Shown here: piece by piece, positions 1 through 64,000 of the stretch
Numbering within the stretch: the first letter of the stretch is position 1
Layout: each line of letters starts with the position of its first letter
NCBI RefSeq assembly: GCF_009741925.1
Contig: NZ_WPCC01000002.1
Location: forward strand, 124,001-188,000
DNA: 64,000 nucleotides
Direction of reading: 5' to 3'
Source of the DNA: Natronomonas sp. CBA1123
GTDB taxonomy: Archaea > Halobacteriota > Halobacteria > Halobacteriales > Haloarculaceae
Made by a program: the position numbers and the translations under genes
The notes under the pieces: model-generated
Told to the model about the DNA's origin: nothing
The model's input: the letters and a program-made list of their open reading frames with translations, nothing else
Database searches by the model: none

Positions 1-750
1 CGATGCATAGCCGAGCCGCCATCCAGTCATTGCATATGATTTCGAGAAACTGTGGACGGTAATCGTCCGCTCGAAGATAGCAGGATCGCTGGCAAGGGAG
101 TGATGTGTCGCGTCGTCGTAAACGAGATCTTCGTAGGTCTCGTCCAGAATCCCCCAAAGATCTAATTCGGTGAGCAGTTCCCCAATTCCGCGGAGTCGGT
201 CAGGCGGAATGACAGCCCCTGTCGGATTATTGGGCGTGTTCAGGAGAATGCCAACGGTGTCATCGGTCACTGCCGCCCGGATGTCTGCGATTGTAGGAAC
301 GAAATTCTCCTCCTGGGAGGTCGGAACTGCCACAAGCGATGCACCCGCACTCGCGAGATGGCCTTCGTAATTCGGCCAGTACGGCGCGGGCACGAGAACC
401 TCGTCACCCACCTCACAGAGGACCTGCGTCGCGGTGAAGATCGCACCCATCGCTCCAGGTGTGACGACGAGTTCTGAGAGCGGGTCGGCGTCGATTCCAT
501 TTCGGTTTTTAAGCTTGGCTGACAGCGCCTCTCGAAGTTCCTCACGGCCAAGTGTCTGAGTATAGCTTCCGACACCCTCGTCAATCGCGTCTCTAACCGC
601 ATTGGCGATCGGTTCGGGAGTCTCGAAATCCGGTTCGCCGATGCTCATATCGTACAATTCGTCGTATTCCTGTGCCGCGTCGAAGATTTCTCGAATGCCT
701 GATTCGGGCATCCGTGTAGCTCGCCTCGCAAAATCGGATTCCTCGAACAT
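1..750 (-). CDS. PLP-dependent aminotransferase, class I/II (3' part outside window)
   Basis: The first 250 residues of an aspartate/aromatic-type aminotransferase are encoded leftward and the frame stays open to the window edge. Visible family blocks are the N-terminal SIGEPDF motif, the VTPGAMGAI and PAPYWPNYEGH region, the NTPNNPTG motif that contacts the cofactor, a DETYEDLVYDD segment and the SKSYAMTGWRLGY block whose lysine forms the Schiff base with pyridoxal phosphate. The start is the ATG at 750, which follows an AT-rich promoter region. It transfers an amino group between an amino acid and a 2-oxoacid in the cytoplasm; substrate specificity cannot be read from the sequence. Confidence 0.9.
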   Translation of the reverse strand, partial: MFEESDFARRATRMPESGIREIFDAAQEYDELYDMSIGEPDFETPEPIANAVRDAIDEGVGSYTQTLGREELREALSAKLKNRNGIDADPLSELVVTPGAMGAIFTATQVLCEVGDEVLVPAPYWPNYEGHLASAGASLVAVPTSQEENFVPTIADIRAAVTDDTVGILLNTPNNPTGAVIPPDRLRGIGELLTELDLWGILDETYEDLVYDDATHHSLASDPAIFERTITVHSFSKSYAMTGWRLGYAS

Positions 751-1040
751 ACGATAACGGGTTGGGACCGCAGGGAAACGATATCCCCTCCATACGGTGG
801 CCCCGTTTCTGAGTGGTATACGCATGGCGAGGTCTGCAAACCGACCAATCTGTGGCGTACTATTTTTTCAGAGATAAATAAATGTCTATTCGGAAGTTAG
901 CAGTATAAATATAATATTATCCGATATCTCTGGAGTATTTTGTGAAAATCGGTATAGTTATCTCCAGTGAGCAAGGAAGGTTTCAACACTCGGTTGACGG
1001 TTACCAACGATGAACACGATACAGATTGGAGGAAATATTA
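751..1040. promoter_or_regulatory. AT-rich divergent intergenic region
   Basis: The region separates the leftward aminotransferase from the rightward HTH_10 regulator. It holds a strongly AT-rich block at about 865-960, suitable for TATA boxes in both directions, and a GGAGG ribosome-binding site at 1029-1033 in front of the ATG at 1041. No gene is visible here. Confidence 0.5.
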
Positions 1041-1721
1041 ATGAGCACACCTAAGTTAGACACTACCATGCACACGGCATCGTTTAGTATCAATGACTCA
1101 AGCGCGTTCGGCGAAGTTACCGCACAGACCAACCGAACAATCAGACTGTGGTGCAACGAGGATCGGGACTTGCTCCACGTGGCAGGCCCCATTGACGATG
1201 AGGTATTAGAGCACCTACGGTCGACCGTCGGTATCCAAGGGCAGATGAGCCAACAAGACGAGGGGATTATCGTTACGAAAGGGTGTCTGAGAGAACGATC
1301 GAGCGGCTATCTCGAAGAGTACGCCCAGGGTGCCGGCTGTCTGTTGGTCGCGCCGCTACGATACGAGCGCGGTGAGAAGCGCTTCCAAGTGGTTGCCCTC
1401 GAATCCTCCCAGATTTCGCAGTTCTATCACGACTTGGTCGAGGATGGTAAACACGTGACTGTCGACTCCAAACGGAAGCTCCAGAGCGTCGATCTGAATC
1501 GGAATGAGCCGCTAATCGCGCCCAACGACATGATATCGGATTTTACACGCCGCCAGCGCGAAGTCCTCAAGACGGCTCATAACGACGGGTACTACGAACT
1601 GCCCCGCAAGACCACGACGGAAGAGATCGCCGAAAAACTCGGCATCACCCGTCGAACCGTCGAAGAACACCTTCGCCGGGGCGAAAAGAAAGTAATGGAC
1701 GGATTCATTGGACAGATTTGA
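1041..1721 (+). CDS. Bacterio-opsin-activator type HTH_10 transcriptional regulator
   Basis: A 226-residue protein with the haloarchaeal HTH_10 (Bat-like) helix-turn-helix at the C-terminus. The diagnostic pattern TRRQREVLKTAHNDGYYELPR is followed by the recognition-helix region EIAEKLGITRRTVEEHLRR. The N-terminal ~150 residues form the family's variable sensory part and hold no named ligand domain that I recognise. I chose the ATG at 1041 over an upstream TTG because GGAGG lies just before it. The ABC ATPase gene follows on the same strand, and regulation of that gene or of the divergent aminotransferase is plausible but only inferred. Confidence 0.85.
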   Translation: MSTPKLDTTMHTASFSINDSSAFGEVTAQTNRTIRLWCNEDRDLLHVAGPIDDEVLEHLRSTVGIQGQMSQQDEGIIVTKGCLRERSSGYLEEYAQGAGCLLVAPLRYERGEKRFQVVALESSQISQFYHDLVEDGKHVTVDSKRKLQSVDLNRNEPLIAPNDMISDFTRRQREVLKTAHNDGYYELPRKTTTEEIAEKLGITRRTVEEHLRRGEKKVMDGFIGQI

Positions 1722-1897
1722 AGCTTGCTCCGACGACTCGGCCGCAAGTAGTCTCGGCGAGAGTAGCAGCCCTCATCGACATGCAGGGAAAAGGGTATGA
1801 ACGATCACGCCGCTGTATCGCACGTGAATTTAACTGACCCGCCATGCGGAGGGCCGTATTATGTCTCCAAGGACCGAGCAGGATCGGCCAACAGACG

Positions 1898-3007
1898 ATG
1901 GTAAGCCAAGGATTCGACGAAAACGTGACTGACAGTACAGACTCTGTCGTCCGCATCGATAGCGTGACCAAGGACTTCGGCTCCCTCCGTGCGGTCGACG
2001 ATGTGACGATTCCGATAGAGGACGGCGAATTTATGACGATCCTCGGGCCGAGTGGTGCAGGCAAGACAACCCTGTTGCACATGATCGCTGGCTTCGAAAC
2101 GCCCACTTCCGGCGAAATATACATCAACGACGAGCCGGTTTCGGATGAGCCGCCGTACGAACGTGACATCGGCCTCGTCTTCCAGAGCCACGCGCTGTTC
2201 CCCCACATGACTGTCAAAGAGAACATCGCATTCCCACTCAAAATGCGACGTGAGAACGTGGAGGATATTACTGAGAAAGTTACCGATGTGCTTGAACTCG
2301 TTCGTCTCCCGACCGATTACATGGACAAGCCGGTCAACGATCTCTCCGGGGGCCAACAACAGCGCGTCGCGTTCGCCCGTGCGATCGTTTACGAACCGAC
2401 GCTGTTGTTGCTCGACGAGCCGCTGAGTTCGCTCGATAAGAAACTCCGAGAAGAAATGCGAGCAGAGTTAACTCGAATCCACGAGGAGACTGAACTAACT
2501 ATCGTCCACGTCACCCACAATCAGACCGAGGCGCTCTCGATGGCGGACCGCATTGCGGTAATTCGCGACGGTGGTCTTGAACAGCTGGCTCCCGCCCAGG
2601 AGTTATATGCCGCTCCGGAGACGCCATTCGTCGCCGATTTTATTGGCAACACGACACTGCTCAATGGAACGATTACCAACCACGATGAGGAGACAGCGAC
2701 TGTTGCCGTCAAAGATACGACAATCCAGATTCCGAGCAAAATCGGGGCGGACCACTCGGATGTCGTTATCGCGCTCAGAGCCGAACACGTCACGCTCGAT
2801 TCAGATGGCGTGAATAAATTCCAAGGCACGCTTGAACAGGTGTCCTTCGAGGGCGACCAAACACAGTATCACGTCTCTGTACCCGCCTTCGGAGAGACAA
2901 TCCGGCTCGTTACCCAAAATCGTGGCGAACGAATCACCCACGAACGGGGTGACACGGTCACAATCGGGTGGGATCCCGAGAACGTGTTCGTTTATCCAGA
3001 CGATTGA
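1898..3007 (+). CDS. ABC transporter ATP-binding protein (PotA/MalK-like, TOBE domain)
   Basis: A 369-residue cytoplasmic ATPase of an import ABC transporter. It has Walker A GPSGAGKTT (about residues 50-58), the Q-loop VFQSHALFPHMTVKEN, the signature LSGGQQQR, Walker B LLLLDEPLSSLD, the H-loop VTHNQTEA and a C-terminal TOBE-type regulatory region of about 100 residues. This layout is typical of polyamine, iron and sugar importers. No permease or binding protein lies next to it, so it is either an orphan or serves a transporter encoded elsewhere. An in-frame ATG at 1844 would add 18 residues; neither start has a clear ribosome-binding site, and 1898 gives the more usual N-terminus. Confidence 0.88.
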   Translation: MVSQGFDENVTDSTDSVVRIDSVTKDFGSLRAVDDVTIPIEDGEFMTILGPSGAGKTTLLHMIAGFETPTSGEIYINDEPVSDEPPYERDIGLVFQSHALFPHMTVKENIAFPLKMRRENVEDITEKVTDVLELVRLPTDYMDKPVNDLSGGQQQRVAFARAIVYEPTLLLLDEPLSSLDKKLREEMRAELTRIHEETELTIVHVTHNQTEALSMADRIAVIRDGGLEQLAPAQELYAAPETPFVADFIGNTTLLNGTITNHDEETATVAVKDTTIQIPSKIGADHSDVVIALRAEHVTLDSDGVNKFQGTLEQVSFEGDQTQYHVSVPAFGETIRLVTQNRGERITHERGDTVTIGWDPENVFVYPDD

Positions 3008-3243
3008 TACCCTCTCCGCTCGGAACGCAAACTCCGTCGAACGCCGCGGCGATGAAGATATCACCAGATACCTCCTTTGTTTCTGGCAGATCTGTAGGGG
3101 CTTGCCTCGAAAACATAAATCTCGATACCTTCTCTTTATATCTAATTGATATTTCTTGCGACGAACATCGTTGGCTTTCGCGCTGCTCCCACTGTAATCG
3201 GTTTCTTCCACAAATCTCTCGGTACAGAGGGTGTATCGCTCAG
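3008..3243. other. Intergenic, nothing recognised
   Basis: Convergent spacer between the ABC ATPase gene and a leftward small membrane protein. I see no gene, clear hairpin or repeat in it. Confidence 0.4.
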
Positions 3244-3420
3244 CTAGTCACGTAGCCAGTCACTTCTGTAAAGATAGCCGGGTATTCCAGCAGTACACAC
3301 TGCTGCAATACCGAATGCGATTATTCCTGTCGGATCAGGAACGAAGAGCATACCAAGAGTGCTTCCTGTGAACAGACCGATAATGAGGCAAAGGCCAAGG
3401 CGGATGGAAGGACCGGCCAT
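3244..3420 (-). CDS. Small membrane protein, two predicted TM segments
   Basis: A 58-residue hydrophobic protein of unknown function. Two membrane-spanning stretches are visible (LGLCLIIGLFTGSTLGMLFV and GIIAFGIAAVCTAGIPGYLY), separated by a short PDP turn and followed by a charged C-terminal tail. The ATG at 3420 is preceded on the coding strand by an AT-rich TATA-like stretch (about 3433-3452) at leaderless distance, which supports expression. A TTG six bases upstream is an alternative start. Proteins of this size and shape are common in haloarchaea and cannot be assigned a role. Confidence 0.6.
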   Translation of the reverse strand: MAGPSIRLGLCLIIGLFTGSTLGMLFVPDPTGIIAFGIAAVCTAGIPGYLYRSDWLRD

Positions 3421-3426
3421 GCTCAA

Positions 3427-3641
3427 GTCTTCTGCTATAAATATAAATTACTGACCGACTTGCAGATCTATGTAACGGCTCTTTCACCGACAATAGGGGT
3501 CCGGCTGTGTGGCACAGCCATCAGTAAACCTGTTCGACCACGAGAGCGGGATGTTTCGTACGAGAGAACTATTCGTATCGTAGACTGACAAACCTCCTAA
3601 CTGCGGGACGGGAAGCCTCGCTGTTTACCACGAGGAGCATG
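3427..3641. promoter_or_regulatory. Promoter of the small membrane protein; otherwise empty
   Basis: The right-hand side of the leftward gene start carries the AT-rich stretch TATAAATATAAATTA (about 3436-3450). The remainder, up to the stop of the dehydrogenase gene, shows no feature I can support. Confidence 0.4.
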
Positions 3642-4622
3642 TCACAAATCGAGTGCGTCCGGATTCACAATCCCCTCCGTATCTTCACCCCGATAGGCCT
3701 CGACGGCGATTTCTGTCCCCTGGCGCCGGAGGATGCGTGCAGTCCGCGTCGAGTACCAAGCTGCGTGAGGCGTCACGAGCACGTCATTTCGGTCGAGAAG
3801 TGGGTTCTCAGCGCTTGGTGGTTCCTGTTGGAGGACGTCGAGTCCAGCTCCTCGGAGTCGGTCGTCATCGAGGGCGTCGAGAAGGGCGTCCTCATCGAGG
3901 ATGTCACCGCGCGCCGTATTGATAATAATCGCGTCATCGTGTAGGCGTGCGATTGCGTCAGCATCAATCATCTCTTCGGTCTCATCCGTCAGCGGTGCGT
4001 GGATCGAGAGAATGTCGGCCGTCGAGAGTAGCGTCTCGAAGCCGACAGGTCGAACTCCTTCGGCCTCGATGGTCGCATCCTCGACGTAAGGATCGTACGC
4101 GCAGACATCAAAACCGAGAGAAAGTGCCTTCTCGGCAGTGGCTCGGCCCTTGTTTCCGAATGCAAGGAGCCCGACGGTGAGTTCCGAGACCGGACGCAAC
4201 GGCGCGGCATCAGAAAATTCCCACCTCGCGTCAACGGCGGCCGCGTCGTAGGTTGGGATTCCACGAGCGAACGCCAGCATAAGCGAGAGTGCGTGCATCC
4301 CAACCTCGTCGTTACAGTAGTGTGGGACGCGAGTCACGCGAATCCCACGATCGGTCGCGGCAGCGATGTCGATGCCGTCTATTCCAGTCGCATAACGTGA
4401 GACCACCGAACACCCTGTCGCATCCATACTCTCGGCTGAGACCCCGGTATAATGTGAGAGCAGGAGATCTGCAGAGCCGACCCTGTCGGGGATCTCCTCG
4501 TCAGTACAGTCAATTCCCTCAACCACGACATCATCTAGAAGGCTTTCGAAGTGTTCTCGCTCCGCTTCTACGTCGCCGAACCAATCGGGGTCGAGCATGA
4601 CAACGCGTGTCGTCTCGTTCAT
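3642..4622 (-). CDS. D-isomer-specific 2-hydroxyacid dehydrogenase (CtBP-like)
   Basis: A 326-residue NAD-dependent dehydrogenase that interconverts a 2-oxoacid and a D-2-hydroxyacid. The nucleotide-binding turn reads GLLAFGNKGRA (about 151-161), with Ala where many relatives have the first Gly. The catalytic set is present: Arg238 in NTARGD, Glu267 in QQEPPS and His286 in TPHAAW. The length is normal for the family, and the subtype looks closest to C-terminal-binding-protein-like phosphoglycerate dehydrogenases. It lies in the same direction as the RidA-like and amidohydrolase genes but with a ~200-base gap, so one operon is not certain. Confidence 0.88.
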   Translation of the reverse strand: MNETTRVVMLDPDWFGDVEAEREHFESLLDDVVVEGIDCTDEEIPDRVGSADLLLSHYTGVSAESMDATGCSVVSRYATGIDGIDIAAATDRGIRVTRVPHYCNDEVGMHALSLMLAFARGIPTYDAAAVDARWEFSDAAPLRPVSELTVGLLAFGNKGRATAEKALSLGFDVCAYDPYVEDATIEAEGVRPVGFETLLSTADILSIHAPLTDETEEMIDADAIARLHDDAIIINTARGDILDEDALLDALDDDRLRGAGLDVLQQEPPSAENPLLDRNDVLVTPHAAWYSTRTARILRRQGTEIAVEAYRGEDTEGIVNPDALDL

Positions 4623-4825
4623 AAAGAGGAAATCTCGCCATGTCGAATATACCTACTGCCTCCATATGTGCCTCGGTCGGTTCGGCTGCCTGACTTCCCA
4701 CCATCTGACATCGTGGACTTTCGCGCCGCTTCCAGTGTGAGTGCTCATAGATACTTCCGTCAACCGATACTGGTGGTTGCCGAGACGATGCAATGAGTAT
4801 CCACGAACAGGTACAACAGCCGGTA

Positions 4826-5269
4826 TCAGAGCTCCCGAATCACGTCGCCATCGGGCTCGATCGAAGCCACGTCCTCTTCAGCGAAGGGCACCTCTACCTC
4901 AATCTCGACGAGATACTCCTCGTTCGCCAACTGTTCGTGGCCCAAGACGGTGTGACATGGGTAGGGTTCAGAAAACGTCTCCCAGTAAACTGTCTTGTAG
5001 CCATCGTAGTAGTGGGTCTCTGGGTCGACGATATGTGTGGTGACTTTCGCCACGTCGGCGTACGTCTTGCCAACCGTTTCGAGGAGGATTCCCACGTTCT
5101 CGTAGGCTTTTCTGGCTTGGGTCTCGATGTCATCACCGATGACGTTCGAATCTGAATCCATTGCCACCTGCCCAGCCATGTAGAATGTCCCGTCGTGGAG
5201 TATCGCGTGGTTATACCCGATCTCCCGGGCGTCTTTCAGTTCTGGGGGGTTGATCGCATAGCGAGTCAT
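4826..5269 (-). CDS. RidA/YjgF/YER057c family protein lacking the catalytic Arg
   Basis: A 147-residue member of the Rid family, whose classical members hydrolyse reactive enamine/imine intermediates. The fold signature is visible in GTFYMAGQVAMD, IGDDIETQARKAYENVG and the C-terminal LVEIEVEVPF. At the position of the catalytic arginine in active RidA the sequence reads PCHTVLG, with His106 instead, so classical imine deaminase activity is doubtful and a Rid4-7-type role is more likely. The ATG at 5269 gives the usual N-terminus. It lies about 50 bases after the amidohydrolase gene, so the two are probably cotranscribed in amino acid or hydantoin/ureide catabolism. Confidence 0.85.
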   Translation of the reverse strand: MTRYAINPPELKDAREIGYNHAILHDGTFYMAGQVAMDSDSNVIGDDIETQARKAYENVGILLETVGKTYADVAKVTTHIVDPETHYYDGYKTVYWETFSEPYPCHTVLGHEQLANEEYLVEIEVEVPFAEEDVASIEPDGDVIREL

Positions 5270-5319
5270 ACCCAAACGTCTGGTGACGCTCACAAAAGGG
5301 TAACACCTCCAGACGGTGG

Positions 5320-6570
5320 TTACGAGGCTTCCGACGCCAAGGACTGTACTGCCCCAGCGAGGACACCGCTGGCGATCGCACAGTCCTCCCAGTCAGTCCA
5401 TTCCCGCGGAGAGTGTGAGACTCCATCCTCCGACGGCGCAAATAGGAGTCCAGCATCCGTCACGCCGCCGACGTTCGCTGTGTCGTGCATTGCGGCCGAG
5501 TAGAGCCGAATCGATTCAGTGTTCGGCTCCGTCGCGGCGGCCGCTGCAGACAGACAGCGTTCGCTCATCGCGATGGGTGAGGTGTTTCGATATCGCGAGA
5601 GGGACGTAGTGACGTTACGGTGGTGCTCGATACGCTCGAGACTCGATCGACAGCGCTCGACGATCGTATCCATTGTCTCCTGGTCGACATCCCGAATATC
5701 AAGCTGGTACCGCACCCGTTCTGGGATAATATTCCGTACGTTCGGTTCGATGCTGCCTTCTCCGACGGTGCCGACGGCAGCCTCGTGAGTCGTTGCGACC
5801 TCCTCGGCGATTCGTTCAAGCGTGAGGACGAATTCCGAACCCGCCGCGAGCGCGTCCGATCGTTCGAACATCGGAGTCGCGCCCGCGTGATCGGCTGTTC
5901 CGGTTACCGTCACCTCGCAGTTCGTGATACCTGTAATCGACTCCACGATACCGACGGCGGCGCCAGCGTCGGTCAACCGCGTTCCCTGTTCGATGTGTAA
6001 CTCCATCCAGGCGTCCCACTTGCCGACGTCTATCGTCCCTTCCCCACGAAATCCGATTTCGTCGAGGCGTTCCTGCAACGTGATACCGTCGGCGTCTTCT
6101 AGCTTGAGGGCCTCTCGCGTGCTGAGTTCGCCACTCGCTACGGAAGACCCAAGCGTACCGACACCGAATCGAGCCCCTTCCTCCTCAGTAAAGCTGACTA
6201 CCTCGATTGGTCTGTCGAGCGTGACATCGGTTTCCTGCATCGTCCGAACGCCCTCAAGGGCGCCGTAGGTGCCGAGGGGGCCATCGAAGATGCCGCCGCG
6301 TGGGACGGAGTCGAGATGACTTCCAAAGGCGATGGGGGCCAAATCGGGGTCGCAACCGGGGGGATTCCACCGTCCGACGATGTTTCCCACCGCATCGTAA
6401 CGGACCTCGAGGTCAGCGTCCTCGAGACGGGTGACAAAGTACTCTCGGACCCGCTTGTCCGCCTCACTCCCCGTGAGAACGGTGCGCCCTCGGCCCTCCT
6501 CCGTGGCCACCTCCCCGAACGTCGCATTCGTTTCGATATCATCCCGAAGTCGCTCCGTGTCCAGCTTCAT
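5320..6570 (-). CDS. M20-family amidohydrolase (N-carbamoyl-L-amino acid hydrolase / allantoate amidohydrolase type)
   Basis: A 416-residue binuclear metal hydrolase of the hydantoinase/carbamoylase family, which removes carbamoyl groups from N-carbamoyl amino acids or opens allantoate. Visible motifs: GSHLDSVPRGGIFDGPLG (metal ligands His85 and Asp96), SFTEEEGARFG (catalytic and bridging Glu pair near 130), a substrate-binding MELHIEQG stretch and a C-terminal DTANVGGVTDAGLLFAPSEDG region with SHSPREW. Length is standard. It is probably the first gene of an operon with the RidA-like gene and is divergent from lutC. The exact substrate is not decidable from sequence. Confidence 0.9.
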   Translation of the reverse strand: MKLDTERLRDDIETNATFGEVATEEGRGRTVLTGSEADKRVREYFVTRLEDADLEVRYDAVGNIVGRWNPPGCDPDLAPIAFGSHLDSVPRGGIFDGPLGTYGALEGVRTMQETDVTLDRPIEVVSFTEEEGARFGVGTLGSSVASGELSTREALKLEDADGITLQERLDEIGFRGEGTIDVGKWDAWMELHIEQGTRLTDAGAAVGIVESITGITNCEVTVTGTADHAGATPMFERSDALAAGSEFVLTLERIAEEVATTHEAAVGTVGEGSIEPNVRNIIPERVRYQLDIRDVDQETMDTIVERCRSSLERIEHHRNVTTSLSRYRNTSPIAMSERCLSAAAAATEPNTESIRLYSAAMHDTANVGGVTDAGLLFAPSEDGVSHSPREWTDWEDCAIASGVLAGAVQSLASEAS

Positions 6571-6676
6571 GCATCTGCCTGTTAGTCAAATCCGATAAAC
6601 TCTCAACCCCCATGTGGCGAGTGGCCACCATATGGAGTGAGTAGCCCTTTGTGACTCGCTAGGTACTATTCGATAA

Positions 6677-7186
6677 ATGAGTACGTCCACTGTGGAAACA
6701 TTCGAGTCGTCGCTCAAAGAACTAAATATTTCGATGACGCGAACGGAGCCCGCGAACTTCGAAGCGACAATAGAGTCACTCGTCAGTTCCCCGGCAGTCG
6801 GCGTCCCCCTAGACTCATATGAGGGGCTCTCGCTGTCAAACACGAGCGTCGAGACGCCGCCGACACCGCAGCTTCTCAAATCTTCAGAGACAGGCGTTAC
6901 GCCGGTCGGGAAGGCGATCGCCGAGTATGGAACGCTCGTATTGGATAGCGATTCGGCCGGTACCGAGCCTGTAGGCCTCTACCCTCCACATCACGTTGGA
7001 ATCGTCCGTGAGAACGACGTCCTCGAGACGGTCGACTCCGTGGGCAGACACCTCGAAAGTCGCTTTGCCGCCGGCAAATCCTCAATTTTCGCCACGGGCG
7101 TAAGCTCAACTGGTGATATGGGATCGCTCGTCGAGGGCGTCCACGGACCGAAAAATGTCGACGTCGTTCTCATCACAGACCGATGA
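6677..7186 (+). CDS. lutC: LUD-domain lactate utilisation protein C
   Basis: A 169-residue LUD (LutC/YkgG) domain protein. The domain core TGVTPVGKAIAEYGTLVLDSDS, followed by LYPPHHVGIV and the STGDMGSLVEGVHGPKNVDVVLI tail, matches LutC of the LutABC lactate dehydrogenase complex. The stop overlaps the start of the next gene in ATGA (7183-7186), so translation is coupled. The complex oxidises L-lactate to pyruvate at the membrane; another 2-hydroxyacid is possible. The short gap to the divergent amidohydrolase gene must contain promoters in both directions. Confidence 0.85.
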   Translation: MSTSTVETFESSLKELNISMTRTEPANFEATIESLVSSPAVGVPLDSYEGLSLSNTSVETPPTPQLLKSSETGVTPVGKAIAEYGTLVLDSDSAGTEPVGLYPPHHVGIVRENDVLETVDSVGRHLESRFAAGKSSIFATGVSSTGDMGSLVEGVHGPKNVDVVLITDR

Positions 7187-9387
7187 GTTCACAACGGACG
7201 CGTCGTCGCAAGGCGGAACAGCTCCGAACCCTGCTCGAAACGCAGAGTGAGTCGATTCAGAAAAACGTCGACCACCTCAATCAGGCTCGCTACGAGGCAG
7301 TAAATCGATTTGAACGATTCGAGGAGCTTCGGAGTGAGGCCCGTAAGATCAAAGAAAACTCGATCGAGGAGCTTCCGTCATTACTAGAGACGCTTCAAGA
7401 TCAGGTTGAGGCGAACGGCGGACACGTGTATCTCGCCAAGGACGCCGAGGACGCGAATCGATACATCACCAACGTTGCGGCCTCGAAGGACGCTGAGACA
7501 CTCGTAAAATCGAAGTCGATGACGACTGAGGAAATCGAGGTGAACGACGCACTCGAGGAGATCGGTGTCGACGTGTGGGAGACCGACCTCGGGGAATTTG
7601 TACTCCAAGTTGCTGAAGAGGCGCCATCACATCTAGTTGGTCCCTCGTTACACAAATCCCGGGACGAGGTCGCAACGCTGTTCAACCGCGTGTTCGAACC
7701 GGACGAGCCCTTCGAGACGGCTGAGGAACTCACGGAGTTCGCTCGTGATTATCTCGGCGACCAAATTCGAGAGGCGGATATCGGAATGACTGGTGCGAAC
7801 TTCATTCTCGCTGAATCGGGGACCATCACACTCGTGACAAATGAGGGGAACGCACGAAAATCGGCTGTTACACCGAACACGCATATCGCGGTCGCCGGCG
7901 TCGAGAAAGTCATTCCGAACGCCGACACACTCCAGCCGTTCGTCGAACTCATCTCGAAGACTGCGACTGGACAGGACCTCCCACAGTACGTCTCGATGCT
8001 CACACCACCAGTCGAGTCACCGACAATCGACTTCGATGAGCCCGATGCGCCGCTCGGAAGCGGAGATGCCGAACGTGAATTTCATCTCGTCCTCATTGAC
8101 AACGGTCGGATGGAGATGCGTGATGATGAACAACTGAAGGAGACACTGTACTGTATTCGCTGTGGGGCGTGTGCCAACTCGTGTGGCAATTTCCAGCACG
8201 TCGGTGGTCACGCCTTCGGCGGTGAGACGTACACGGGCGGTATCGCGACCGGTTGGGAGGCCGGCATCGAAGACCTCCAGACAGCCGGGGAGTTCAACGA
8301 TCTCTGTACAGGCTGTTCGCGGTGTGTAAACGCCTGTCCGGTAAAAATCGACATACCGTGGATAAATACGGTTGTCCGGGACAGACTCAACCGCGAGCGG
8401 GCACCAAGTGATTTCGAGTTCCTCGTCGAGGGACTGACGCCGGATTCAGAAGAGACGGTTGACCTTCAAAAGCGGTTCTTCGGGAATTTCGATACGGTGG
8501 CAACACTCGGGAGCGCGACTGCTCCAGTATCGAACTGGCTGGCGAATCTCGGCCCCGTCCGGGCCCTGATGGATCGCGCGTTCGGTATCGCCCCGGAACG
8601 TGACCTCCCCGAATTCAAGCGAGAAACGCTCGCCGATTGGTTTGCAAACCGAGGCTCTACGGTTCCGGAGGCAACCGCCGAGCGAACAGTCGTACTGTAT
8701 CCCGACGTATACACGAATTACGTCCTCACCAACCGTGGGAAAGCCGCTATTCACACGCTGGAGGCGCTCGGTGTTCACGTGGAGCTCGCTACGCCAATCG
8801 AGAGTGGGCGTGCACCACTCTCACAAGGGATGATTCAAACAGCAACGAACCTCGCCGAAGACGTCGCTGCGGACCTCCGCCCGCATCTCGATGAGGGACG
8901 AGACCTCGTTATGATCGAACCCTCTGATTTGGCAATGGTTCGTCGTGAATACGACAAACTTCTCGATGCAGATGCTTTCGAACGTCTTTCGGAGAACAGC
9001 TACGATGTCATGGAGTACGTCTACGGACTGCTCGCAAACGGGGCTGATATTAACGAACTCGCCGAAGTGAACGATTCAATCGCCTACCACAGTCACTGTC
9101 AACAGCGAACGATGGGTGTTGACGCGTACACCGAGGCCGTTTTCGAAGAATTCGGAGTCGATTTCGTTACCTCCGATGTCGAGTGCTGTGGGATGGCAGG
9201 TAGTTTCGGCTACAAATCACAGTACTACGAACTCTCGATGGACCTCGGTTCGAACCTTGCTGAGCAGTTCGAGGGAACCGATAGAACCATCGTCGCCAGC
9301 GGGACCTCGTGTACGGAACAGTTGTCGACGCTCTTTAGACGGGAGGTCACACATCCGATCGAAGTCATAGCCCCCTCGGGGCCCTAA
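7183..9387 (+). CDS. lutB: Fused LutB/LutA: LUD domain, two [4Fe-4S] clusters and CCG domain
   Basis: A 734-residue fusion of the second and third subunits of the lactate utilisation system. Residues ~60-300 form a LUD domain (MTGANFILAESGTITLVTNEGNARK). Two ferredoxin-type clusters follow: CIRCGACANSC (Cys324, 327, 330, 334) and CTGCSRCVNACP (Cys375, 378, 381, 385). The C-terminal ~250 residues resemble the CCG (GlcF/LutA) iron-sulfur domain, with YHSHCQQRTMG and DVECCGMAGSFG. LutA-like and LutB-like functions are therefore on one chain, an arrangement also seen in other haloarchaea. It probably passes electrons from L-lactate or another 2-hydroxyacid to the quinone pool. Confidence 0.88.
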   Translation: MSSQRTRRRKAEQLRTLLETQSESIQKNVDHLNQARYEAVNRFERFEELRSEARKIKENSIEELPSLLETLQDQVEANGGHVYLAKDAEDANRYITNVAASKDAETLVKSKSMTTEEIEVNDALEEIGVDVWETDLGEFVLQVAEEAPSHLVGPSLHKSRDEVATLFNRVFEPDEPFETAEELTEFARDYLGDQIREADIGMTGANFILAESGTITLVTNEGNARKSAVTPNTHIAVAGVEKVIPNADTLQPFVELISKTATGQDLPQYVSMLTPPVESPTIDFDEPDAPLGSGDAEREFHLVLIDNGRMEMRDDEQLKETLYCIRCGACANSCGNFQHVGGHAFGGETYTGGIATGWEAGIEDLQTAGEFNDLCTGCSRCVNACPVKIDIPWINTVVRDRLNRERAPSDFEFLVEGLTPDSEETVDLQKRFFGNFDTVATLGSATAPVSNWLANLGPVRALMDRAFGIAPERDLPEFKRETLADWFANRGSTVPEATAERTVVLYPDVYTNYVLTNRGKAAIHTLEALGVHVELATPIESGRAPLSQGMIQTATNLAEDVAADLRPHLDEGRDLVMIEPSDLAMVRREYDKLLDADAFERLSENSYDVMEYVYGLLANGADINELAEVNDSIAYHSHCQQRTMGVDAYTEAVFEEFGVDFVTSDVECCGMAGSFGYKSQYYELSMDLGSNLAEQFEGTDRTIVASGTSCTEQLSTLFRREVTHPIEVIAPSGP

Positions 9388-9391
9388 TGGT

Positions 9392-9423
9392 GCCGGAGAG
9401 AGATTTCTAACTCAATCTCCGGC
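9392..9423 (+). terminator. Hairpin downstream of the lut operon
   Basis: GCCGGAGA (9392-9399) and TCTCCGGC (9416-9423) form a perfect 8-bp stem around a 16-base loop, five bases after the stop codon of the LutB/LutA gene. There is no strong T-run, so it could end the transcript or stabilise its 3' end. Between it and 9568 nothing else is recognised. Confidence 0.4.
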
Positions 9424-9567
9424 GAAGATACCCTCAGTGACGCCGCAGGCCTCGACATGAGGCAGAACGAGAATCTCTCAAAGCCCCAAACGACCAAGGA
9501 GTTGGAGGCATCCCGGCGGAAATTAATCTAGCACTGGAGCGAAAAGAGGTGGTCGCCCTCCGACAGT

Positions 9568-9849
9568 CTATGCTTTCGTCTCGGATTGGGCAGGTTCGCT
9601 CGTCTCGTCCGATTCGGAAGCGGCTCGTTCCATAGTGAAGCCAGCGATTCCGGCCGCAGTCATGCCAATCCCGGATGCTCGAAGTTGTCGGAGAAGCGCC
9701 GGTTTCGCACTGAGCTTGTCAGCGTTTTCGAAGTTCATGCCGATCATTTGCTTCGTCATTCGGATACAGAGCTGTGGGACAAGAACGAGAAGTAGCCCCT
9801 GCCCGATCATCCACAGTGCGCCGAGCCTGCGGCATTTTGAACAATCCAT
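9568..9849 (-). CDS. Small haloarchaeal membrane protein, unknown function
   Basis: A 93-residue protein with an N-terminal MDCSKCRRLG (CxxC) followed by a hydrophobic segment (ALWMIGQGLLLVLVPQL), a second weaker hydrophobic segment (GIGMTAAGIAGFTM) and an acidic, low-complexity C-terminal tail. The composition is clearly haloarchaeal and the frame carries a clean start. I do not recognise the family. The neighbours are the convergent lut operon and a leftward unknown gene. Confidence 0.6.
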   Translation of the reverse strand: MDCSKCRRLGALWMIGQGLLLVLVPQLCIRMTKQMIGMNFENADKLSAKPALLRQLRASGIGMTAAGIAGFTMERAASESDETSEPAQSETKA

Positions 9850-9980
9850 ACACGAAATTTAGATGCTTGGAAGAATGAACCTTCCGTCGAATCCTACGTC
9901 GTGAGATCGTCGAAATTACAGGTTACGTTCTCCCTTCGCTCACGCCCCACGTCAAAAGACTCAGCAACAAAAGCGCTGAA

Positions 9981-10295
9981 TCATTGCGGGAGACCACTTG
10001 TCGGTGGACTGTACCGAATAACATCTGGGTCCTCGTCGACGACGACACCGGATTCCTCCGGACCACCGGCGACGGCCGTCGTCGAGAAGGTAATCTGATG
10101 GTAGCCTTGCTCCTCAATATCGATTTCTACACCAGGGTCAAGGTGGTACGGATGAAACACGTCGAAGATTTTGTACTCGTCCGACGCTCCCAGATCATGA
10201 TTGTCGGCCTCGCGCCAGACAGTCACGCAGACCGGTTCCTTCTCGGTGATTTCAGGAGTATTATACTCAGCTTGATCCCCATCACTCAACCTCAC
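9981..10295 (-). CDS. Unknown acidic protein divergent from the TumA-like regulator
   Basis: About 104 residues starting at a GTG (10295) that lies roughly 25 bases downstream of a TATA-like AT stretch (about 10311-10323 on this strand), the usual leaderless spacing. A TTG at 10289 is an alternative; longer in-frame extensions run into the neighbouring gene and are unlikely. The protein is acidic with a beta-rich look (EPVCVTVWREADNHD, GYHQITFSTTAVAGG). I recognise no family. It shares its control region, including the palindrome at 10323-10335, with the toxin-antitoxin operon to its right, so it may be controlled by that antitoxin. Confidence 0.5.
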   Translation of the reverse strand: MRLSDGDQAEYNTPEITEKEPVCVTVWREADNHDLGASDEYKIFDVFHPYHLDPGVEIDIEEQGYHQITFSTTAVAGGPEESGVVVDEDPDVIRYSPPTSGLPQ

Positions 10296-10322
10296 GTGAG
10301 GTAGTTCCCTGAGTAAAAAATA

Positions 10323-10335
10323 TTTCCATAGGAAA
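10323..10335. promoter_or_regulatory. Palindromic operator TTTCC-ATA-GGAAA
   Basis: A perfect inverted repeat with 5-bp arms lies between the TATA-like box of the leftward gene (about 10311-10323) and that of the rightward HTH gene (about 10337-10345, some 25-30 bases before the ATG at 10368). This is a natural place for a dimeric regulator, most simply the adjacent HTH antitoxin acting on its own operon and possibly on the divergent gene. Confidence 0.45.
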
Positions 10336-10367
10336 CATATTTTATCTTCGAGGAGAGATAGTCGTGT

Positions 10368-10907
10368 ATGGGAACTGACTCCGGGCAACCGAGCGGCAAT
10401 CACGGAGCAATTGCCGAGGCACGCGACGACTGGAAGAGTTCAACCACAGCGCTCGAACGCGTCCAACAGGTCGTCGAACAGACGACGACGCCGAAAACAG
10501 CGAGTGAAATCGCTGACGAGGCACTCGTGAGTGAGCCGACCGCTCGAAAGCATCTCAAATCGCTCGTCGAAGTCGGCACAGCAACCGCGACAGAAGAGAC
10601 GGGGGCGACGACGTATGCCCGGAACGAAGATACGCTCCTCTATCGTCGGATTCGGACGCTGGCGACGGAACACACGCGAGACGAGTTGATCGAGAGCGTC
10701 CAAGGGATGAAACGCCGCATCAACGAGTTCGAAACTGAATACGACGCCGCCTCGCCTGAAGACCTTGCGACATCATTGGAAAACGACGCTCCTGACGGTG
10801 CGTGGGAGGCGGTATCCGAGTGGCAGACCGTCGAACGGAACCTACATATCGCCCAAGCCGCCATCAATTACGGTCGTGCGCGGGACCTCGGTGCAGCGAC
10901 GCAGTAA
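10368..10907 (+). CDS. Winged-helix antitoxin / transcriptional regulator (TumA-like)
   Basis: A 179-residue cytoplasmic protein. Residues ~25-75 form a winged helix (TPKTASEIADEALVSEPTARKHLKSLVEVGTA) with a wing reaching TTYARNEDTLLY. The C-terminal half is charged and helical (RDELIESVQGMKRRINEFETEYDA) and probably dimerises or contacts the toxin. It sits four bases before a TumE-like toxin gene, the usual order of a TumA/TumE toxin-antitoxin pair. Autoregulation through the palindrome at 10323-10335 is inferred. The family name is from memory and could instead be a related haloarchaeal DUF. Confidence 0.65.
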   Translation: MGTDSGQPSGNHGAIAEARDDWKSSTTALERVQQVVEQTTTPKTASEIADEALVSEPTARKHLKSLVEVGTATATEETGATTYARNEDTLLYRRIRTLATEHTRDELIESVQGMKRRINEFETEYDAASPEDLATSLENDAPDGAWEAVSEWQTVERNLHIAQAAINYGRARDLGAATQ

Positions 10908-10911
10908 ATCG

Positions 10912-11352
10912 ATGGCGGACGACATCTCCGGGCCGGTTGGCCCAATCGATTTCCCGAGCCTCCAGCAGATTCGTGACCTCCTCTTGAGCGAGGAACCGCT
11001 CGTCGAGTCCGCGACGTTCGACGACCCGGTGAACCCGACCGAACTCGTCGTCGAATTCTCGGCGGGATTGGACGCGCCGGGCCGTTTGGAGATTACGTGG
11101 TGGAAACGCGGCGCGTACCGCTACCACTATACAGAGCCTGATGGCGTTGATTTCCGGTTCGATAACCACCCGAAGGATGGAGCCCCGAACGCACATTTCC
11201 ATCCACCACCAGAGGCGGGGCACGCTGAGCCGTCGTTTCTCAGCGGCGTGACCCAACCGCAAATCGTTACCCGGGCCGTAATCACTCGCTGGCGACAGGC
11301 GGTGATTGAGGGTCACGGGCTCGGGACTCTCAATCCAAACCCGGATCAATAG
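10912..11352 (+). CDS. TumE-family (DUF6516-like) toxin
   Basis: A 146-residue protein. The core reads GRLEITWWKRGAYRYHYTE, then DFRFDNHPKDGAPNAHFHPPPE, then PSFL. The aromatic-rich strand followed by a DN-H-P...H-H segment is the pattern I associate with TumE toxins, thought to act as RNases. Start ATG at 10912 follows the antitoxin stop at 10907, so the two are cotranscribed. The gene runs antisense to the decayed gene ending near 11353, which suggests that the pair inserted there and removed that gene's 3' end. Confidence 0.6.
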   Translation: MADDISGPVGPIDFPSLQQIRDLLLSEEPLVESATFDDPVNPTELVVEFSAGLDAPGRLEITWWKRGAYRYHYTEPDGVDFRFDNHPKDGAPNAHFHPPPEAGHAEPSFLSGVTQPQIVTRAVITRWRQAVIEGHGLGTLNPNPDQ

Positions 11353-12429
11353 CTCGAAAATCATCCGGCGCGTTCCCGAGGATTCGCCGTCCCAGAAGCC
11401 GATACCGGCGGCGAAGGCGTCTTGCCAGCCCTCGGGGGCCTCGTCGGTCGGGGTGATGTCCCAGAGTTCGGCTTGCTCGTAATCCTCGGGGGGTTTCTCT
11501 CCTCCCGCCGTCGCCTCCAGGACGGTGCGGTCGGTGCCGGGGACCGGCGTCATATCGTCCGGAGAGAATTCCTCGTTGAGTGTGACGCGCTCCGGAGGCG
11601 ATTGGTCACTTGCCGCCGTGTCGGCCTCACCGGATGCCTCGCCAGTATCGGTGGCTTCTGTGGTCTCTTCAGCGGCGTCGGATTGTTCGTCTGCCTCGGT
11701 GTCTTCGTTCTCTTCGTCTGCTGGTGTACCGTCGGAGCCCGATTCGCTTTCTCTCCCGCCACCGGTATCGGGGCCGTCGTCTCCTGACTCACCGGTGCCG
11801 TCAGGGTCGTCGTCGGAGTCGTCGTCTTCGCTATCTTCGTCTGATTCGGGGGTGAGTGGTGGCCCTTCGCTGGTTTCTGGGTCGTTGATTCGGATGCCGC
11901 CGTCAGTTTCGTAGAGGGTGTTTTGGTCGAGTGCGTTTTGAACGTGGGTTTCGGCGTCGTCGAGGTCTTCGAGGTCTTCGGTGCCTCGAAGCGCCATTTT
12001 GAGGAAATGGCGGTCGGTCGGTTCATCGAGTTCCGTGCCCGTGCGTTCCCATGCCCGTTTCCACTTCTCTGGGATGCCTGCTGGCGGCAGTTCGATTTTA
12101 TCATCGTCCGTCGTTTGGAGGGCGCCACGACTGAGCGCGAGTTCGACGGCGGCGGTGACGATGGCTTCGTCGTTTTTCTCGTCGGTGAATGGCGGGATGT
12201 TCAGCGAGGAGACTTCTAGCAGCTGTCGGGGGAGCGGTTGGCTGGTATCGACTTCGTTGATTCGCCAGATGTTCGCCCAGATGTTCCGGTCGTCATACTG
12301 GTCGTACTCGTCGAGGATGACCTTGGGGCGTTGGTGCGGGCGTGCGAGGAAGTACCCGATGTCGCTCGGGATGAGGTGGCCGGTCTCGATGGCGGCTTTG
12401 ACGGCTTCCTCATGGTCGTCGGCCGGCAT
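11353..12429 (-). pseudogene. 3'-truncated remnant of a large gene (possibly DUF499-like)
   Basis: The reading frame encodes protein-like sequence from MPADDHEEAVKAAIETGHL to about GFWDGESSGTRRMIFELLI. It includes a globular N-terminal part (~190 residues), a long Asp/Glu/Ser/Thr/Gly linker and a second short globular part (TPTDEAPEGWQDAFAAGIGFWDGE). It then continues, without a stop, antisense through the whole TumE gene, where the sequence no longer looks conserved. This is what a gene cut at its 3' end by an insertion looks like. The first part reminds me of the C-terminal region of DUF499-type ATPases from defence loci, but that is recollection. The 5' end may also be missing. Confidence 0.4.
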
Positions 12430-12644
12430 CGCGACGTTAGTAAGATTCTAATGCACAATACGCCGAGGATTCCAATGTTTCTGCTGGCGATGGTGACGAG
12501 AGAATTAAGCTACATTCCCGGCCCGTTGAGTTGACCTCTCAGAATTGAAACAGCGTGAGATGAGGGGAGGGACTGACCTCGAGATTTTGATACCCTTGCT
12601 GTGTTAGTGCAAAAGAATTTAACCGTAAACTGAAAGCATGACTT

Positions 12645-13714
12645 GTGCCGTTTCCCACCGGAACACTGCAGCCGCGACACGGGTTTTACGCCTTCGGGTG
12701 GTTCTGTTTCGGCCTTGGAGTCGTACACTACCTCATCCAAGGGAGTGGGTTGGCCTCGGCCCTGGAAATGCTCATGGTCGTTGGGTTGTCGACGATCGTA
12801 CTCTTCACAGGGTATGAGCTCTCTGAGCGTCCGGTCTCACGAGACGGCCAGTGGCGAGCGTTACTGGTCGGTGTAGTCATCGCTGGTTCGTTCGCGCTCC
12901 TGGCAGTCGCCGTCTGGGTAACGTGGTCGATAGGCGGGATTACTGCCGAGCTTAGTTTTCTCCTATCATTTGCGCCTGCGCTTGGCGCAGCCGTTGGTAT
13001 TCGGGCGAGTCTCTTTGCCGTCCAATCGAACGAGCAACTAGCTGAGACGGAGGAACTCACCAAACTGCTCCGCATCAATCAGCGGGTGCTCCGGCACAAC
13101 CTTAGGAACGAACTGGCGATTGCACTTGGGCACCTCGAAAACATTGAAACCGCGTCCGAAACGGACGACATCAGGCATGACGCCAACGTAATCCGCGAGC
13201 ACTTGGAGGCACTTCTCGACACGACTTCTCGGACCCGGAAAATCGTCGGTATTTGGGATACCGCCGATTCAACCATCCTCAACCTGCCATCGATAATCGA
13301 CACCCAGATTCAGCAGGTTCGAGAGGCTCACCAGAGTGGAACAATCTCTGCGAGCCTTCCGGAGGATGCTGGGTCACCGCCCATCCCTCCCTCCCGCTCG
13401 CGATTCGCGAGGCATTGACGAACGCGATCGAACACAACGCAGCCGATGTGTCGGTTACGGTGACGGTTGAGTGTCCCGATGACGACGGTATGGTACACCT
13501 CACGATTGCAGACACGGGCATCGGCATCCCGGAGACTGATCGGGAAGCGATTGGGCTTCCCGAAGAAACCCCGCTCACGCATACCCGGGGACTCGGATTG
13601 TGGATTCTCTACTGGACAATTCAGACGTCTGATGGCACGATCGAACTCGAGCACAACGACCCGAGTGGGACTCTCGTTCGAATCTCGCTCCCAACCGCCT
13701 CGCAATCCTCGTGA
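12645..13714 (+). pseudogene. Membrane sensor histidine kinase with a single-base frameshift
   Basis: The N-terminal part (GTG start at 12645) has about four hydrophobic segments, then the H-box RVLRHNLRNELAIALGHLEN. The frame ends at 13418, but the downstream frame carries the rest of the kinase: N-box REALTNAIEHN, G1 box DTGIGIPE and HTRGLGLWI. Adding one base after GAGGATGC near 13368 joins the two as ..EDA-WVTAHPSLPLAIREALTN.., the normal family sequence. The protein is thus about 356 residues when restored. As it stands the ATP-binding domain is out of frame. No cognate receiver is nearby, which is usual for haloarchaeal kinases of this type. Sequencing error remains possible. Confidence 0.75.
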
Positions 13715-13986
13715 GCCACACTGGAAGGGTTGCTCTACTCGCCGCGGCACTACCGTACGTAACCTACCGAAATAGTCGGTGAAACGTGGCCGGAATTCCT
13801 GTGGAATCGGTCGGTTTGACTGCCAGTTACAGCGAGGAGGCGACGGCGGCTCCAACCCATACGAATCGTTCGTCAGAGGTCCGGCTTAGTCTCTGTTGTG
13901 TACCGAGGAGACTGTGGTCGGTGAATTAGGTTTTGAATTTTCCTGATAGCTAACTCCGGCGGCGCCAGCTCAATACTCGCGAGCTA

Positions 13987-15342
13987 TCAGTTCAATCCAG
14001 TGAGCGCATCACCTCTCGGAGGTCGGTATCGTGCTGTTCGAGTTGCCAGACCCGAAGTCGAAAAAACCAGATAGCCGACTGCAATGTAGGCGGCGATGAC
14101 GCCGACCATCAACGGTAGCCGGAGGCTTGTCACGCCAATCAGAACGAGTGAGCTCACAGCCCCGCCGATCGCAACGATCCGGATACTAAGCGGTGAAAGC
14201 GTCACGCTAGCGTTCGTGTAGCGGTCTGGAAACACCTGCGGGAGTCGCCAGAGTGCAACAGCGTTCAGGCAGTTGACCGTGAGGATAGCGATTGCAAGAA
14301 ATATTGAGAGGATTACTGGCGACGGCTGGAGTGGCGCGAGGAGGAGTGGCGGCACGCCTAGTGCCAACAGCGCGATGTGCGGTGTACTGAAGCGGTCGTG
14401 GACTGCCGCGAACACGGTCGGGAAGATGCCATCATTTGCCGCCCGCATCAACGCTCTCGAAAACCCCGTATACGTCGTGCTAATCGAGGTGAAGCCCCCC
14501 GCGACCGCCCCGACGGCGAGGAGGCCAGCCAGCGGGCCGGGTAGGAACCGCTCGGCAGCCATCACGACCGCGCCGTCGCCGACGCCGAGTTCGGTATAAT
14601 TGACGACGCCGACCAGAACAGCGACCAGCGCGATAAACAGCGATAACGCGATGAGTGCCGAGAGTAGCAACACCCGAGGAATCGCCTGAGAGGGGTTCTC
14701 GAGTTCGTCGCCGATGTTGGCGACCATCGAGAAACCCCGCAGCGGGAAGTACAGCGAGACGACAGCGAGCGCAAACGGCCCAACGCCGTTCGGTAACAAT
14801 GGCGTGTAGTTACTGGGTTCGATATGGAAGGCGCCGGGAACGATGAAGAGGAGCATGCTCCCAATGAGCACACCAACGAACAGTAACTGAACGCGTGCAA
14901 CGGGATGGATGCCAACGATGTTCAAGATGAGGAACGTCGTGAGCAGGAGATAGATCAACACGAGGTCTGGCGTGGCCACGAAGAGGCCGACGTACTCCGC
15001 GAACCCGACCCCGATGAACAGCAGCCCTGCCCAGACGCCAGGGAGGATCAGCCACGGTAAGAGGAATCCCGCAAACGGGTGAACGAGCCGCGAGGCATAA
15101 ATGTAGTTCCCACCCGTCGTCGGAATCGCAGAGCCGAGTTGATACGTGATGCCGATACCGAAGACCAGCGGAATCGCCGCGAGCAGGATCCCGAAGATGA
15201 CGACGGGCCCGGCGTCCGCAGCCAGCGGCCCCGGGAGCGTGAAAATACTGATACCGATGACGTTCCCCACCACGAGCCCCGTTGCCCCGATCACTGACAC
15301 TGCACCGCGATCCAAACCGAACGTATCGAAGGTGTCCGTCAT
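13987..15342 (-). CDS. APC-superfamily amino acid permease
   Basis: A 451-residue integral membrane protein with about twelve hydrophobic segments. The N-terminal GATGLVVGNVIGISIFTLPGPLA is the amino acid/polyamine/organocation transporter signature, followed by TGGNYIYASRLVHPFAGFL. The ATG overlaps the stop of the metallo-beta-lactamase gene in ATGA (15339-15342), so the pair is one operon. This suggests that the permease imports the substrate, or exports or imports the product, of the hydrolase: an amino-acid-like or amine-bearing organosulfate is one reading, but the substrate is unknown. Confidence 0.9.
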   Translation of the reverse strand: MTDTFDTFGLDRGAVSVIGATGLVVGNVIGISIFTLPGPLAADAGPVVIFGILLAAIPLVFGIGITYQLGSAIPTTGGNYIYASRLVHPFAGFLLPWLILPGVWAGLLFIGVGFAEYVGLFVATPDLVLIYLLLTTFLILNIVGIHPVARVQLLFVGVLIGSMLLFIVPGAFHIEPSNYTPLLPNGVGPFALAVVSLYFPLRGFSMVANIGDELENPSQAIPRVLLLSALIALSLFIALVAVLVGVVNYTELGVGDGAVVMAAERFLPGPLAGLLAVGAVAGGFTSISTTYTGFSRALMRAANDGIFPTVFAAVHDRFSTPHIALLALGVPPLLLAPLQPSPVILSIFLAIAILTVNCLNAVALWRLPQVFPDRYTNASVTLSPLSIRIVAIGGAVSSLVLIGVTSLRLPLMVGVIAAYIAVGYLVFSTSGLATRTARYRPPRGDALTGLN

Positions 15343-16592
15343 CGGAACGGCCTCCCTTCAGCCGCGTACTCGGCTGCGGCCGCATAGATATTCTGTGCCA
15401 TGAGGTTGGTTGTCGCTTCAGCACGCTGTTCGTATACCGTCTCAACGACCGCTTGGACGTCTGCATCAGCCGGTGCAGCCTCAAGGGCAACATCTGCGAG
15501 GTGGCAGGCGAGCCGGTAGTTATCACTCGCGAGGCGTTCCTCGATGCGGTCTAGTAGTGGCTCAATACCGCCGATGAGCGCGACGAACTCGGCGGCTCGG
15601 TCGTCCCTTGCTGCGGGGCGGAGCTCACTGGGTCGTCCGGACCACCAGCCACCATAGTAGCGAAGGACGTTCCGAACGATGAATTCACTATCATCGTAGA
15701 CCTCTGCGAGCCATGGCTCGTCCGAGTCGGGCTCCGGGAGTTCGACCTCGTGGATGATGTCGACGTGGGGTGGCGACCCATCATTGAGTACCTCAAGCGT
15801 TCGGTCAACGATCGTCTCGAGGTACGTTGCTCCTGAGAGCAGTCTCTCCCGGATTGCTTCGGCGTCATCGACAACCGGTGGGCCATGACCTGGACACATG
15901 GTTGCTGGGCCTACGCCAGCCATTTCACGGAGCACATCCGCCCACTCCCACGGGTAGCGCTGGACTTTCTGTGGATTGCCAGCGTTTGGCGCCACGTTGA
16001 CGAAGAAGTCCCCGGTACAGAGGACATCCCGCTCGGGACAATACACCCAGGTGTGATCGTCGGTCTCGCCGCGGCCGTGGTGCAATTCAAACGTGATGTC
16101 GCCAACGTTGATGGTGAGTTCGTCACGATACAGGGTTGTTGGCGGATGGTCAGGCCACCCGAAGCGACTCTCCTCGGCATCCGCCTCCGAAGGTGAGGCG
16201 GTCCCGCCGAATTGCCGACTGTTGATGGCTTCGTTATGCCCCGCAGTACGTTGATATCGATCGAACCGCTCGGGCATCGCTGCATGAGCAATCACCCGCG
16301 GGGGTTCCTGGTCGTCGCGAAGGTATGCATCAAGGCCGAAGGCGTGATCGAGATGGCCATGCGTATAGATAGCAGTGTGGACAGGGGCATCCGTCCGTTC
16401 GCGGAGTTGGGTAGCGATTGCGTCAGATTCACTCCCGAGTCCGGTGTCAACGAGTACGAGGCCCTCGCTCGTCTCAAAGGCCGTGACGCTACTAAACCCG
16501 GCACAGTGATACGTTCGTTCGGCGACGGTACTCACCTCACGGTCGCTGTTGAACATCTCGATGCCGTATGGACTGCGGTTGGCGGCTGGCAT
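15339..16592 (-). CDS. Metallo-beta-lactamase-fold alkylsulfatase-like hydrolase
   Basis: A 417-residue protein with the zinc-binding THGHLDH motif (His78, His80, Asp82, His83), a downstream GRGETDDHTWVY histidine and a CTGDFF aspartate. The C-terminal ~130 residues (YYGGWWSGRPSELRP to YEQRAEATTNLMAQNIYAAAAEY) match the dimerisation domain of SdsA1/BDS1 alkylsulfatases. The last SCP2-like domain of the ~650-residue bacterial enzymes is absent. It probably cleaves a sulfate ester or related bond. It is translationally coupled to the permease gene and has the special promoter region at 16617-16655. Confidence 0.82.
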   Translation of the reverse strand: MPAANRSPYGIEMFNSDREVSTVAERTYHCAGFSSVTAFETSEGLVLVDTGLGSESDAIATQLRERTDAPVHTAIYTHGHLDHAFGLDAYLRDDQEPPRVIAHAAMPERFDRYQRTAGHNEAINSRQFGGTASPSEADAEESRFGWPDHPPTTLYRDELTINVGDITFELHHGRGETDDHTWVYCPERDVLCTGDFFVNVAPNAGNPQKVQRYPWEWADVLREMAGVGPATMCPGHGPPVVDDAEAIRERLLSGATYLETIVDRTLEVLNDGSPPHVDIIHEVELPEPDSDEPWLAEVYDDSEFIVRNVLRYYGGWWSGRPSELRPAARDDRAAEFVALIGGIEPLLDRIEERLASDNYRLACHLADVALEAAPADADVQAVVETVYEQRAEATTNLMAQNIYAAAAEYAAEGRPFR

Positions 16593-16616
16593 ACCGGGGG
16601 TGTGAGTGTGCGTGAC

Positions 16617-16655
16617 TAACGCTAATCCCTTTCTATAGACAGGTATTTAAGTAGG
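16617..16655 (-). promoter_or_regulatory. Promoter of hydrolase-permease operon with element shared with 19465-19505
   Basis: Read on the minus strand, a TATA-like CTTAAATA is followed by CCTGTCTATA, then AAGG and CGTTAGTC, ending about 25 bases before the start at 16592. The same order of blocks with near-identical bases occurs upstream of the DUF1450-sulfatase operon. The conserved part extends well beyond a TATA box, so a shared regulator site is likely. Confidence 0.6.
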
Positions 16656-16780
16656 GGTAAACTGATCCACTGAATTTTCTCGTGACGGATCCGGTCGATA
16701 ACAGGGCGTAGAAATAGGATATCGGAAGTATCGGCGGTATCAGAGCAACGAAACTGAGCTGGCGACGAACGCAGTGATCG

Positions 16781-17464
16781 TCAGTCTCCGGGGATTGGAT
16801 TCGTCTCGGTGTGACTGGCAAGCAGTTCTCCGACAATTTGGTTCTCGATTCGACGAAGGATTTCGCCCGCGTTCGTCGGTGAGCAGTCCAGTTCTGCGGC
16901 AATATCACCATAAGTCGCCTCGCGCGGCTGCCGGTAATACCCGAGGGCGTAGGCCGTCTTGAGGACCTCGCGCTGGCGATGACTCAAGTTCAATAACAGC
17001 TGGTTGGGGTTGGGCGTGTGATCGCCCACACGCGTGATAGTCGCCGAGAGTTCATCGGGCGTCGACCGAAGCGCCTCTTGGAGATCGTCCTCCTCACCGA
17101 CCAGCGTGACTTCGACCTGGCCGCCGTCCTGTACGATAATCGGGTCGTCGATGACGAGCCCATACCGTTCGGGTGCTCCGAGGAGACGCTTGATAATCGG
17201 CGATGGCTCGAAGTGGATGTATGCGAACGCTGACTCACCGCTCTGGACGACATCGTAGCTCGTTGCGATGTCCGTCGTTTCGAGGACCTCCCGTACTTTT
17301 TCGGCTTCCCCTTCCAATTCGTACAGGTAGATAGCCTGGCCGTCGGCGACTAACTGTTGGGAGTGGACCGCAACGCGTGTGATGTCGTCCGCTTGAGCGA
17401 AGGCCCCACCGAGCGATTGGAACCAGCCGTCTGGATGACGGAAGACAATCGTGACGAACCGCAT
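16781..17464 (-). CDS. HTH_10 (bacterio-opsin-activator-like) transcriptional regulator
   Basis: A 227-residue regulator. The C-terminal HTH_10 reads LSHRQREVLKTAYALGYYRQPREATYGDIAAELDCSPTNAGEILRRIENQIV. The N-terminal ~150 residues form the Bat-type sensory part typical of the group. The gene sits between two operons that share an unusual promoter sequence, and lies alone on the minus strand between the sulfatase gene and the hydrolase gene. Controlling both operons in response to an organosulfur substrate is the simplest inference, but the ligand is unknown. Confidence 0.85.
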   Translation of the reverse strand: MRFVTIVFRHPDGWFQSLGGAFAQADDITRVAVHSQQLVADGQAIYLYELEGEAEKVREVLETTDIATSYDVVQSGESAFAYIHFEPSPIIKRLLGAPERYGLVIDDPIIVQDGGQVEVTLVGEEDDLQEALRSTPDELSATITRVGDHTPNPNQLLLNLSHRQREVLKTAYALGYYRQPREATYGDIAAELDCSPTNAGEILRRIENQIVGELLASHTETNPIPGD

Positions 17465-17568
17465 ATCCTCTGATTAGCCCCAGACTGTATTAACGCTCGG
17501 GCGGCTCACCGACCGCTGCTCGGAGACCAGTACCCACGTGGATTCGACGTGGGATCCTGCTTTGCGGC

Positions 17569-19176
17569 TCATTGGGACACTCCGTACTGCTCGTAGGCCT
17601 CATCAGGCGCAGCCACCTCATCTAGGGCCTCTCGCAATACGTCCTCCAGTTCCGACTGTCTTTCCGGCACTTCATCGATGATGTTCCGTGACTGGGCGGG
17701 ATCGGCATCGGTGTCGTACAGTCGTGGCTCGCGAAGGAGCGAGGCGGAGGGGTACCGCTGTCGCCACACCGGGACATCTGTGTACGGGAGGAACGCACCT
17801 GCTTCGGGATCGTCGTAGCCGCTCGTCGGTGTGAACGGGCTCTGGGCACTCATCTGCGTTGTCGAGTAGTTGTACAACGGCACATCCTCTTGGATTGGCA
17901 CCATGTACGTATGCGTCCCGTCAGTGACGTTGATATCCGAGTGCCACCAACCGTAGAGCGCCATCTCGCGGTGTTGTTCCGTCTCTCCCTCGATAAGCGG
18001 CAGGAGACTCCGGCTGTGCGGTGCGTCGCCATCATTCCCGGTCAATAGCTCAAGGACCGTCGCGTGCAAGTCGACGGCCGACGTCAACGCCTCAACAGTC
18101 TCGCCGAGCCGCGGACTGTCCGGATGCCAGACGAAAAGCGGCGTCCGCGCAACGAGATCGAAGTCGGGGCTCATCTTTCCGACCCAGCCGTGTTCGCCTA
18201 ACAGGAACCCGTGGTCTGCGGTGATGACGACGGCTGTCTCCTCCCAGAGGTCGTTGCGGTCAAGCGCGTCGAAAAGTTCACCGAGCCAGGTGTCGACCAT
18301 CGTCACCTTCCCGGCGAACTGTGAGCGGACGAATGCTAGCTCACGATCGGTCAGCTCCGCTTGGCCACGGTCAACGCGGCCATAGTACGGCCACACCGGA
18401 AGGTCGGGATTTCGCGGGTCCTCGTCGGTGTACATCGAGGCATACGGCTCCGGACAGTGGAAGGGTTCGTGGACGTCGAATTCGTCAACACGGAGCAGCC
18501 ACTGCGCCCACTCGGTATTGGCGTCGAGCCACTCAGCCGCTCGCGAGAACACTTTCGCTGCGAAGAAGTCCGTCTCATCGTCGTCGTCGAATCTCGCGAC
18601 GTTGCGGACGTACTTCCAGCGCGGCCGATAGTGCTGGAGATCGTACGCGTCGAGGACGTGGTTGGGGTTGGCGGCGGCGTCTGTTACCTCGGCGGTAGAT
18701 TCGTTACGCCCGCCGTCAAGGTCGTAGCCGACTTGTCGAAGCAAATCGGGGTCGGGGTCGTACGGAGCGGTCTTCCAGAGGTCGTCCTCGTGGCCACGAA
18801 CGAACTCGAAGCCGTGGTAATCCTCGTAGTAGCCACTGGAGCCGTGCTGGAAGAGGTGGAAGTGGTCTGTAAGCAGCTTCGTGAGTACCCCTGCATTTCG
18901 GGCCTTCTCGGCAAGCGTTGTGTCGTAGGCTTCGAGTGGGCCCCACCCGCGCCACAGGAACTCCTGGATGCCGGTGTCCCATTCCCGACGCGCCGGCATG
19001 CACGGGAGGCTCCCCGCGTAGTGGGTGTCGAAGGTAATCGCGCGGTCGGCGAAGCGATCCAGATTCGGCGTCGCAACGTCGAGATCTGCAACCCAGTCGA
19101 ATGGCGTGCCGTAGGCGCCTAACATATCCCGCCGCAGACTGTCGATTGAGACGAAGAGGACGTTCAGGTCACTCAT
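17569..19176 (-). CDS. Type I sulfatase (formylglycine-dependent)
   Basis: A 535-residue enzyme of the alkaline phosphatase superfamily. The N-terminus NVLFVSIDSLRRDMLG provides metal ligands. The maturation motif C-x-P-x-R is intact as Cys59-Met-Pro-Ala-Arg63, where Cys is converted to formylglycine. Further metal residues lie in ITADHGFLLGEHGWVGK. There is no signal peptide, so it acts in the cytoplasm on an imported sulfate ester. The start overlaps the end of the DUF1450 gene by eight bases, indicating one operon. No formylglycine-generating enzyme is seen in this window. Confidence 0.9.
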   Translation of the reverse strand: MSDLNVLFVSIDSLRRDMLGAYGTPFDWVADLDVATPNLDRFADRAITFDTHYAGSLPCMPARREWDTGIQEFLWRGWGPLEAYDTTLAEKARNAGVLTKLLTDHFHLFQHGSSGYYEDYHGFEFVRGHEDDLWKTAPYDPDPDLLRQVGYDLDGGRNESTAEVTDAAANPNHVLDAYDLQHYRPRWKYVRNVARFDDDDETDFFAAKVFSRAAEWLDANTEWAQWLLRVDEFDVHEPFHCPEPYASMYTDEDPRNPDLPVWPYYGRVDRGQAELTDRELAFVRSQFAGKVTMVDTWLGELFDALDRNDLWEETAVVITADHGFLLGEHGWVGKMSPDFDLVARTPLFVWHPDSPRLGETVEALTSAVDLHATVLELLTGNDGDAPHSRSLLPLIEGETEQHREMALYGWWHSDINVTDGTHTYMVPIQEDVPLYNYSTTQMSAQSPFTPTSGYDDPEAGAFLPYTDVPVWRQRYPSASLLREPRLYDTDADPAQSRNIIDEVPERQSELEDVLREALDEVAAPDEAYEQYGVSQ

Positions 19177-19441
19177 GGGCGCTGTCCTCCTGCAGGCTGT
19201 CGATGAGCGCTCGATGGCTGACCCCTTGGATTACGTCGCCGTCGACGACGAGGAAGGGCGTTGCATAGCAGATCCCACATTGCTGGAGGCAATACTGCAT
19301 TTCGACATCAGTGTCGCTGGCGGCGAGTTCTCGGTGCTCGTCGACGGTTACGTTGTCGAGACAGCATTCGATGAGTCTGTCCGTCTGATTCGGGTGACTC
19401 GTGGTGTTACAGCCGGAGTGGTTGCCCTCGGATTGAGGCAT
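19169..19441 (-). CDS. DUF1450 (YuzB-like) cysteine-containing small protein
   Basis: A 90-residue protein. After a polar N-terminus comes IECCLDN, and then the YuzB/DUF1450 core CLQQCGICYATPFLVVDGDVIQG, with CxxxCGxC cysteines on a thioredoxin-like strand order. Such proteins are thought to handle metal or redox chemistry, but no activity is established. It is the first gene of the sulfatase operon and overlaps the sulfatase start by eight bases. A role in sulfatase maturation or sulfur handling is only a guess from context. Confidence 0.75.
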   Translation of the reverse strand: MPQSEGNHSGCNTTSHPNQTDRLIECCLDNVTVDEHRELAASDTDVEMQYCLQQCGICYATPFLVVDGDVIQGVSHRALIDSLQEDSAHE

Positions 19442-19464
19442 GCAGGGAGGCAGTCGGGAACGGA

Positions 19465-19505
19465 CTAACGACGATTCCTTCGTATAGACAGGTGTTTATA
19501 AGATA
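19465..19505 (-). promoter_or_regulatory. Promoter of DUF1450-sulfatase operon with element shared with 16617-16655
   Basis: Minus-strand reading: TATA-like CTTATAAACA, then CCTGTCTATA, GAAGG and CGTTAGTC, ending about 24 bases before the start at 19441. Compared with the hydrolase-permease promoter, about 30 positions agree across the block. Confidence 0.6.
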
Positions 19506-19693
19506 TTGGGCATTGCTTCTATCACTGGTCCTCAGGTTTTACTCCGGCCACATCAAGGAATACTCGAGTGACGAAGCACCGACGGGATTGTACATCTGTA
19601 CCGACTGTGGGCACAGGTGGCGGCGGGACTGAGTACGACGACGGAATGGTCCGTACCGAACGTTATCACCATCGCTCCCTGTAGTTCGAAGTG

Positions 19694-19867
19694 ATGGAGA
19701 AAGAGCGGCTTCGAACCCTGATTGGAATCGCGATGGTCAGTCTCGGTCTCGTACAAACTGTGTCGGGCGTTCTGCAGGATAATCTCCCGTTCGCAACTTT
19801 CGGATTTCTCTACGCCCTCATTGGCGTTGCATACCTGTGGGCCGAGGTCTATTCGGCTGACCAGTAA
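19694..19867 (+). CDS. Small membrane protein (57 aa), unknown
   Basis: An ATG at 19694 opens a 57-residue protein with two hydrophobic segments (LIGIAMVSLGLVQTVSGV and FATFGFLYALIGVAYLWAEV) around a short polar turn (LQDNLP). It begins MEKERLR, so the N-terminus is charged. It looks like one of the many small haloarchaeal membrane proteins. I cannot give a function. A possible truncated zinc-ribbon tail (ICTDCGHRW) lies just upstream at about 19,590-19,630 without a clear start. Confidence 0.55.
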   Translation: MEKERLRTLIGIAMVSLGLVQTVSGVLQDNLPFATFGFLYALIGVAYLWAEVYSADQ

Positions 19868-19899
19868 CGACCACTTCAACGACTCTCCGTCGGGCGTCG

Positions 19900-19977
19900 A
19901 TGTCCGACCATGAATGTCCCCAATGTAACGAGCCGATTATGCGGCGTGGCTCATCGGTACACGGTAAAGCCGATTGA
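19900..19977 (+). CDS. Very short CxxC protein (25 aa), possibly truncated by decay
   Basis: ATG at 19900 encodes MSDHECPQCNEPIMRRG and a short tail ending at a TGA a few bases before the target-site duplication of the adjacent element. Haloarchaea carry many zinc-finger micro-proteins with a CPxC start, but a second CxxC needed to complete the finger is missing. It may be a remnant. Confidence 0.3.
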   Translation: MSDHECPQCNEPIMRRGSSVHGKAD

Positions 19978-19989
19978 TTAGGGTTGGAA

Positions 19990-20502
19990 GGCTCTGTTGA
20001 AATCATCAGAAGGTGACAAGTTCTGCCTCGGTGCGGTCAATACAGAGAGTGTATGCATCAGTCGCCCGATGCCTAATATTGTTGATTAGTAGTTTTGGTT
20101 CCTAACTAACAGGTTTTATATAATATTCAAAAAAATTTGCAAACATGGATACAGAAGCGTCGCTACTCTCCATACGGCGGTGGCTCATGATCATCTCTCT
20201 ACTGCTCGTTGTTCAGGTCTACTACAGCGCACAGAGCAATTACTCAGTTCCACCCGGTGGAAACACTATGATACTGGGCCTTCTCGGTCTTGGGTTCGTG
20301 GTAGTCGGTTCTCTTGCTTTGTCTTTTTTCGAGAACCAGTAGAGGATGGCGAGTCCTGCTTCGACTGACTTGCGCTGTGTACTCATCACAACTCCTTGAG
20401 CAGGTGTGCTGATTGGCAGGAATCCCAGCGGTCAATACGCACTCCTACGTAACGACTGTTTCAGTAAGAGAGGTGTCGAACTAATAGGGTTTCAACAGAG
20501 CC
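19990..20502. mobile_element. 513-bp IS6-like non-autonomous element with cargo gene, 8-bp TSD
   Basis: The left end begins GGCTCTGTTGAAATC (19990) and the right end is GGTTTCAACAGAGCC (to 20502), the inverted copy. The flanks are identical 8-bp direct repeats, GGTTGGAA at 19982-19989 and again at 20503-20510, which is a target-site duplication and shows that the segment moved as a unit. End sequence and 8-bp duplication both fit IS6-family transposition. Inside there is no transposase, only the 65-residue membrane protein gene. The region 20343-20502 holds no other gene. Confidence 0.8.
20145..20342 (+). CDS. Cargo of the IS6-like element: small two-TM membrane protein
   Basis: A 65-residue protein with two hydrophobic helices (WLMIISLLLVVQVYY and MILGLLGLGFVVVGSLALSFF) separated by a polar loop SAQSNYSVPPGGN. 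A strong TATA-like region (TTTTATATAATATTC, about 20114-20128) lies at leaderless spacing before the ATG, so the gene carries its own promoter within the element. It is not similar to a transposase. The other element of this kind in the window carries a different, exported protein. Confidence 0.65.
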   Translation: MDTEASLLSIRRWLMIISLLLVVQVYYSAQSNYSVPPGGNTMILGLLGLGFVVVGSLALSFFENQ

Positions 20503-20561
20503 GGTTGGAATGAGTCGGTTCCACTACTATTCCGTAGCTAGTCCAGACTCAACCCGTGTTT

Positions 20562-21365
20562 TCAATCGCTCTCTGCAGTCGTGTTCTCAGCAGCGAGTTC
20601 TCGGGCCGTCTCAACCCAGTTGTGTTCCGGGAACGGCGCTGGGCCGACATTGTACGTGTACTGGTAGGTAGTTCCATCATCCTCAAGCGTGATATCGAAG
20701 GCGTAGATGATTCCATCGTTGAGGCCGATTCGAAGGGTTCCGTCGCCGGCTGAGGATATATTCGATGCGTTCGGTTGCGTGCCTGTCACCTGATACGTGA
20801 TGACGGGCACGCCGTGGTGGGTTGTTGTATTGATGGCTTCCCACGTGTACGCCTCAAGTATGTTGGTATGTCGGCCGATGTTCGTCGGTGCGAGGCTACC
20901 GTAGTTGGAATCATAGCGATAGTACGCATCAGTGTCGTTGTCATAAACGAACGACTCGTCCGATTCGAACTCCTCTCGTTGGTGCGAGTTCGGGATGCTC
21001 TCGGCGGGTTGGAGGAATGCGTAGATACTCCCGTTTCGATAGACTTCGGCGTCATACCAGCGCTCGGCGAGAATTTCCCCCGTTTCGGCGTTGATGTAGT
21101 ACTCACCCTCAACGATTGGCCGTTCGGGCGGCGCGTCGTACTCTATTGCGTAGGAATCCCAGTGTTCCCGTGGCGTGTGTGAGACGTTGGTATCAGTGCT
21201 GTCAAGCGCCGTGAAGTTGATGTGATTTGCGTCCGCCCCCGCAGGATACTGTTGGTCAGGACCCAGTGGGCTGGATCCAGTTGGACCAATCGTAGCAAGT
21301 GCAAAGCCAATCACGGCGATAGCCACGACCGCAGCGAGTCCCCCAATCAGATACCGTCGATTCAT
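20562..21365 (-). CDS. Exported or membrane-anchored haloarchaeal protein, unknown function
   Basis: A 267-residue protein with one N-terminal hydrophobic helix (IGGLAAVVAIAVIGFALATI) just after MNRRYL, then a long extracellular-type domain rich in Asp, Asn, Thr and Tyr with many Asn-X-Ser/Thr sequons. I chose ATG 21365 because it places the helix at the N-terminus. Repeated YxYN/YYIN patterns (GEYYINAETGEILAERWY) suggest a beta-rich lipoprotein- or adhesin-like surface fold common in haloarchaea. It lies next to the transposable element but outside its TSD. Confidence 0.7.
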   Translation of the reverse strand: MNRRYLIGGLAAVVAIAVIGFALATIGPTGSSPLGPDQQYPAGADANHINFTALDSTDTNVSHTPREHWDSYAIEYDAPPERPIVEGEYYINAETGEILAERWYDAEVYRNGSIYAFLQPAESIPNSHQREEFESDESFVYDNDTDAYYRYDSNYGSLAPTNIGRHTNILEAYTWEAINTTTHHGVPVITYQVTGTQPNASNISSAGDGTLRIGLNDGIIYAFDITLEDDGTTYQYTYNVGPAPFPEHNWVETARELAAENTTAESD

Positions 21366-21768
21366 ACGATGGCTACATTCGCCTTTGGGTAAGTACTGTG
21401 GAAGACTCAAACCAGTGTTTGTGTGTTAATTAGAATCACACAACGGTCCCGGTGTTCGGTGTGAATTCTACCAGACAGCTATCAGCCTCTGACGCCGGGC
21501 GGTGCTGATATCCGAGAGCAACATACGGCGGTCGTGACGAGTGATGAGCGCCTTATCGTCTGTATGTATCGTTGCCGAGGTCACGATGGGGTTCAACGGT
21601 CACTTCCCCCTGCTCGCCGTAATCCATCGTCGGCATGATAGTGTCTAGTGAAGGGGGCTGTGAGTAGCAATAACGGAACCCCTCTGCAAAACAGACTACT
21701 GCACCGCACTCCTGCGGTGAATTTTTCAAACGGCAGGGAGACGACTCCATCGACATCCCCGAACAACC
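21366..21768. other. Intergenic region, mostly unexplained
   Basis: About 400 bases upstream of the surface-protein gene. A TATA-like AT stretch follows 21,420 for the leftward gene. A minus-strand segment around 21,553-21,640 reads as TIMPTMDYGEQGEVTVEP and could be the tail of a lost gene, but no start or partner supports it. Confidence 0.3.
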
Positions 21769-21983
21769 ATGCCCTCCCCAGCTGATTCGTCCCCATCGTC
21801 CTCAACTCCAAGAGAATCATCAGCGTCGCCACACAGCCGTCTTCTCGGTACCTGACGATGGCTATCGGTGTGTTCGTATATAGCCCAGCGTATCCGGATT
21901 TTCTCTTCACCTCCATCTTGGGATTCGGGTGCTTGTATCTACTGGCGCATAGTCTCCGTCGAATGATTGGTCGTAGGGGATGA
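21769..21983 (+). pseudogene. Small membrane protein gene broken by a frameshift
   Basis: From the ATG at 21769 a Ser/Pro-rich N-terminus leads to HSRLLGT and then a TGA. In the next frame the sequence continues as MAIGVFVYSPAYPDFLFTSILGFGCLYLLAHSLRR and stops at 21983. The join reads naturally as one ~70-residue protein with two hydrophobic helices if one frameshift near 21,850 is undone. Alternatively the 41-residue second part (ATG 21858) is a complete micro-protein. Confidence 0.4.
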
Positions 21984-22137
21984 CGTCTGGGCGGCTATCC
22001 GTGAGTTGTTGGTGCCTTAGAGTGAGCGCTCTCGGGAGGGTCGCCAAGCGTCTGTGTTACCACTCAGCTCGCGAAACTCAAGTGCCGATTTCACCATACA
22101 AAACGCACTATTTGCTATCAGCTGCATCTGTTCGTAG

Positions 22138-22971
22138 ATGGAATACGTCGAAACTGCTGGTGTGCGAATTCCGAAAATCGGTCTCGGAACATGGCAGAAC
22201 ACCGGGACAGAGTGTACAAAAACGGTGGAAGCAGCTATAGATACTGGATACCGACATATCGACACGGCACAGGCGTACGACAACGAACAAGCGGTGGGTG
22301 ACGGCATTGCTCAAGCCGACATCGACCGCGAGAGCATCTTCCTGACGACGAAAGTGTGGCGGTCGAATCTTCGATATGAGGACGTGCTCGAATCAGTTCA
22401 TGAGAGCCTCGACAACCTCCGTGTCGACTACGTCGATTTAGTTCTCATCCATTGGCCACACCCTCGTATTCCCCTTGAGGAGACACTCGAAGCCTTATCC
22501 GAACTCCACGACGAGGGCGTCGTCAAGAGTATCGGCGTCAGCAACTTTACGCGGTCACAACTCGAAGACGCACGACGAATTTCGGAACTCCCAATCGTAG
22601 CAAATCAAGTCCTCTATCACCCCTATACGGACCAATCAGAACTCCAGCAGTACTGCGCCGCTAACGGGCTTGCACTTACTGCGTACAGCCCCTTGGCTCG
22701 AGGGGATGTGCTGTCAGAGGAAATCTTAGAACGTATCGGGCGACAATACGACAAAAGCGCTGCACAGGTCGCGCTCCGCTGGTTGATTCAACAGGAAGGA
22801 GTCGTTGCAATCCCGAAAGCTAGCAGTAAAAGTCATCTCGAACAGAATCTCAATGTCTTTGATTTCAGCCTTACTGACGCAGAGATGACGCAAATCGACG
22901 ACTGCCGTGGCCCACTGACTGTTCAGCTTCGAAATCGCTTACCGTCAGTCGTACGCCACCTTCCAATCTGA
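22138..22971 (+). CDS. Aldo/keto reductase
   Basis: A 277-residue NADPH-dependent reductase of the AKR superfamily, close in form to 2,5-diketogluconate reductase-like AKR5 enzymes. The catalytic tetrad is complete: Asp42 and Tyr47 in RHIDTAQAYDNE, Lys72 in LTTKVW and His105 in IHWPHP. The cofactor-binding tail IPKASSKSHLEQNL is present. It reduces aldehydes or ketones to alcohols in the cytoplasm. The gene stands alone; the substrate is unknown. Confidence 0.93.
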   Translation: MEYVETAGVRIPKIGLGTWQNTGTECTKTVEAAIDTGYRHIDTAQAYDNEQAVGDGIAQADIDRESIFLTTKVWRSNLRYEDVLESVHESLDNLRVDYVDLVLIHWPHPRIPLEETLEALSELHDEGVVKSIGVSNFTRSQLEDARRISELPIVANQVLYHPYTDQSELQQYCAANGLALTAYSPLARGDVLSEEILERIGRQYDKSAAQVALRWLIQQEGVVAIPKASSKSHLEQNLNVFDFSLTDAEMTQIDDCRGPLTVQLRNRLPSVVRHLPI

Positions 22972-23148
22972 CCAATCCCGCTGAACAACATCGTGTGCGA
23001 GATTTCTATCGGCATGAGCGACAGGTTCTCTATGTTCTGCTGTATTCGATGCCAGTCGCCTACTGAAGGTTTCACCAGCGCCTCATTTTCGACCAAAAAA
23101 TTTCCATAGCTACTACATCGACTGCGAGAAAACGTCCGCTCCCCTCCA

Positions 23149-23814
23149 ATGGTACACGAATTAGGTCCCCTTGCTCGAGAACTGTCCACACCGTACTACG
23201 AAGATGCCCTGCCAGCGCATGATCGCTTCCACGCGAAGCGGGTTCACGATGTCGCGATTCGCTTAGCAGGCGAGTGTGAGGAGACTGTTGACCGGGATGT
23301 ACTGTCGGCAGCAGCTTGGTTACATGACATTGGCCGGCCACGCGAGCGGACAGGGGCAATCGAGCATCACGGCGAGTGGGCCGCAGACGAAGCAGCCGAA
23401 CTCCTTGCCGCTGAGTCAGTGCCGACCGATCAACTCAACGCAATCGAGCACTGTCTGCGGGCACACAGTATCCGAGCCTCTTCGCCAGAACCAGAAACGA
23501 TCGAAGCGAAGCTACTCTTCGACGCGGACAAGCTGGATGCTGTCGGAGCACGTGGACTGGTTCGACTCGCCTGCATCGTTGGTGAACGGTCAGGCCGTAC
23601 TGGCCAAGGATTCGCTGTGATAGACGATACGTCAGTTACCGAAATAGAGTCTTCAGACAGGCCGGATATCTCGGTCCTGAAAGAGTGGGCCAAAGCACGA
23701 CTCAATGCCTTGTACACGGCCCCGGGTGAGGAGCTTGGCGCATCTCGGTGGGATTTCATGGAGACGTTTTTCGAGCAATTCGATGCTGAGATCGGGACTG
23801 AAGGGCAAAGGTAG
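23149..23814 (+). CDS. HD-domain phosphohydrolase
   Basis: A 221-residue HD-superfamily protein. The metal-binding set is visible: HDRFHAKRVHDVA (about 24-36), the His59-Asp60 doublet in WLHDIGRP, an intervening EHHGEWAADEA, and DADKLDAVGARG (about 126-137). Its size and order resemble the YedJ/uncharacterised HD hydrolases acting on nucleotides or phosphate esters. The start is the ATG at 23149. It is in its own transcription unit between the aldo/keto reductase and the leftward toxin-antitoxin pair. Confidence 0.85.
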   Translation: MVHELGPLARELSTPYYEDALPAHDRFHAKRVHDVAIRLAGECEETVDRDVLSAAAWLHDIGRPRERTGAIEHHGEWAADEAAELLAAESVPTDQLNAIEHCLRAHSIRASSPEPETIEAKLLFDADKLDAVGARGLVRLACIVGERSGRTGQGFAVIDDTSVTEIESSDRPDISVLKEWAKARLNALYTAPGEELGASRWDFMETFFEQFDAEIGTEGQR

Positions 23815-23882
23815 TGTATCTCTACTGTAACACGGGTCTCGCTACGGGAAGCGTCTTCCTAACCGCTTTTCGACGGCCTCGG

Positions 23883-24230
23883 CTACTGGAATTCTTCGAC
23901 GAGTGCAGCGACCGCTTCCTCGACGAGCGTCCCATCGAGACGGCCCTGCCAGAAGTCGATGTCCTCGCGAGCAATCGACTGGACAGCCCACGGAACGATT
24001 CGGCTGTCGTCTGGTGTGCCACCACGAATCCAGCCCGTCTCTGGAATCTCGATGAGCCCGTCTAGCCAAGATTTCGACGTTAGCGTCAGAGCGATGTACT
24101 GCTCACCGTGGAATGGGCGACCCTCGTGGTTCGAGAGAATGAGCCACGGCCGAGCGTCGCCCTCACCTTTGAACGGATCAGCACCGTAGACGACATCACC
24201 ACGCTCGAAGATTGGCGGCCCCTCGGTCAC
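23883..24230 (-). CDS. MazF/PemK-like mRNA interferase toxin
   Basis: A 115-residue toxin of the PemK/MazF fold. The N-terminal FERGDVVYGADPFKGEGDARPWLILSN matches the G-D-V/I...RP-x-L-V/I opening, followed by HGEQYIALTLTSK and a WAVQSI strand. The start (24230) overlaps the antitoxin stop in ATGA (24227-24230). It probably cleaves RNA and is held in check by the upstream wHTH protein. A diverged second pair of the same design lies at 26897-27590. Confidence 0.8.
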   Translation of the reverse strand: MTEGPPIFERGDVVYGADPFKGEGDARPWLILSNHEGRPFHGEQYIALTLTSKSWLDGLIEIPETGWIRGGTPDDSRIVPWAVQSIAREDIDFWQGRLDGTLVEEAVAALVEEFQ

Positions 24231-24598
24231 TGTTCGTCCTCAACGCTCGGGTGTGGCTTCTCAGGGGCGTGCTCGCGCCACGCTTCCTTGTCTTCGGTCC
24301 CGAGCCGCTCGTTGAACAGGGCGGTCGCCCGCTCGTAGCCGCTGTATTCCTCAAGCCGCTCGGTGTCGTCGGTCACCGCCCAGTACGTCGCCTTATGTTC
24401 GACAAGGTCGCGGTTCTTCAACCGCGAGAGCGCGGTGCTGACCGGCCCCTCGTCGACGCCGATCTGGGAGGCGATTTCGCGTGCCTTGAATGCCTGATCG
24501 TCATTGGCGGCGAGAAACCCCAGAACCTGGTCGGGGACAGATAGCTCCGCGAGGTCTTCCTCGCTCGTGTTCTCGAAGGTATCTCGGTCGATCGACAT
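24227..24598 (-). CDS. Winged-helix antitoxin of the MazF-like toxin
   Basis: A 123-residue protein. Residues ~22-75 form a MarR/TrmB-like winged helix (VPDQVLGFLAANDDQAFKAREIASQIGVDEGPVSTALSRLKNRDLVEHK ending in TYWAVTD). The acidic tail (RLEEYSGYERATALFNERLG to PSVEDEQ) likely blocks the toxin. Gene order antitoxin-toxin with a four-base overlap is typical. Use of a winged helix rather than an AbrB/RHH domain with a MazF-like toxin is seen in haloarchaea. Confidence 0.78.
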   Translation of the reverse strand: MSIDRDTFENTSEEDLAELSVPDQVLGFLAANDDQAFKAREIASQIGVDEGPVSTALSRLKNRDLVEHKATYWAVTDDTERLEEYSGYERATALFNERLGTEDKEAWREHAPEKPHPSVEDEQ

Positions 24599-24940
24599 CG
24601 TTGTGTGAAGGTACGGCAGCCACTGTAAAGAGTGTTCGGCGTGAAAGCTATGAAAATGGTGAAGGAATTATTCACTCATGGCCACGAGATGACCAGCTGT
24701 AGCAGTGACATTCTCTCCAGCGTGAGGCCGGGAGTCTCTCGCGGAACGAAATCGACCGATACCCTCACTGGGCGTATTGGCGGTTGAGGTTTCGGTCGCG
24801 TTCGACAGCCCGGACATCGGATAGATTCACCCGTTTTCGTCAACCGTCGCGTTCGTATAGACCAAGCCAAGATTTGTATCGCCCCTGACGGGTGCGGGGC
24901 GATTCGAATCGGTCCGCGAGCCGTTGTTTCGGTGATTTCC
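24599..24940. promoter_or_regulatory. Divergent promoter region containing a 46-bp segment repeated at 26681-26726
   Basis: This gap separates the leftward antitoxin from the rightward ArdC/ImmA gene. Positions 24873-24918 are almost identical to 26681-26726, from TTTGTATCGCCCC to GGTCCGCG. In the second copy that segment leads straight into the 3' end of the gene, so this is the upstream region of an ancestral duplicated module. Confidence 0.6.
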
Positions 24941-25867
24941 ATGGCTACGACCAGTGATGCGTCGGTCTCGTTCACCGAGTCCGACACACGATCCGAGGAG
25001 ATGCATAGCACGATAGAAGCGTGGGTCGAGGACCTCGTCGCGGCCGTCAACGACGCACAGGCCAGCGAAGCGTTCCAAGCGTGGCTGGATGCCCAGAGCC
25101 AGTTTCACGATTACACGTATCGAAACACGCTACTCATCAAACAGCAATGCCCGGAGGCGACACGCGTCGCGGGGTATCGGACGTGGCAGGAGGAGTTCGA
25201 TCGGCACGTCACAGAGGGCGAGTCAGCCATCTGGATTTGGGCGCCGATCATTGCCCAGCGGTGTCCCGAATGCGAGAATTCGCCATCATACCACGAGCAG
25301 ATTGACTGTGATTACGACGAGACCGACCCCGAAGAGTGGTCGCGGGGTCTCGTCGGCTTCAATCCCGCGCCCGTCTTCGATATCTCGCAGACAGACGGTG
25401 AGCCCCTGCCAGAGCTGGAGACGGAAGCGACGGGCGACGCCGGAACGCTCGTCAGCCAACTCACTGACGCTGCTGCCGCGCTGGATGTAGCGGTCAACGT
25501 GGTTGACGACTCGGCGTGGCCGCATCCGGAAGCCAACGGCGTCTGTACGTATCCAGAGCATCCAGACGGGAACCCACAGGTGAAGGTGCGTGATCGGCCG
25601 AACGAGGCCGACCTCGCTCGGACGCTCATCCACGAGTACGCCCACGCTCTGTTGCACAGCGATGTCGACGACGAGACGGAACGGGCGAAGCGAGAAGTCG
25701 AAGCCGAGAGCGTCGCCTACGTCGTCGGTCGCTACGTCGGGCTGGACACGAGTGGGTCCGCGTTCTATCTGGCCGCTTGGGAATCGGACGACCCATCTGT
25801 CGTCCGGGACCGACTTGGACGAATTAGCCGGACGGCAGAGCGGCTTATCGACGTCCTAGAGGACTAG
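24941..25867 (+). CDS. ArdC-N / ImmA-IrrE type metallopeptidase-domain protein
   Basis: A 308-residue protein. The N-terminal ~120 residues (FHDYTYRNTLLIKQQCPEATRVAGYRTWQEEF) are of the ArdC ssDNA-binding type, with a small CPEC...C segment. The C-terminal part is a gluzincin-like peptidase with HEYAH (in TLIHEYAHALLHS) and the downstream acid in REVEAESVAYVVGRYVGLDT. Such proteins act as antirestriction or regulatory proteases on plasmids. The start is ATG 24941, with GTG 24932 possible. Its 3' end is duplicated at 26719-26868. Confidence 0.82.
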   Translation: MATTSDASVSFTESDTRSEEMHSTIEAWVEDLVAAVNDAQASEAFQAWLDAQSQFHDYTYRNTLLIKQQCPEATRVAGYRTWQEEFDRHVTEGESAIWIWAPIIAQRCPECENSPSYHEQIDCDYDETDPEEWSRGLVGFNPAPVFDISQTDGEPLPELETEATGDAGTLVSQLTDAAAALDVAVNVVDDSAWPHPEANGVCTYPEHPDGNPQVKVRDRPNEADLARTLIHEYAHALLHSDVDDETERAKREVEAESVAYVVGRYVGLDTSGSAFYLAAWESDDPSVVRDRLGRISRTAERLIDVLED

Positions 25868-25999
25868 AGCCAGCCGAACCACTGGCCAGTCGTGGAGAAA
25901 ACATAGTACGGCCGCTGCTGGGCGTCACGATTCGAAATCCTTCGACTACGATGCATGATGGAACACGTAGTCGATCCTCGCGGGGACCGTGAGGAATAA
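25868..25999 (+). pseudogene. Remnant of a wHTH antitoxin after the ArdC/ImmA gene
   Basis: Bases 25871-25901 match the spacer at 26832-26862 in front of the intact antitoxin. From about 25908 the sequence then jumps to a copy of the antitoxin's last ~30 codons (27163-27262: GCGGCCGCTGCTGGGCGTCACGA to the stop). The middle of the gene and its toxin partner are gone. The join falls in the short homology TAGTAC/TAGTGC. The stretch 26,000-26,108 has no gene. Confidence 0.7.
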
Positions 26000-26108
26000 T
26001 GCGTGAAATGGGCTGTATGTGAGACCCTGAGTCGGATTGAAACACCAAATCCAGCGGCGGCAGAAGTGTGTTGGGCCGCTTTTAATGAATGCCCTCAATA
26101 GGTTCGAT

Positions 26109-26486
26109 ATGGGCGCTGAGTCACCGCGGGACTACGACTGAGAATACACGAAGCCACTCTCGGATTCGCTCCGGATTCGAATCGGCTTCAGCCACAGCCG
26201 CGGGAAGGTCACCCGGTTCGTCGTTCAGCTGGAGTACAGACTCGAAAGCAGCTGGCGTGAGGTCGTCCGCTACGACCACGACCCAGTCAGCGACTTCGGA
26301 CATGATGTCACTGAGGAAGGCCTCCACATCGACATCTATCGCGACGGCGAGAAAGCCCGGACCGAGTACGTTGCGCCGCCAATGCCGGCCGGCCTTGCCC
26401 TTGATCGCGCCGAAGACCATTTATCCAAGAACCTCGAAGGATTCGTCAAGCGGTTTGAATCATGGCACGGAATCAACAGCCGGTGA
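26109..26486 (+). pseudogene. DUF7718-like gene with an in-frame TGA
   Basis: The frame reads MGAESPRDYD, then TGA (26139-26141), then EYTKPLSDSLRIRIGFSHSRG, KVTRFVVQLEY, WREVVRYDHDP and FGHDVTEEGLHIDIYRDGE to a stop at 26486. The part after the TGA looks like the haloarchaeal DUF7718 family, and no good start codon lies just after the TGA. A TGG-to-TGA change is the simplest explanation. The 3' end overlaps the next small gene by 25 bases. DUF7718 genes with a small overlapping partner may be toxin-antitoxin-like, which is inference. Confidence 0.6.
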
Positions 26487-26626
26487 CTGAAGAAGAACTC
26501 GAGGAGGCCACTGAGAAGCTCGAGGAGCTCCGTGAAGAAATTCGGGAAGACTTAGCCGCCGATCTAGGCGGAGACCCCGAAGACTATGACGCCACCCGCC
26601 GCCCTGTCGCCGATGGCGGCGAGTGA
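26462..26626 (+). CDS. Small acidic coiled-coil protein overlapping the DUF7718-like gene
   Basis: ATG 26462 encodes 54 residues, mostly a charged helix (EEELEEATEKLEELREEIREDLAADL) followed by GGDPEDYDATRRPVADGGE. The start lies inside the preceding gene in another frame. The strong heptad-like charge pattern and tail are consistent with an antitoxin or partner of the DUF7718 protein. I do not recognise a named family. Confidence 0.55.
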   Translation: MARNQQPVTEEELEEATEKLEELREEIREDLAADLGGDPEDYDATRRPVADGGE

Positions 26627-26680
26627 TATTGTGAACTACCTGAGGGTCAAGCCTCGAGGCCCTCGCCTTTCTTAGCGAAG

Positions 26681-26868
26681 TTTGTATCGCCCCCGACGGG
26701 TGCGGGGCGATTCAAGTCGGTCCGCGTTCTATCTGGCCGCCTGGGAGTCGGACGATTCATCGGTCGTCCGGGACCGGCTTGGACGAATCAGTCGGACGGC
26801 AGAACGGCATATCGACGTGCTGGAAGAGTAGCGCCAGCCGAACCACTGGCCAGTCGTGGAGAAGGGCT
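26681..26868 (+). pseudogene. Internally deleted second copy of the ArdC/ImmA gene
   Basis: 26681-26726 copies the upstream region 24873-24918. At the 8-bp sequence GGTCCGCG the copy switches to the gene's 3' end, matching 25755-25901 (LAAWESDD.SVVRDRLGRISRTAER to stop at 26831, plus the downstream spacer). GGTCCGCG occurs at both places in the intact copy (24911-24918 and 25755-25762), so the deletion followed recombination between those direct repeats. The scar lies directly before the intact antitoxin. Confidence 0.8.
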
Positions 26869-26896
26869 TAGTACAATCAGTACATATCGATACATC

Positions 26897-27262
26897 ATGC
26901 CGATCAGTGCAGATCGCTTCGAGGAGATTACCGAAGACGATGATGCACCCGCTCCTGGGACGAACGCCGAGGCGATCCTCTCGTTTCTGCGGTCGAACGC
27001 CGATCAGGCGTTCACCCAGAGTGAGATTGCTGACGGTACGGATGTCAAACGTGGCTCCGTCGGGCCGACGCTCGTTCGGCTCCGGGAATCGGGACGCATC
27101 GACCACCGTGGGCAGTACTGGCGGATTAGCGACCACGAGCGAAGTCTCGATGCTGCAGTTGAGCATAGTGCGGCCGCTGCTGGGCGTCACGAGTCGGAAA
27201 CCTTCGACTATGATGCGTGGATGGGGCATGCGGTAGACCCGCGCGAGGATCGTGAGCAGTAA
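26897..27262 (+). CDS. Winged-helix antitoxin (second pair)
   Basis: A 121-residue protein with a winged helix at about 20-75 (NAEAILSFLRSNADQAFTQSEIADGTDVKRGSVGPTLVRLRESGRIDH, then GQYWRISD). An acidic C-terminal arm follows (ETFDYDAWMGHAVDPREDREQ). It is the same design as the antitoxin at 24227-24598 but clearly diverged. The GTG of the toxin gene lies within its last codons. A remnant of its 3' end stands at 25908-25999. Confidence 0.78.
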   Translation: MPISADRFEEITEDDDAPAPGTNAEAILSFLRSNADQAFTQSEIADGTDVKRGSVGPTLVRLRESGRIDHRGQYWRISDHERSLDAAVEHSAAAAGRHESETFDYDAWMGHAVDPREDREQ

Positions 27263-27590
27263 CACATTCCAGCGAGGCGATGTCTTCTGGGCCCCAGATC
27301 CGTTCAGGCAGAACGCAAACCCTCGGCTGTGGCTCGTCCTCGCCGCTGACTCGCTTCCGTATGCTGGCGAGGAGTACATCTGTGCCGCCCTGACGACGAG
27401 TAATCTCCCCGAGAACTACGAGATCGGGACGGACTGGATCCGCGGTCGTGACCCGTCGAAGACCTCGTACTGTTCTCCCTGGGTCGTGGCGACGATCAAA
27501 CACCAAGCCGTTGCCAATCCGCAAGGTGAAGTGACAACGGCGTTCGCAGACCGGATGATCGATGAGTGTACGGCGTACCTCGATTCCTGA
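27252..27590 (+). CDS. MazF/PemK-like toxin (second pair)
   Basis: A 112-residue PemK/MazF-fold protein. The opening FQRGDVFWAPDPFRQNANPRLWLVLA parallels the toxin at 23883-24230, followed by EYICAALTTSN and SPWVVATIKHQAV. Translation starts at GTG 27252, overlapping the antitoxin by 11 bases. It is the only surviving toxin of the duplicated ArdC/ImmA-antitoxin-toxin modules and probably acts as an mRNA interferase. Confidence 0.78.
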   Translation: MSSNTFQRGDVFWAPDPFRQNANPRLWLVLAADSLPYAGEEYICAALTTSNLPENYEIGTDWIRGRDPSKTSYCSPWVVATIKHQAVANPQGEVTTAFADRMIDECTAYLDS

Positions 27591-27645
27591 CCCTCCTTCA
27601 GGACATCTCTCCGTTCGTCCGGTGTTCCTGTCCGTTCGAAATATC

Positions 27646-27660
27646 GGCTCTGTTGAAATC
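27646..27660. repeat. Solitary IS6-like left end GGCTCTGTTGAAATC
   Basis: Identical to the left end of the element at 19990, and it stands just before another small membrane-protein gene. No matching right end or copy of the flanking octamer GAAATATC was found downstream, so the element is incomplete or decayed. Confidence 0.55.
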
Positions 27661-27689
27661 GTCTTCCTTAGACACAGTAGACGGCTCTC

Positions 27690-27992
27690 CTACCGTGGCC
27701 CAAGGATCACTTCGGGGGCGAAGACAGTGAGGTAGAGTAGACCAGTCAACCACAGAATCGCAGCGACACGCAAACCACCTGCTATCCGTCGACGCTCCGT
27801 TGGAAGGGATTCAGCGAATCCAGACAGAGCGAATCCAACCGCCATAATAAGCGAACTGATGGAGGACCCATCGCGTAGAACACCATAGTAGATGTAGATA
27901 CTCAACATAGCGAGCGAGCTGGCAAACATTACGGCCGCCTGGCGTCTTCCAGATGGTTCACTGAAAACAACGGCTTTGATTCTGGAGGGCAT
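27690..27992 (-). CDS. Small membrane protein next to a solitary IS6-like end
   Basis: A 100-residue protein with three hydrophobic segments (AAVMFASSLAMLSIYIYYGVL, SSLIMAVGFALSGFAESL and VAAILWLTGLLYLTVFAPEVIL). The ATG at 27992 (MPSRIKAVVF) is preferred to an upstream in-frame ATG at 28085, which would add a less membrane-like stretch. Its stop lies ~30 bases from the transposon-like end at 27646. That matches the pattern of the two complete elements in the window, whose cargo is also a small membrane or exported protein. Confidence 0.55.
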   Translation of the reverse strand: MPSRIKAVVFSEPSGRRQAAVMFASSLAMLSIYIYYGVLRDGSSISSLIMAVGFALSGFAESLPTERRRIAGGLRVAAILWLTGLLYLTVFAPEVILGPR

Positions 27993-28114
27993 CGGATAGT
28001 CTACTCCTCCGACAAGGTAAATAGATGTAGTAATATGAACAGTACACTCGATTTCCGTAACAGTGTGAGCACTACCGCGGAACACCTATACGTACCCAAT
28101 ACTCTGTAGCGTGC

Positions 28115-28363
28115 ATGGACAGCGATACCACGGACCTCATCCTCACCCTCTATAACGAGGAAGAAATGAGCGAATACGCTGCGCGGATGCTGCTCGACGA
28201 CGAAACCATCGATCGTTATAACGACACGCTGGAAGCGGCTGGTCGAATGGCCGGGCATCAAGATGGCGGTAATGGGATGGCTGAGTGGCCCGATGACATC
28301 CCGATGCCGTACGGTCATCTCTCTGAAGAGGAGTATTACGTCGAAGGGAATTCACGCCGATAG
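28115..28363 (+). CDS. Small acidic protein, unknown
   Basis: An 82-residue acidic protein (MDSDTTDLILTLYNEEEMSEYAARMLLDDETIDRY ...), largely helical in appearance, with a conserved-looking C-terminal WPDDIPMPYGHLSEEEYY. Codon use and acidity fit a real haloarchaeal gene. I recognise no family. It lies between the membrane protein and an alpha/beta hydrolase gene. Confidence 0.5.
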   Translation: MDSDTTDLILTLYNEEEMSEYAARMLLDDETIDRYNDTLEAAGRMAGHQDGGNGMAEWPDDIPMPYGHLSEEEYYVEGNSRR

Positions 28364-28590
28364 CTGACATCACGAAAGACGACTAGATCGGTGGAGAGAA
28401 TCAAGCCGACCGAGTCGTTGCTGACGACAATCCCGACGCTGCTGTCTGTGTTCGTTTGGACTTGGCTGTCGTCAGCTACCACTGCTCGGAAGCTCGTTGA
28501 GGAGATTAGGGACCCCCAAAGCTGAGACGCGAACAGCTACTTGCAACGCGCTCAGTCAGTGCTCAAGGGTTCTAAAAGAACAACGCGCAG
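28364..28590. other. Intergenic, possible 44-residue ORF
   Basis: A GTG at 28391 opens a short frame to 28525 with one hydrophobic stretch (LLTTIPTLLSVFVWTWL) and a charged end. Neither a promoter nor a partner supports it, so it is recorded only as a possibility. Confidence 0.2.
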
Positions 28591-29955
28591 TTATCGATTC
28601 GCCTCGACTCCAAAGTCTTCGGGGGCGAACACATCAGGTAATGGTTCGTCTCGAACCCCACGGATATCGTCCAACACGGGCTTGATGTACGACCGGAACA
28701 GCTCCGGGCCTTCAGCCATCGGGAAGTGCCCAATCGCCTTCATTTCGTGTGCCGTCGCCCCCTCACCAATCGCCTCTGCTGCCGCTCGTGCGTCGTCCGG
28801 ATTGGTCAGGTAATCGTACTCGCCGTTCATGAGATACATCCGCGTCTGGGTCGCGTCGATATCGTCGGCGGACTCCCGGTAATCGTGTTCCACCGAATAG
28901 TAGTAGAGATCGCCCTTGAGAACGCCATTGGCGCCCTGTTCGTAGTTGTACAGCGTCTCTCGCCGAGCCCATTCGGGGGAGTGTGGCGCCATCAGCCCCC
29001 ACGTCGCATACGAATTGACATCGTTCGCGTTGACATGCGGATGGGCAAGCCACCCGATGTAGAAGCCGGGCGTGAACAGACCCGCTTCCAAGCCGATGAC
29101 CGCGCGGAATCGATCGGGATACCAGTCGGCAAGCTCCATCGTAATCGTCCCCCCCATACTCGAACCGATGAAGACCGGCTCATCGAGTTCGAGGGCGTCG
29201 GCAATCGAGACGATTGTCTCGGTGAACCGCTCTCCGGTGAGGTCGTACTGATCGGCCCACCACGACTCACTCGACGGAGGCACCGACTTCCCGTGCTGTG
29301 GGAGGTCGTATGCGATGACACGGAAGTGCTCCGTGATCTCGTCGTCGTTGAGCATGTGCCGCCACTGTGAGTTGTTACAGCCAGCCGTGTGCTGACACAG
29401 CAGTGGAATCCCATCTTCCGGACCGTTCGTCTCGTAGTAGATCCGGTGTGTGATCCCATCCAACTCGACGTTGACGTACTTGCCAGTGATTTCATCGGTT
29501 GGTTCCGATGGCCGGTTCGTCCCTTCCGTTCGTGGCGTTTCACCGTTCTCGGTGGTCCGCATCAAATCCAGCGCCCGCTGGACCGACCGGAAGTTCTGGA
29601 AGACCGCCTTGTGGTCGCCGACGATGTCGAAGTATCCCTCTTCGCCCTTGACTGCCGTTCGGTAGAACGAGGCGAACAGTTCGTTGTGGTGAGCTGGTGG
29701 GACCTCTTCGACGAAGTGTTCCCATGCCTCTCGTCCCCCGACGATGGTGAATGCCCACGAATCGTCCAGCCCCGGTGTTCGAACGTCCTGTACCGCCCCG
29801 TTGTGGAAATCAAGGAGGTGGTTCTCCTCGCCGACCGCGATCACGAAATTCTCATCGAACGCATCGCGGCCCTGCAGCGTCATTTCCGGGTCGTCGTCGA
29901 CGACGTCTCGGTACTCGTCCCACCACTCCTCGCTCAGAAAGGTTTCTCCTGTCAT
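28591..29955 (-). CDS. Alpha/beta hydrolase with N-terminal SCP2-like domain
   Basis: A 454-residue fusion. Residues ~1-140 resemble an SCP2/sterol-carrier lipid-binding domain (FVIAVGEENHLLDFHNGAVQDV and WAFTIVGGREAWEHF). Residues ~170-440 form an alpha/beta hydrolase with the oxyanion region CQHTAGCNNSQWRHML, the nucleophile elbow GSSMGG, an acid in MNGEYDYLTNPDD and the catalytic His in AIGHFPMAEGP. The lipid-binding module suggests a hydrophobic ester or acyl substrate. ATG 29955 is preferred because GAGGGAG precedes it; GTG 29976 would add seven residues. Confidence 0.83.
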   Translation of the reverse strand: MTGETFLSEEWWDEYRDVVDDDPEMTLQGRDAFDENFVIAVGEENHLLDFHNGAVQDVRTPGLDDSWAFTIVGGREAWEHFVEEVPPAHHNELFASFYRTAVKGEEGYFDIVGDHKAVFQNFRSVQRALDLMRTTENGETPRTEGTNRPSEPTDEITGKYVNVELDGITHRIYYETNGPEDGIPLLCQHTAGCNNSQWRHMLNDDEITEHFRVIAYDLPQHGKSVPPSSESWWADQYDLTGERFTETIVSIADALELDEPVFIGSSMGGTITMELADWYPDRFRAVIGLEAGLFTPGFYIGWLAHPHVNANDVNSYATWGLMAPHSPEWARRETLYNYEQGANGVLKGDLYYYSVEHDYRESADDIDATQTRMYLMNGEYDYLTNPDDARAAAEAIGEGATAHEMKAIGHFPMAEGPELFRSYIKPVLDDIRGVRDEPLPDVFAPEDFGVEANR

Positions 29956-30440
29956 AGTTGTCTCCCTCGTACTCACGCTTGCAAGCGTGGCTACGAGAGC
30001 GAGACGTTTCGCGTGTAATTAGATAACAATTGTGTCAGCGGTGAAATGGGTGGGTGCTGTTAATCTACCCAGTGTGGTAGTTGCTGACGGCGAACACCAA
30101 TCGAAAGCCCTCGGCGCGGCGGCGGTCGCGACGCCGGATATCCTCGTTACCTCAGATAGCGCCCGCGTAGCGACTGTATGAACGCCGCCGCGTCTCGCCC
30201 TTTCAGTCCGCCAACGAGGTGGTCGTGGATTCAGTACGAGCTTCGTGGGGGCTGTCGAGTAGTTTAGCGAGCGGCGAGACACCCCTTACGGCCGTCAAAC
30301 TATGTGTAAGCGAGTTGGATTTCCCATAGCGTAATTGTCGATTCCGTCGAACACAGCGTCAGGGGTTCTTTTCAAAATACGTTTCCACGGCCAAGAAGCG
30401 GCGATGGACGAATTATAAATATCTCCTCGAACGCGGCACC
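29956..30440. other. Degenerate region upstream of the hydrolase gene
   Basis: About 485 bases without an intact gene. On the plus strand 30,023-30,181 reads as a protein-like fragment without a start (NLPSVVVADGEHQSKALGAA and TPDILVTSDSARVATV, then stop), probably the tail of a lost gene. The rest is unassigned up to a TATA-like box at about 30,412-30,420 in front of the HEPN-like fragment. Confidence 0.35.
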
Positions 30441-30695
30441 ATGCAGCCGGACGATCTACCCGGCACGCATCCTGGTGTCTACCGAGAGGCGGCGGCAGCT
30501 GGTATGTTCGGAGAATCGATAGCGGCTGATCTCGCAAATCTCTGGCGCGACCATCGAGCAAAAACATACTATCAGGATGGGCTCGCCTCAGCAGCGCGTG
30601 CTGAAGCGATGTACGAGCTCGCCACCGAAATTCATGCATACGTTATTGGGCGGTCCCGACAGGGACACGATGGTATCTGCGGGGACAGTATGTAG
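30441..30695 (+). CDS. HEPN-like C-terminal fragment
   Basis: 84 residues that align with the last half of the HEPN protein at 38291-38800. Corresponding blocks: a GMF/GLF turn, then LANLWRDHRAKTYYQDG beside MKDLYSENRTESYYGGG, and a shared helical tail ending in a cysteine-glycine motif. In-frame codons just upstream (YKYLLERGT) also fit the family, but the N-terminal half of the domain is missing, as is any MNT partner. It is either a decayed HEPN gene or a minimal stand-alone version. Confidence 0.5.
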   Translation: MQPDDLPGTHPGVYREAAAAGMFGESIAADLANLWRDHRAKTYYQDGLASAARAEAMYELATEIHAYVIGRSRQGHDGICGDSM

Positions 30696-30728
30696 CGATT
30701 GCGTCCTTGGCAGTCGATGGCAGATTCG

Positions 30729-30770
30729 TTAACCAACAATTCTATGTATATAGCGAGGTATGTTGGTTAA
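30729..30770. repeat. 42-bp inverted repeat element, copy 1
   Basis: TTAACCAACA (30729-30738), 22 unrelated bases, TGTTGGTTAA (30761-30770). Arms are perfect. The right arm ends 16 bases before the start of the small gene at 30787, and the central spacer of this copy is AT-rich. See copies at 35714, 37142 and 41315. Confidence 0.85.
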
Positions 30771-30786
30771 CACGAGGCGACTGCTG

Positions 30787-31107
30787 ATGTCCTACGAACC
30801 ACCGACCCCACCCGCGGAGCTCCCGACAGACCTCGTCGACACGCTCAACGGATACTCCCCAGACCAACTCCAGCACGTCGCCCACTACGCGGAGACATTG
30901 GCTGAACACAAGGAACGTGAGACGCGCCTCGAGGAGGAGTCAGACGACTCCGAGGTCAAAGCGCGACCTGACGACTTGCCGGATGAAGTGCCCACAAAGG
31001 CGACGATCACGATCAAAGAAATCAACGACAATCGCTACTACTACTGGCAGTGGCGGGATGGCGACAAAATCCGGTCAAAATACAAAGGACCCGTCAGCCC
31101 CGATTAG
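30787..31107 (+). CDS. Small haloarchaeal protein (DUF6788-like)
   Basis: 106 residues. The N-terminal half is helical (LPTDLVDTLNGYSPDQLQHVAHYAETLAEHKERE). After an acidic linker, the C-terminal half has a compact aromatic beta hairpin (ATITIKEINDNRYYYWQWRDGDKIRSKYKGPV), which resembles the DUF6788 pattern seen in many archaea and on plasmids. The role is unknown. Start ATG 30787. The inverted repeat copy 1 lies directly upstream and may control it. Confidence 0.65.
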   Translation: MSYEPPTPPAELPTDLVDTLNGYSPDQLQHVAHYAETLAEHKERETRLEEESDDSEVKARPDDLPDEVPTKATITIKEINDNRYYYWQWRDGDKIRSKYKGPVSPD

Positions 31108-31125
31108 AATGCCATTTCTTCGGAA

Positions 31126-32184
31126 TTAGACGTTTTCAAACCGCTCAACAATCGAGACAGCCCGTTCAAGTGCCTCACCGACCACGGGACTCCGATTGTC
31201 GACGAACAACGCTTCGTCCTGCCAGTGTTTTCCGGATTTATTCTCCCAGACGCCGTAGAGCGTCAGTTTCGGCAACTGAAGGACGCCGAATTGGACCGCG
31301 AGAATGTACAGCAGCGTCGTCACTCCCCGCCACGGGACTGTCGTTTTTCGAGGTAAGTCGACCGGGAAGGTGACGTGTTGGGCCCGAAGACCGACGTCCT
31401 GAGCGTTGTCGATGAACGCATAGTCGTTGCTAAAGAGCAACACTCGCTTTCGATTACCCTGATCGTACTCGCGATAGGCCTGAATAATCGCTGCGTCGCC
31501 TTTCTCAACGTCGCCGTCTTCTCCGGGAACAAGGTCTGTTCGCCGGCGTGAGGCCAACCGGCGAAACTCATACAGTCCCAAGAATCCCTCACGGTTGCTC
31601 CCTGCAGGTTGGTTCTGTAACCGAGTAAACTCCTCGCCGAAGGCCGCTGTCAAATCCGCCGTATCGTAGTGGTTGTAGTACCAATCGAGTTCTTTCTTAA
31701 CGCCTTTCGAGAGTGCATATCCCATCGTCGGCCGTCGATTGGCCCCATCGCGAGACCCTGAAACCGGATCGATATCGAGTGCCTCGGTGAGTCGAAATCC
31801 CATCAGATTCGTATCGAGCCCAATCATCACCGGATCGTGGCCCGCCTCAAGATCCGGGTAGCCATGCTGCTGTACAAACTCAGCAATCGCATCAGCGTTT
31901 TCCGGGGACACCAACCCACTGCCAACGAAAGCGCGGACGTAGCTGTTCGCGTCAGGCAAGTCATTGTACGCTCTTGGACCGTATTCGAGTTCGATTGTTT
32001 CCCGAGCATCCCGATAGGTCACAGCGCCTTTTGTGAAACGGACAGTGGCTTGCCCTGCAGCTTCGAGCTCAATGCGGAGCAGTTCGCCGATGTCGTCGCA
32101 GGGATGTTTGACCGGAATCGAGGACACACCGCTGTCATAGAGCGCGTTGAGAAGAGTGACGAGGTGGTCACGCTGGATGTACAT
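31126..32184 (-). CDS. PIN-domain-like nuclease partnered with a CARF protein
   Basis: A 352-residue protein. From about residue 115 it has PIN-fold features: MIGLDTNLMGFRL (first acid in DTN), a helical KKELDWYYNHYDTADL with a second acid, GDAAIIQAYREYD (third) and LLFSNDYAFIDNAQ (S-N-D). The N-terminal ~110 residues and the C-terminal ~90 are unassigned. The ATG overlaps the CARF gene stop by one base (TAATG), so the two are translationally coupled. A toxin-type RNase controlled by a cyclic-oligonucleotide-sensing partner is the inference. The PIN assignment is by motif reading only. Confidence 0.5.
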   Translation of the reverse strand: MYIQRDHLVTLLNALYDSGVSSIPVKHPCDDIGELLRIELEAAGQATVRFTKGAVTYRDARETIELEYGPRAYNDLPDANSYVRAFVGSGLVSPENADAIAEFVQQHGYPDLEAGHDPVMIGLDTNLMGFRLTEALDIDPVSGSRDGANRRPTMGYALSKGVKKELDWYYNHYDTADLTAAFGEEFTRLQNQPAGSNREGFLGLYEFRRLASRRRTDLVPGEDGDVEKGDAAIIQAYREYDQGNRKRVLLFSNDYAFIDNAQDVGLRAQHVTFPVDLPRKTTVPWRGVTTLLYILAVQFGVLQLPKLTLYGVWENKSGKHWQDEALFVDNRSPVVGEALERAVSIVERFENV

Positions 32185-32648
32185 TAGACCACCTCCGTGA
32201 AATCGACGAGGTCAACGTTCGTTCGCGGGATGTCCGGATAGCACCGGCCGTACGCCGTCGACTGAAGGTGGAGGTAAAAGACGTGATCGGCGCCGTGCTT
32301 GAGGCCCGCTTGGAACGCGATTGCCGACATGAATTTCCGACCCGGCGTGATATCTATCGCAACGGTGTCGTCGGTCGTGCCGGTCGCAATGCTGTCGACG
32401 AAAAACGAGGCGATAGCTCCGTAGTCGGTTTCAGCCTCTAGCCGGTGCGTATCGACAGTAGCTGTTGTGTCGTAGGTCGCGACGACGTCCTCGAGCAGCG
32501 AGACCAACGTCGGCGTTACATGATCAAGACCAGGATTCGTGAGTAGATGGATTTCATCCGGCACGAAGTGGTCGTCGCAGGCTGCAAGCAACGGGTTGAC
32601 GACCGCCTCGGTCGTGGGACTTGCAATTGTGAGCCAAATCGTCGCCAT
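32184..32648 (-). CDS. Stand-alone CARF-like domain protein
   Basis: 154 residues with a Rossmann-like CARF layout: the first strand and loop IWLTIASPTTEAVVNPLL, a mid-strand EIHLLTNPG, and the hallmark second motif VAIDITPGRKFMSAIAFQAGLKHGADHVFYLHL. CARF domains bind cyclic oligoadenylates made by type III CRISPR complexes, and stand-alone versions can be ring nucleases. No cas gene is visible in the window. It is cotranscribed with the PIN-like gene and the repeat array starts 67 bases upstream of its ATG (32648). Confidence 0.5.
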   Translation of the reverse strand: MATIWLTIASPTTEAVVNPLLAACDDHFVPDEIHLLTNPGLDHVTPTLVSLLEDVVATYDTTATVDTHRLEAETDYGAIASFFVDSIATGTTDDTVAIDITPGRKFMSAIAFQAGLKHGADHVFYLHLQSTAYGRCYPDIPRTNVDLVDFTEVV

Positions 32649-32714
32649 TCTCTCTGTTGACGCCGCGATAGTATGTGAATCTTCGGCGAATTCGAGACAC
32701 TGGACTAGTTGAGA

Positions 32715-32989
32715 ACACATCGATAGAGGGGTGTGTCCAAGCCAACTACCGAGGACGAACACATCGATAGAGGGGTGTCCCGACCCAACGACCAATCTCC
32801 AGTTGAACAGCCACCAATCGATGTTCCCTGAAACCCTGATTTCGAGACATACGGAGTGTTTTGAGGGAATTTACATATCGATAGAGGGGTGTTTCGGTGA
32901 CCCTTGAGGTGATTTGGAAATCGCAGATTTTCACTCAACAACCGTGTGTCACGATAACAGCCAAACTGTACACATCGATAGAGGGGTGT
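32715..32989 (+). repeat. Four irregularly spaced copies of a 20-bp repeat
   Basis: ACACATCGATAGAGGGGTGT occurs at 32715-32734, 32759-32778, 32970-32989 and with one change at 32873-32892. All are in the same direction. Start-to-start spacings are 44, 114 and 97 bases. Each unit has ACAC/GTGT ends and an ATCGAT palindrome. The uneven spacing argues against an ordinary CRISPR array. The units could be iterons or ORB-like sites for a replication initiator, or operators of the CARF-PIN operon. Confidence 0.75.
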
Positions 32990-33070
32990 GCCGAAACAAA
33001 ACCGCGACAATGGAGACGGTCCGTTTGATATCCTCTCACGCCTGAGCGGGGGGCTTCCGCTCGCTACGTG

Positions 33071-33267
33071 TCAGGTTTCGTTGCGGATCTGTGCGTTGAC
33101 GACTGACTCAACTTCAGATGAGGCAACCATGTCGATTCTAGAGTCTTCACGAAGCGTTTCGAGAATCGTCTCTGGACGCTCACCGAATTGGAACTCAAGA
33201 GACGTCCCTGAACCGGGACCGTGGCTCCGACGTTCGAAATTCACCAGCGAGTACCTAGTCAGCTCTG
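33071..33267 (-). pseudogene. Remnant, possibly the C-terminus of an Orc1/Cdc6-type protein
   Basis: Without a start codon, the minus strand encodes about 65 residues (RYSLVNFERRSHGPGSGTS, LEFQFGERPETILETLRED, SRIDMVASSEVE) ending in a stop. The beta-wing followed by a PETILETLRED helix reminds me of the C-terminal winged helix of haloarchaeal Orc proteins. It differs from the intact Orc1 in this window. If correct, a second initiator gene stood here, next to the four-copy repeat array. Confidence 0.35.
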
Positions 33268-33277
33268 TTTCTCATTC

Positions 33278-33540
33278 ACACCAGATTTCCGGTGAACGAT
33301 CCATAGTCAATTCTTAGATTATCGCTCCAAAATCTCTACGCGAAAATTGCCATAATTCGACCGCGGACACCAGTTGTTCGGTAAAATACATCGCAGCAAA
33401 CACGAAGGGGAGACACCACGTTTCCGGTGTAAGTTATCTTGAATAGAGCTAGCAATGCTGTTTACGGGTTTGTGTGTGAATCTATTCCAATTCTACCGTA
33501 AAGTGAGGTGAGATCCATACACACCGGGTTTCCGGTGAAA
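33278..33540. repeat. Origin recognition box cluster beyond the 3' end of orc1
   Basis: Three ORB-type boxes in reverse orientation: ACACCAGATTTCCGGTGAA (33278-33296), ACACCACGTTTCCGGTGT (about 33413-33430) and ACACCGGGTTTCCGGTGAAA (33521-33540). A degenerate one is at about 33366-33384. The intervening sequence is AT-rich. They match the boxes on the other side of the gene and extend the Orc1-binding region to both flanks. No gene lies between 33,268 and 33,644. Confidence 0.75.
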
Positions 33541-33644
33541 ATGAAGCCAGTGTTACAACTGGAGATTGTATCAAAAAGGAAGTACCGCAGACACTGGCCT
33601 AGCAAGACAAAAGTTGTAGGATGAAGCCAACAGTCGAGACCTAT

Positions 33645-34850
33645 TCACTCAGAATCAAGGCTTCCCGAGAGGACACTCTGGATGACTTCCGGGTCTTCAA
33701 GGAGTTGATGTTCAGTGTAGCTACCTTCAGCACTACCACCGGAGCATCGAGATTGCTCGGTAACATCCAAGAACGCGTGTTCTTTCAGGAGGTCACGAAC
33801 CCGACGCAACGAAAGTCCCTCGGAGCCCTCCTGTCGGCAAATTTGCTCATATAAATCGTAGATAGCAGTTGTTCTGAATCCCTCTTTTTCGGGCGAATTA
33901 AGCGAGAGGATTGTCAATGCTTGTAGTACGTATCGTGAGTGGGGTGTCGAACCTCGAATGAGTTCACGGAACCGATCGGTTTCTGCCTGGTCACGGGCCC
34001 GGTCGACGAACTCCTCACGGACGACTTCTGCCTCCTCGGATTGTGCGATCTCGCCGGCGTATCGGAGGATGTCAATTGCCTTGCGTGCATCCCCGTGTTC
34101 GCGAGCGGCCAGTGCTGCAGTGCGAGAAATCACGCTCTCGTCTAGAACACCGTCACGGAAGGCATCTCGTCGTGCTTCCATGATATCATTCAGTTGTCCG
34201 GCATCGTATGGTGGGAAGACGAACTCACGCTCACAGAGACTACTTTTAACACGCTCGTCCATTCGGTCTTTGTACCGAATCTTGTTGCTGATCCCAATCA
34301 CGCCGATCTTACAACTCTCGATTTTCCCCGCTTCTCCCGCTCGTGAGAGCTGCATCAGGATGCTGTCGTCCTCGAGTTTGTCGATTTCATCAAGGATAAT
34401 TAACGCAACGTCGTGCTGCTCATCCAGAATTTTCCAGAGCCGCTTGTAGTACGTCGCGGTACTGATTCCCTTATCTGGGATGTTAACGCCAGTCGTGTCA
34501 GGGTCATTGAGTTTGCTAGCGATGGTTTGAACAGCTTGTGTTTCAGTTGTATCTTGTGCACAGTCAACGTAGGCAGTCTTCGCGTTAACGTTCTCCTCGG
34601 CAGCAGTTTCGACAAGTCGTGTTGATACGTATTTCGCACACAAAGATTTCCCAGTTCCCGTCTTACCGTAAATGAGAACGTTGCTCGGACTCTGGCCAAA
34701 GATAGCCGGATTCACTGCATTCGCAAGTTTACTAATCTCGTCGTCCCGCCCAACGATGCGTCCCTCATCCGGGAGGTGGTTAATTTCTAAGAGTTCCTTG
34801 TTCACAAAGATCGGATCTTCCCGGGTGAATAGTTCGTCAGACTGAGACAT
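33645..34850 (-). CDS. orc1: Orc1/Cdc6 replication initiator
   Basis: A 401-residue AAA+ initiator. Walker A GKTGTGKS (62-69), Walker B IILDEIDKL (Asp154-Glu155), sensor 1 IGISNKIRYKDRM, the arginine-containing box in RVKSSLCEREFVFPPYD, sensor 2 GDARKAIDILRYAGEIA, then a C-terminal winged helix. It binds ORB elements as an ATPase and loads the MCM helicase. The start is ATG 34850, eight bases from the nearest ORB, so initiator binding there likely also represses its own promoter. Longer in-frame starts would run through the ORBs. It defines this segment as a replicon with its own origin. Confidence 0.92.
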   Translation of the reverse strand: MSQSDELFTREDPIFVNKELLEINHLPDEGRIVGRDDEISKLANAVNPAIFGQSPSNVLIYGKTGTGKSLCAKYVSTRLVETAAEENVNAKTAYVDCAQDTTETQAVQTIASKLNDPDTTGVNIPDKGISTATYYKRLWKILDEQHDVALIILDEIDKLEDDSILMQLSRAGEAGKIESCKIGVIGISNKIRYKDRMDERVKSSLCEREFVFPPYDAGQLNDIMEARRDAFRDGVLDESVISRTAALAAREHGDARKAIDILRYAGEIAQSEEAEVVREEFVDRARDQAETDRFRELIRGSTPHSRYVLQALTILSLNSPEKEGFRTTAIYDLYEQICRQEGSEGLSLRRVRDLLKEHAFLDVTEQSRCSGGSAEGSYTEHQLLEDPEVIQSVLSGSLDSE

Positions 34851-34857
34851 ACTCGTT

Positions 34858-35577
34858 GACACCGAGTTTCCGGTGAAACGACTTGAAGCTTCCCCCGAGA
34901 CACACACACCGGGTTTCCGGTGAAACCCGAATTATGAGTGTATCTACTCCAGATGAAAGAGGGGTATCGAGGTATCGGAAAGACGGTTAGAATCGCAACT
35001 CAGTACCAAACAGAGCATGTTACGGCCTGTTCAATGGACGGAGTCCATCCATTGGCTTGGCAGATCCCAGCTGAAGAGGTTTCCAGGACTCGTGTTAGGA
35101 CAGAAACTGTAGAACCAGAGAAAGCAGACGAATGCGAATGTTCACGCCCGCAAGTAGCAAGAGTCGGTTAGATCAACTGAAGCTGGAAGACGACAGCTGT
35201 CGTCTTCATTCTTTGCTGACGATGAAGTCAGTGGTCGGTACTCAGGTAATAGTAATAAAACTATGTCAGACGTACATCTAGGAAAGAACAGTTATACAAT
35301 CGCTACCACAGCGATATACTGCAGGCACAGCGTCTTTTGATAGGCATTTCACCGGAAACGTGGTGTGTGTGTGTGTCGGAGTCGATTCTTAGGACGTCTC
35401 AAACTATCATCTTGACCCAACGGGCTTCTTGACTCGATACACCGGAAACGTGGTGTGTCCCTTGGGCCACCAAATCGGCGTGACTCTATTAGCCACGGTG
35501 CATAAAACTGCCAATACTGTTGGTTCATCATGAGTTACAGAGTTGGCTCCGGGTATTTCACCGGAAACCCGGTGTCC
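34858..35577. other. Replication origin with inverted ORBs around an AT-rich core
   Basis: Two boxes point one way next to orc1 (34858-34878, 34905-34925), and three point the opposite way at the far side (TTTCACCGGAAACGTGGTGTGT at 35347-35368, 35439-35459, 35556-35577). Between them, 34,930-35,340 contains AT-rich stretches (about 35,245-35,330) suitable for unwinding. The first far box is followed by a short GT repeat. Inverted ORBs facing an AT-rich core beside cdc6 is the standard haloarchaeal oriC plan. No credible gene lies between 34,851 and 35,851. Confidence 0.85.
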
Positions 35578-35713
35578 TTTCGTAGGGGCTTCGGGTACGA
35601 CAATGATTTCTCGCCATACCCGTGTCTGCTCTTCTTCGTGGAAATACTCACTAATACGATACGATTCGATCACTATTCACCCCGCCAGACAATTCGAACG
35701 AACGCCACATTCA

Positions 35714-35755
35714 TTAACCAACAAAATTGTTCACTGCGTCTGTTATGTTGGTTAA
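35714..35755. repeat. 42-bp inverted repeat element, copy 2
   Basis: TTAACCAACA (35714-35723) and TGTTGGTTAA (35746-35755), 22 bases between. It lies between the origin boxes and the 3' end of the Fic gene, with no start codon nearby, so a purely promoter role does not explain this copy. Confidence 0.85.
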
Positions 35756-35851
35756 CCACCACCGACAAAGCTGAATCAAAATTCAATCTAATCTCAACTC
35801 TCATTCTCCGACAGAGCAGGCAGAACGTCTCAGGACTGCCACCGAGGTAGT

Positions 35852-36997
35852 TTACTCGAGAATATTGAACACGTCAACGGCTTTGTACTCTTTTCCGCGT
35901 TCTTTCCCGGTCACTTCCTCGATGAGGCCATCCGATTCGAGATTGTCGACGACCTTGTAGGCAGTCCGACGAGAGACGTCGAGATACTCCACGAGATCCG
36001 GTGCCGTAAAATACGGATACTGGAGTAACTGGCGTGCAAACTGATCCGTTTTCGTGTTGCCCGGATACTCCTTCTCGTAGCGCTCCTGGAGTTCACGGAG
36101 CTGGTGGGTTCGGTCGTACGATGTTTCCGCTTGACTTCGGAGCCCTTCGAGGAAAAATTGGAACCATTCGTTCCACGCACCCTCGTCACTGACCGCCCGC
36201 ATTCGTTCAACGTATTCGACTTTGTGCCGGTTGAAGTACGCGCTCGGGTAGATGTACGGACTCTCGAGATACCCTTGGCTCGTCAAATAGAGAATAATGA
36301 GGAGGCGGCCAAGTCGACCGTTCCCGTCCGAGAACGGATGGACTGTCTCGAAAAAGTAGTGGATAATTGCAGCATCCACGAGTGGATGATACTGTCCGCC
36401 CATCCGGACGTATCCCTCAAGAGACTGCATCAGTGCGTCGAGCGCTTCCGGCGGTGGGGGAACGAACGGGCGTTCTCCCGACTGGGGACTTGTTAGATGA
36501 ACCATGTGGTCCCGGAAGTCCCCGACAACGTCTCCGTCGTTTCGGACGTCTTCAAGCAGCATCGAGTGAAGGCGTTTGATGAGCGAGAGCGTTATTTCAT
36601 CTCCACTCTTGACTTTCTCGAGCCCGTGGGTAAGCGCGTTTTCGTAGTTGAGTGCCTCTTTCAGGTCTTTTTCGACTGTCGGGTCTGTTTCAACCGTGGG
36701 ATTCTGGGTGTGATATGCTTCAACGTCTTGGTATACAACATCTGCCCCTTCGATACGTGCGGATTCGACAGCCTCAATCCGAATAAGTGAAGTATAGAGT
36801 ACTGTTGAGAAATCAACGGTTGAACTGATGCCGTCGACACGACCGATCTGATGTGCGGCATCAGTTACGAGAGCGTGTGTCTGATCGGTGATTTCAAGCT
36901 TTGGCTCTATAGGGAGCGTCTCAGGCGAATAGTAGGGATTTGGGTGATAGGAGACGTATGTCCCTGGCGCGCGATCGGGAAGCTCTTTCGGGGACAT
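35852..36997 (-). CDS. Fic-family protein (AMPylase-like) with C-terminal winged helix
   Basis: A 381-residue Fic protein. The catalytic motif HPFSDGNGRLGR (220-231) is complete, so transfer of AMP (or another nucleotide group) to a target protein is expected. The inhibitory helix motif S-x-x-x-E-G is present at Ser79-Glu83-Gly84, making it a self-inhibited (class II) form. The C-terminus (PYFTAPDLVEYLDVSRRTAYKVVDNLESDGLIEE) is a winged helix, so it may bind DNA. It lies beside the origin. Fic proteins of this layout are frequent on mobile elements, but the target is unknown. Confidence 0.9.
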   Translation of the reverse strand: MSPKELPDRAPGTYVSYHPNPYYSPETLPIEPKLEITDQTHALVTDAAHQIGRVDGISSTVDFSTVLYTSLIRIEAVESARIEGADVVYQDVEAYHTQNPTVETDPTVEKDLKEALNYENALTHGLEKVKSGDEITLSLIKRLHSMLLEDVRNDGDVVGDFRDHMVHLTSPQSGERPFVPPPPEALDALMQSLEGYVRMGGQYHPLVDAAIIHYFFETVHPFSDGNGRLGRLLIILYLTSQGYLESPYIYPSAYFNRHKVEYVERMRAVSDEGAWNEWFQFFLEGLRSQAETSYDRTHQLRELQERYEKEYPGNTKTDQFARQLLQYPYFTAPDLVEYLDVSRRTAYKVVDNLESDGLIEEVTGKERGKEYKAVDVFNILE

Positions 36998-37274
36998 CTC
37001 GGTAGTAACACAATCTATCTCTGTTGATATAGGTGTTTTTATAGCCAGTATACGGACTGACTGTTTCCTAGTCTGTTGTTCTAATCAAGGACGGAGTGGT
37101 ATACGTGCAATCTTCAGTACGCGCCTTCATGAGAACCGCGATTAACCAACAATACTTCTCCAAATGTCTCCTATGTTGGTTAATTATTCTTCATGTTCGC
37201 GAACGCCGACAGCTCCGGCACCCGTGTCTCCGCGAGTTCTCGACGGGTGAATACCTCACCGAGCGGCTCCCAAA
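36998..37274. other. Intergenic between Fic and a small gene, with inverted repeat copy 3
   Basis: The Fic promoter side is AT-rich (about 37,020-37,070). A 29-residue frame (ATG 37193 to TGA 37282) starts 10 bases after the inverted repeat and overlaps the next gene's start as ATGAATGA. It could be a leader peptide or a micro-protein. Confidence 0.35.
37142..37183. repeat. 42-bp inverted repeat element, copy 3
   Basis: TTAACCAACA (37142-37151) and TGTTGGTTAA (37174-37183) with 22 bases between. As with copy 1, a short open frame begins within 20 bases of the right arm. Confidence 0.85.
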
Positions 37275-37502
37275 ATGAATGATTGGGTCCGAGGATGGAA
37301 GGACGAGTTCGACGTCGAATCACCGAATCAACTTCGCGGGACGATCGCTGATCAGGGACTCGATGTCACCGAAAAGGATCGTCGCCGAGAGATTGCGCGT
37401 GAGTGGGAACCGGTCCAGCGGCGAATCGAAATTGTGGGTTTTGCCATCCGAGAGTGGGACTTTCTAGCCCCAGCGACCAAACGTGGTGAGGTTCGGAGGT
37501 GA
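37275..37502 (+). CDS. Small basic/acidic helical protein, unknown
   Basis: 75 residues (MNDWVRGWKDEFDVESPNQLRGTIADQG ... EWDFLAPATKRGEVRR), mostly helical and highly charged, with several Trp. It is preceded by the 29-residue frame and inverted repeat copy 3. It has the size of an antitoxin or DNA-binding accessory protein, but I recognise no family and no toxin gene is adjacent. Confidence 0.4.
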   Translation: MNDWVRGWKDEFDVESPNQLRGTIADQGLDVTEKDRRREIAREWEPVQRRIEIVGFAIREWDFLAPATKRGEVRR

Positions 37503-37602
37503 CACATCTCGTTCTTCGCACGTCCGTTGCTGGCAGATGAATACTTAGGTCGGTCCCGGTACATATATAAGGTTTTTATAGTAGTGGTCCGTGATACGGC
37601 AT

Positions 37603-38298
37603 ATGGACCGTGAGACGAATAGTACGAATTCGTCTGGGACAGCTATTTCTCTTTCAATACCGCCTTCAGATCCGGATTTATTCAAACACAAGGCGACGAG
37701 TGACGTCCTTCTATTTTTAACAAATCACCGATTCAGTGACTTCTCACTGCGAGAACTCGCGACACAGATTGGTCACTCACACCAGTCCGTCCGACGGGCA
37801 GTAAACGTTCTCAGCGCTAACGACCTGGTCATCGAATCGCCTGAAAGCAACCAGCGACTCGTCCAGATCAACAGACAACGCCTGTCTATCCCGGACGATC
37901 CGATCCTTCGCATTCCTCAGCCAGAGTATCACCAACCGGTCAAAGCTGCGGTCACGGAACTTCGTGAGAACATCATCGATGTGGTCGGCATCATTCTCTA
38001 TGGGAGTGTGGCTCGGGGCGAGGCTGACCGGCGGAGCGATATCGATCTCTGGGTGCTAACCCGGTCTGGGCGGGCGGAAAGCCAACGAGAAGCGAACGCC
38101 ATTGCCCGTGATCTCGAAGACACGGAGTTCGATGGTGACCGATACGCCTACGATATCGATGTCGAGGCCGTCCAGGCGATTCCGACGTACACCGAAGACA
38201 TCCGGGAGATCGTCGTTTCGGGGATTCCGGTCTACAAGACGAGTGACTTCGAAACCGTCGAGAACCTCCTCTTGGAGGAAGGAGTCACTGATGAGTAA
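37603..38298 (+). CDS. MNT nucleotidyltransferase antitoxin with N-terminal winged helix
   Basis: A 231-residue protein. Residues ~30-80 form a winged helix (SDVLLFLTNHRFSDFSLRELATQIGHSHQSVRRAVNVL). The minimal nucleotidyltransferase core follows, with GSVARGEADRRSDIDLWVL carrying the G-S and D-x-D metal ligands, and a third acid in YDIDVEA. MNT antitoxins silence their HEPN partner by adding AMP to a tyrosine. The HEPN gene overlaps the 3' end by eight bases. A TATA-like stretch (about 37,563-37,579) lies upstream of ATG 37603. The DNA-binding domain suggests autoregulation. Confidence 0.88.
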   Translation: MDRETNSTNSSGTAISLSIPPSDPDLFKHKATSDVLLFLTNHRFSDFSLRELATQIGHSHQSVRRAVNVLSANDLVIESPESNQRLVQINRQRLSIPDDPILRIPQPEYHQPVKAAVTELRENIIDVVGIILYGSVARGEADRRSDIDLWVLTRSGRAESQREANAIARDLEDTEFDGDRYAYDIDVEAVQAIPTYTEDIREIVVSGIPVYKTSDFETVENLLLEEGVTDE

Positions 38299-38800
38299 CG
38301 GCTCGGACCCGACCGCTGTGCTCGCAGCACTCGACCGCGCACAGGATGCTTTCGAGATGGTCGGACACGGTCAGACAGCGTTCGAGGACGGGATTAGTGC
38401 TGACGAAGACTGGAAGACACAGCTGACGAAAGCGTGCCGCCTCCTCGAGGTCGTTGACACGCTCCAGTCACAGGACGGGTACTACACGGCCGTCATCGAG
38501 ATCTGTTTCGGCGCAATTGAACGGTCAATCGAGGCGTACGCACTTGCGATGACGAACGATACGCTTCAGGACTTTCAGGACCATCAGTTCAGCTACGAGC
38601 GTGCCCACCAAATCGGGCTGTTTGAGCGGGAGACTGCAGAGGCGATGAAGGACCTCTACAGCGAGAACCGGACAGAGAGTTATTACGGCGGCGGGCGTCC
38701 AACCGAAGAGCAGGCGGAAGCAATGACCGACCTCGCCAGCGCTGTCCATCAGTTCGCAGTAAGCCAGATCCGGGAAGGCGGCGTCTGTCTGTGTGACTGA
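38291..38800 (+). CDS. HEPN-domain toxin of the MNT/HEPN pair
   Basis: A 169-residue all-helical HEPN protein. The expected active-site region lies in LYSENRTESYYGGG, with Arg followed by two Tyr. The common R-x4-6-H histidine is not obvious, while the tyrosine that MNT proteins modify in related systems is. The N-terminal helix bundle (CRLLEVVDTLQSQDGYYTAVIEICFGAIERSIEAYAL) is complete, unlike the fragment at 30441. It is probably an RNase toxin, coupled to the MNT gene by an 8-base overlap. Confidence 0.82.
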   Translation: MSNGSDPTAVLAALDRAQDAFEMVGHGQTAFEDGISADEDWKTQLTKACRLLEVVDTLQSQDGYYTAVIEICFGAIERSIEAYALAMTNDTLQDFQDHQFSYERAHQIGLFERETAEAMKDLYSENRTESYYGGGRPTEEQAEAMTDLASAVHQFAVSQIREGGVCLCD

Positions 38801-38973
38801 CTACGTTTCAACACTTCAGGTGTGCACTATGGACCGGAAACCCCGACGAAACTCACGCCATATTGTCAGCCATCCAATTCCACCGAATTACGGAACTTCC
38901 CGGCTGATATCGGACAAGGAACGTCGGAAACGTGGGGTTGGATCGAAACGACGGAAATCTGAGGTGAGGTCCA

Positions 38974-41142
38974 CTACGACAATTCGTTCGAGGCTCCGAA
39001 CGAGCTCAAAACGGCGTCCCTCTCACCGGAGAGCTCTCGACGAATGTCGGACCGGTCCCACCCGAGCGGTGAAAGCACGCTCTCGACCGCTCTGACCAGC
39101 TGCCTCTCGTAGTAGGAGGCGTCGTAGGTCTCGATCGCTTCGTGGGCGAGGGCGACCCGGTCTCGCGAGGATTTCTCGTCGTCGACGACCACATACTCGA
39201 TATCCTGGCCCGGGTGGACTGCCAGGTCCTGCTCGCGGGCTCGCTTCAAGGCGGCCACATTCTGGGTATTCTGTGAGTAGCCCTCCAGCGGTTTGGAGAC
39301 ACGATTCCGCTCGACGAGCCGTTCTACTGCTACGTTGCCCGCCTGCAGTTCATCGATTGCTCGTTCGAGCCGTCCGATCACCGCGTCCGGTGACCGCGTG
39401 GCATCGAGCTGGTCGAGACAGTCCCGCTGGACGTCCTCGATGAACGGCGGGGTCGAACGCTGTCGGGCTTCAATACCTCTGATCTTGAAGTCGTCGTCGC
39501 CGGCGACCTTCCCGAAATACTTCGTCAACGCGCCGGCGTCGCTCTCGCGCTGCGGGACGAACGCCACCCAGTCGTAGTGGGCCTCGTGTTCGAGCCGAAT
39601 CTCGACGCGTTCCGTGACCTCCGTCGCGAGTGCCTCGAGTTCTTCACGGTCATCGTTGTCGATGTCAGGGTCCGGGGTCACCCAGATTGAGTCGACGATG
39701 CCGTGGACGACGCGCCAGCCGCCAGCTTCCAGCCGCTGTTTCGCCGCCAGCAGAATCTCACGGGCGAACGCGTTAATCGCCTCGTGGCACTCGATGCGGC
39801 CAAACTTCGCGTTGCTGAACCCCTGATAGCCGAAGCAGGCGACGAGGATCCATTTTAGCGCTCCCGACCGTCCCTCGAGTTCCGCGAGTCGGTCCTCATT
39901 GGGGTCGTCCCGCTCATGCTCGCGACGGATGGCCGCCTTGATCTCGTCGCGAGCGTCGATGATCGGCTGGAGCACGTCGACGAGGTAGCCCCGGTCGTCG
40001 CAGATCGAGTATCCGAGGCCGGGGACGTCGTCGCGGTCGCTGTGGCAGTCACACCGGATGACGTCCGGTGAGACGTTCCGGGTACAGATGATGTTCGGGT
40101 ACAACGAGGAGAAATCGAGTTCGTGGACGTTCTCGTGGAGACCGACCTCGGGAGCGAAGATGAAGCCGCCACGGTCGGCGTCGTGGAGCGTCCCCATCGG
40201 CTTGTAGAACTCGTGGCGCCAGGAGGTCCACGGGACGAGGACGCCGCGGCCGTGGGCCTCGCAGATCTGGATGGCGGTGAGCACGTTCCCGATCGACGCC
40301 CACGCAAGCTCCTGGACGGGCTTTTTCGAGCGCGACACGAGGTCGAGGACGCCGTCGAGGTTCGTCTCCCCGTAGAAGAACGTGTTCGACTTGTCGATGA
40401 TCGCCCGGCCGGGCACGTTGTAACGTGCCGGCGAGTGACCGACGCGACCGTAGCTCGAGTACGTCGACCGGCTCGCGAGCTGCTGATAGTCGATGTCCGG
40501 CCACCGACTCAGTGAGAAGTCGTCGACGCCGGCGTCAGTTGCCATTTCGTGGAGGGTCGGGACGATTTCGCTCGTCGAACAGACCAGGACGTCCGGATCG
40601 TGTGTGTCGATCGCCCCTTGGACGGCCGACAGAATGTCCGGAGGCGAGCCAGTGACGGTGTTGCCGGCGACGGACAGCTCTCCATAGGTGTCGTTACTCG
40701 TTTCGGTCACCGGGACGCTGAGCCGGAGCGTCGACAGCTCGCTCGCCGGCGTCGGATTGACGCCGGTCTCCAGACAGTACCGGAACTCTCGCGAGAAGTC
40801 GACGTTGAAACAGGCGAGATCCCCGACTGGATACTCCGACAGCTGGCGTGCCTGCCGGGCGAGTGGGGTGACGCGGTCGATGTGGGCGACGTCGACGGCG
40901 AGGACTGGTTCCTCGTCCCGTCGAAAGCCCGGCCGTCGCGCAACCATTTCGGTCGTGACGACGTCCGGGTGCTGATCGTACACCGACTGGAGTGTCGTGA
41001 GGTCGAGGTCGGTCTCTGGGTCGCGAGCGGCGACGTAGAAGCGCGGTGTGTAGTTATCGCGTTCTGTTGCGACGGCGCCGCCGGCGGTTGCTTCCCACTC
41101 TAGAATGCGGCCATCATCGAAAAAATCAACCGTGAATGGCAT
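38974..41142 (-). CDS. Family B DNA polymerase, divergent, without recognisable proofreading motifs
   Basis: A 722-residue polymerase. Motif A is ELDFSSLYPNII (Asp343), motif B ALKWILVACFGYQGFSNAKFG, motif C VHGIVDSIWV, where the usual DTDS reads IVDS. The second Asp, which is the catalytic one in family B, is kept. In the N-terminal ~300 residues the exonuclease motifs DxE and NxxxF/YD are not seen at their expected places. Haloarchaeal plasmids and viruses often carry such second PolB proteins. Location next to the origin suggests replication or translesion work for this replicon. Confidence 0.88.
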   Translation of the reverse strand: MPFTVDFFDDGRILEWEATAGGAVATERDNYTPRFYVAARDPETDLDLTTLQSVYDQHPDVVTTEMVARRPGFRRDEEPVLAVDVAHIDRVTPLARQARQLSEYPVGDLACFNVDFSREFRYCLETGVNPTPASELSTLRLSVPVTETSNDTYGELSVAGNTVTGSPPDILSAVQGAIDTHDPDVLVCSTSEIVPTLHEMATDAGVDDFSLSRWPDIDYQQLASRSTYSSYGRVGHSPARYNVPGRAIIDKSNTFFYGETNLDGVLDLVSRSKKPVQELAWASIGNVLTAIQICEAHGRGVLVPWTSWRHEFYKPMGTLHDADRGGFIFAPEVGLHENVHELDFSSLYPNIICTRNVSPDVIRCDCHSDRDDVPGLGYSICDDRGYLVDVLQPIIDARDEIKAAIRREHERDDPNEDRLAELEGRSGALKWILVACFGYQGFSNAKFGRIECHEAINAFAREILLAAKQRLEAGGWRVVHGIVDSIWVTPDPDIDNDDREELEALATEVTERVEIRLEHEAHYDWVAFVPQRESDAGALTKYFGKVAGDDDFKIRGIEARQRSTPPFIEDVQRDCLDQLDATRSPDAVIGRLERAIDELQAGNVAVERLVERNRVSKPLEGYSQNTQNVAALKRAREQDLAVHPGQDIEYVVVDDEKSSRDRVALAHEAIETYDASYYERQLVRAVESVLSPLGWDRSDIRRELSGERDAVLSSFGASNELS

Positions 41143-41314
41143 TTGATAATCATTCCCTCCTATACCCTACAGAACAGCCGAATGTCCGATAAGCTACGGC
41201 GTGTCGTTTCCGCGTTTCTGGAAACGAGTCGAGGACACGGACGATGGCGTCTTCTCTTCTATTGTTCGTGTTCCCCCTTCCTTCCGGAATGATTTCCGTA
41301 GTTCGTCACTTGCG

Positions 41315-41356
41315 TTAACCAACAAGCCCAGAGTGATCGGCCCAGATGTTGGTTAA
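41315..41356. repeat. 42-bp inverted repeat element, copy 4
   Basis: TTAACCAACA (41315-41324) and TGTTGGTTAA (41347-41356). The 22-base spacer of this copy is GC-rich, unlike the AT-rich one of copy 1, so only the arms and their distance are conserved. It marks the right end of the replication block. Confidence 0.85.
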
Positions 41357-41394
41357 AACTCAGCAACGAATGCTATCCTTCTTCGAGGATAGAA

Positions 41395-41440
41395 TCTACA
41401 GGCGAAACAGACCGAGTGCCTCGGGGCTTGCCCCCGAGGC
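41395..41440. other. IS605/IS1341-like end remnant with hairpin
   Basis: TCTACAGGC at 41395 is followed by GAGTGCCTCGG and a strong hairpin, CCTCGGGG (41419-41426) with CCCCGAGG (41432-41439). The first ~35 bases resemble 46176-46212. GC-rich hairpins of this kind are typical of the ends and guide-RNA regions of IS200/IS605-group elements, so both look like leftovers of related insertions. Confidence 0.35.
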
Positions 41441-41554
41441 GGTTCACACGGTCGCTCGCGACAGTCGCCCGAACCGCTATAATGCAGGGGAGTGACGTGC
41501 CACCACGATGCTGATCGAGGAACTCTTTGATCCATTTTCAGGGGGCGTTGCACC

Positions 41555-42622
41555 ATGACTGACGCCGATGATCTCGTCTCTGCGGACGCGTTGGAAGCGT
41601 TCTGTCATGAGGAACTCGGTGGTTCGCCGGACGCGTCCCTCGCCGTCGAGCGCCATGAGGGCGGGTTCTCAAACGAGACACTGCTCGTCGAGTGGGACGG
41701 CCGCGATCTAATTCTGCGGCGCCCGCCTGTCGGTGATCACGCGGAGGGAGCCCACGACGTACTCCGGGAGGCCCGAGTGATGGACGCCGTTGCCGGCGAG
41801 GTGCCGGTGCCGGAGGTTGTGGCGACTTGCGATGACTCCGACGTGCTCGGCAGTGATTTCGTGTTGATGGAGCGTCTTGACGGGGACGTACTGCGGACCA
41901 GCGAACCAGCCCGGTTCGCTACCCCGGAACACCGCCGCGCAGTCGGTGAGCGCTTAGTGGACACACTTGCGGCCATCCATGCGGTGGATTATGAGGCGGT
42001 CGGACTGGCTGAGGGCGAGTTCGGGTATCCCGAAGGCTATCTTCAACGGCAGGTCGAGAACTTCACTGAGCAGTTGGACTGGATTCTCCAGAAGACCGAG
42101 CAGGACCGCAAGGTACCACACGTCCGTGAGGTCGGCGACTGGCTGGCCGAGAACGTCCCTAATGAGGCCGATCATGCTCTCGTTCATGGCGATTATAAGC
42201 TTGACAACCTCATGTTCGCGCCCGGGACGCCGCCCGAGGTCGCCGGAGTTCTCGACTGGGAACTGAGTACGCTGGGAGACCCGCTTGCGGACCTGGGGTG
42301 GATGCTGGTCTTCTGGCGGAACGCCGACGACCGCGATATCGGTCTCCCCGAGGAACTCGTCCCCCAGTTCATGGAGCATGCGGACTACCATAGTCGGCGC
42401 GAACTGGTCGACCGGTATGAGGACCGGACCGGAAGAGCGTTCACCAACGAGCGGTTCTACCGGGGACTGGCTGGCTACAAAGTTGTCACTACCTCCGAGG
42501 CGATGTACTACCGCTATCTGTCGGGTGACGCCGACGATCCGCTCTATCCCGCCTTAGAGGAAGGTGTCCCCGAACTGGCCCGCCGGGCAAAGCGTATCAT
42601 CGAGGGCGAGGAGCCGCTTTGA
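41555..42622 (+). CDS. APH-like phosphotransferase family protein (ACAD10/11-like kinase domain)
   Basis: A 355-residue aminoglycoside-phosphotransferase-fold kinase. Residue blocks: VERHEGGFSNETLLVEWDGRDLILRRPP (nucleotide loop), FVLMERLDGDVL, the catalytic HGDYKLDNLMF and the metal-binding VLDWELSTLGDPLADLGW. Close relatives sit beside acyl-CoA dehydrogenases and ligases and phosphorylate hydroxyacyl compounds (ACAD10/11-type). The next gene is an acyl-CoA ligase, which supports a role in fatty or hydroxy acid breakdown. Confidence 0.88.
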   Translation: MTDADDLVSADALEAFCHEELGGSPDASLAVERHEGGFSNETLLVEWDGRDLILRRPPVGDHAEGAHDVLREARVMDAVAGEVPVPEVVATCDDSDVLGSDFVLMERLDGDVLRTSEPARFATPEHRRAVGERLVDTLAAIHAVDYEAVGLAEGEFGYPEGYLQRQVENFTEQLDWILQKTEQDRKVPHVREVGDWLAENVPNEADHALVHGDYKLDNLMFAPGTPPEVAGVLDWELSTLGDPLADLGWMLVFWRNADDRDIGLPEELVPQFMEHADYHSRRELVDRYEDRTGRAFTNERFYRGLAGYKVVTTSEAMYYRYLSGDADDPLYPALEEGVPELARRAKRIIEGEEPL

Positions 42623-42755
42623 ATGGGCTGCTGCGTTCCCCCGACGACTGATCGTTCGGACGCATCAGATGTGACAGATTGGAATCACGAATCGACGGCG
42701 CTCAGAGGGTCGCTAGACAAAACGATTTTGATTGGGCCACTAGTTTATGTGTCAC

Positions 42756-44435
42756 ATGGCCACAATTGAACGTCTGGACAGGTACCATTTTCACGAGCAC
42801 GATTGGGAGACTTTCGAAGAGATACGCGACTGGTTCGAGTGGGAGGTCCCGGACCGGTTCAACATCGCCGCGTACGTCTGCGATCGGTGGGCCGAAGAGA
42901 CACCTGAGCAGACGGCTCTGTTCGTTGAGGACGAGTCTGGTGCGACGGACACGTATACGTTCGCCGAATTCGAGGCCGCGGCGAGCAGGTTGGCGAACCA
43001 CCTGGCGGCCAGCGGCGTTGAGCGCGGAGACCGAATCGGTGTAAATCTGCCCCAGAAGCCCGAGACAGCAATCGCCCACGTTGCGGCCTGGAAGCTTGGT
43101 GCGGTTTCGGTACCGCTGTCGACGCTGTTCGGACCGGACGGGCTGGGCTATCGGCTGGCCGACGCCGGCGCGAGCGCCTGTATCGTCGACGGCAGTAACG
43201 TCGGTGCGCTCCGGCGTGCTCGTGACGACTATGACCTCGATTTGGCGTCGGTACTCGTTGTCGACGGGCAACCGGAAGGCGACGAGCAGGCGTACGCCGA
43301 CGCCGTGGCCGGTCGGGACGCCGAGTACGAAGCAGTCGACACCCCTGCGGAGGACGACGCGCTGCTCATCTACACCTCTGGGACGACGGGCGATCCGAAG
43401 GGCGTCCGGCATGCCCACCGTGTGTTGCTGGGGCACCTCCCGGGTATCCAGACGGTTGCCGACTTCGAATTCGGTGACGAGACGCGGTTCTGGACGCCGG
43501 CGGAGTGGGCCTGGATCGCCTCGCTGTTCAACATCGTCTTCCCGGCGCTGTTCTACGGGCGGCCGGTACTGGCGTATCATGGCGGCGAGTTCGACCCGGC
43601 GAAGGCGTTCGACCTGCTGGACCGCTACGACATCACGATGCTGTTCGCGCCGGCGACGGCACTCAAGTTCATGATGCAGGTACCCAGCGAGGAATACGAC
43701 GTGGACTCGCTGCGCGTCATCGGAAGCGGTGGCGAGACGCTCGGCGAGTCGGTCGCGGAATGGGCGGCAGAAACGTTCAGCGGCGCCGCTGTCCACGAGG
43801 GGTACGGACAGACCGAGGCCAACGTGACCGTCGTCGAAAACGGGTCGCTGGCAGAACAGCGCACTGGGTCAATGGGCTTGGCCGCACCGGGTCACGAAGT
43901 TACCATCGTTGATCCGGAGACCGGCGAGCCTACAGTCGAGCCGAACCAGGTCGGCGAGATCGCCGTCAGATATGAGGGCGACCCAGTCTGCTTCAAGGAG
44001 TACTGGAACGAGCCTGCAAAGACCGACACCAAGGTCCGGAACGGGTGGTTGCTGACTGAGGACCTCGGTCGGATCGACGAGGACGGCTACTTCTACTTCG
44101 AGTCCCGAAAGGACGATGTCATCATCTCTTCGGGCTACCGCATCGGCCCCGAGGAGATCGAAGAATCGCTGGCCAGCCACGACGCCGTCACGGACGCCGC
44201 CGTCATCGGTGTCCCCCACGAGGAGCGCGGGGAGGTCCCGAAGGCGTTCGTACTGGTCGCCGATGGGTACGACCCCGGCAACGAGCTCCGTGAGACGTTA
44301 ATGGCCCACGTCAAGGACCGGCTGGCAAAGTACGAGTACCCTCGCGAAGTCGAGTTCGTTGCGGAACTCCCCCGGACGACGACGGGAAAGGTCCGCCGGC
44401 AGTCACTTCGCGAACAGGAAGGGCTGGACGACTGA
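42756..44435 (+). CDS. Medium-chain-type acyl-CoA synthetase (AMP-forming)
   Basis: A 559-residue ANL-superfamily ligase. P-loop YTSGTTGDPKGV, A5 motif GYGQTEAN, hinge GWLLTEDLGRIDEDGYFYFESRKDDVI with SGYRIGPEEIE, and the C-terminal catalytic Lys in PRTTTGKVRR. It activates a carboxylic acid to acyl-AMP and then acyl-CoA. Sequence features (WTPAEWAWIASLFN) fit the acetyl/medium-chain (MACS) branch. ATG 42756 is chosen; MCH before it (42747) is a possible longer start. It lies 130 bases after the phosphotransferase gene. Confidence 0.9.
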   Translation: MATIERLDRYHFHEHDWETFEEIRDWFEWEVPDRFNIAAYVCDRWAEETPEQTALFVEDESGATDTYTFAEFEAAASRLANHLAASGVERGDRIGVNLPQKPETAIAHVAAWKLGAVSVPLSTLFGPDGLGYRLADAGASACIVDGSNVGALRRARDDYDLDLASVLVVDGQPEGDEQAYADAVAGRDAEYEAVDTPAEDDALLIYTSGTTGDPKGVRHAHRVLLGHLPGIQTVADFEFGDETRFWTPAEWAWIASLFNIVFPALFYGRPVLAYHGGEFDPAKAFDLLDRYDITMLFAPATALKFMMQVPSEEYDVDSLRVIGSGGETLGESVAEWAAETFSGAAVHEGYGQTEANVTVVENGSLAEQRTGSMGLAAPGHEVTIVDPETGEPTVEPNQVGEIAVRYEGDPVCFKEYWNEPAKTDTKVRNGWLLTEDLGRIDEDGYFYFESRKDDVIISSGYRIGPEEIEESLASHDAVTDAAVIGVPHEERGEVPKAFVLVADGYDPGNELRETLMAHVKDRLAKYEYPREVEFVAELPRTTTGKVRRQSLREQEGLDD

Positions 44436-44533
44436 CTGTTAGTAGACGTCGAGCGCGGTGCTCTCAATGTAGACGATTCAAGCCCCGTCTGCTCAGTACT
44501 TTACAGTTGGTCGATCGGCTTGTAGATGGCTTT

Positions 44534-44700
44534 GTGAACTACCCTACCCTACTCGCTCACAGCTTGCGCGGTTCGCTCGTTGAGGGTAGGGCTTCCTGCT
44601 TCCACGACGCGCTTTGCAGATACTGACGTATCCACAGGGAGCGCAGTCTCCACAGGCGTTGATTCGGAGTGTCCCACTCCTACGTCTTCGAGGCCGCGAG
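44534..44700 (-). ncRNA. Predicted omega (reRNA) guide RNA at the tnpB 3' end
   Basis: The 3' part of tnpB and the following bases contain complementary CCCTACCC (about 44580-44592) and GGGTAGGGTAG (44537-44550 region) segments that can fold into a hairpin, ending in GTAGTTCAC at about 44534. In TnpB systems the guide RNA overlaps the 3' end of the gene and runs a short way into flanking DNA. Here the guide would read from 44533 downward (AAAGCCATCTACAAG). The exact 5' end is not visible. Confidence 0.45.
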
Positions 44701-45793
44701 AAAGAATGTTCCACGCCGCGTTCGCGTCCCTGTCTGCCTCAAACCCGCAGGCGGGACAGGAATGTTCGCGGACCCACAACGGCTTCTCCGTCGAAGTCCC
44801 ACAGGCCGCACACTCCTTGGTCGTCCCTCTCGGGTTGACCGCCACGAAGTGCGTCCCCTCCCGCTCGCACTTGTACTCAAGTAGTGAGAGGAACGTTCGC
44901 CATGCCGCTGACGCCGTGTTGCGGCTGTTCGACGTCGATTCGAGCATCCCCTTCACGTTCAGGTCTTCGACCGCCACGAGGTCGTACTCCCGAGCGTAGT
45001 AGTTCGAGAGCTTGTGCAAGAAGTCGCGCCGCTTCCGTCGGAGGTTGGCGTGACACTCTGCGACCCGCCGCCGTTGCTTCTCGTAGTTGTTCGACCCGTG
45101 CTGTTTCCGCGAGAGGGACCGCTGTTCACGTTCCAGCCGCTCCCGTTCGGCGGAGAGGTCGAGCGACCCGACGGCGTGACCGTCCGTATCGTGAGCGTAC
45201 TTGAGAATCCCCACGTCGATTCCGACGCACCGCTCGGGATTCTCGGGCGGTTCGGGCGGGTCACGGTCCAGTTCGATGCCGAACGTGGCGAACCACTCGC
45301 CCGTCGGTTCCTTCTTGACCGTGACCTGTTTCACGGTGTCGTCGTCGGGGATGGCGCGGTGAAGCCGAATTGGTATGTCCGCGAGTTTCGAGAGTGACAG
45401 GACAGTCTGACCGCCCTTCTTGTCGAGCTTGAAGCCACACTGGCTGTACGTGAAACTTCGGAACTCCCGTGGCGGCTTCCACTTGAGGTGACCGACGCCG
45501 TAGCCGTTATTCTTGAGTTCCCCGAGGGACTTGACGTTCTGCTCAATTCGCATGACAGTCGTTTGTAGGACTGTCGAGTACACGTCGGAGAGGCCATCCC
45601 ACCAGTCTTTGAGACTGGGAAGTTCGTCTCGGATGGACCGAACACGCTGATTGAGCGTGCCTGCGTCCTCGGGGATTTGGTTGAAGCGGTAGAGCGCGTG
45701 ATTGTAGAGTTGCCTACAAATGTCTCGGTGGCGGTCCAACTCCTCTCGGTGGGCATCGGACGGCTTGAGACGGTACTTGTAGGCGTAGTACAC
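44549..45793 (-). CDS. tnpB: TnpB RNA-guided nuclease (IS200/IS605 group, IS1341 type)
   Basis: A 414-residue TnpB. The split RuvC nuclease is complete: Asp193 in GIDVGILKYA, Glu276 in VAVEDLNVKGM and Asp354 in EADRDANAAW. The zinc ribbon CAACGTSTE ... CPACG (Cys 328, 331, 346, 349) lies between. No TnpA transposase is adjacent, so it is an IS1341-type stand-alone unit that cuts DNA guided by its omega RNA. Translation begins at GTG 45793, two bases after a small upstream gene. The hairpin at its 3' end is annotated separately. Confidence 0.9.
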   Translation of the reverse strand: MYYAYKYRLKPSDAHREELDRHRDICRQLYNHALYRFNQIPEDAGTLNQRVRSIRDELPSLKDWWDGLSDVYSTVLQTTVMRIEQNVKSLGELKNNGYGVGHLKWKPPREFRSFTYSQCGFKLDKKGGQTVLSLSKLADIPIRLHRAIPDDDTVKQVTVKKEPTGEWFATFGIELDRDPPEPPENPERCVGIDVGILKYAHDTDGHAVGSLDLSAERERLEREQRSLSRKQHGSNNYEKQRRRVAECHANLRRKRRDFLHKLSNYYAREYDLVAVEDLNVKGMLESTSNSRNTASAAWRTFLSLLEYKCEREGTHFVAVNPRGTTKECAACGTSTEKPLWVREHSCPACGFEADRDANAAWNILSRGLEDVGVGHSESTPVETALPVDTSVSAKRVVEAGSPTLNERTAQAVSE

Positions 45794-45795
45794 GG

Positions 45796-45924
45796 CTACC
45801 CGTGTTCCTCAATGTGCTCGTCGAGACACTCGCGGATAAACGACGAGAGGTTCAGGTGATTGTCCTGAATCCACTCGTGTTGGTCTTCTCGGAGCGTGAT
45901 TGTGGTCCGCTTCACCGTATGCAT
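45796..45924 (-). CDS. 42-aa ribbon-helix-helix-like protein upstream of tnpB
   Basis: ATG 45924 encodes MHTVKRTTITLREDQHEWI, then HLNLSSFIRECLDEHI and a short tail. A beta strand (RTTITL) followed by two helices with LSSFIRE is the pattern of ribbon-helix-helix DNA-binding proteins. The stop lies two bases before the tnpB GTG, so both are cotranscribed. It may repress the tnpB promoter (AT-rich at about 45,925-45,950). The gene is shorter than most annotation cut-offs. Confidence 0.65.
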   Translation of the reverse strand: MHTVKRTTITLREDQHEWIQDNHLNLSSFIRECLDEHIEEHG

Positions 45925-46246
45925 AGTATTCACTATATGCACAAAAACGTTGCGATTGCGTGGGCCTGTGGGCCTGCCACAGAATTGTGTATGAGAACTA
46001 TGCGGCGCTGTATCCCCTCCCTGCTCGCGCCTCCCGTTCGGTCGGCGCTCGCTGAGGAAGGGGGCTTAGCGCCTACTTTCAGCTAAACTCCTACCGACCA
46101 TTCGAATCGCTAGCCGGCTGTGGTGGGTCGCAACTTGATTTTGGTAAATGGCTCACAAAAAGGGTTTAACGCTTTTCTACAGGCAGAACCGAATGAATGC
46201 CTCGGAGTTTGACGCTGTGATAGCTGTCGCCAATTTATATCAAATT
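45925..46246. other. Upstream region of the tnpB unit with IS-like left end and scar
   Basis: Contains the tnpB-unit promoter, GC-rich dyads (CTCGCTGAGG, about 46,025-46,075) that may belong to the element's left end, and at 46176-46212 the segment resembling 41395-41430. No gene is seen. It ends at the target duplication ATCAAATT of the next element (46239-46246). Confidence 0.4.
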
Positions 46247-47033
46247 GGCGCTGTTGAAATCCTCAGTAGATGATACATTGCCCCCAGTCCCGGTTAATAC
46301 AGATGACCCGCTTACCGACATAGAGCACCAACCTACCGACCTTGTGTCAAAACTGGCGTGCTACATACGGAGAGTGTTTTCACCGCGATGTCTTCGTTTC
46401 TTTCAGGTGGCACCTACAGAATTGGGCTCGCAGTGGGTGTGCGAGACCGTCAGTCTCGTTCCATCCCCCTTTCGGGGTAGATGCGGAATACGACGGCATC
46501 ACTGGGGCCGTCGTCATCCGGCGGGAAGAAGTGGATGTGGCCTTTGTCGAAAACGCCCGGGTACTTTGCAGAACCGAACTCCCTCCACGCCCTGTACCGG
46601 ACGACGTAGGGTCTGGACTCGGCAACGGCCTCTCGTAGTGTCATCGACGGGCCGCTCGCGTCCTCCTGCCGTGGCTCAATGTCTATCCGTTCGAAGTACA
46701 CCCTCGCTTGCTCCGGTGCAGACTGATTCCCGTCGGTCCGAAACAGTTCGAACTCGACCCTGTACCAGCTTTCAGAGTGGTTGAACACGGCAAGGTTGAG
46801 CGGTACCGACTGAGAGGAGAAATCCGAGCAACCGGCACAGCTGGCCACTACACCAGTTGTCCCCATGAGGAACTGGCGGCGATCCATATTCGCGATGGTC
46901 TCCCGAGAACTAAGTGTCTTGCCTGTACTTGGCAGTTTGAGTCTATGATATTGGATCTTGAGCTGGTGGCTATGCGCCCTGTATGCAGCACTGCGCCTGA
47001 AACCTATCACTTGTTGAGGGTTTCAACAGAGCC
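46247..47033. mobile_element. 787-bp IS6-like non-autonomous element with cargo lipoprotein gene, 8-bp TSD
   Basis: Left end GGCGCTGTTGAAATC (one change from the 19990 element), right end GGTTTCAACAGAGCC up to 47033. The flanks are identical octamers, ATCAAATT at 46239-46246 and 47034-47041. Left ends in the window share GTTGAAATC and right ends share GTTGAAACCC when read inward, so the two ends are distinguishable and conserved between elements. The only gene inside is an exported protein; no transposase. Confidence 0.8.
46450..46887 (-). CDS. Cargo of the second IS6-like element: Tat-exported lipoprotein
   Basis: A 145-residue protein that begins MDRRQFLMGTTGVVASCAGCSD: a twin-arginine signal (RRQFL) and a cysteine lipobox, so it should be exported folded and lipid-anchored. 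The mature part (VPLNLAVFNHSESWYRVEFELFRTD and YVVRYRAWREFG) resembles small haloarchaeal beta-sandwich lipoproteins. The longer frame upstream of ATG 46887 destroys the signal and is rejected. It lies wholly within the transposed segment. Confidence 0.72.
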   Translation of the reverse strand: MDRRQFLMGTTGVVASCAGCSDFSSQSVPLNLAVFNHSESWYRVEFELFRTDGNQSAPEQARVYFERIDIEPRQEDASGPSMTLREAVAESRPYVVRYRAWREFGSAKYPGVFDKGHIHFFPPDDDGPSDAVVFRIYPERGMERD

Positions 47034-47054
47034 ATCAAATTAAAAATACAGCGT

Positions 47055-48641
47055 TTAGCTGATTTCGCGATCCTCGTCTTCCCAGTATTCGTCGCGAAGT
47101 GCCTTTTTATCCATTTTTCCGTACGGTGTCTTTGGAATCTCGTTGACGAATTCGACGCGCTTCGGCTTCTTGTAGTCGGCTAACTGCTCATCCGCGAACG
47201 AGAAGATATCCGACGCGGTGAGGGTAGCCTCATCTCGTCGAACACAAATCGCGGTAACGATTTCACCCCACTCCTCGTCGGGGATACCGATTACGGCGAC
47301 TTCCTTGATACCGTCGTGTTCGCCGAGTGCCTCTTCGACCTCTGTGGAATAGACGTTCATCCCACCAGTAATTATCATATCACTCGCACGGTCGAGGAGG
47401 TACACATATCCGTCCTCGTCGATTCGGCCGATATCACCGGTACGTACCCAACCATCGGTAACTGTCTCTTCGGTGGCTTCGGGCCGTTCGTAGTACCTCT
47501 CCATTGTGTACGGTGCGGTGGCCAGAACTTCACCCTCTTCGCCGGGAGGAAGGTCCTCACCAGTCTCTACGTCGACGATTTTCACGTCACTCATGAGACA
47601 GGCCTGGCCCGCAGATGAGAGCCGTTCGTTCAGGTCCCGTTCCACAGCAATCTGATGCTCCTGTTTGCCGAAGGTCGTTATCAGATTTGGAACCTCGGTC
47701 TGCCCGTAGAACTGCAGAAATACCGGTCCGAATGCGTCAAGTCCCTCACGCAACCGGGCTGGCGTCATCGGTGCGGCACCGTAGACGAGCGTATCTAGAG
47801 ATGACGTATCGTGGTCTGACAGCTGTGGCGAATCCAAGACCCGATAAATCATGGTCGGAACCATGAACGTCCACGTTATGGATTCATTTTCAATTGTCGA
47901 GAGAGCGATATCGATGTCGAATCCATTGCGGACGACAACTGTGGCGCCAGCAAGGAGACCCGCCCAGAGGAATGCGCCTGCGGAGTGAGGAAGCGGCGTC
48001 ATCAGCAACATCGTGTCGTCGGCGGTAATCCCGAGCTCAATAATATGGGAGTACGCGTTTACCGTCATGTTCTCGTGGGTATGAAGGACGCCTTTCGGCT
48101 TCCCTGTCGTTCCACCAGTGTAGTAGTGCCCCACGAAATCGGACGGTTCAACTACCGTTTCAGGTGGGGCAGACGCCTCTCCTGTGAACTCCTCGAACGG
48201 CACAAAACTCTCGGGGAGTGATTCCTCATCCGACACCCCGACGAACGTCTCGACGTCGTCAAGCGAGGACCGCAGGTCGTCGACGGTATCGACGAATGCT
48301 GGCCCACACACGACAGTCCCCGCATGGGAGTCGTTAAGCATGTACTCGAACTCTGCCGCAGTCAGTTGATCATTGAGTGGGACCTTCGTGGCACCGGCTT
48401 TGATGACACCAAGATCGGCAATCAGGTACTCAACCCGGTTCGTCAGCATCAATGCGACCCGGTCGTTGGGGCCGACATCGTGGTCGGCGAGCGCGTGGGC
48501 GAAGGCGTTCGCCCTAGCATCCAGTTCGGCATAGGTGAGCGATTCGTCCTCGAACTGGACTGCAACCCGATCGGCGTACTTGCGGAGGCTCTTTTCGAAG
48601 ACCGACTTTAGCGTCCGTGCATGTGCGTCTGTTTCAATCAT
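47055..48641 (-). CDS. AMP-forming acyl-CoA ligase of the acetone carboxylase operon
   Basis: A 528-residue ANL ligase: P-loop YYTGGTTGKPKGV, A5 FYGQTEVPN, hinge GWVRTGDIGRIDEDGYVYLLDRASDMIITGGMNVYSTEVE, catalytic Lys in PKTPYGKMDKK. It is the last gene of the acx operon, so activation of acetoacetate to acetoacetyl-CoA is the obvious candidate reaction, though the family cannot be separated from other short or aromatic acid ligases by motif. The start is ATG 48641 because the longer frame would overlap acxC. A close paralogue lies at 54421-55992. Confidence 0.87.
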   Translation of the reverse strand: MIETDAHARTLKSVFEKSLRKYADRVAVQFEDESLTYAELDARANAFAHALADHDVGPNDRVALMLTNRVEYLIADLGVIKAGATKVPLNDQLTAAEFEYMLNDSHAGTVVCGPAFVDTVDDLRSSLDDVETFVGVSDEESLPESFVPFEEFTGEASAPPETVVEPSDFVGHYYTGGTTGKPKGVLHTHENMTVNAYSHIIELGITADDTMLLMTPLPHSAGAFLWAGLLAGATVVVRNGFDIDIALSTIENESITWTFMVPTMIYRVLDSPQLSDHDTSSLDTLVYGAAPMTPARLREGLDAFGPVFLQFYGQTEVPNLITTFGKQEHQIAVERDLNERLSSAGQACLMSDVKIVDVETGEDLPPGEEGEVLATAPYTMERYYERPEATEETVTDGWVRTGDIGRIDEDGYVYLLDRASDMIITGGMNVYSTEVEEALGEHDGIKEVAVIGIPDEEWGEIVTAICVRRDEATLTASDIFSFADEQLADYKKPKRVEFVNEIPKTPYGKMDKKALRDEYWEDEDREIS

Positions 48642-48681
48642 GGAATCGTATCGAAAATCGGTGGTTAGAAACTGACCTCCG

Positions 48682-49182
48682 CTACTGCCCGTCTGGAACG
48701 GGTTGGTCAAGCCACTCTTCGTAGAACGTGTCGATATCCGGCTCGAACTTCTGTAAGATCGGATATCCGGCTGGAACGGCTTCGACGTCGAGCAGTGAGT
48801 AACACTCTGGACAGAAGTATTCCCGAATCTGGAACGTCCAGTCGGGGTCCGGAGTCATCAATTCGGGATACAGCTCGGCGGTTTCCTCCTGTTCTTCGCG
48901 GGCACGGATGTCACACTCCAGTTTCCAGTTCTCATCTGCACTACAGAGCTCGTGACCACATTCGGCTTTGACCGTCCGTCCGTCATCGCCTGCAACCACG
49001 TACAAGTGGTCGTTGAGGGGAACGAGTATTCGGTCGTCCCAATCGACCCGCTCCTGTAGAATCTCGATTGTGGTCTCAAATCGCTCGGGGTCCTTCGGGT
49101 CTGGAAGGACATCGTCGCGGAGTTCTGGCCACGGTAGCGTTCCATCGATCAGCTTCTCGATTTGTGATTTGTCGGTCGACAT
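48682..49182 (-). CDS. acxC: Acetone carboxylase gamma subunit
   Basis: A 166-residue protein matching AcxC in size (about 168 in the bacterial enzyme) and in layout: an N-terminal helical part, LNDHLYVVAGDDGRTVKAECGHELCSADENWKLE, and a second cysteine pair YFCPECYSLLDVEAVP that together can bind a zinc ion. AcxC completes the alpha2-beta2-gamma2 enzyme. It lies six bases after acxB and before the CoA ligase gene. Confidence 0.85.
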   Translation of the reverse strand: MSTDKSQIEKLIDGTLPWPELRDDVLPDPKDPERFETTIEILQERVDWDDRILVPLNDHLYVVAGDDGRTVKAECGHELCSADENWKLECDIRAREEQEETAELYPELMTPDPDWTFQIREYFCPECYSLLDVEAVPAGYPILQKFEPDIDTFYEEWLDQPVPDGQ

Positions 49183-49188
49183 CGTGTA

Positions 49189-51438
49189 TCACCCCATATT
49201 GATTTCGAAGTTCTCAGGCAGGTCCCAGAACTCACGGAAGTCGTCGCACCAGTCGTCGCCACGATCGAAGACCCCGCTGTACATCCGGCGAGCGGGGTCG
49301 CTCAGGTCACCCTCCACGAGTCGTTCGCGTTCCTCGTCGATGAACGACCGAACCGACTGAGATTCCTCGCGGCGCTGCTCTCTGATCTCCTCTCGGCGTT
49401 CTTCGGTCGCGTCGTGGTCGATTTCGAACTCGCGTTCCTCTTCGTCAAGATTACCGACGACGCCGTAGACGTTCTCGACGATATCCGGCGTGTAAATCTC
49501 CTTTTCAAGGTCTTCCTTGAGGAGATCGAAGGGCCGGTCAAGAGGGTCCCCGTATCCTGGGCCACCGCCCATGTGGTAATAAACGAGGTCGTGATTCTCG
49601 AACGTAGTCGGGAAGTAAATCCCGCGTTCGGTCCGAACGACGTCCCCGTCGACATCTTCCTCGAGGTCTCCGGGAACCTTGTCGCTTATCGGGTATTCAG
49701 CATCCTCGAACTGCTCTTCGAGATCCGTGTTATGGACTCTGACTGAGTAGTTCGTTGCCTGTGGATACCCACCGTGCATCCCAGAGGTACTGTTTGTCAC
49801 CCCTGGGCGGACGTGCTTGTAAAGCGACATGTCGTAGCTCCGGTCGACGACGCGGAGTGTCTCCCAGCCCGACCCACCGCGGTATTTCCCGTGGCCGGCG
49901 GTGTTGGGCTTTATGTGGCGGCTGAGGAACGGGAGTCCCTGCTCGATGAGTTCCCATTCCTCGATGTCGCCCATGTCCGTCTCGGGATTCCACATCGTGT
50001 AGGCGTAATCGAGCCCGTCCCGTGAGGCGCTTGCACCCATCCCCTGACACGACAGGTCGAACGGAGCGATGGGGAAGTACTCGTCTGTCACCTCGTTGAA
50101 TCCGCCGCCCTGCATCGTATCACCGGACTCACTGTAGCCGGTGTTGACCTCTTCACGGAACCCGCGTGCGAAGAACGCCCTTGAGATGTTCTTCCAGACT
50201 GCCTGATACGTCGGCATGATCGATCCCCAGGCGGTGTGATACGAGAGGCTCGGATCCTGTGGATTGACCACGCTTCCTTCCGGGAAGTTCGCGTCCACCG
50301 CGAAGTACGATCCGTCGTTGACCTTCCCATCGTGCAGTAGACACTGGGTTAGTGACACCCAGAGACCTCCCTGCATCGATCCTTCAGAACAGTTGTATGG
50401 GTGTGGTCCAGGAGGACTCGCACCCGTCATATCCAATGAGAGTCCACCGTCGCCGCCGACTTCCATCTCCACGGGAAGATGGTTGAGCATATCTTTCTGC
50501 GAGACCGGGTTCCAGCCTTCCTGCTTGAACGGCACTGGCATGAAACTCGCATCGCGGTAGGTACCTGGGAAGAGCCGCTCTTGAACGCGAGACTCTAGTG
50601 TCTGGCGGCCTTCCTCGATTGCCTCGCGGGTGAACTCTTTGTATCTCTCGACGCCGACTTCATCGACCAGATCGGTGAGCGCCTCACGAATCATGTGAGC
50701 GCCCGCAACCCGGCACTTCTCGTCGAGGTCCCAGAACATCGGCGTCCGGGTGCCGCGTTCGGCCCGATCGCGCCAGTCTTGGTAGACCTCGTCGTTTTCG
50801 CCGATCTTCTCACACGTTGCGTACAAGCCGTCTTCGTAACGGGTCGTGCTGGCCAGTTGGTCGTGACCTCGGGTCGAACCACCGATGTCGACCTCGTGGG
50901 TGACACCGTCCGCCCACGCAATCAACTCGTCATCGTAAAATATCGGGATAAGTGTGTGAACGTCCGCCGTGTGGACGTTGCCGAGATCGTTGTCGTTGTT
51001 GCAGAAAATATCCCCGGGTTGAATCGTCCGCCCGTGCTCGTACCCCTCCTCGATCATGTACTTGATCGCGAGACTCCCCGTGTGAACGTGGACGATGATA
51101 CCGGTCGAGGTGGCGATACAGTCGCCTTCAGGGGTGTAGAGCTGGAACGCGAGTTCACCGATTTCGCGGACGATAGCAGACGCACTGATATGGAGCGCAG
51201 TTTCCCGAGCGTTCACGAGGGCCCCGCGTAGTCTCGAGAACATCCGCTCGTACTGGAACGGCTCGTCCTCTTTCATTTCGAGCCGCTCGCGGCCGTGATA
51301 CCGACCGGTGTCTTCCAGCAACTGCTCGCTTTCGTCGAGCATCTCCTGTAGGGTTTGGCCGTCCCACCCGATTGGCGGCTCGACGCGATCGTATTCGTCG
51401 GATGCGATTCCCTGTGTTGTCTCTGGTTCCTGACTCAT
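49189..51438 (-). CDS. acxB: Acetone carboxylase alpha subunit (HyuB-type)
   Basis: A 749-residue HyuB/acetone carboxylase alpha chain (about 776 in bacteria). Typical blocks: SASAIVREIGELAFQLYTPEGDCIATSTGIIVHVHTGSLA, FCNNDNDLGNVHTADVHTLIPIFYDDELIAWADGVTHEVDIGG, and PHPYNCSEGSMQGGLW. The subunit carries the carboxylation and metal site. The ATG at 51438 overlaps the acxA stop in ATGA. The longer frame upstream lies inside acxA and is not used. Confidence 0.9.
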   Translation of the reverse strand: MSQEPETTQGIASDEYDRVEPPIGWDGQTLQEMLDESEQLLEDTGRYHGRERLEMKEDEPFQYERMFSRLRGALVNARETALHISASAIVREIGELAFQLYTPEGDCIATSTGIIVHVHTGSLAIKYMIEEGYEHGRTIQPGDIFCNNDNDLGNVHTADVHTLIPIFYDDELIAWADGVTHEVDIGGSTRGHDQLASTTRYEDGLYATCEKIGENDEVYQDWRDRAERGTRTPMFWDLDEKCRVAGAHMIREALTDLVDEVGVERYKEFTREAIEEGRQTLESRVQERLFPGTYRDASFMPVPFKQEGWNPVSQKDMLNHLPVEMEVGGDGGLSLDMTGASPPGPHPYNCSEGSMQGGLWVSLTQCLLHDGKVNDGSYFAVDANFPEGSVVNPQDPSLSYHTAWGSIMPTYQAVWKNISRAFFARGFREEVNTGYSESGDTMQGGGFNEVTDEYFPIAPFDLSCQGMGASASRDGLDYAYTMWNPETDMGDIEEWELIEQGLPFLSRHIKPNTAGHGKYRGGSGWETLRVVDRSYDMSLYKHVRPGVTNSTSGMHGGYPQATNYSVRVHNTDLEEQFEDAEYPISDKVPGDLEEDVDGDVVRTERGIYFPTTFENHDLVYYHMGGGPGYGDPLDRPFDLLKEDLEKEIYTPDIVENVYGVVGNLDEEEREFEIDHDATEERREEIREQRREESQSVRSFIDEERERLVEGDLSDPARRMYSGVFDRGDDWCDDFREFWDLPENFEINMG

Positions 51439-53591
51439 TGCTTTGTGAGGTGGTAGATTCGGTTGTTGTCGAGCGGTGCTTCGAAACCGGGTGGCACGAG
51501 GATCGTCGTGGCCGGCGCTTCGATGACGGCCGGGCCGGTGACGGTATTGCCGGGCTGGATGTGCTCCATTTCGAGGATAGACGCATCGTGCCACTCACCG
51601 TCCCAGTAAATCTCGCGTCCGTCCTTGTACGCCTCGTTGGGTGGGTCGTCAGCGCTGACGAGGTCCTCGTCAGGAATCGACGGTTTCGGCGACGGGGCGA
51701 TACCCGTGCCGACAGCAACGGTAATCATATATCCCAACTCTGGGCTCTTGGCAGCGCGCTTGAACACCTTCGCGAATTCCTCTTCGTATTTGTCGATGAG
51801 CAGTTCGATGTCTTCTGCCGCAATCTCGCCGTCCCACATCTCATCGGGGATGGAGATCTCGATGTCGTCTAACATCCCGGCGTACTGCATCCGGACGCCC
51901 GGCTTGAAATCGGTCTTCTCAATGTCGATGTCGTCCCGCTCGAAGGCTTCGATAGCCTGTTCTTTCAGGCCCAAGAATGTGTCTGTAAGCGCTTCAGCGG
52001 CTTGCTCGGCATTACTCATATCAGGCTGGATAACGAGATCCAGCGATCGGTCGTATCGATACGAGTAATCAGCAGTCGCACACCCGAAGGCAGAGAACGC
52101 AGCCGCCCACTCCGGAATCAACACGTCTTGGAAATCAACGTCGCGTGTGTATCCCGCGGCGTGGAGCGGACCACCACCACCATAGGAGGCAAGCGTGTAG
52201 TTCTCTGGGGAGTAGCCAAGGCCGAGAATCATTCCCCGGAGTTCGTTCGTCATGTTACGTTCGACGATATCGAGGACACCGCGGGCAGTTTCGACTGGAT
52301 CTTGATTGAGGGGTTCGGCGATCTGGTCCTCGATGTACTCCTCTGCCCGATCAACGTTCAGCGGAATATCACCGCCGAGGAAGTAGTCCGGGTTGATATA
52401 GCCCAACATCGCCGTACAGTCGGTTACTGTCGGCGTTTCGAGACCGGAGTCCTCGTTTGACACTCCGACAAGATATCCAGCACTATCGGGACCAACCTCG
52501 AGTCTATTTGAGGCTCGGTCGACGCGAACGTACGACCCAGTGCCAGACCCGATCGTATCCATCGCTGCCATCGGGATGTTGACCATGAATTTCGCAAGCG
52601 ACTGGTCCCATCGCGTCGGGTAGTGGCCTTCTGTGATGAGGCCAACGTCGAAGCTCGTGCCGCCGACGTCCGAACAGACGAGGTTGTCAACGTCGAGGTG
52701 ATCTGCGAGGTACTCACCACCGAATATTCCACCAATCGGCCCCGAAATCATCGTCTCAACGAGCCAGTCGTGGTCCGGAGCGACGGTCCCGCCGGAGGAC
52801 GTGAGTACCCTGAACGGCGCCTCGTAGCCGCGCTGTTCAAGTGCGTCCTCGATGTTGTATAACTGTTTACGGGAGGGTTCGACAGCATATCCCTCGAGTA
52901 CAAGACTATTGAGCCGTGGCAGCTCTCCTCGAACGGGATTTTGGTCGCTGGATAGCCAGACCGGTGTCTCGTCTCCGCGTTCGGCCTTGACGTCTTCAGC
53001 GATTTCTTTGAGGCGCTGTTCGTGCTCCGGGTTCTGGTACGAATACAGCAGCGTGACGCAGATGACGTCTACGTCTCGGTCGAGGAGGTCCGCGATGGAT
53101 TTCTTGGCCTCCCCCTCGTTGAGCGGTACCATCTCAGTCCCGTCGAGGCGGACTCTCCCTCGTACGCCTCTAATGTTCTCCCGTGGGACGATCGGATCGG
53201 GATGTTCGTGTTCGCGAGCATGGAGCCGTCCTGCATAGGAGAGGTCTGCCCACGATTGAATTCCTCGCCCGAATCGGTGTGCGTCCTCGAATCCCCGGTT
53301 CGTAATGAGCCCAATCTCGGCGTCACCCTCGCGTTCGAGGAGTCGATTCAGCATTGCGGTTCCCGAATACACGGTCCCCTGGAGCGTCCCCGATCCGCCC
53401 TTAATCGAGGTCCCCCACTTGCCGAGTGCGTCGTTGAACGAATCAATGACACCTTGAGATTCGTCGTCTGGTGTAGTCTGTGCTTTCCCAACCGTATATC
53501 GTCCTTGCTGGTCCACAGCGAACGAATCTGTCATCGTGCCGCCGGTGTCCAGCGATAGAAGCTCTGGATTGTGGTTGTTCTCTGTTGCCAT
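51435..53591 (-). CDS. acxA: Acetone carboxylase beta subunit (HyuA-type)
   Basis: A 718-residue HyuA-type ATPase chain, the same length as bacterial AcxA (717). The N-terminal phosphate-binding LSLDTGGTMTDSFAVD and the central CSDVGGTSFDVGLI are the two ATP-site signatures of the ASKHA-like hydantoinase A fold, with TSSGGT and YGGGGPLHA between. It phosphorylates acetone and bicarbonate with ATP to allow formation of acetoacetate. First gene of the operon, with its TATA-like sequence at about 53,699-53,710. Confidence 0.92.
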   Translation of the reverse strand: MATENNHNPELLSLDTGGTMTDSFAVDQQGRYTVGKAQTTPDDESQGVIDSFNDALGKWGTSIKGGSGTLQGTVYSGTAMLNRLLEREGDAEIGLITNRGFEDAHRFGRGIQSWADLSYAGRLHAREHEHPDPIVPRENIRGVRGRVRLDGTEMVPLNEGEAKKSIADLLDRDVDVICVTLLYSYQNPEHEQRLKEIAEDVKAERGDETPVWLSSDQNPVRGELPRLNSLVLEGYAVEPSRKQLYNIEDALEQRGYEAPFRVLTSSGGTVAPDHDWLVETMISGPIGGIFGGEYLADHLDVDNLVCSDVGGTSFDVGLITEGHYPTRWDQSLAKFMVNIPMAAMDTIGSGTGSYVRVDRASNRLEVGPDSAGYLVGVSNEDSGLETPTVTDCTAMLGYINPDYFLGGDIPLNVDRAEEYIEDQIAEPLNQDPVETARGVLDIVERNMTNELRGMILGLGYSPENYTLASYGGGGPLHAAGYTRDVDFQDVLIPEWAAAFSAFGCATADYSYRYDRSLDLVIQPDMSNAEQAAEALTDTFLGLKEQAIEAFERDDIDIEKTDFKPGVRMQYAGMLDDIEISIPDEMWDGEIAAEDIELLIDKYEEEFAKVFKRAAKSPELGYMITVAVGTGIAPSPKPSIPDEDLVSADDPPNEAYKDGREIYWDGEWHDASILEMEHIQPGNTVTGPAVIEAPATTILVPPGFEAPLDNNRIYHLTKQ

Positions 53592-53721
53592 GTTGCCCTT
53601 CCGTATCTCCTCTCAGTGATTGTCTACCGTGCGATGCGCTACCGTGTTTCACACGAATGATTATGAGCATGGCTCCGAACCCCGCCGATTAATATCTCTA
53701 GTTTAAAACGGGTGTAGTGAA
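53592..53721 (-). promoter_or_regulatory. Promoter region of the acetone carboxylase operon
   Basis: Contains GTTTTAAACTAG (about 53,699-53,710) as a TATA-like element, about 110 bases before acxA, which implies an untranslated leader or a second, weaker promoter nearer the gene. The region ends at the stop of the HTH_10 regulator gene, which could activate it. Confidence 0.4.
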
Positions 53722-54411
53722 CTATTGTTCTCCGAACAGGATCTCGAATAGCGTATACTGTGCGTTGCGTAATGCTTCGCTCAACGTCGATTGACTCGTC
53801 CCGAGAATGCTGGCCAATTCCTTCGCCGTCACTGCTTGCGGGACATCAAAATATCCGTTTCGGTAGGCCTCAGCTAGTAGTTCGAGTTGCGATTCGCTTA
53901 CCTCTCCACGGACGGCGTGCTTTAATTGATTCGTCCCGAGCGGTGTCCCCGTCCAAGCCGTCTGTGAGGTGCTCAATAATTCGAAATCGCGGTAACTGGT
54001 TTCGAGGTGTTCAGCGACGCGCTTCAGATGTTCCCAGTCCTCAACAGAGGCCGTGACAGTCAACTGTCCATCTACCAGTCGAATTCGGTGGGGAATGCTT
54101 TTGACTTCGGTAACCTCCGAGACGACGAAGGGGTCCGGTTCCTCCATGAGTGCCAGAATATAATATGTCAAATCGCTCTCCTCGGCCGGTGAGAGGTCGA
54201 CCAGTTCGGTCACGACACCATCCGAGAGGTGGCTTCGAATACTCCCCACTGGTAGGTCGGTCGTCACCGTTAGATGCTGGTACCACAGACCGTCGCCCGC
54301 ATATAGGGCGTTGTCCAATTCGACCGAGTCGCTATCGGTGGCTGATTGAATGACCTCCAATTCTGTGGTTGGTTCCACACGGAACTCGACGCGGAGTCTG
54401 GACGACACCAT
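53722..54411 (-). CDS. HTH_10 (bacterio-opsin-activator-like) regulator beside the acx operon
   Basis: A 229-residue regulator with the C-terminal HTH_10 (LKHAVRGEVSESQLELLAEAYRNGYFDVPQAVTAKELASILGTSQSTLSEALRNAQ). The N-terminal part has the beta-rich Bat-type sensory fold (VEFRVEPTTELEVIQSA). It lies between the acx operon and a second ligase gene that ends nine bases upstream, so it is likely cotranscribed with that ligase. Control of acetone or ketone degradation is inferred from position. Confidence 0.85.
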   Translation of the reverse strand: MVSSRLRVEFRVEPTTELEVIQSATDSDSVELDNALYAGDGLWYQHLTVTTDLPVGSIRSHLSDGVVTELVDLSPAEESDLTYYILALMEEPDPFVVSEVTEVKSIPHRIRLVDGQLTVTASVEDWEHLKRVAEHLETSYRDFELLSTSQTAWTGTPLGTNQLKHAVRGEVSESQLELLAEAYRNGYFDVPQAVTAKELASILGTSQSTLSEALRNAQYTLFEILFGEQ

Positions 54412-54420
54412 CGCCGAAAG

Positions 54421-55992
54421 TCACCAATACGGCTCTTTCAGCAGTCGTTTGTCGATTTTTCCGTATGCTGTCTCTGGGAGCTTTCCTACCGTGTCTAGTG
54501 ATTCAGGTACTATCCGCTCCGAAAGCTGTTCGCCACAGTATTCCTGTAGCTCTTCGAGAGTGATTTCTGCGTCACCCTCCGGAACGATGACTGCTTTGAT
54601 GGACTGTTCCACGGTCAGGTCGTCCATTCGGACTCTCTCATGTGCTGATTCTGGAATACCGATAACGGCGACTTGATGCACATCGGGATGTCGCTGAATC
54701 ACGTCCTCTACTTCCGTCGAATACACCGGCTCTCCATCGGTGATAATTATATCCTGTTTCCGGTCGAGAAGGATAAGTCGGCCCTCATCGTCGATTCTCC
54801 CGATATCACCCGTTTTAATCCAGCCATCGCTGTCGTGAGTAGACGTTCCATCTAGATATTCGCCAACCGCGTACGGGGCTTTGATACCGACCTCGCCGAT
54901 CTGGCCATCGAAGTCGAACTCGTCGGAAAACAGCGCTATTTCGACGAGGGTGGCTGGGAATCCGGCTGATTTTAGCGATTCCTCATCCTGTGGGCGATGG
55001 TGTGCTTTCGGAAGAATAGTCGCGATGTTCGGAACCTCTGCCAAACCGTAGAACTGGATGAAAATATCGCCGAACACCTCCAGTCCTTCCTTGAGGCGAG
55101 ACGGTGTAATCGGGGCTGAACCGTACACGAGCGTTTGAAGGGATTCAACGTCAGCATCCTCTACCGACGGGGCTTCGAGGAGGTCTGAAATCATCGTCGG
55201 GATGAGGTACGTCCACGTAATCGATTCCTCCTCGATGAGTTGTAGTACCGATTCGCTGTCGACTCGCTCCCGCAGGACGACTGTTGCACCGTTTACGAGT
55301 CCAGCAAGAGCAAAACGCCCCGCTGAATGTCCGAGTGGCGTGACTAACAACTGCCGGTCGTTGGGGCGTAATTCGAGTTCTTGGATGTGTGCATAGATAT
55401 TCAGTAACACCGAATAGTGCGTGTGGAGCGTCCCCTTCGGCTGTCCAGTTGTCCCACCTGTATAGTGGATGGCAGCGGTATCCTCTGGGCTGACCGTAAC
55501 GTCTGGTGGGTCAGTGTCGGCCTTCGATAACAGCTCTTCGAGCCCGTGAAATCCGATCGGCAAGTCTGCTTTGTCTTTGATGCCAATTATATCGAGAGAT
55601 TTGAGGTTGGTTTGTTGGATCTCTTTGGCGAGATCGAACATCGTTGGCCCGACGACGAGAGTTCGAACGTTCGCGTCCTCTAGAATAGACTCGATAGAAT
55701 GCTTGTCGATGGCGCTATTTAATGGTACAACGATGATGCCTGCCCGTGCTGCTGCAATTTGTGTGACGATGAACTCCGAACGATTCTTCATCAGAATGCC
55801 TACTGAATCCTGACTGTCAAGCCCGAGCGATCGGAAGATGTTGGCGAGTTTTGCTGTGCGCTCGTCTAAATCTGTATACGTTAACGTCGTATCGCCCGTT
55901 CTGATTGCTGTTTTGTCACCATGTGACCGAGCAAGCGTGTCAAACGCCGAGACTAGTGTCATCGGTTCGGCGGCCGGGCCATGAATCGTCAT
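54421..55992 (-). CDS. Second AMP-forming acyl-CoA ligase
   Basis: A 523-residue ANL ligase paralogous to 47055-48641, with YTGGTTGQPKG (P-loop), FYGLAEVPN (A5), GWIKTGDIGRIDDEGRLILLDRKQDIIITDGEPVYSTEVE (hinge and A8) and the catalytic Lys in PETAYGKIDKR. The A8 loop DGEPVYS, instead of the more common GGMNVYS seen in the paralogue, may change substrate range. A short gap (nine bases) joins it to the HTH_10 gene. Its promoter carries the palindrome at 56005. Confidence 0.85.
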   Translation of the reverse strand: MTIHGPAAEPMTLVSAFDTLARSHGDKTAIRTGDTTLTYTDLDERTAKLANIFRSLGLDSQDSVGILMKNRSEFIVTQIAAARAGIIVVPLNSAIDKHSIESILEDANVRTLVVGPTMFDLAKEIQQTNLKSLDIIGIKDKADLPIGFHGLEELLSKADTDPPDVTVSPEDTAAIHYTGGTTGQPKGTLHTHYSVLLNIYAHIQELELRPNDRQLLVTPLGHSAGRFALAGLVNGATVVLRERVDSESVLQLIEEESITWTYLIPTMISDLLEAPSVEDADVESLQTLVYGSAPITPSRLKEGLEVFGDIFIQFYGLAEVPNIATILPKAHHRPQDEESLKSAGFPATLVEIALFSDEFDFDGQIGEVGIKAPYAVGEYLDGTSTHDSDGWIKTGDIGRIDDEGRLILLDRKQDIIITDGEPVYSTEVEDVIQRHPDVHQVAVIGIPESAHERVRMDDLTVEQSIKAVIVPEGDAEITLEELQEYCGEQLSERIVPESLDTVGKLPETAYGKIDKRLLKEPYW

Positions 55993-56004
55993 TCGCGGAG
56001 TTAC

Positions 56005-56019
56005 TGTTACATGGTAACA
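56005..56019. promoter_or_regulatory. Palindrome TGTTAC-ATG-GTAACA at the ligase promoter
   Basis: Perfect 6-bp arms (56005-56010 and 56014-56019). On the minus strand it lies just after a TATA-like AT stretch (about 56,021-56,034) and 13 bases before the start at 55992, the place where a bound repressor would block transcription. The binding protein is unknown. The rest of the gap to 56190 holds no gene. Confidence 0.45.
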
Positions 56020-56190
56020 TACATATACATTTTTGCCATCAAATTTTACATTTCTTAGCTGAACATACAGGGGCAGACACAGGTTGGTTTCAGTTTCTAC
56101 GCCGCCAACATCGGAGTGGATCAGATACGAATTGGTGTCAACCGAAAAAAGAGACGAGGCATGAACGATACCGCCGTTGGGGTCTGTCTG

Positions 56191-57423
56191 CTATCGACGT
56201 GGTTCGTTGAATCGGAGGACGTGCTCGACCTCTTCGGGTTTGAGGTCCTCGAAGGCATCTCTGGCAATGGTTCGGCGATGGACTTCATCGGCACCATCGA
56301 AGATTCGGAACGGCCGAACCTCCTCATAGAAGTGCGCGAGTGGCAGGTCTTTTGCGATACCGTTGCCGCCACAGCATTGGACTGCTAAGTCGATGATCTC
56401 GTTCGTTACATTCGCCGTAAACGTCTTGGCCATCGCGACCTCAACCCGAGCGTCACTGTTGTCGAGTTCCCGAGCGGCATGGCGTGACGCAGTTCGAGCA
56501 ACGTGAAGCTTTGTCTCGGCATCCGCGATTCGATGGCGGAGTGCTTGCTTGTCTTTTAGTGGTGAACCGAATGCCTCTCGTTCAGCCATGTACGCCTTCG
56601 CGACATCAAGCGACCGCTCCGCCATACCGCAATACCGCATGCAGTGGGTCAGCCGTCCCCCACCGAGTCGGAGTTGCGCAAGTCGAAACCCGCCGCCCTC
56701 CTCGCCGATGGTGTTTGCAACCGGGACGCGGACGTTATCGTACACGATCTCTGCGTGGCCGAAATCCTCTTCGAGGATGCCATGGCCGCCCAACACCGGA
56801 TAGTTTCGAACTATTTCGACACCGTCAGTGTCTTTTGGGACCAGAATAATTGAGCTTCCCTCGTAGGGATGGGCGTCTGGATCCGTACGGGCCATCACCA
56901 ACAGGAAGTCAGCGATTTTCGCCTGCGAACTCCACCACTTGTGGCCATTGATAACCCACTCGTCGTCGTCCTTCTCTGCTGTCGTCTGGAGCATTTTCGG
57001 GTCCGACCCGCCGCCATCCATCGGTTCGGTCATCGAGAACGCGCTCCACTTTTCGCCTTGCACTAATGGCCGAAGGTACTCCTCTTTGATGTCCTCGCTT
57101 CCACCGATCTCGAGGGTATGCATATTCCCTTCGTCAGGAGCATTCGCTCGAATCGAAAGCGCACCGAAGAGTGACCGACCGACCTGTTCGAAGGAGGGAA
57201 GCATGTCACGGAAGTCGAGTCCTTGCCCACCGTACTCTTCGGGCATCTGTGGTGCGAAGAGATCGCGGTCCTTCGCCATCTCCCAGTACTCCTCTAACTC
57301 GTCGAAAGAGATCCGGTCTCCCGTTCGGAGTGCCTCCCGCTCGCGAGGCAGCACCTCGTCTTCCATGAACTTCTCAACGCGTGTCGCCACCTCTTTGGCC
57401 TTCTCGGAGTCGTGGTACTCCAT
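56191..57423 (-). CDS. Acyl-CoA dehydrogenase
   Basis: A 410-residue flavoenzyme. Family blocks: APQMPEEYGGQGLDF, AFSMTEPMDGGGSDP (FAD-binding), NGHKWWSSQAKIADFLLVMARTD, AERSLDVAKAYMAEREAFGSPL and the C-terminal QCCGGNGIAKDLPLAHFYEEVRPFRIFDGADEVHRRTIAR. It introduces a double bond alpha-beta to the CoA thioester and passes electrons to ETF. ATG 57423 gives the canonical N-terminus; a longer frame extends into the CPBP gene and is a shadow. The APH-like kinase and ligases in the window are probable pathway partners. Confidence 0.92.
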   Translation of the reverse strand: MEYHDSEKAKEVATRVEKFMEDEVLPREREALRTGDRISFDELEEYWEMAKDRDLFAPQMPEEYGGQGLDFRDMLPSFEQVGRSLFGALSIRANAPDEGNMHTLEIGGSEDIKEEYLRPLVQGEKWSAFSMTEPMDGGGSDPKMLQTTAEKDDDEWVINGHKWWSSQAKIADFLLVMARTDPDAHPYEGSSIILVPKDTDGVEIVRNYPVLGGHGILEEDFGHAEIVYDNVRVPVANTIGEEGGGFRLAQLRLGGGRLTHCMRYCGMAERSLDVAKAYMAEREAFGSPLKDKQALRHRIADAETKLHVARTASRHAARELDNSDARVEVAMAKTFTANVTNEIIDLAVQCCGGNGIAKDLPLAHFYEEVRPFRIFDGADEVHRRTIARDAFEDLKPEEVEHVLRFNEPRR

Positions 57424-57494
57424 GACAAACTTACCTCGTCGGGGGTACTTGTAAGTGATATCTTGGCCAGTCCGACTCGGGGGGTTGGACTCCC

Positions 57495-58304
57495 TTAGAG
57501 CACCACGACCTGCACGAGTGAGAGCATCAGGAGGGGGACGTGAAACGAGGCGTGGGCTATCATTGCCGTTTCGAGGCTTCGCTGCCAGTAGAGCCAGCCG
57601 AACAGGATGCCAGCAATTGCGTTCAAGAGGACAGTCCGGGCGATTAGTGCGGGGGTGAGAGCGACAGACTGTGCGAGTGCTGGGAGATGCCCCACACCGA
57701 ACAGCACGGCCGAAATCACGATTGCGGTCCACATGACTCCCGATCCGGGGCCGTCTGCCCGACGACCGGTGACGCGCCAGCCCACGAACGCAAGCACCGA
57801 CATGAGCCCGAACCGGAGCATAAGCTCCTCGGTGATTCCCCCATAGAGGAATCGGACCGGAGCGTACGCCAGAACGGTAGCCACAGTCGGTCTGGTCGCC
57901 CCAATCACGGACTGCGGTAAATCCTGGCCGACGAACGGCATCATCACCGCGTCGAGGATGACGATCAGGATGCCCCCGAGAATGCCGATACCAACAGCCA
58001 GTCCAACCTCCTCACGGAGGTGTTCCCAGACTCCCTCGCCGGTCCCCAACCGGTCGATGAGATACGACCGCAATCCCACACGCGGTGCTGTGTACGCACC
58101 GAGCAGACACGCGACGCCGAGGAGCAACAGGGGGTTGAGACCTGACAGAACGGCGAGAAGTGGAAGCGACAGACCGGCCGGGACGGCAGTCGGCGGCGTA
58201 GTAACGTAGATGTAGCCGACGAGAGCGGCGATTCCGGGCACGCCAGCCAGTAGGGTCACGCCGAACCGCTTGCCGAAGGAGACGCCATACGCTGTGGGCG
58301 GCAT
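57495..58304 (-). CDS. CPBP-family intramembrane metalloprotease
   Basis: A 269-residue membrane protein with about eight hydrophobic segments. CPBP (Abi) signatures are present: the EELMLR glutamates in YGGITEELMLRFGLM, the FGVGHLPAL histidine and a final His in AMIAHASFHVPLL. Such proteins cleave CAAX-type or other membrane substrates or act in bacteriocin immunity-like functions. The target here is unknown. It lies upstream of the acyl-CoA dehydrogenase gene in the same direction with a 70-base gap. Confidence 0.87.
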   Translation of the reverse strand: MPPTAYGVSFGKRFGVTLLAGVPGIAALVGYIYVTTPPTAVPAGLSLPLLAVLSGLNPLLLLGVACLLGAYTAPRVGLRSYLIDRLGTGEGVWEHLREEVGLAVGIGILGGILIVILDAVMMPFVGQDLPQSVIGATRPTVATVLAYAPVRFLYGGITEELMLRFGLMSVLAFVGWRVTGRRADGPGSGVMWTAIVISAVLFGVGHLPALAQSVALTPALIARTVLLNAIAGILFGWLYWQRSLETAMIAHASFHVPLLMLSLVQVVVL

Positions 58305-58447
58305 GGAGACACTGACTCTCGGCGCCGAAAAAACAGTTGTGTCACCGTTGGCGACAGGCGCTCAGTATGCATACGTATCCGTTTGCTGCAGACCGCACTC
58401 CTGACCGAAATTCATACGCATCTGCCGTTTGATTCCTTTAATGATAC

Positions 58448-59324
58448 GTGACAGCGACCGCGGATAATACACAACGCCTCGTGGTATTGACCGGGGGGGA
58501 CCAGCGGTATCGGCCGTATCGCCGCAACAGAACTTGCTGCACAGGGAGCGACGGTTGCGGTTCTCGGACGAGACCAGACACGCGGTGACACACTCGCCGC
58601 TGAGGCGGCCAGGCTCGACGGCGAGATTCGATTCCACCAGGCGGACCTCGCAACCCAGGCAACCGTTCGTTCTCTTGCTGCGGAACTCCTCGATACATAC
58701 GACCGGATTGACGCTCTCGTTCACAACGCTGGGCTCTCGTCTCGCCGCCGATCGGAAACCGAGGACGGCGTCGAACTCACGTTTGCCGTTAATCACCTCG
58801 CCCCGTATCTCCTGACACACGAACTACTGGACCGACTCAGAACCTCAGTACCAACCAGGGTCGTCGTTACGGCCTCAGATATCCACCGTCGCGCCACATT
58901 GGACTTCAACGATCTCCAGTTCACCAACGACTACGATTCGCTCCAAGCGTACGCCCGGTCGAAACTTGCTACCATCGCGTTCACGGTCGAACTTGCCGAT
59001 CGACTCGACGAGACCGAGATTACAGCGAACTGCTTCCACCCCGGTTTCGTCCCTTCAACGAACCTGTTCCGCAATGCCCGTCTCTGGACACGGCTGATGA
59101 TCCGTGCTGTAGCCATCGTCCCCGGTATCGGCACAACACAGCAGGAAGGCGCACAGCGACTTTGTCATCTCGTCACGGCCCCGGAATTCGGTGAACGAAC
59201 CGGCGCCTACGTCACTGGAGACGGGATCACGCCCCCCGCGCCGGAAGCAACTGATCCAGAGACTCGGCAGCAGCTCTGGGAGACCAGCGCCCACCTCGTC
59301 GGCGTCGATCCTGACTGGCCGTGA
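58448..59324 (+). pseudogene. Short-chain dehydrogenase/reductase with a one-base frameshift in a G-run
   Basis: The start GTG 58448 (an in-frame TGA lies just upstream) gives MTATADNTQRLVVLTGG. A run of seven G (58493-58499) shifts the frame; with six G it continues TGGTSGIGRIAATELAAQG, the NAD(P) motif. The rest is intact: LVHNAGL, a VVVTAS serine and the catalytic Y-x-x-x-K in YARSK, ending at 59324. The restored protein is ~292 residues. As sequenced the cofactor-binding N-terminus is out of frame. Homopolymer sequencing error is a serious possibility. Confidence 0.78.
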
Positions 59325-59384
59325 ACCGTTATTCGAGCTTGGGGAAAATATTACTCTTGAGTGACAACTATTGCTACAGAACGT

Positions 59385-59399
59385 GATTCCAACAGAGCC
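59385..59399. repeat. Solitary IS6-like end, GATTCCAACAGAGCC
   Basis: Matches the inverted right end of the two complete elements except at a few positions (GATTCCAACAGAGCC against GGTTTCAACAGAGCC). No partner end was found. It lies in the gap between the SDR and the flavodoxin gene (59,325-59,489), which otherwise holds nothing recognised. Confidence 0.4.
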
Positions 59400-59489
59400 G
59401 ATTTTTTCTTGTAGCCTGAACGAAGCGGTCGGTTCAACGAGAATTTATCTGCTGGCGCGGCGAACACCCGTATCGAGGTGAGAGAACAC

Positions 59490-60071
59490 GTGAGTTCCTT
59501 TTTGATACTCTATGGGACCGGTGAAGGCCAGACGGCGAAGATCGCAGAGCGAATCGCGGCCACAATCGCCGAGCGCGGCCACGAGGCGAGTGCAATCGAC
59601 GTGCGCGACCGACCGGAATCGTTCACCCTTAATGAGTACGACGCCGCCATCGTGGGCGCGTCGATTCACGTCGGCAAACATCAGGACGAGGTTCGTGATT
59701 TCGTCACGGAGAACCGAGACGCGCTATCGGGGATGCTGTCCGCGTTCTTTCAGGTCTCGCTGTCCTCAGCAAACGAGGAGAAACACGAAGAGGCAGCGGG
59801 GTACGTAGAGTCGTTCATCACGGATACCGGATGGCATCCGGACCGAATCGGGCAGTTCGGTGGCGCCCTTCGGTTCTCCGAGTACGGGTTCCTCAAACGT
59901 CTCATGATGAAGCAAATCGCGAAGGACCTTCTCACCGAGGAACGGAAACCGGGCGGTGACGTTGAGTTCACCGACTGGGACGCTGTCGACGCGTTCACAG
60001 CGGATGTCGCCGCGTTCGTCGAAGGCCGACTCGGCGTCGCCCCTGACATGACTGAGGATTCAACGGCATGA
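59490..60071 (+). CDS. Flavodoxin-domain protein, HemG/protoporphyrinogen oxidase-like
   Basis: A 193-residue flavodoxin fold. FMN loop LILYGTGEGQTAKIAERIA, second loop AAIVGASIHVGKHQ and third FFQVSLSSANEE, in the order of HemG-type menaquinone-dependent protoporphyrinogen IX dehydrogenase. The reaction would aromatise the porphyrin ring in heme synthesis. Start GTG 59490 is chosen because GAGGTGA precedes it at the right spacing; GTG 59478 is possible. The next gene overlaps as ATGA. Confidence 0.8.
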   Translation: MSSFLILYGTGEGQTAKIAERIAATIAERGHEASAIDVRDRPESFTLNEYDAAIVGASIHVGKHQDEVRDFVTENRDALSGMLSAFFQVSLSSANEEKHEEAAGYVESFITDTGWHPDRIGQFGGALRFSEYGFLKRLMMKQIAKDLLTEERKPGGDVEFTDWDAVDAFTADVAAFVEGRLGVAPDMTEDSTA

Positions 60072-60934
60072 CCGCTACACGAACTTCCCAACGCCTCACT
60101 CGGCCCTATCTCGTTGCATCGACGCTCACCTTCTTTCTCGCGGTCGTGGCGGCTGGCGTCGGGCTGTTTGTTCCAGGGTTCTACCGGGACGCCGAAGTTC
60201 TCCTCCCACAGTTGTACGGGCAGGATCTGTTGACGCTCGTCGTCGCTGTCCCTGTACTCGCTGGCGCCCTATATTATGGCTCTCAGGGTTCACTTCGCGG
60301 CTACGTCGTCTGGCTCGGTGTCACCGGCTATCTCTTCTATACGTACGCCTCGTACGCGCTCCTCACCTCCTTCAACGAACTCTATCTCGTCTACGTCGCG
60401 CTGTTTTCACTAACGCTGTTCACGCTCATCGGCGGCGTCGCCCGCATCGACCCAATAGACCTGAAGGAAGCACTCGACGGGCATCCGGTCCGTGGATACG
60501 TCGCTTTCCAGGCGCTCGTCGCCGGATTCGTGGCGCTGATGTGGCTCGCCGAGGTCGGCCCAGCGAGTCTCTCCGGAACCAGACCTCCGAGCATCGCTGA
60601 GACGACGCTGCCCGTTCCCGTCATTCAGTCTCTGGATCTCGGCGTCGTCATCCCATCGTTCGCTATCTCGGCGGTCCTTCTCTGGAAGCAGCGAGCGTGG
60701 GGCTACGTATTCACCGGCGTCCTTCTCGTGAAAGGCACCACTCTCGGTCTGGCAGTCCTCGCCATGATCGTCTTCATGCTCCAGAACGGCCAACCCGTTC
60801 CCCTCCCCCAGATCGTGATATTCGCTATCCTGAGTATCACTGGTCTCGTTCTTACGACTCGATTCATCCGAGCCATCCCTTCCAGTGCTTCTACAGGCCA
60901 CCCACACGCCGAAACTGAAACACGAGCGGATTGA
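60068..60934 (+). CDS. Multi-pass membrane protein, unknown
   Basis: A 288-residue protein with about eight hydrophobic segments (YLVASTLTFFLAVVAAGVGLFVPGFY, LLTLVVAVPVLAGALYYGSQG and others). It starts at an ATGA overlap with the flavodoxin gene, so both are coexpressed. An acidic/polar tail (SASTGHPHAETETRAD) ends it. I do not recognise a family. Position suggests a membrane partner of the flavodoxin-type enzyme, which is inference. Confidence 0.7.
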   Translation: MTATRTSQRLTRPYLVASTLTFFLAVVAAGVGLFVPGFYRDAEVLLPQLYGQDLLTLVVAVPVLAGALYYGSQGSLRGYVVWLGVTGYLFYTYASYALLTSFNELYLVYVALFSLTLFTLIGGVARIDPIDLKEALDGHPVRGYVAFQALVAGFVALMWLAEVGPASLSGTRPPSIAETTLPVPVIQSLDLGVVIPSFAISAVLLWKQRAWGYVFTGVLLVKGTTLGLAVLAMIVFMLQNGQPVPLPQIVIFAILSITGLVLTTRFIRAIPSSASTGHPHAETETRAD

Positions 60935-61057
60935 ACGAAGAGTACAGAATCCTCATTCCGTAGAGATGAGGTGATGCCGGGGGCCCACGCATACTCGTAT
61001 TCACCAAGTACCGCTTTTATTAGACATCCGAGCACACGATATATCGAGAAATCGAGA

Positions 61058-62365
61058 ATGGGAATCGTTAGGAACATCCGCCAGAGGCGCTGGACGACGG
61101 TGGCTGGGTACGTGTTGTTCGTCGCGCTGATGGTCGCCGGCTACTACTACAACATCACGTTCGTCCAGTTGGGGCTCATCGATCTTGGGACGCGCCTCGT
61201 CGGCATGACCGAAACTACCGTTTCGATGTGGATGGCGGCGCTTGCGCTCGTGACGCTCGTTGTCGCAGTTGTCACCGGGGTGACGATGGACCGACGCGGC
61301 TGGAGCACTGACCTCCGGACGAAGTTCCGACTCCTGTTCGGCGTGGTCTGTGTCCAGTTCGCGCTCACGCTCGTCGCCCCGATGATTCGGACCGTTCCCG
61401 AATTCGGCGCGTGGATCGTGCTCGCGTCGATTGGTCTCGGGGTTGGGTTTCCGGTCTCGTTCTCGCTGGCGATCGACCTCGTTCCGGTCCCAGACCGGGG
61501 GTACGTCGCCGCGGCGATCACGGCGATAGCGTACTTCCTGGCGAACGCGGTTCCTCTCTCATGGTCAATCGACGTTTTCAGCCAGTTGATGGTCGCCGCG
61601 ATGGCGCCAGGTCTCCTCGTGCTCGCGGTGCTGTCGTTTGTCAGCTACGACCGTCTCGATGACCTCCTCGACGACCTCGGGGCACAACACGGCATATACG
61701 GCACGGGACGATTCTGTCATGGAGCGTCGGTACGGACGCGCAGTCTCACCTTCGCCGTCCCGGTCGTCCTGATGTTCGGCGTGTTCTTCATCGATAGCCT
61801 CGGATTTCTCCGAATCATCGACACGCCATCGCTATTGCTGAGTTCCTGGCAGTCGCCGGAGCTCTCGACGCGTCTGTTCATCGCCGTCGCACACGTCGTC
61901 GGTGCGGTGATGGCCGGCGTCATCTACGCGAATTTCTCGCTCTCGCGCATCTTCCTCTGGACGTTCGCGCTGTTCGCTCTCACACACGTCATGTACACAT
62001 CCGACCTCCGTCTGGCAGCGGTGTTCCCCACGATTACGGGGAACGGGGCATCACCCCTGAACCCTGCTCTGTATGCGATCGCTGTAAGCTTCTATACGAC
62101 GCTGAACTTCGCGCTCTGGCCCGACCTTTCGACGCCGGAGACGATTGGCACTCACTCGGCGATTGGCATCGGCGTCGCCGGCTGGCTCGCCACGTTCTCG
62201 AGTACCGCACTCGCACTGTACTTCCAGGCTGTGGACCTCACGCTTCTCTCTCACTTGAACGTGGTACAGGCGCTCTCGTTGCTCCTCCTGTTCGGGCTTG
62301 CGGTCGGTCTGTACGCCAGACGGATGATCGAACTCGCCCGCGAGAACGGAGGTGCGAGGGCATGA
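61058..62365 (+). CDS. MFS-like membrane transporter
   Basis: A 435-residue protein with about twelve hydrophobic segments. The first helix pair (TTVAGYVLFVALMVAGYYYNITFVQLGLIDLG) and TMDRRGWSTDLRTKFRLLFG after the fourth resemble a Major Facilitator fold, although the usual signature loop is weak. The ATG at 61058 follows an AT-rich stretch (about 61,010-61,045); a longer frame (60971) is less likely. It overlaps the next gene as ATGA at 62362, so it is one operon with the bactofilin-like protein. Confidence 0.75.
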   Translation: MGIVRNIRQRRWTTVAGYVLFVALMVAGYYYNITFVQLGLIDLGTRLVGMTETTVSMWMAALALVTLVVAVVTGVTMDRRGWSTDLRTKFRLLFGVVCVQFALTLVAPMIRTVPEFGAWIVLASIGLGVGFPVSFSLAIDLVPVPDRGYVAAAITAIAYFLANAVPLSWSIDVFSQLMVAAMAPGLLVLAVLSFVSYDRLDDLLDDLGAQHGIYGTGRFCHGASVRTRSLTFAVPVVLMFGVFFIDSLGFLRIIDTPSLLLSSWQSPELSTRLFIAVAHVVGAVMAGVIYANFSLSRIFLWTFALFALTHVMYTSDLRLAAVFPTITGNGASPLNPALYAIAVSFYTTLNFALWPDLSTPETIGTHSAIGIGVAGWLATFSSTALALYFQAVDLTLLSHLNVVQALSLLLLFGLAVGLYARRMIELARENGGARA

Positions 62366-63234
62366 ATCCGACGGAAGCTATTCCGCTCCTCATCGTCGTC
62401 CTCCTCATGATCTCCATCGGTGGCGGCGATGTCCAGGAGATGTCCGTGACGTTCCAGGGCGACAACGATATCGACTCATTGGCGGACGTCCACGTCGTCG
62501 CCGGCGGAACCACCACTGTGCCCGCGGACGCGACTCTCGAGGGCGACGTCTATGTAATCGGTGGCACCGCAGCCATCGACGGTGCGGTCGACGGCGACGT
62601 GACGCTCCTCAACGGGAATCTCTCGGTCAATGACGGCGCGACCGTGACCGGAACGCTCCAAACCTATTCGGGTGCCGCTGTGATTAGCTCCGATGCCTCA
62701 GTCGGTCACGTCTCACAATTCGAGCCGCCCACTCCGTCGAGCTCGCCCGCCCAACGAATCGGGGCGTTCCTCCTGCAGTTCCTCGTCCTCGGCGCGTTCG
62801 GGTGGTGGCTTGCCGAGCGACACCCGAGTATCATCGAGAACGTTGGTGCGGCCATCACCGAGCACACGCTCGTCAGCGCCGTCATCGGTAGCCTCGCCGC
62901 AACGACGCTTCTGGTCCTCTTCGTCTACATGGCGTTCACCCTTATTCTACTCCCGCTGGCCATCGTCGGACTCTTCGCCGAGTTCCTGATCGTCCTCTAC
63001 GGCCAGGCCGTGTTCGGGTACCTCATCGGGATGCGTCTTCCAATCGAGGCCGATGGCGTCGCGACGCTCGCTGGAATCGCCGCGTTCCTGCTCGTCCTCG
63101 AACTTCTCGGGCTCGTGCCGTATCTCGGTGGAATCGCACAACTCGGAGTTGCTGTCGTCGGGGTCGGGGCCGTCCTGAACACGTACTTTGGCCTGCAGCG
63201 ATTCGAGCCAATCACCATCCCTGGCGGAACGTAG
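62362..63234 (+). CDS. Bactofilin-like (polymer-forming) membrane protein
   Basis: A 290-residue protein. A short N-terminal helix is followed by a repetitive right-handed beta-helix-like segment (VHVVAGGTTTVPADATLEGDVYVIGGTAAIDGAVDGDVTLLNGNL), with the spaced G-D-V/I pattern of bactofilins and polymer-forming cytoskeletal proteins. About five membrane helices follow (LLQFLVLGAFGWWLAERH onward). The combination suggests a membrane-tethered scaffold. Its job in the haloarchaeal envelope is unknown. Confidence 0.75.
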   Translation: MNPTEAIPLLIVVLLMISIGGGDVQEMSVTFQGDNDIDSLADVHVVAGGTTTVPADATLEGDVYVIGGTAAIDGAVDGDVTLLNGNLSVNDGATVTGTLQTYSGAAVISSDASVGHVSQFEPPTPSSSPAQRIGAFLLQFLVLGAFGWWLAERHPSIIENVGAAITEHTLVSAVIGSLAATTLLVLFVYMAFTLILLPLAIVGLFAEFLIVLYGQAVFGYLIGMRLPIEADGVATLAGIAAFLLVLELLGLVPYLGGIAQLGVAVVGVGAVLNTYFGLQRFEPITIPGGT

Positions 63235-63348
63235 CCACCAACGCAGCACTCCACACTCACGATTGTCGTCGTCACGCAGGTCATTGCCATTGAGATGTCG
63301 CGTGGCGCGTATCCTGCGACTCGCGAACGTATTTGTCGAGGGAAAACG

Positions 63349-64000
63349 ATGATTGAACGTATGGCGGCGTCGAATGCGACCGGATTGGTGGCCCGATTCT
63401 CGAAGCGAGTCGGACGGTACGTCAATCACGATGACGTCCTCGTCCGGTTTGTTTCCCTGTGGGTCGTCGTCCCGAGCGTATTCACGGTGTCGTGGGTTTT
63501 CAGCTACCTCTTCCACCCATAGGGACTACTCCGAGGTGGGAATCCGGTCGCTTCTGCAGACTACGCAGGAAGTGTTCCGCGAGAGTTCCTGACGCTGTTT
63601 GGATGGAATGTGGCTGTCTCGGTAATCGCCGTCGCAGCGAACACGCTCCGATCGGTGAACACGCCGCTGGGCTACGTAATCGAGGTCGTTCAGGCCCCCC
63701 GCTACGGAGCAGTCTGGGGGACCGGGTCACTCGCCAGTGGGACAGGAGAGCGTATTGTGCCGTCGCTGACTGTGCTCGTCGAGCGAAGTGGACCGATAGA
63801 GATTACAGCATTCGTCGCAATCGTGGTCGCGACGCGGGGCGTGATGCTGTGGCATCAGGAATCCGGCCCCCGGTGGAAAGAAGAGTTTGAAAGAGTACGT
63901 TCCCCGAGGGACTGGTCGCTGACACGCCGTGAGTGGGCGCTTCTGGTCGGTGGATACCTGCTGCTGGCACTCGCGTGCTACCGCGAGGCGGTCGCGATAG
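63349..64000 (+). pseudogene. Membrane protein gene interrupted by an amber codon, truncated by window edge
   Basis: ATG 63349 begins a 57-residue stretch with one hydrophobic helix (FVSLWVVVPSVFTVSWVFSYLFHP) ending at TAG (63520-63522). The same frame then continues without a stop to the window end (GLLRGGNPVAS, GSVPREFLTLFGWNVAVSVIAVAANTLRSVNTPLGYVIEVVQAPRYGAVWG). The downstream part has no start codon of its own and matches one family throughout, so a CAG-to-TAG change is the likely lesion. The shape slightly resembles SpoIIM-like proteins. Gene continues beyond 64000. Confidence 0.6.

Follow-up and report, generated by a model that had tools for sequence, protein, structure and literature searches.

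Palindromic sites at the locus

The window, that is, the whole stretch of 64,000 nucleotides analysed here, carries four exact copies of a 42-base palindrome composed of two 10-bp arms (TTAACCAACA and TGTTGGTTAA) and a 22-bp centre (Table 1); none was found in 100 shuffles. A sequence-only reading of this DNA had already reported the four copies, whose coordinates we confirmed, and had seen no copy elsewhere in the window. Indeed, no further arm pair was found with gaps of 10–34 bases, and tolerating one mismatch in each arm gave none either over the range of gaps scanned. Sites 1 and 2 flank p106, orc1 and the origin-like repeats. We take these repeats to be a probable plasmid origin and presume that they are origin-recognition boxes; the Fic-like label is likewise our presumption, from a motif recognised by eye. 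A TnpB-like gene, also recognised by eye, lies at 44549–45793.

Table 1. Sites and neighbouring features in the window
Feature	Position	Strand	Remarks
Site 1	30729..30770	no strand	16 bp before the p106 start
p106 gene	30787..31107	+	106 aa; proposed binder of the sites; start at 30787 likely
Orc1/Cdc6 replication initiator gene	33645..34907	-	53% identity to annotated orc1/cdc6 of pJ7-1; start codon uncertain
Three origin-recognition-box-like repeats (CACCGGAAAC...)	35346..35577	no strand	read from sequence; upstream of orc1
Site 2	35714..35755	no strand	beyond the origin-like repeats
Fic-like gene	35852..36997	-	sole gene between sites 2 and 3; read from translation
Site 3	37142..37183	no strand	
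Family B DNA polymerase (PolB) gene	38974..41142	-	
Site 4	41315..41356	no strand	172 bp before the PolB start (41142)

Copies 1 and 3, and not 2 and 4, had been placed just before small open frames. This holds for copy 1, whereas copy 4 proved to lie upstream of the PolB gene. A further correction to that reading is that the set continues past the window: seven sites with up to three mismatches are present on the contig that includes it (C13, 207,538 bp) and ten sites with the 9-base core in the genome.

Distribution and anatomy of the sites

The pattern TTAACCAAC-N(9-28)-GTTGGTTAA was matched in 202/292 Halobacteria genomes, with up to 32 sites per genome, and its reversed control in 1/292. 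Among public genome contigs at least 118 stretches contain a site at the single gap scanned (22 bases), and the titles of the matches listed are haloarchaeal apart from an uncultured archaeon and a MAG with a Bacteroidales label. In IMG/VR 53 stretches contain a site, one of these, a contig 55,145 bases long, corresponding to Halobacterium virus ChaoS9; with the limited patterns scanned, viral contigs mostly have sites and no detected p106. The sites are a nearly identical set dispersed over haloarchaeal plasmids and viruses. The sequence-only reading had asked whether such hits gather on orc1-bearing replicons and near a conserved gene, and both the linkage to orc1 and one conserved neighbour, p106, were found (see below). 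Its idea that the element marks a plasmid backbone is consistent with this linkage and with the occurrence on plasmids and viruses. In a 55-kb plasmid record (NZ_CP119995.1, locus L219) genes recur every ∼16.35 kb with one site per unit; the record seems to be a small relaxase plasmid repeated in tandem. Full-text literature searches with the 10-base arms, or with the 9-base arms and 'halo', returned no haloarchaeal title among the matches listed, and no title or abstract opening listed in further literature searches describes the element, which is unreported as far as these searches reach.

The arms are nearly invariant across sites. The census gives 473 arms with the window record included and 438 paired arms with it excluded. 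An exact partner is missing for 28 exact arms, but 24 of these have a one-mismatch partner 14–25 bases off, and outward-facing pairs were not seen. The gap of exactly 22 bases that had been described holds in the window and is not the rule elsewhere: among IMG/VR pairs (pattern gaps 10–34) it is 20–23 in 53/57 and 11–13, one helical turn less, in 4/57, while gap counts from the genome-contig loci are biased by the scan at gap 22. Selection, which had been postulated for arms and spacing alike, can be upheld for the arms; the spacing is flexible, yet still constrained, mostly to 20–23 and less often to 11–13 bases, so that the lack of any spacing constraint, which would have told against the earlier proposal, was not observed. 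As had been noticed in the window, the centres differ: they are unrelated across sites (152 mutually dissimilar among 230), show no self-complementarity outside the arms, and their halves pair no better than shuffles. This anatomy suits a two-headed protein on one DNA face, not a hairpin, and the helical phase of the gaps fits the earlier suggestion of such binding. At L113:4778-4866 two sites are separated by just 5 bp.

Position of sites relative to genes

Gene calls, here and in the unmatched and gap-matched comparisons below, came from a simple codon scorer. Only 13/236 sites lie inside predicted genes, though coding sequence makes up 76% of bases, and 6 of these 13 are 23-bp-gap matches in viral genes that may be due to chance. 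Site density per kb is 0.75 in codirectional, 0.88 in convergent and 0.69 in divergent gaps. On the stop side 80/214 distances fall between –10 and +20 bp; on the start side 27/203 are under 50 bp, 13 of these at 10–20 bp. For the p106 family the site is on the start side in 13/13 adjacencies. Between the site and the 5' end of SWIM-family genes (for example at L137:3788) there is a GC-rich, hairpin-like stretch (GCCTCCGCCCCTCGGCGGGCGC) that is strongly conserved.

The p106 protein and its site

A site is found 9–20 bp upstream of the start in 25/30 p106 copies. The remaining five comprise one with the near arm and centre, one with a one-mismatch site, one with a single arm at a contig edge and two with none; a Halobacterium salinarum copy keeps near arm and centre and lacks the far arm. 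Like Orc1, p106 is present in 11/13 site-bearing replicon stretches. Across the 292 genomes, 155 hold both at least one site and a strong p106 match (E<1e-28), 47 a site only, 1 the protein only and 89 neither (phi 0.70). The 47 genomes without strong p106 (of the 202 with sites) mostly have few sites each, and in the sole protein-only genome, G114, a site with a one-base deletion can be seen by eye before p106. When at least four sites are required, phi is 0.85 for p106, 0.57 for ArdC and 0.25 for PolB. Since p106 carries its own site, this co-occurrence is partly built in. More telling is the inference from many sites to the protein: a p106 relative at E<=1e-8 is present in each of the 122 genomes that have at least six sites.

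The protein has no match in Pfam, nor any below E 0.1 in PHROGs and NCBIfam; the name DUF6788 was dropped for want of a Pfam match. A structural model (pLDDT 75) predicts two helices followed by an acidic, disordered stretch; a three-stranded sheet (strands at 73–79, 82–91 and 94–103) lies in the most conserved portion. Fold searches with the model gave weak tied rows only (best Z 3.9), with no DNA-binding fold supported. In the arm-binding domain of Lambda and Tn916 integrases a three-stranded sheet reads about 10 bp; these domains are absent among the fold matches listed for the model.

Matched protein-site pairs

Upstream of distant p106 relatives (30 loci) we found the core site itself, unchanged or with a single mismatch, in 7, a symmetric variant CTAACCAAC..GTTGGTTAG in 2, a further variant in 1, a site with one damaged arm in 2, and another palindrome built to the same geometry, GTTACCCCAC..GTGGGGTAAC, in 3. 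No palindrome was seen in 14 of the 30, of which 5 are partial matches. In 1 of the 30 loci (L231, genome G121) two direct, not inverted, arms precede the gene. Paralogs of p106 with a C-terminus like YYYYQWREGDEIRSETVQR have no palindrome seen upstream (L235, L236, L238-L243, L250), and at L226, L227, L228 and L244 the C-terminal domain of p106 occurs in other frames or longer proteins adjoining orc1.

The palindrome GTTACCCCAC..GTGGGGTAAC (type 2), sought blind, is itself dispersed, in 30/292 genomes with up to 12 copies (control 0). At E<=1e-20 the type-2 protein was detected in 27 genomes, and 22 of them also have the type-2 palindrome (Fisher 6e-22). Among 42 protein copies, the better-scoring of the matches listed, the type-1 protein has a type-1 site before its start in 21/22 and the type-2 protein a type-2 site in 18/20, with crossed pairings in 0/42. 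Virus phiCh1 provides a third pair: three copies of TTATCAAAC[AG]-N24-TGTTTGATAA, which lie before the p106 homologue, before ParA and behind the replication gene, respectively; two slightly altered copies occur in phiH1. Judged from sequence, we hold with high confidence that protein subfamily and arm sequence form a matched pair. Because subfamily and palindrome pair so cleanly, with a third pair in phiCh1, it is very probable that a family of autoregulated proteins recognises the arms.

Linkage to replication and partition genes

An orc1 gene lies within 2.3 kb of p106 in 18/20 type-1 windows (two of these being orc fragments) and in 14/20 type-2 windows; by comparison, across seven replicon stretches about 10% of positions are that close to orc1. 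For parA the corresponding numbers are 1/20 and 0/20. It lies within 2.3 kb of p106 in seven loci, three of them viruses, and several replicons encode it elsewhere. On their own replicon the sites lean weakly towards p106 (combined z –3.2; single-replicon p 0.017–0.57), several of the replicon stretches having been picked for holding sites.

The explanation that fits best as a whole, and which we regard as reasonably probable, is that p106 is a small autoregulated DNA-binding protein and the palindromes are its recognition sites. A p106 dimer would grip one arm with each C-terminal three-stranded sheet, the disordered acidic linker would let it bridge two or three helical turns, and occupancy of site 1 would repress p106. 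With less assurance, the dispersed intergenic sites may be centromere-like or replicon-organising elements tied to the Orc1 replication module, p106 acting like centromere binders of the SegB/ParB type. SegB offers a parallel to an autoregulated binder that has dispersed sites and is encoded next to an initiator or ParA gene, and this linkage to orc1, and sometimes to parA, leads us to favour segregation or replicon organisation; by analogy it is the likeliest main role, with chances that we put a little below even. Since parA is not beside p106 in most windows, a partition role rests on analogy.

Alternative explanations

It might be supposed that the sites control replication, p106 at and away from the Orc1 origin coupling or titrating initiation and so setting copy number or incompatibility. 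The proximity of orc1 (18/20 and 14/20 windows), the enclosure of p106, orc1 and the origin-like repeats by sites 1 and 2, and the slight clustering of sites near p106 speak for this; most sites, however, are distant from any origin, and the p106 relatives of phiH1 and phiCh1 sit in regions without an orc match, so that we consider such control unlikely. It is less likely again that the sites serve a replicon-wide transcription repressor as operators. Ahead of p106 and its relatives the site is positioned as an operator would be, but few sites come close to a start (27/203 within 50 bp, of which 13 in the 10–20 bp range of p106), 80/214 adjoin stop codons, and convergent gaps are as rich in sites as divergent ones. 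General promoter operators in the manner of a KorB-like global set were dropped, as the sites are not at promoters of many genes. Among the candidates named in the sequence-only reading, partition-like and recombination sites survive, whereas a plain regulator site fits worst, because the sites mostly avoid gene starts, one gene family excepted. If the sites were termini of an insertion element or formed an RNA hairpin (a terminator, for instance), the inverted arms and the frequent location at gene 3' ends would be explained. Yet 152/230 centres are mutually dissimilar while the arms hardly vary, only the arms are self-complementary, and two gap classes stand in helical phase, which makes this the least credible reading by far. 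As the centres are unrelated, the arms are not termini of one insertion element, a possibility that the sequence-only reading had itself raised against its proposal; the lack of a conserved interior speaks against insertion sequence or MITE ends, and centre halves that pair no better than shuffles speak against a hairpin or integron attC.

Recombination at the sites deserves a longer discussion, although we find it doubtful. An enzyme would join or invert DNA at the arms, making modules exchangeable, with p106 as accessory factor or repressor, which is compatible with p106 as the binder. The p106-orc1 module has sites at its bounds in the window, pJ7-1 and CP101165, and the PolB group is together in pJ7-1 and CP101165 and split in C13 and G024:C7. 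Megablast plasmid matches (best 40 of 171 records, some near-duplicates) start at 30729 in 10 and at 30761 in 5. At module ends the site is retained and the partner varies: 35/63 recurrent end types have at least two partner types across the site, though part of this count comes from diverged homologues that failed to cluster. Of 3910 interior alignment ends 603 lie no more than 60 bp from a site, where a uniform spread would give 85.5; there are peaks at the inner end of the near arm (70) and at the outer edge of the far arm (106) that arise partly because the conserved arms themselves stop alignments. In close pairs with an unrelated far side the centre is kept in 36 (7 clusters), replaced in 25 (5) and intermediate in 30 (12), but some kept-centre pairs are diverged copies of one junction. 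Inversion 2 between phiH1 and phiCh1, noted in PMC6210493, maps to two phiCh1-type sites beside the tyrosine recombinase Int2; the inverted segment includes the p106-side site itself, one breakpoint being within ∼70 bp of it and the other within a ∼430-bp gap starting at the second site. Against this stands the gap-matched control, in which gaps with a site do not show clearly more rearrangement: with family weighting, conservation for site versus control is 0.39 versus 0.33, 0.71 versus 0.57 and 0.83 versus 0.78, and lower only at 50–75% identity (0.06 versus 0.24). The idea of a rearrangement hotspot, which came from an unmatched comparison, failed here. Where a site is present in only one member of a pair of homologous gaps, 2/135 pairs retain the neighbour, which is thus nearly always different. 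A tyrosine recombinase borne in common by the plasmids was also dropped, none being shared by the 13 replicon stretches, some of them partial (pJ7-type integrase in 4/13, Int2 in 0/13), and the variable gaps are ill-suited to a fixed synaptic site.

Comparison with known systems

Large mosaic plasmids abound in haloarchaeal genomes; their sorting and the points at which they recombine are, as far as is known, still largely to be worked out. An element present in 202/292 genomes, with a probable binder and two further pairs, makes both questions directly testable, and its copies on Halobacterium salinarum plasmids and in viruses ChaoS9, phiH1 and phiCh1 add to this. We also entertain, as a rather speculative proposal, that haloarchaeal plasmids and viruses have in common a hitherto unrecognised system in which small orthogonal DNA-binding proteins of one family, each with its own scattered palindrome, mark the replicon for segregation and at the same time set the joints of module exchange and inversion. 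If this is true, viruses and small plasmids with sites only would exploit the protein of a resident plasmid. The matched palindromes could become orthogonal DNA tags for haloarchaeal genetics.

Integron attC and tyrosine-recombinase sites have inverted outer boxes, a variable middle and modules between sites. The window element shares these traits; it differs from attC in that its centres do not fold, its arm pair is symmetric and a shared integrase was not found in the 13 replicon stretches. KorB of RK2 and SopB of phage N15 are ParB-fold proteins of plasmid ParABS systems with dispersed sites. They and the putative binder p106 have in common one autoregulated protein and many scattered palindromes per replicon, but a family search found no sequence relation of p106 to them. 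A site at the putative binder's own promoter, as expected of partition-type systems, is found in 21/22 and 18/20 copies.

The SegAB system of Sulfolobales, described in PMC12284271, is chromosomal; SegB is a ribbon-helix-helix protein, in those systems always found with segA, and its 13-bp motif lies mostly within genes. For both SegB, as described there, and the predicted binder p106, sites lie directly before the protein's own gene or operon, and others are dispersed across the replicon and enriched close to the locus. In contrast to SegB in that account, p106 is predicted to consist of helices and a three-stranded sheet, its sites are intergenic and bipartite, with 10-bp arms ∼32 bp apart, and it is usually beside orc1, not parA. 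The excerpted text of PMC6210493 makes no mention of palindromes at Inversion 2 of phiH1/phiCh1, whose inverted segment contains a p106 relative and ParA and maps to phiCh1-type palindromes. The sites may serve segregation, replication control or recombination. Within the reach of the literature searches, the analysis adds a previously unreported, real and widespread element together with its probable cognate protein and two further probable protein-site pairs.

Follow-up and report, generated by a model that had tools for sequence, protein, structure and literature searches.

Among the described elements that resemble the one reported here, MIC231 of Bacillus cereus derives from an IS231/IS4-type element. 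It has the ends of an insertion sequence (IS), lacks a transposase, carries an intact non-transposition gene and is presumed to be mobilised in trans (PMC6542083). ISH2 of Halobacterium is also short and without transposase, and is moved in trans by ISH8 (PMC10264941); a non-transposase ORF has been reported in ISH2-type elements (PMC3119063). Transporter insertion sequences (tIS) carry passenger genes beside the transposase. Finally, the ISHla2 group of the IS5 family has the same ends and transposase family as the elements described below.

We have analysed a window of 64,000 nucleotides of the genome of Natronomonas sp. CBA1123 (contig NZ_WPCC01000002.1, positions 124,001 to 188,000). A sequence-only reading had described here a 787-bp unit, its end types and a perfect octamer duplication, ATCAAATT, and all of them were borne out by a scan for ends and target-site duplications (TSD) (Table 1). 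The left end had been quoted as GGCTCTGTTGAAATC; the type of end was right, although the actual sequence is GGCGCTGTTGAAATC, with one mismatch. The polarity claimed for the unit, GAAATC at the left and GAAACC at the right, is indeed present in it but is not diagnostic across elements, since T/T, T/C, C/T and C/C ends appeared 15, 12, 7 and 4 times among 38 elements without transposase. Allowing up to two mismatches, the end motif had seven occurrences in the window, where 0.11 were expected, and exactly two complete elements (ends with no more than two mismatches plus TSD) were present, the focal one and the sister cassette of Table 1.

Ends found on 16 plasmids of haloarchaea were 80-88% identical to the right subterminal region of the focal element, which also resembles some transposase-bearing elements at their distal end. 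Within its own genome the whole element is a single copy, and when the whole element served as query in a distant DNA search, plasmids matched at the right end alone, with no second cassette. When we looked for the empty site in relatives, the right-flank gene was present and no clean empty site was found, because the left flank is not conserved in them. At 46228-46250 there is a perfect 9-bp palindrome, CGCCAATTT-ATATC-AAATTGGCG, that takes in left flank, duplication and the element's initial four bases. It is completed by the one base in which the left end departs from the consensus (GGCG for GGCT), a change that resembles the outcome expected from template-switch correction of a quasi-palindrome. 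Also to the left, at about 450 bp from the element, lies a 414-aa ORF (44549-45793) similar to IS605 OrfB/TnpB and with zinc-finger CxxC motifs.

Table 1. Features of the focal element and of related elements in the window and elsewhere in the host genome.
Feature	Position	Strand	Basis or remark
Very probable non-autonomous mobile insertion cassette of 787 bp with ends of IS5/ISHla2 type	46247..47033	.	ends + TSD scan
Left terminal inverted repeat GGCGCTGTTGAAATC	46247..46261	+	one mismatch to consensus
Right terminal inverted repeat, reading GGTTTCAACAGAGCC; GGCTCTGTTGAAACC as read on minus strand	47019..47033	-	no mismatch
Left target-site duplication ATCAAATT	46239..46246	+	perfect 8 bp
Right target-site duplication ATCAAATT	47034..47041	+	perfect 8 bp
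Right subterminal region, conserved, about 60-70 bp	46964..47033	-	similarity to other haloarchaeal ends
Cargo gene P0001, predicted 145-aa Tat-exported lipoprotein, small beta-sandwich with conserved HxH motif	46450..46887	-	ORF, homologs, predicted fold
DNA homology (70%) with non-element homolog L028, another genus	46439..46928	-	gene + about 40 bp upstream
Sister cassette, 513 bp, TSD GGTTGGAA	19990..20502	.	ends + TSD scan
Sister-cassette cargo gene, 65-aa membrane protein, two transmembrane (TM) segments	20145..20342	+	
Solo left end of decayed third element	27646..27660	+	end-motif scan
Cargo beside solo end, 99-aa membrane protein	27693..27992	-	homology
Host-genome element with three-TM protein	G000:C27:37952-38652		7/8 duplication
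Host-genome element with Tat lipoprotein	G000:C9:181990-182833		7/8 duplication

The cargo had been read as a Tat lipoprotein gene, and the intact ORF agrees with this prediction, its product starting MDRRQFLMGTTGVVASCAGC, that is, a twin-arginine motif plus a lipobox. Two partly overlapping searches retrieved about 40 haloarchaeal homologs, with an invariant cysteine and an HxH motif. The predicted structure was a beta-sandwich (mean pLDDT 82), and a fold search against the PDB gave no match above TM 0.5; therefore we have assigned no function to the protein. Inside elements with ISHla2-type ends the only homologs were the focal copy and one insertion common to two genomes, one of them Haloglomus halophilum, and around the non-element homologs we found no convincing inverted repeats of other kinds with duplications. 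The DNA homology to the nearest of these, L028, is limited to the gene and its immediate upstream DNA, which fits the capture of a host-type gene. Between both copies the dN/dS was 0.61, indicating weaker constraint than in other cargo. The cargo lipoproteins of six other elements (L056, L120, L182, L234, L071 and L046) are distant relatives of each other; when compared as profiles with the focal family the probability was 97.5%, with a match that is partly signal peptide. One phage match of the focal search, BJ1 V9, was discarded: it is located among cellular-type genes, in a record described as that of a mutant with an insertion, and is probably host DNA.

The sequence-only reading had labelled the unit IS6-like. 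Accordingly labelled, it would be an IS6-derived cassette moved by an IS6/IS26-like transposase via cointegrates, and both the 8-bp duplication and the GG...CTGTTG-like tip do resemble the IS6 consensus ends (PMC7986276). However, an 8-bp duplication agrees with IS6 and IS5/ISHla2 alike and does not discriminate between them, because it is common to IS5/ISH1-type elements. The IS6/IS240 transposase (PF13610) was searched for in the host assembly with no match, and the true IS6 elements that we found in nine sampled relatives had GGCACTGTCTAGTT or GGYAGTGTTYAGWT as detected ends, different from the focal-type ends, GGCTCTGTTGAAAYC. What is found between focal-type ends is a transposase of the IS5 family (NF033579, E=3.6e-64; PF01609, E=4.7e-14). 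The IS6 label is thus wrong, and we give an IS6 origin hardly any credence.

Transposases from elements with focal-type ends, 273 aa when intact and starting at nt 53, are 69-100% identical to the query transposase; one relative is named ISHla2 in RefSeq, and the query matches it at 82%. The ISHla2 copy on pHLAC01 had no matching target duplication. The focal element has terminal repeats and subterminal DNA in common with transposase-bearing members: its right end matches fewer of them, over about 60 bp, than that of the sister cassette, which matches many over 60-75 bp. It encodes no DDE transposase, which relatives with the same ends have, and thus combines IS ends with an intact gene unrelated to transposition. 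Other classes were considered and rejected. A MITE, short and non-coding, is excluded by the 145-aa gene and its homologs; a composite transposon, by the presence of only bare ends, with no two flanking IS copies; a transporter IS, by the lack of a transposase, passenger plus transposase being seen in the relatives L072, L182 and L052.

We have examined the distribution of these ends in the haloarchaea. The exact motif was found in 78 of 146 genomes of the family and in 302 of the 392 genomes sampled for the class, and the reversed motif, our control, gave zero in the listed tallies. Reading the surroundings of about 200 ends, and taking as an element any paired ends with a target duplication of at least 6/8, we obtained 63 distinct elements (44 with perfect duplication), against 0-2 when the pairing was repeated at shifted offsets. 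A transposase or its remnant, often accompanied by passenger genes, is carried by 25 of the 63, and most transposase-bearing elements show 8/8 duplications; the remaining 38 have no transposase. In our reading, the focal element is very probably a mobile insertion cassette that originated from a haloarchaeal IS of the IS5 family, ISHla2 group.

For its movement such a cassette presumably depends on an ISHla2-type transposase acting in trans. In the mechanism that we propose, an IS5-type DDE transposase from elsewhere in the cell would bind the ends of about 15 bp together with some 30-60 bp of subterminal DNA and would carry the unit to a new 8-bp target, duplicated on insertion. The interior is a host-type Tat-lipoprotein gene, accompanied by about 40 bp of DNA from upstream of that gene. 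In full-length relatives the passenger genes follow the stop codon of the transposase and precede the right end, and loss of the transposase from one of these passenger-bearing elements could leave a cassette like the focal one. We infer the mobilisation in trans and the route of capture, as well as any benefit that the lipoprotein might have for the cell. The only IS5 transposase in the host assembly was a 92-residue C-terminal fragment (residues 182-273; L245, G000:C13:204477-204752), which lies on the contig that also contains the window. Repeats may be missing from the assembly, which is split into 89 contigs.

The third element of the window is represented by a solo left end, for which neither a right end nor a matching duplication was found. 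The 99-aa protein beside it and the passenger of L076, an element with transposase from another genus, are about 44% identical. One further solo end, GGCTCTGTTGGAATC, with one mismatch, was seen on the minus strand at 59385-59399, with no partner identified. Beyond the window, the host genome contains two more elements, both with imperfect duplications (Table 1).

Pairs of related elements indicate that such units move, cargo included. L046 and L122, from two species, are Tat-lipoprotein cassettes with 85.9% identity over positions 198-904 of the query, in which the element occupies 201-903; the homology stops at the element tips and the flanks are unrelated. The same element-bounded homology, with different TSDs, appears in L108 and L149, where a membrane protein accompanies a decayed transposase. 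The L046 gene was also found in a third copy, which is carried by a Haloprofundus plasmid and had no detectable ends, and in L293 (NZ_CP083667.1) there is an intact lipoprotein gene 86% identical to the L046 cargo for which the record's (incomplete) gene table lists no gene. A 1.8-kb stretch comprising a two-lipoprotein element and its flanks (L120/L202) was 100% identical in two genera (G014 and G085), reflecting either recent transfer or contamination. As the finding that would count against it, the sequence-only reading had named random genomic DNA without intact genes in most copies; instead, 66 of 76 element segments had a called cargo gene. Homologous cargo pairs with enough change had dN/dS values of 0.10-0.36 (Nei-Gojobori) and no stops, the second copy being in some pairs one located near an end, with element membership not established. 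The cargo genes are intact and mostly under purifying selection, weaker in the focal gene.

The sequence-only reading had also suggested that the family captures or spreads envelope-protein genes, and proposed tabulating the cargo as a check. We did so with one gene caller for elements and flanking DNA, the final version including the right arms of transposase-bearing elements and a lipoprotein rule, and with length-matched genes flanking the same elements as controls. Two-TM proteins and lipoproteins made up 27 of the 62 cargo genes of up to 160 aa and 82 of the 383 flanking genes (OR 2.8, p=3e-4), an enrichment of uncertain size because several cutoffs were used, some elements are related and TM segments were assigned by hydropathy only. 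For lipoproteins alone the figures were 7/62 and 6/383 (OR 8, p=6e-4). Four lipoproteins that we recognised by inspection (L046, L056, L041 and L230) are missed by the caller or given a wrong start, so that the test of envelope bias errs on the conservative side. Leaving out three host-genome elements, 24 of 59 cargo genes were of envelope type (OR 2.5, p=0.0017). With an earlier caller the enrichment was lower (OR 1.75-2.2 for the cargo as a whole, 1.75 for genes of up to 200 aa), and the result of the first, based on synonymous codons, was dropped as too insensitive.

About half of all cargo genes code for soluble proteins. These are varied (GNAT, UspA, SRPBCC-type, low-molecular-weight (LMW) phosphatase, HTH regulators, hydrolase plus cupin, NUDIX plus HAD), with one operon of VOC and DoxX-like proteins, recognised by inspection only. 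The suggestion therefore holds as a modest bias among elements that have their ends in common but differ in cargo, not as a rule. L088 and L090, from one genome (G124, same genus), carry an SBF-family ten-TM transporter and an LMW phosphatase (PF01758, PF01451), types that both include arsenic-resistance proteins.

The bias could reflect a slot for passengers on the right-hand side of the transposase in ISHla2-type elements, one that favours small envelope genes to the benefit of element or host. Behind the transposase, 15 of 23 right arms of 200-700 bp in length had an ORF for a two-TM protein or a lipoprotein, whereas 1.1 would be expected from random genomic segments, a generous control because random segments cut genes. 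The ISHla2 copy of pHLAC01 has in this position an annotated 57-aa protein with two TM segments. Besides, passengers are unrelated in sequence and found in either orientation, suggesting repeated acquisition, and the gene-level enrichment points the same way. However, this effect is only 2-3 fold, the soluble half of the cargo does not fit, and short genes suit small elements whatever their product, so that we regard such a slot as rather doubtful. It is similarly improbable, in our estimate, that ISHla2-type IS5 elements are a class-wide dispersal system whose exchangeable slot has recruited unrelated small membrane proteins and lipoproteins many times, and we are just as sceptical that this slot has much the same effect as a cassette system for envelope genes would have. 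Alternatively, any small gene caught between ends would hitch-hike neutrally, and the bias would be that of the accessory-gene pool of haloarchaeal plasmids. The diversity of the cargo, the location of many elements on small contigs and controls that are only partly plasmid-borne are consistent with this. Purifying selection on the cargo and the recurrence of homologous cargo across genera (e.g., L051/L193, L054/L063 and L076/window) argue against it, as do the controls themselves, already largely accessory pool because they flank the same elements. We see hitch-hiking as possible, if somewhat unlikely.

Given the share of class genomes in which the ends occur exactly, small envelope genes may commonly travel among haloarchaea on gene-carrying elements of less than 2 kb, for the most part without annotation. 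At 57-160 aa, many of the cargo genes are so small that they are readily overlooked, as in the case of the cargo-type lipoprotein absent from its record's gene table. The element set provides concrete cassettes for the study of transposition in trans, of the capture route and of the value of small lipoproteins.

We found no description of such cassettes in haloarchaea or in the ISHla2 group in the open-licence literature, which is weak evidence of novelty because the search covered only open-licence papers. Compared with the ISHla2 group, the focal element has a lipoprotein gene in place of the transposase. MIC231 is built in the same way but comes from a different IS, whereas here the ends are of IS5/ISHla2 type and the cargo varies from copy to copy. 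ISH2 is, like the focal element, a short haloarchaeal element without transposase; its copies are uniform, 531 bp long, and mostly duplicate 10 bp, while in the focal family 8 bp are duplicated and each copy usually has a different gene. The tIS resemble the full-length relatives, and the focal element differs from them in its lack of a transposase, which was either lost or never present. Both mobile insertion cassettes and transporter ISs are already known kinds of element, of which the focal family is a widespread haloarchaeal variant.
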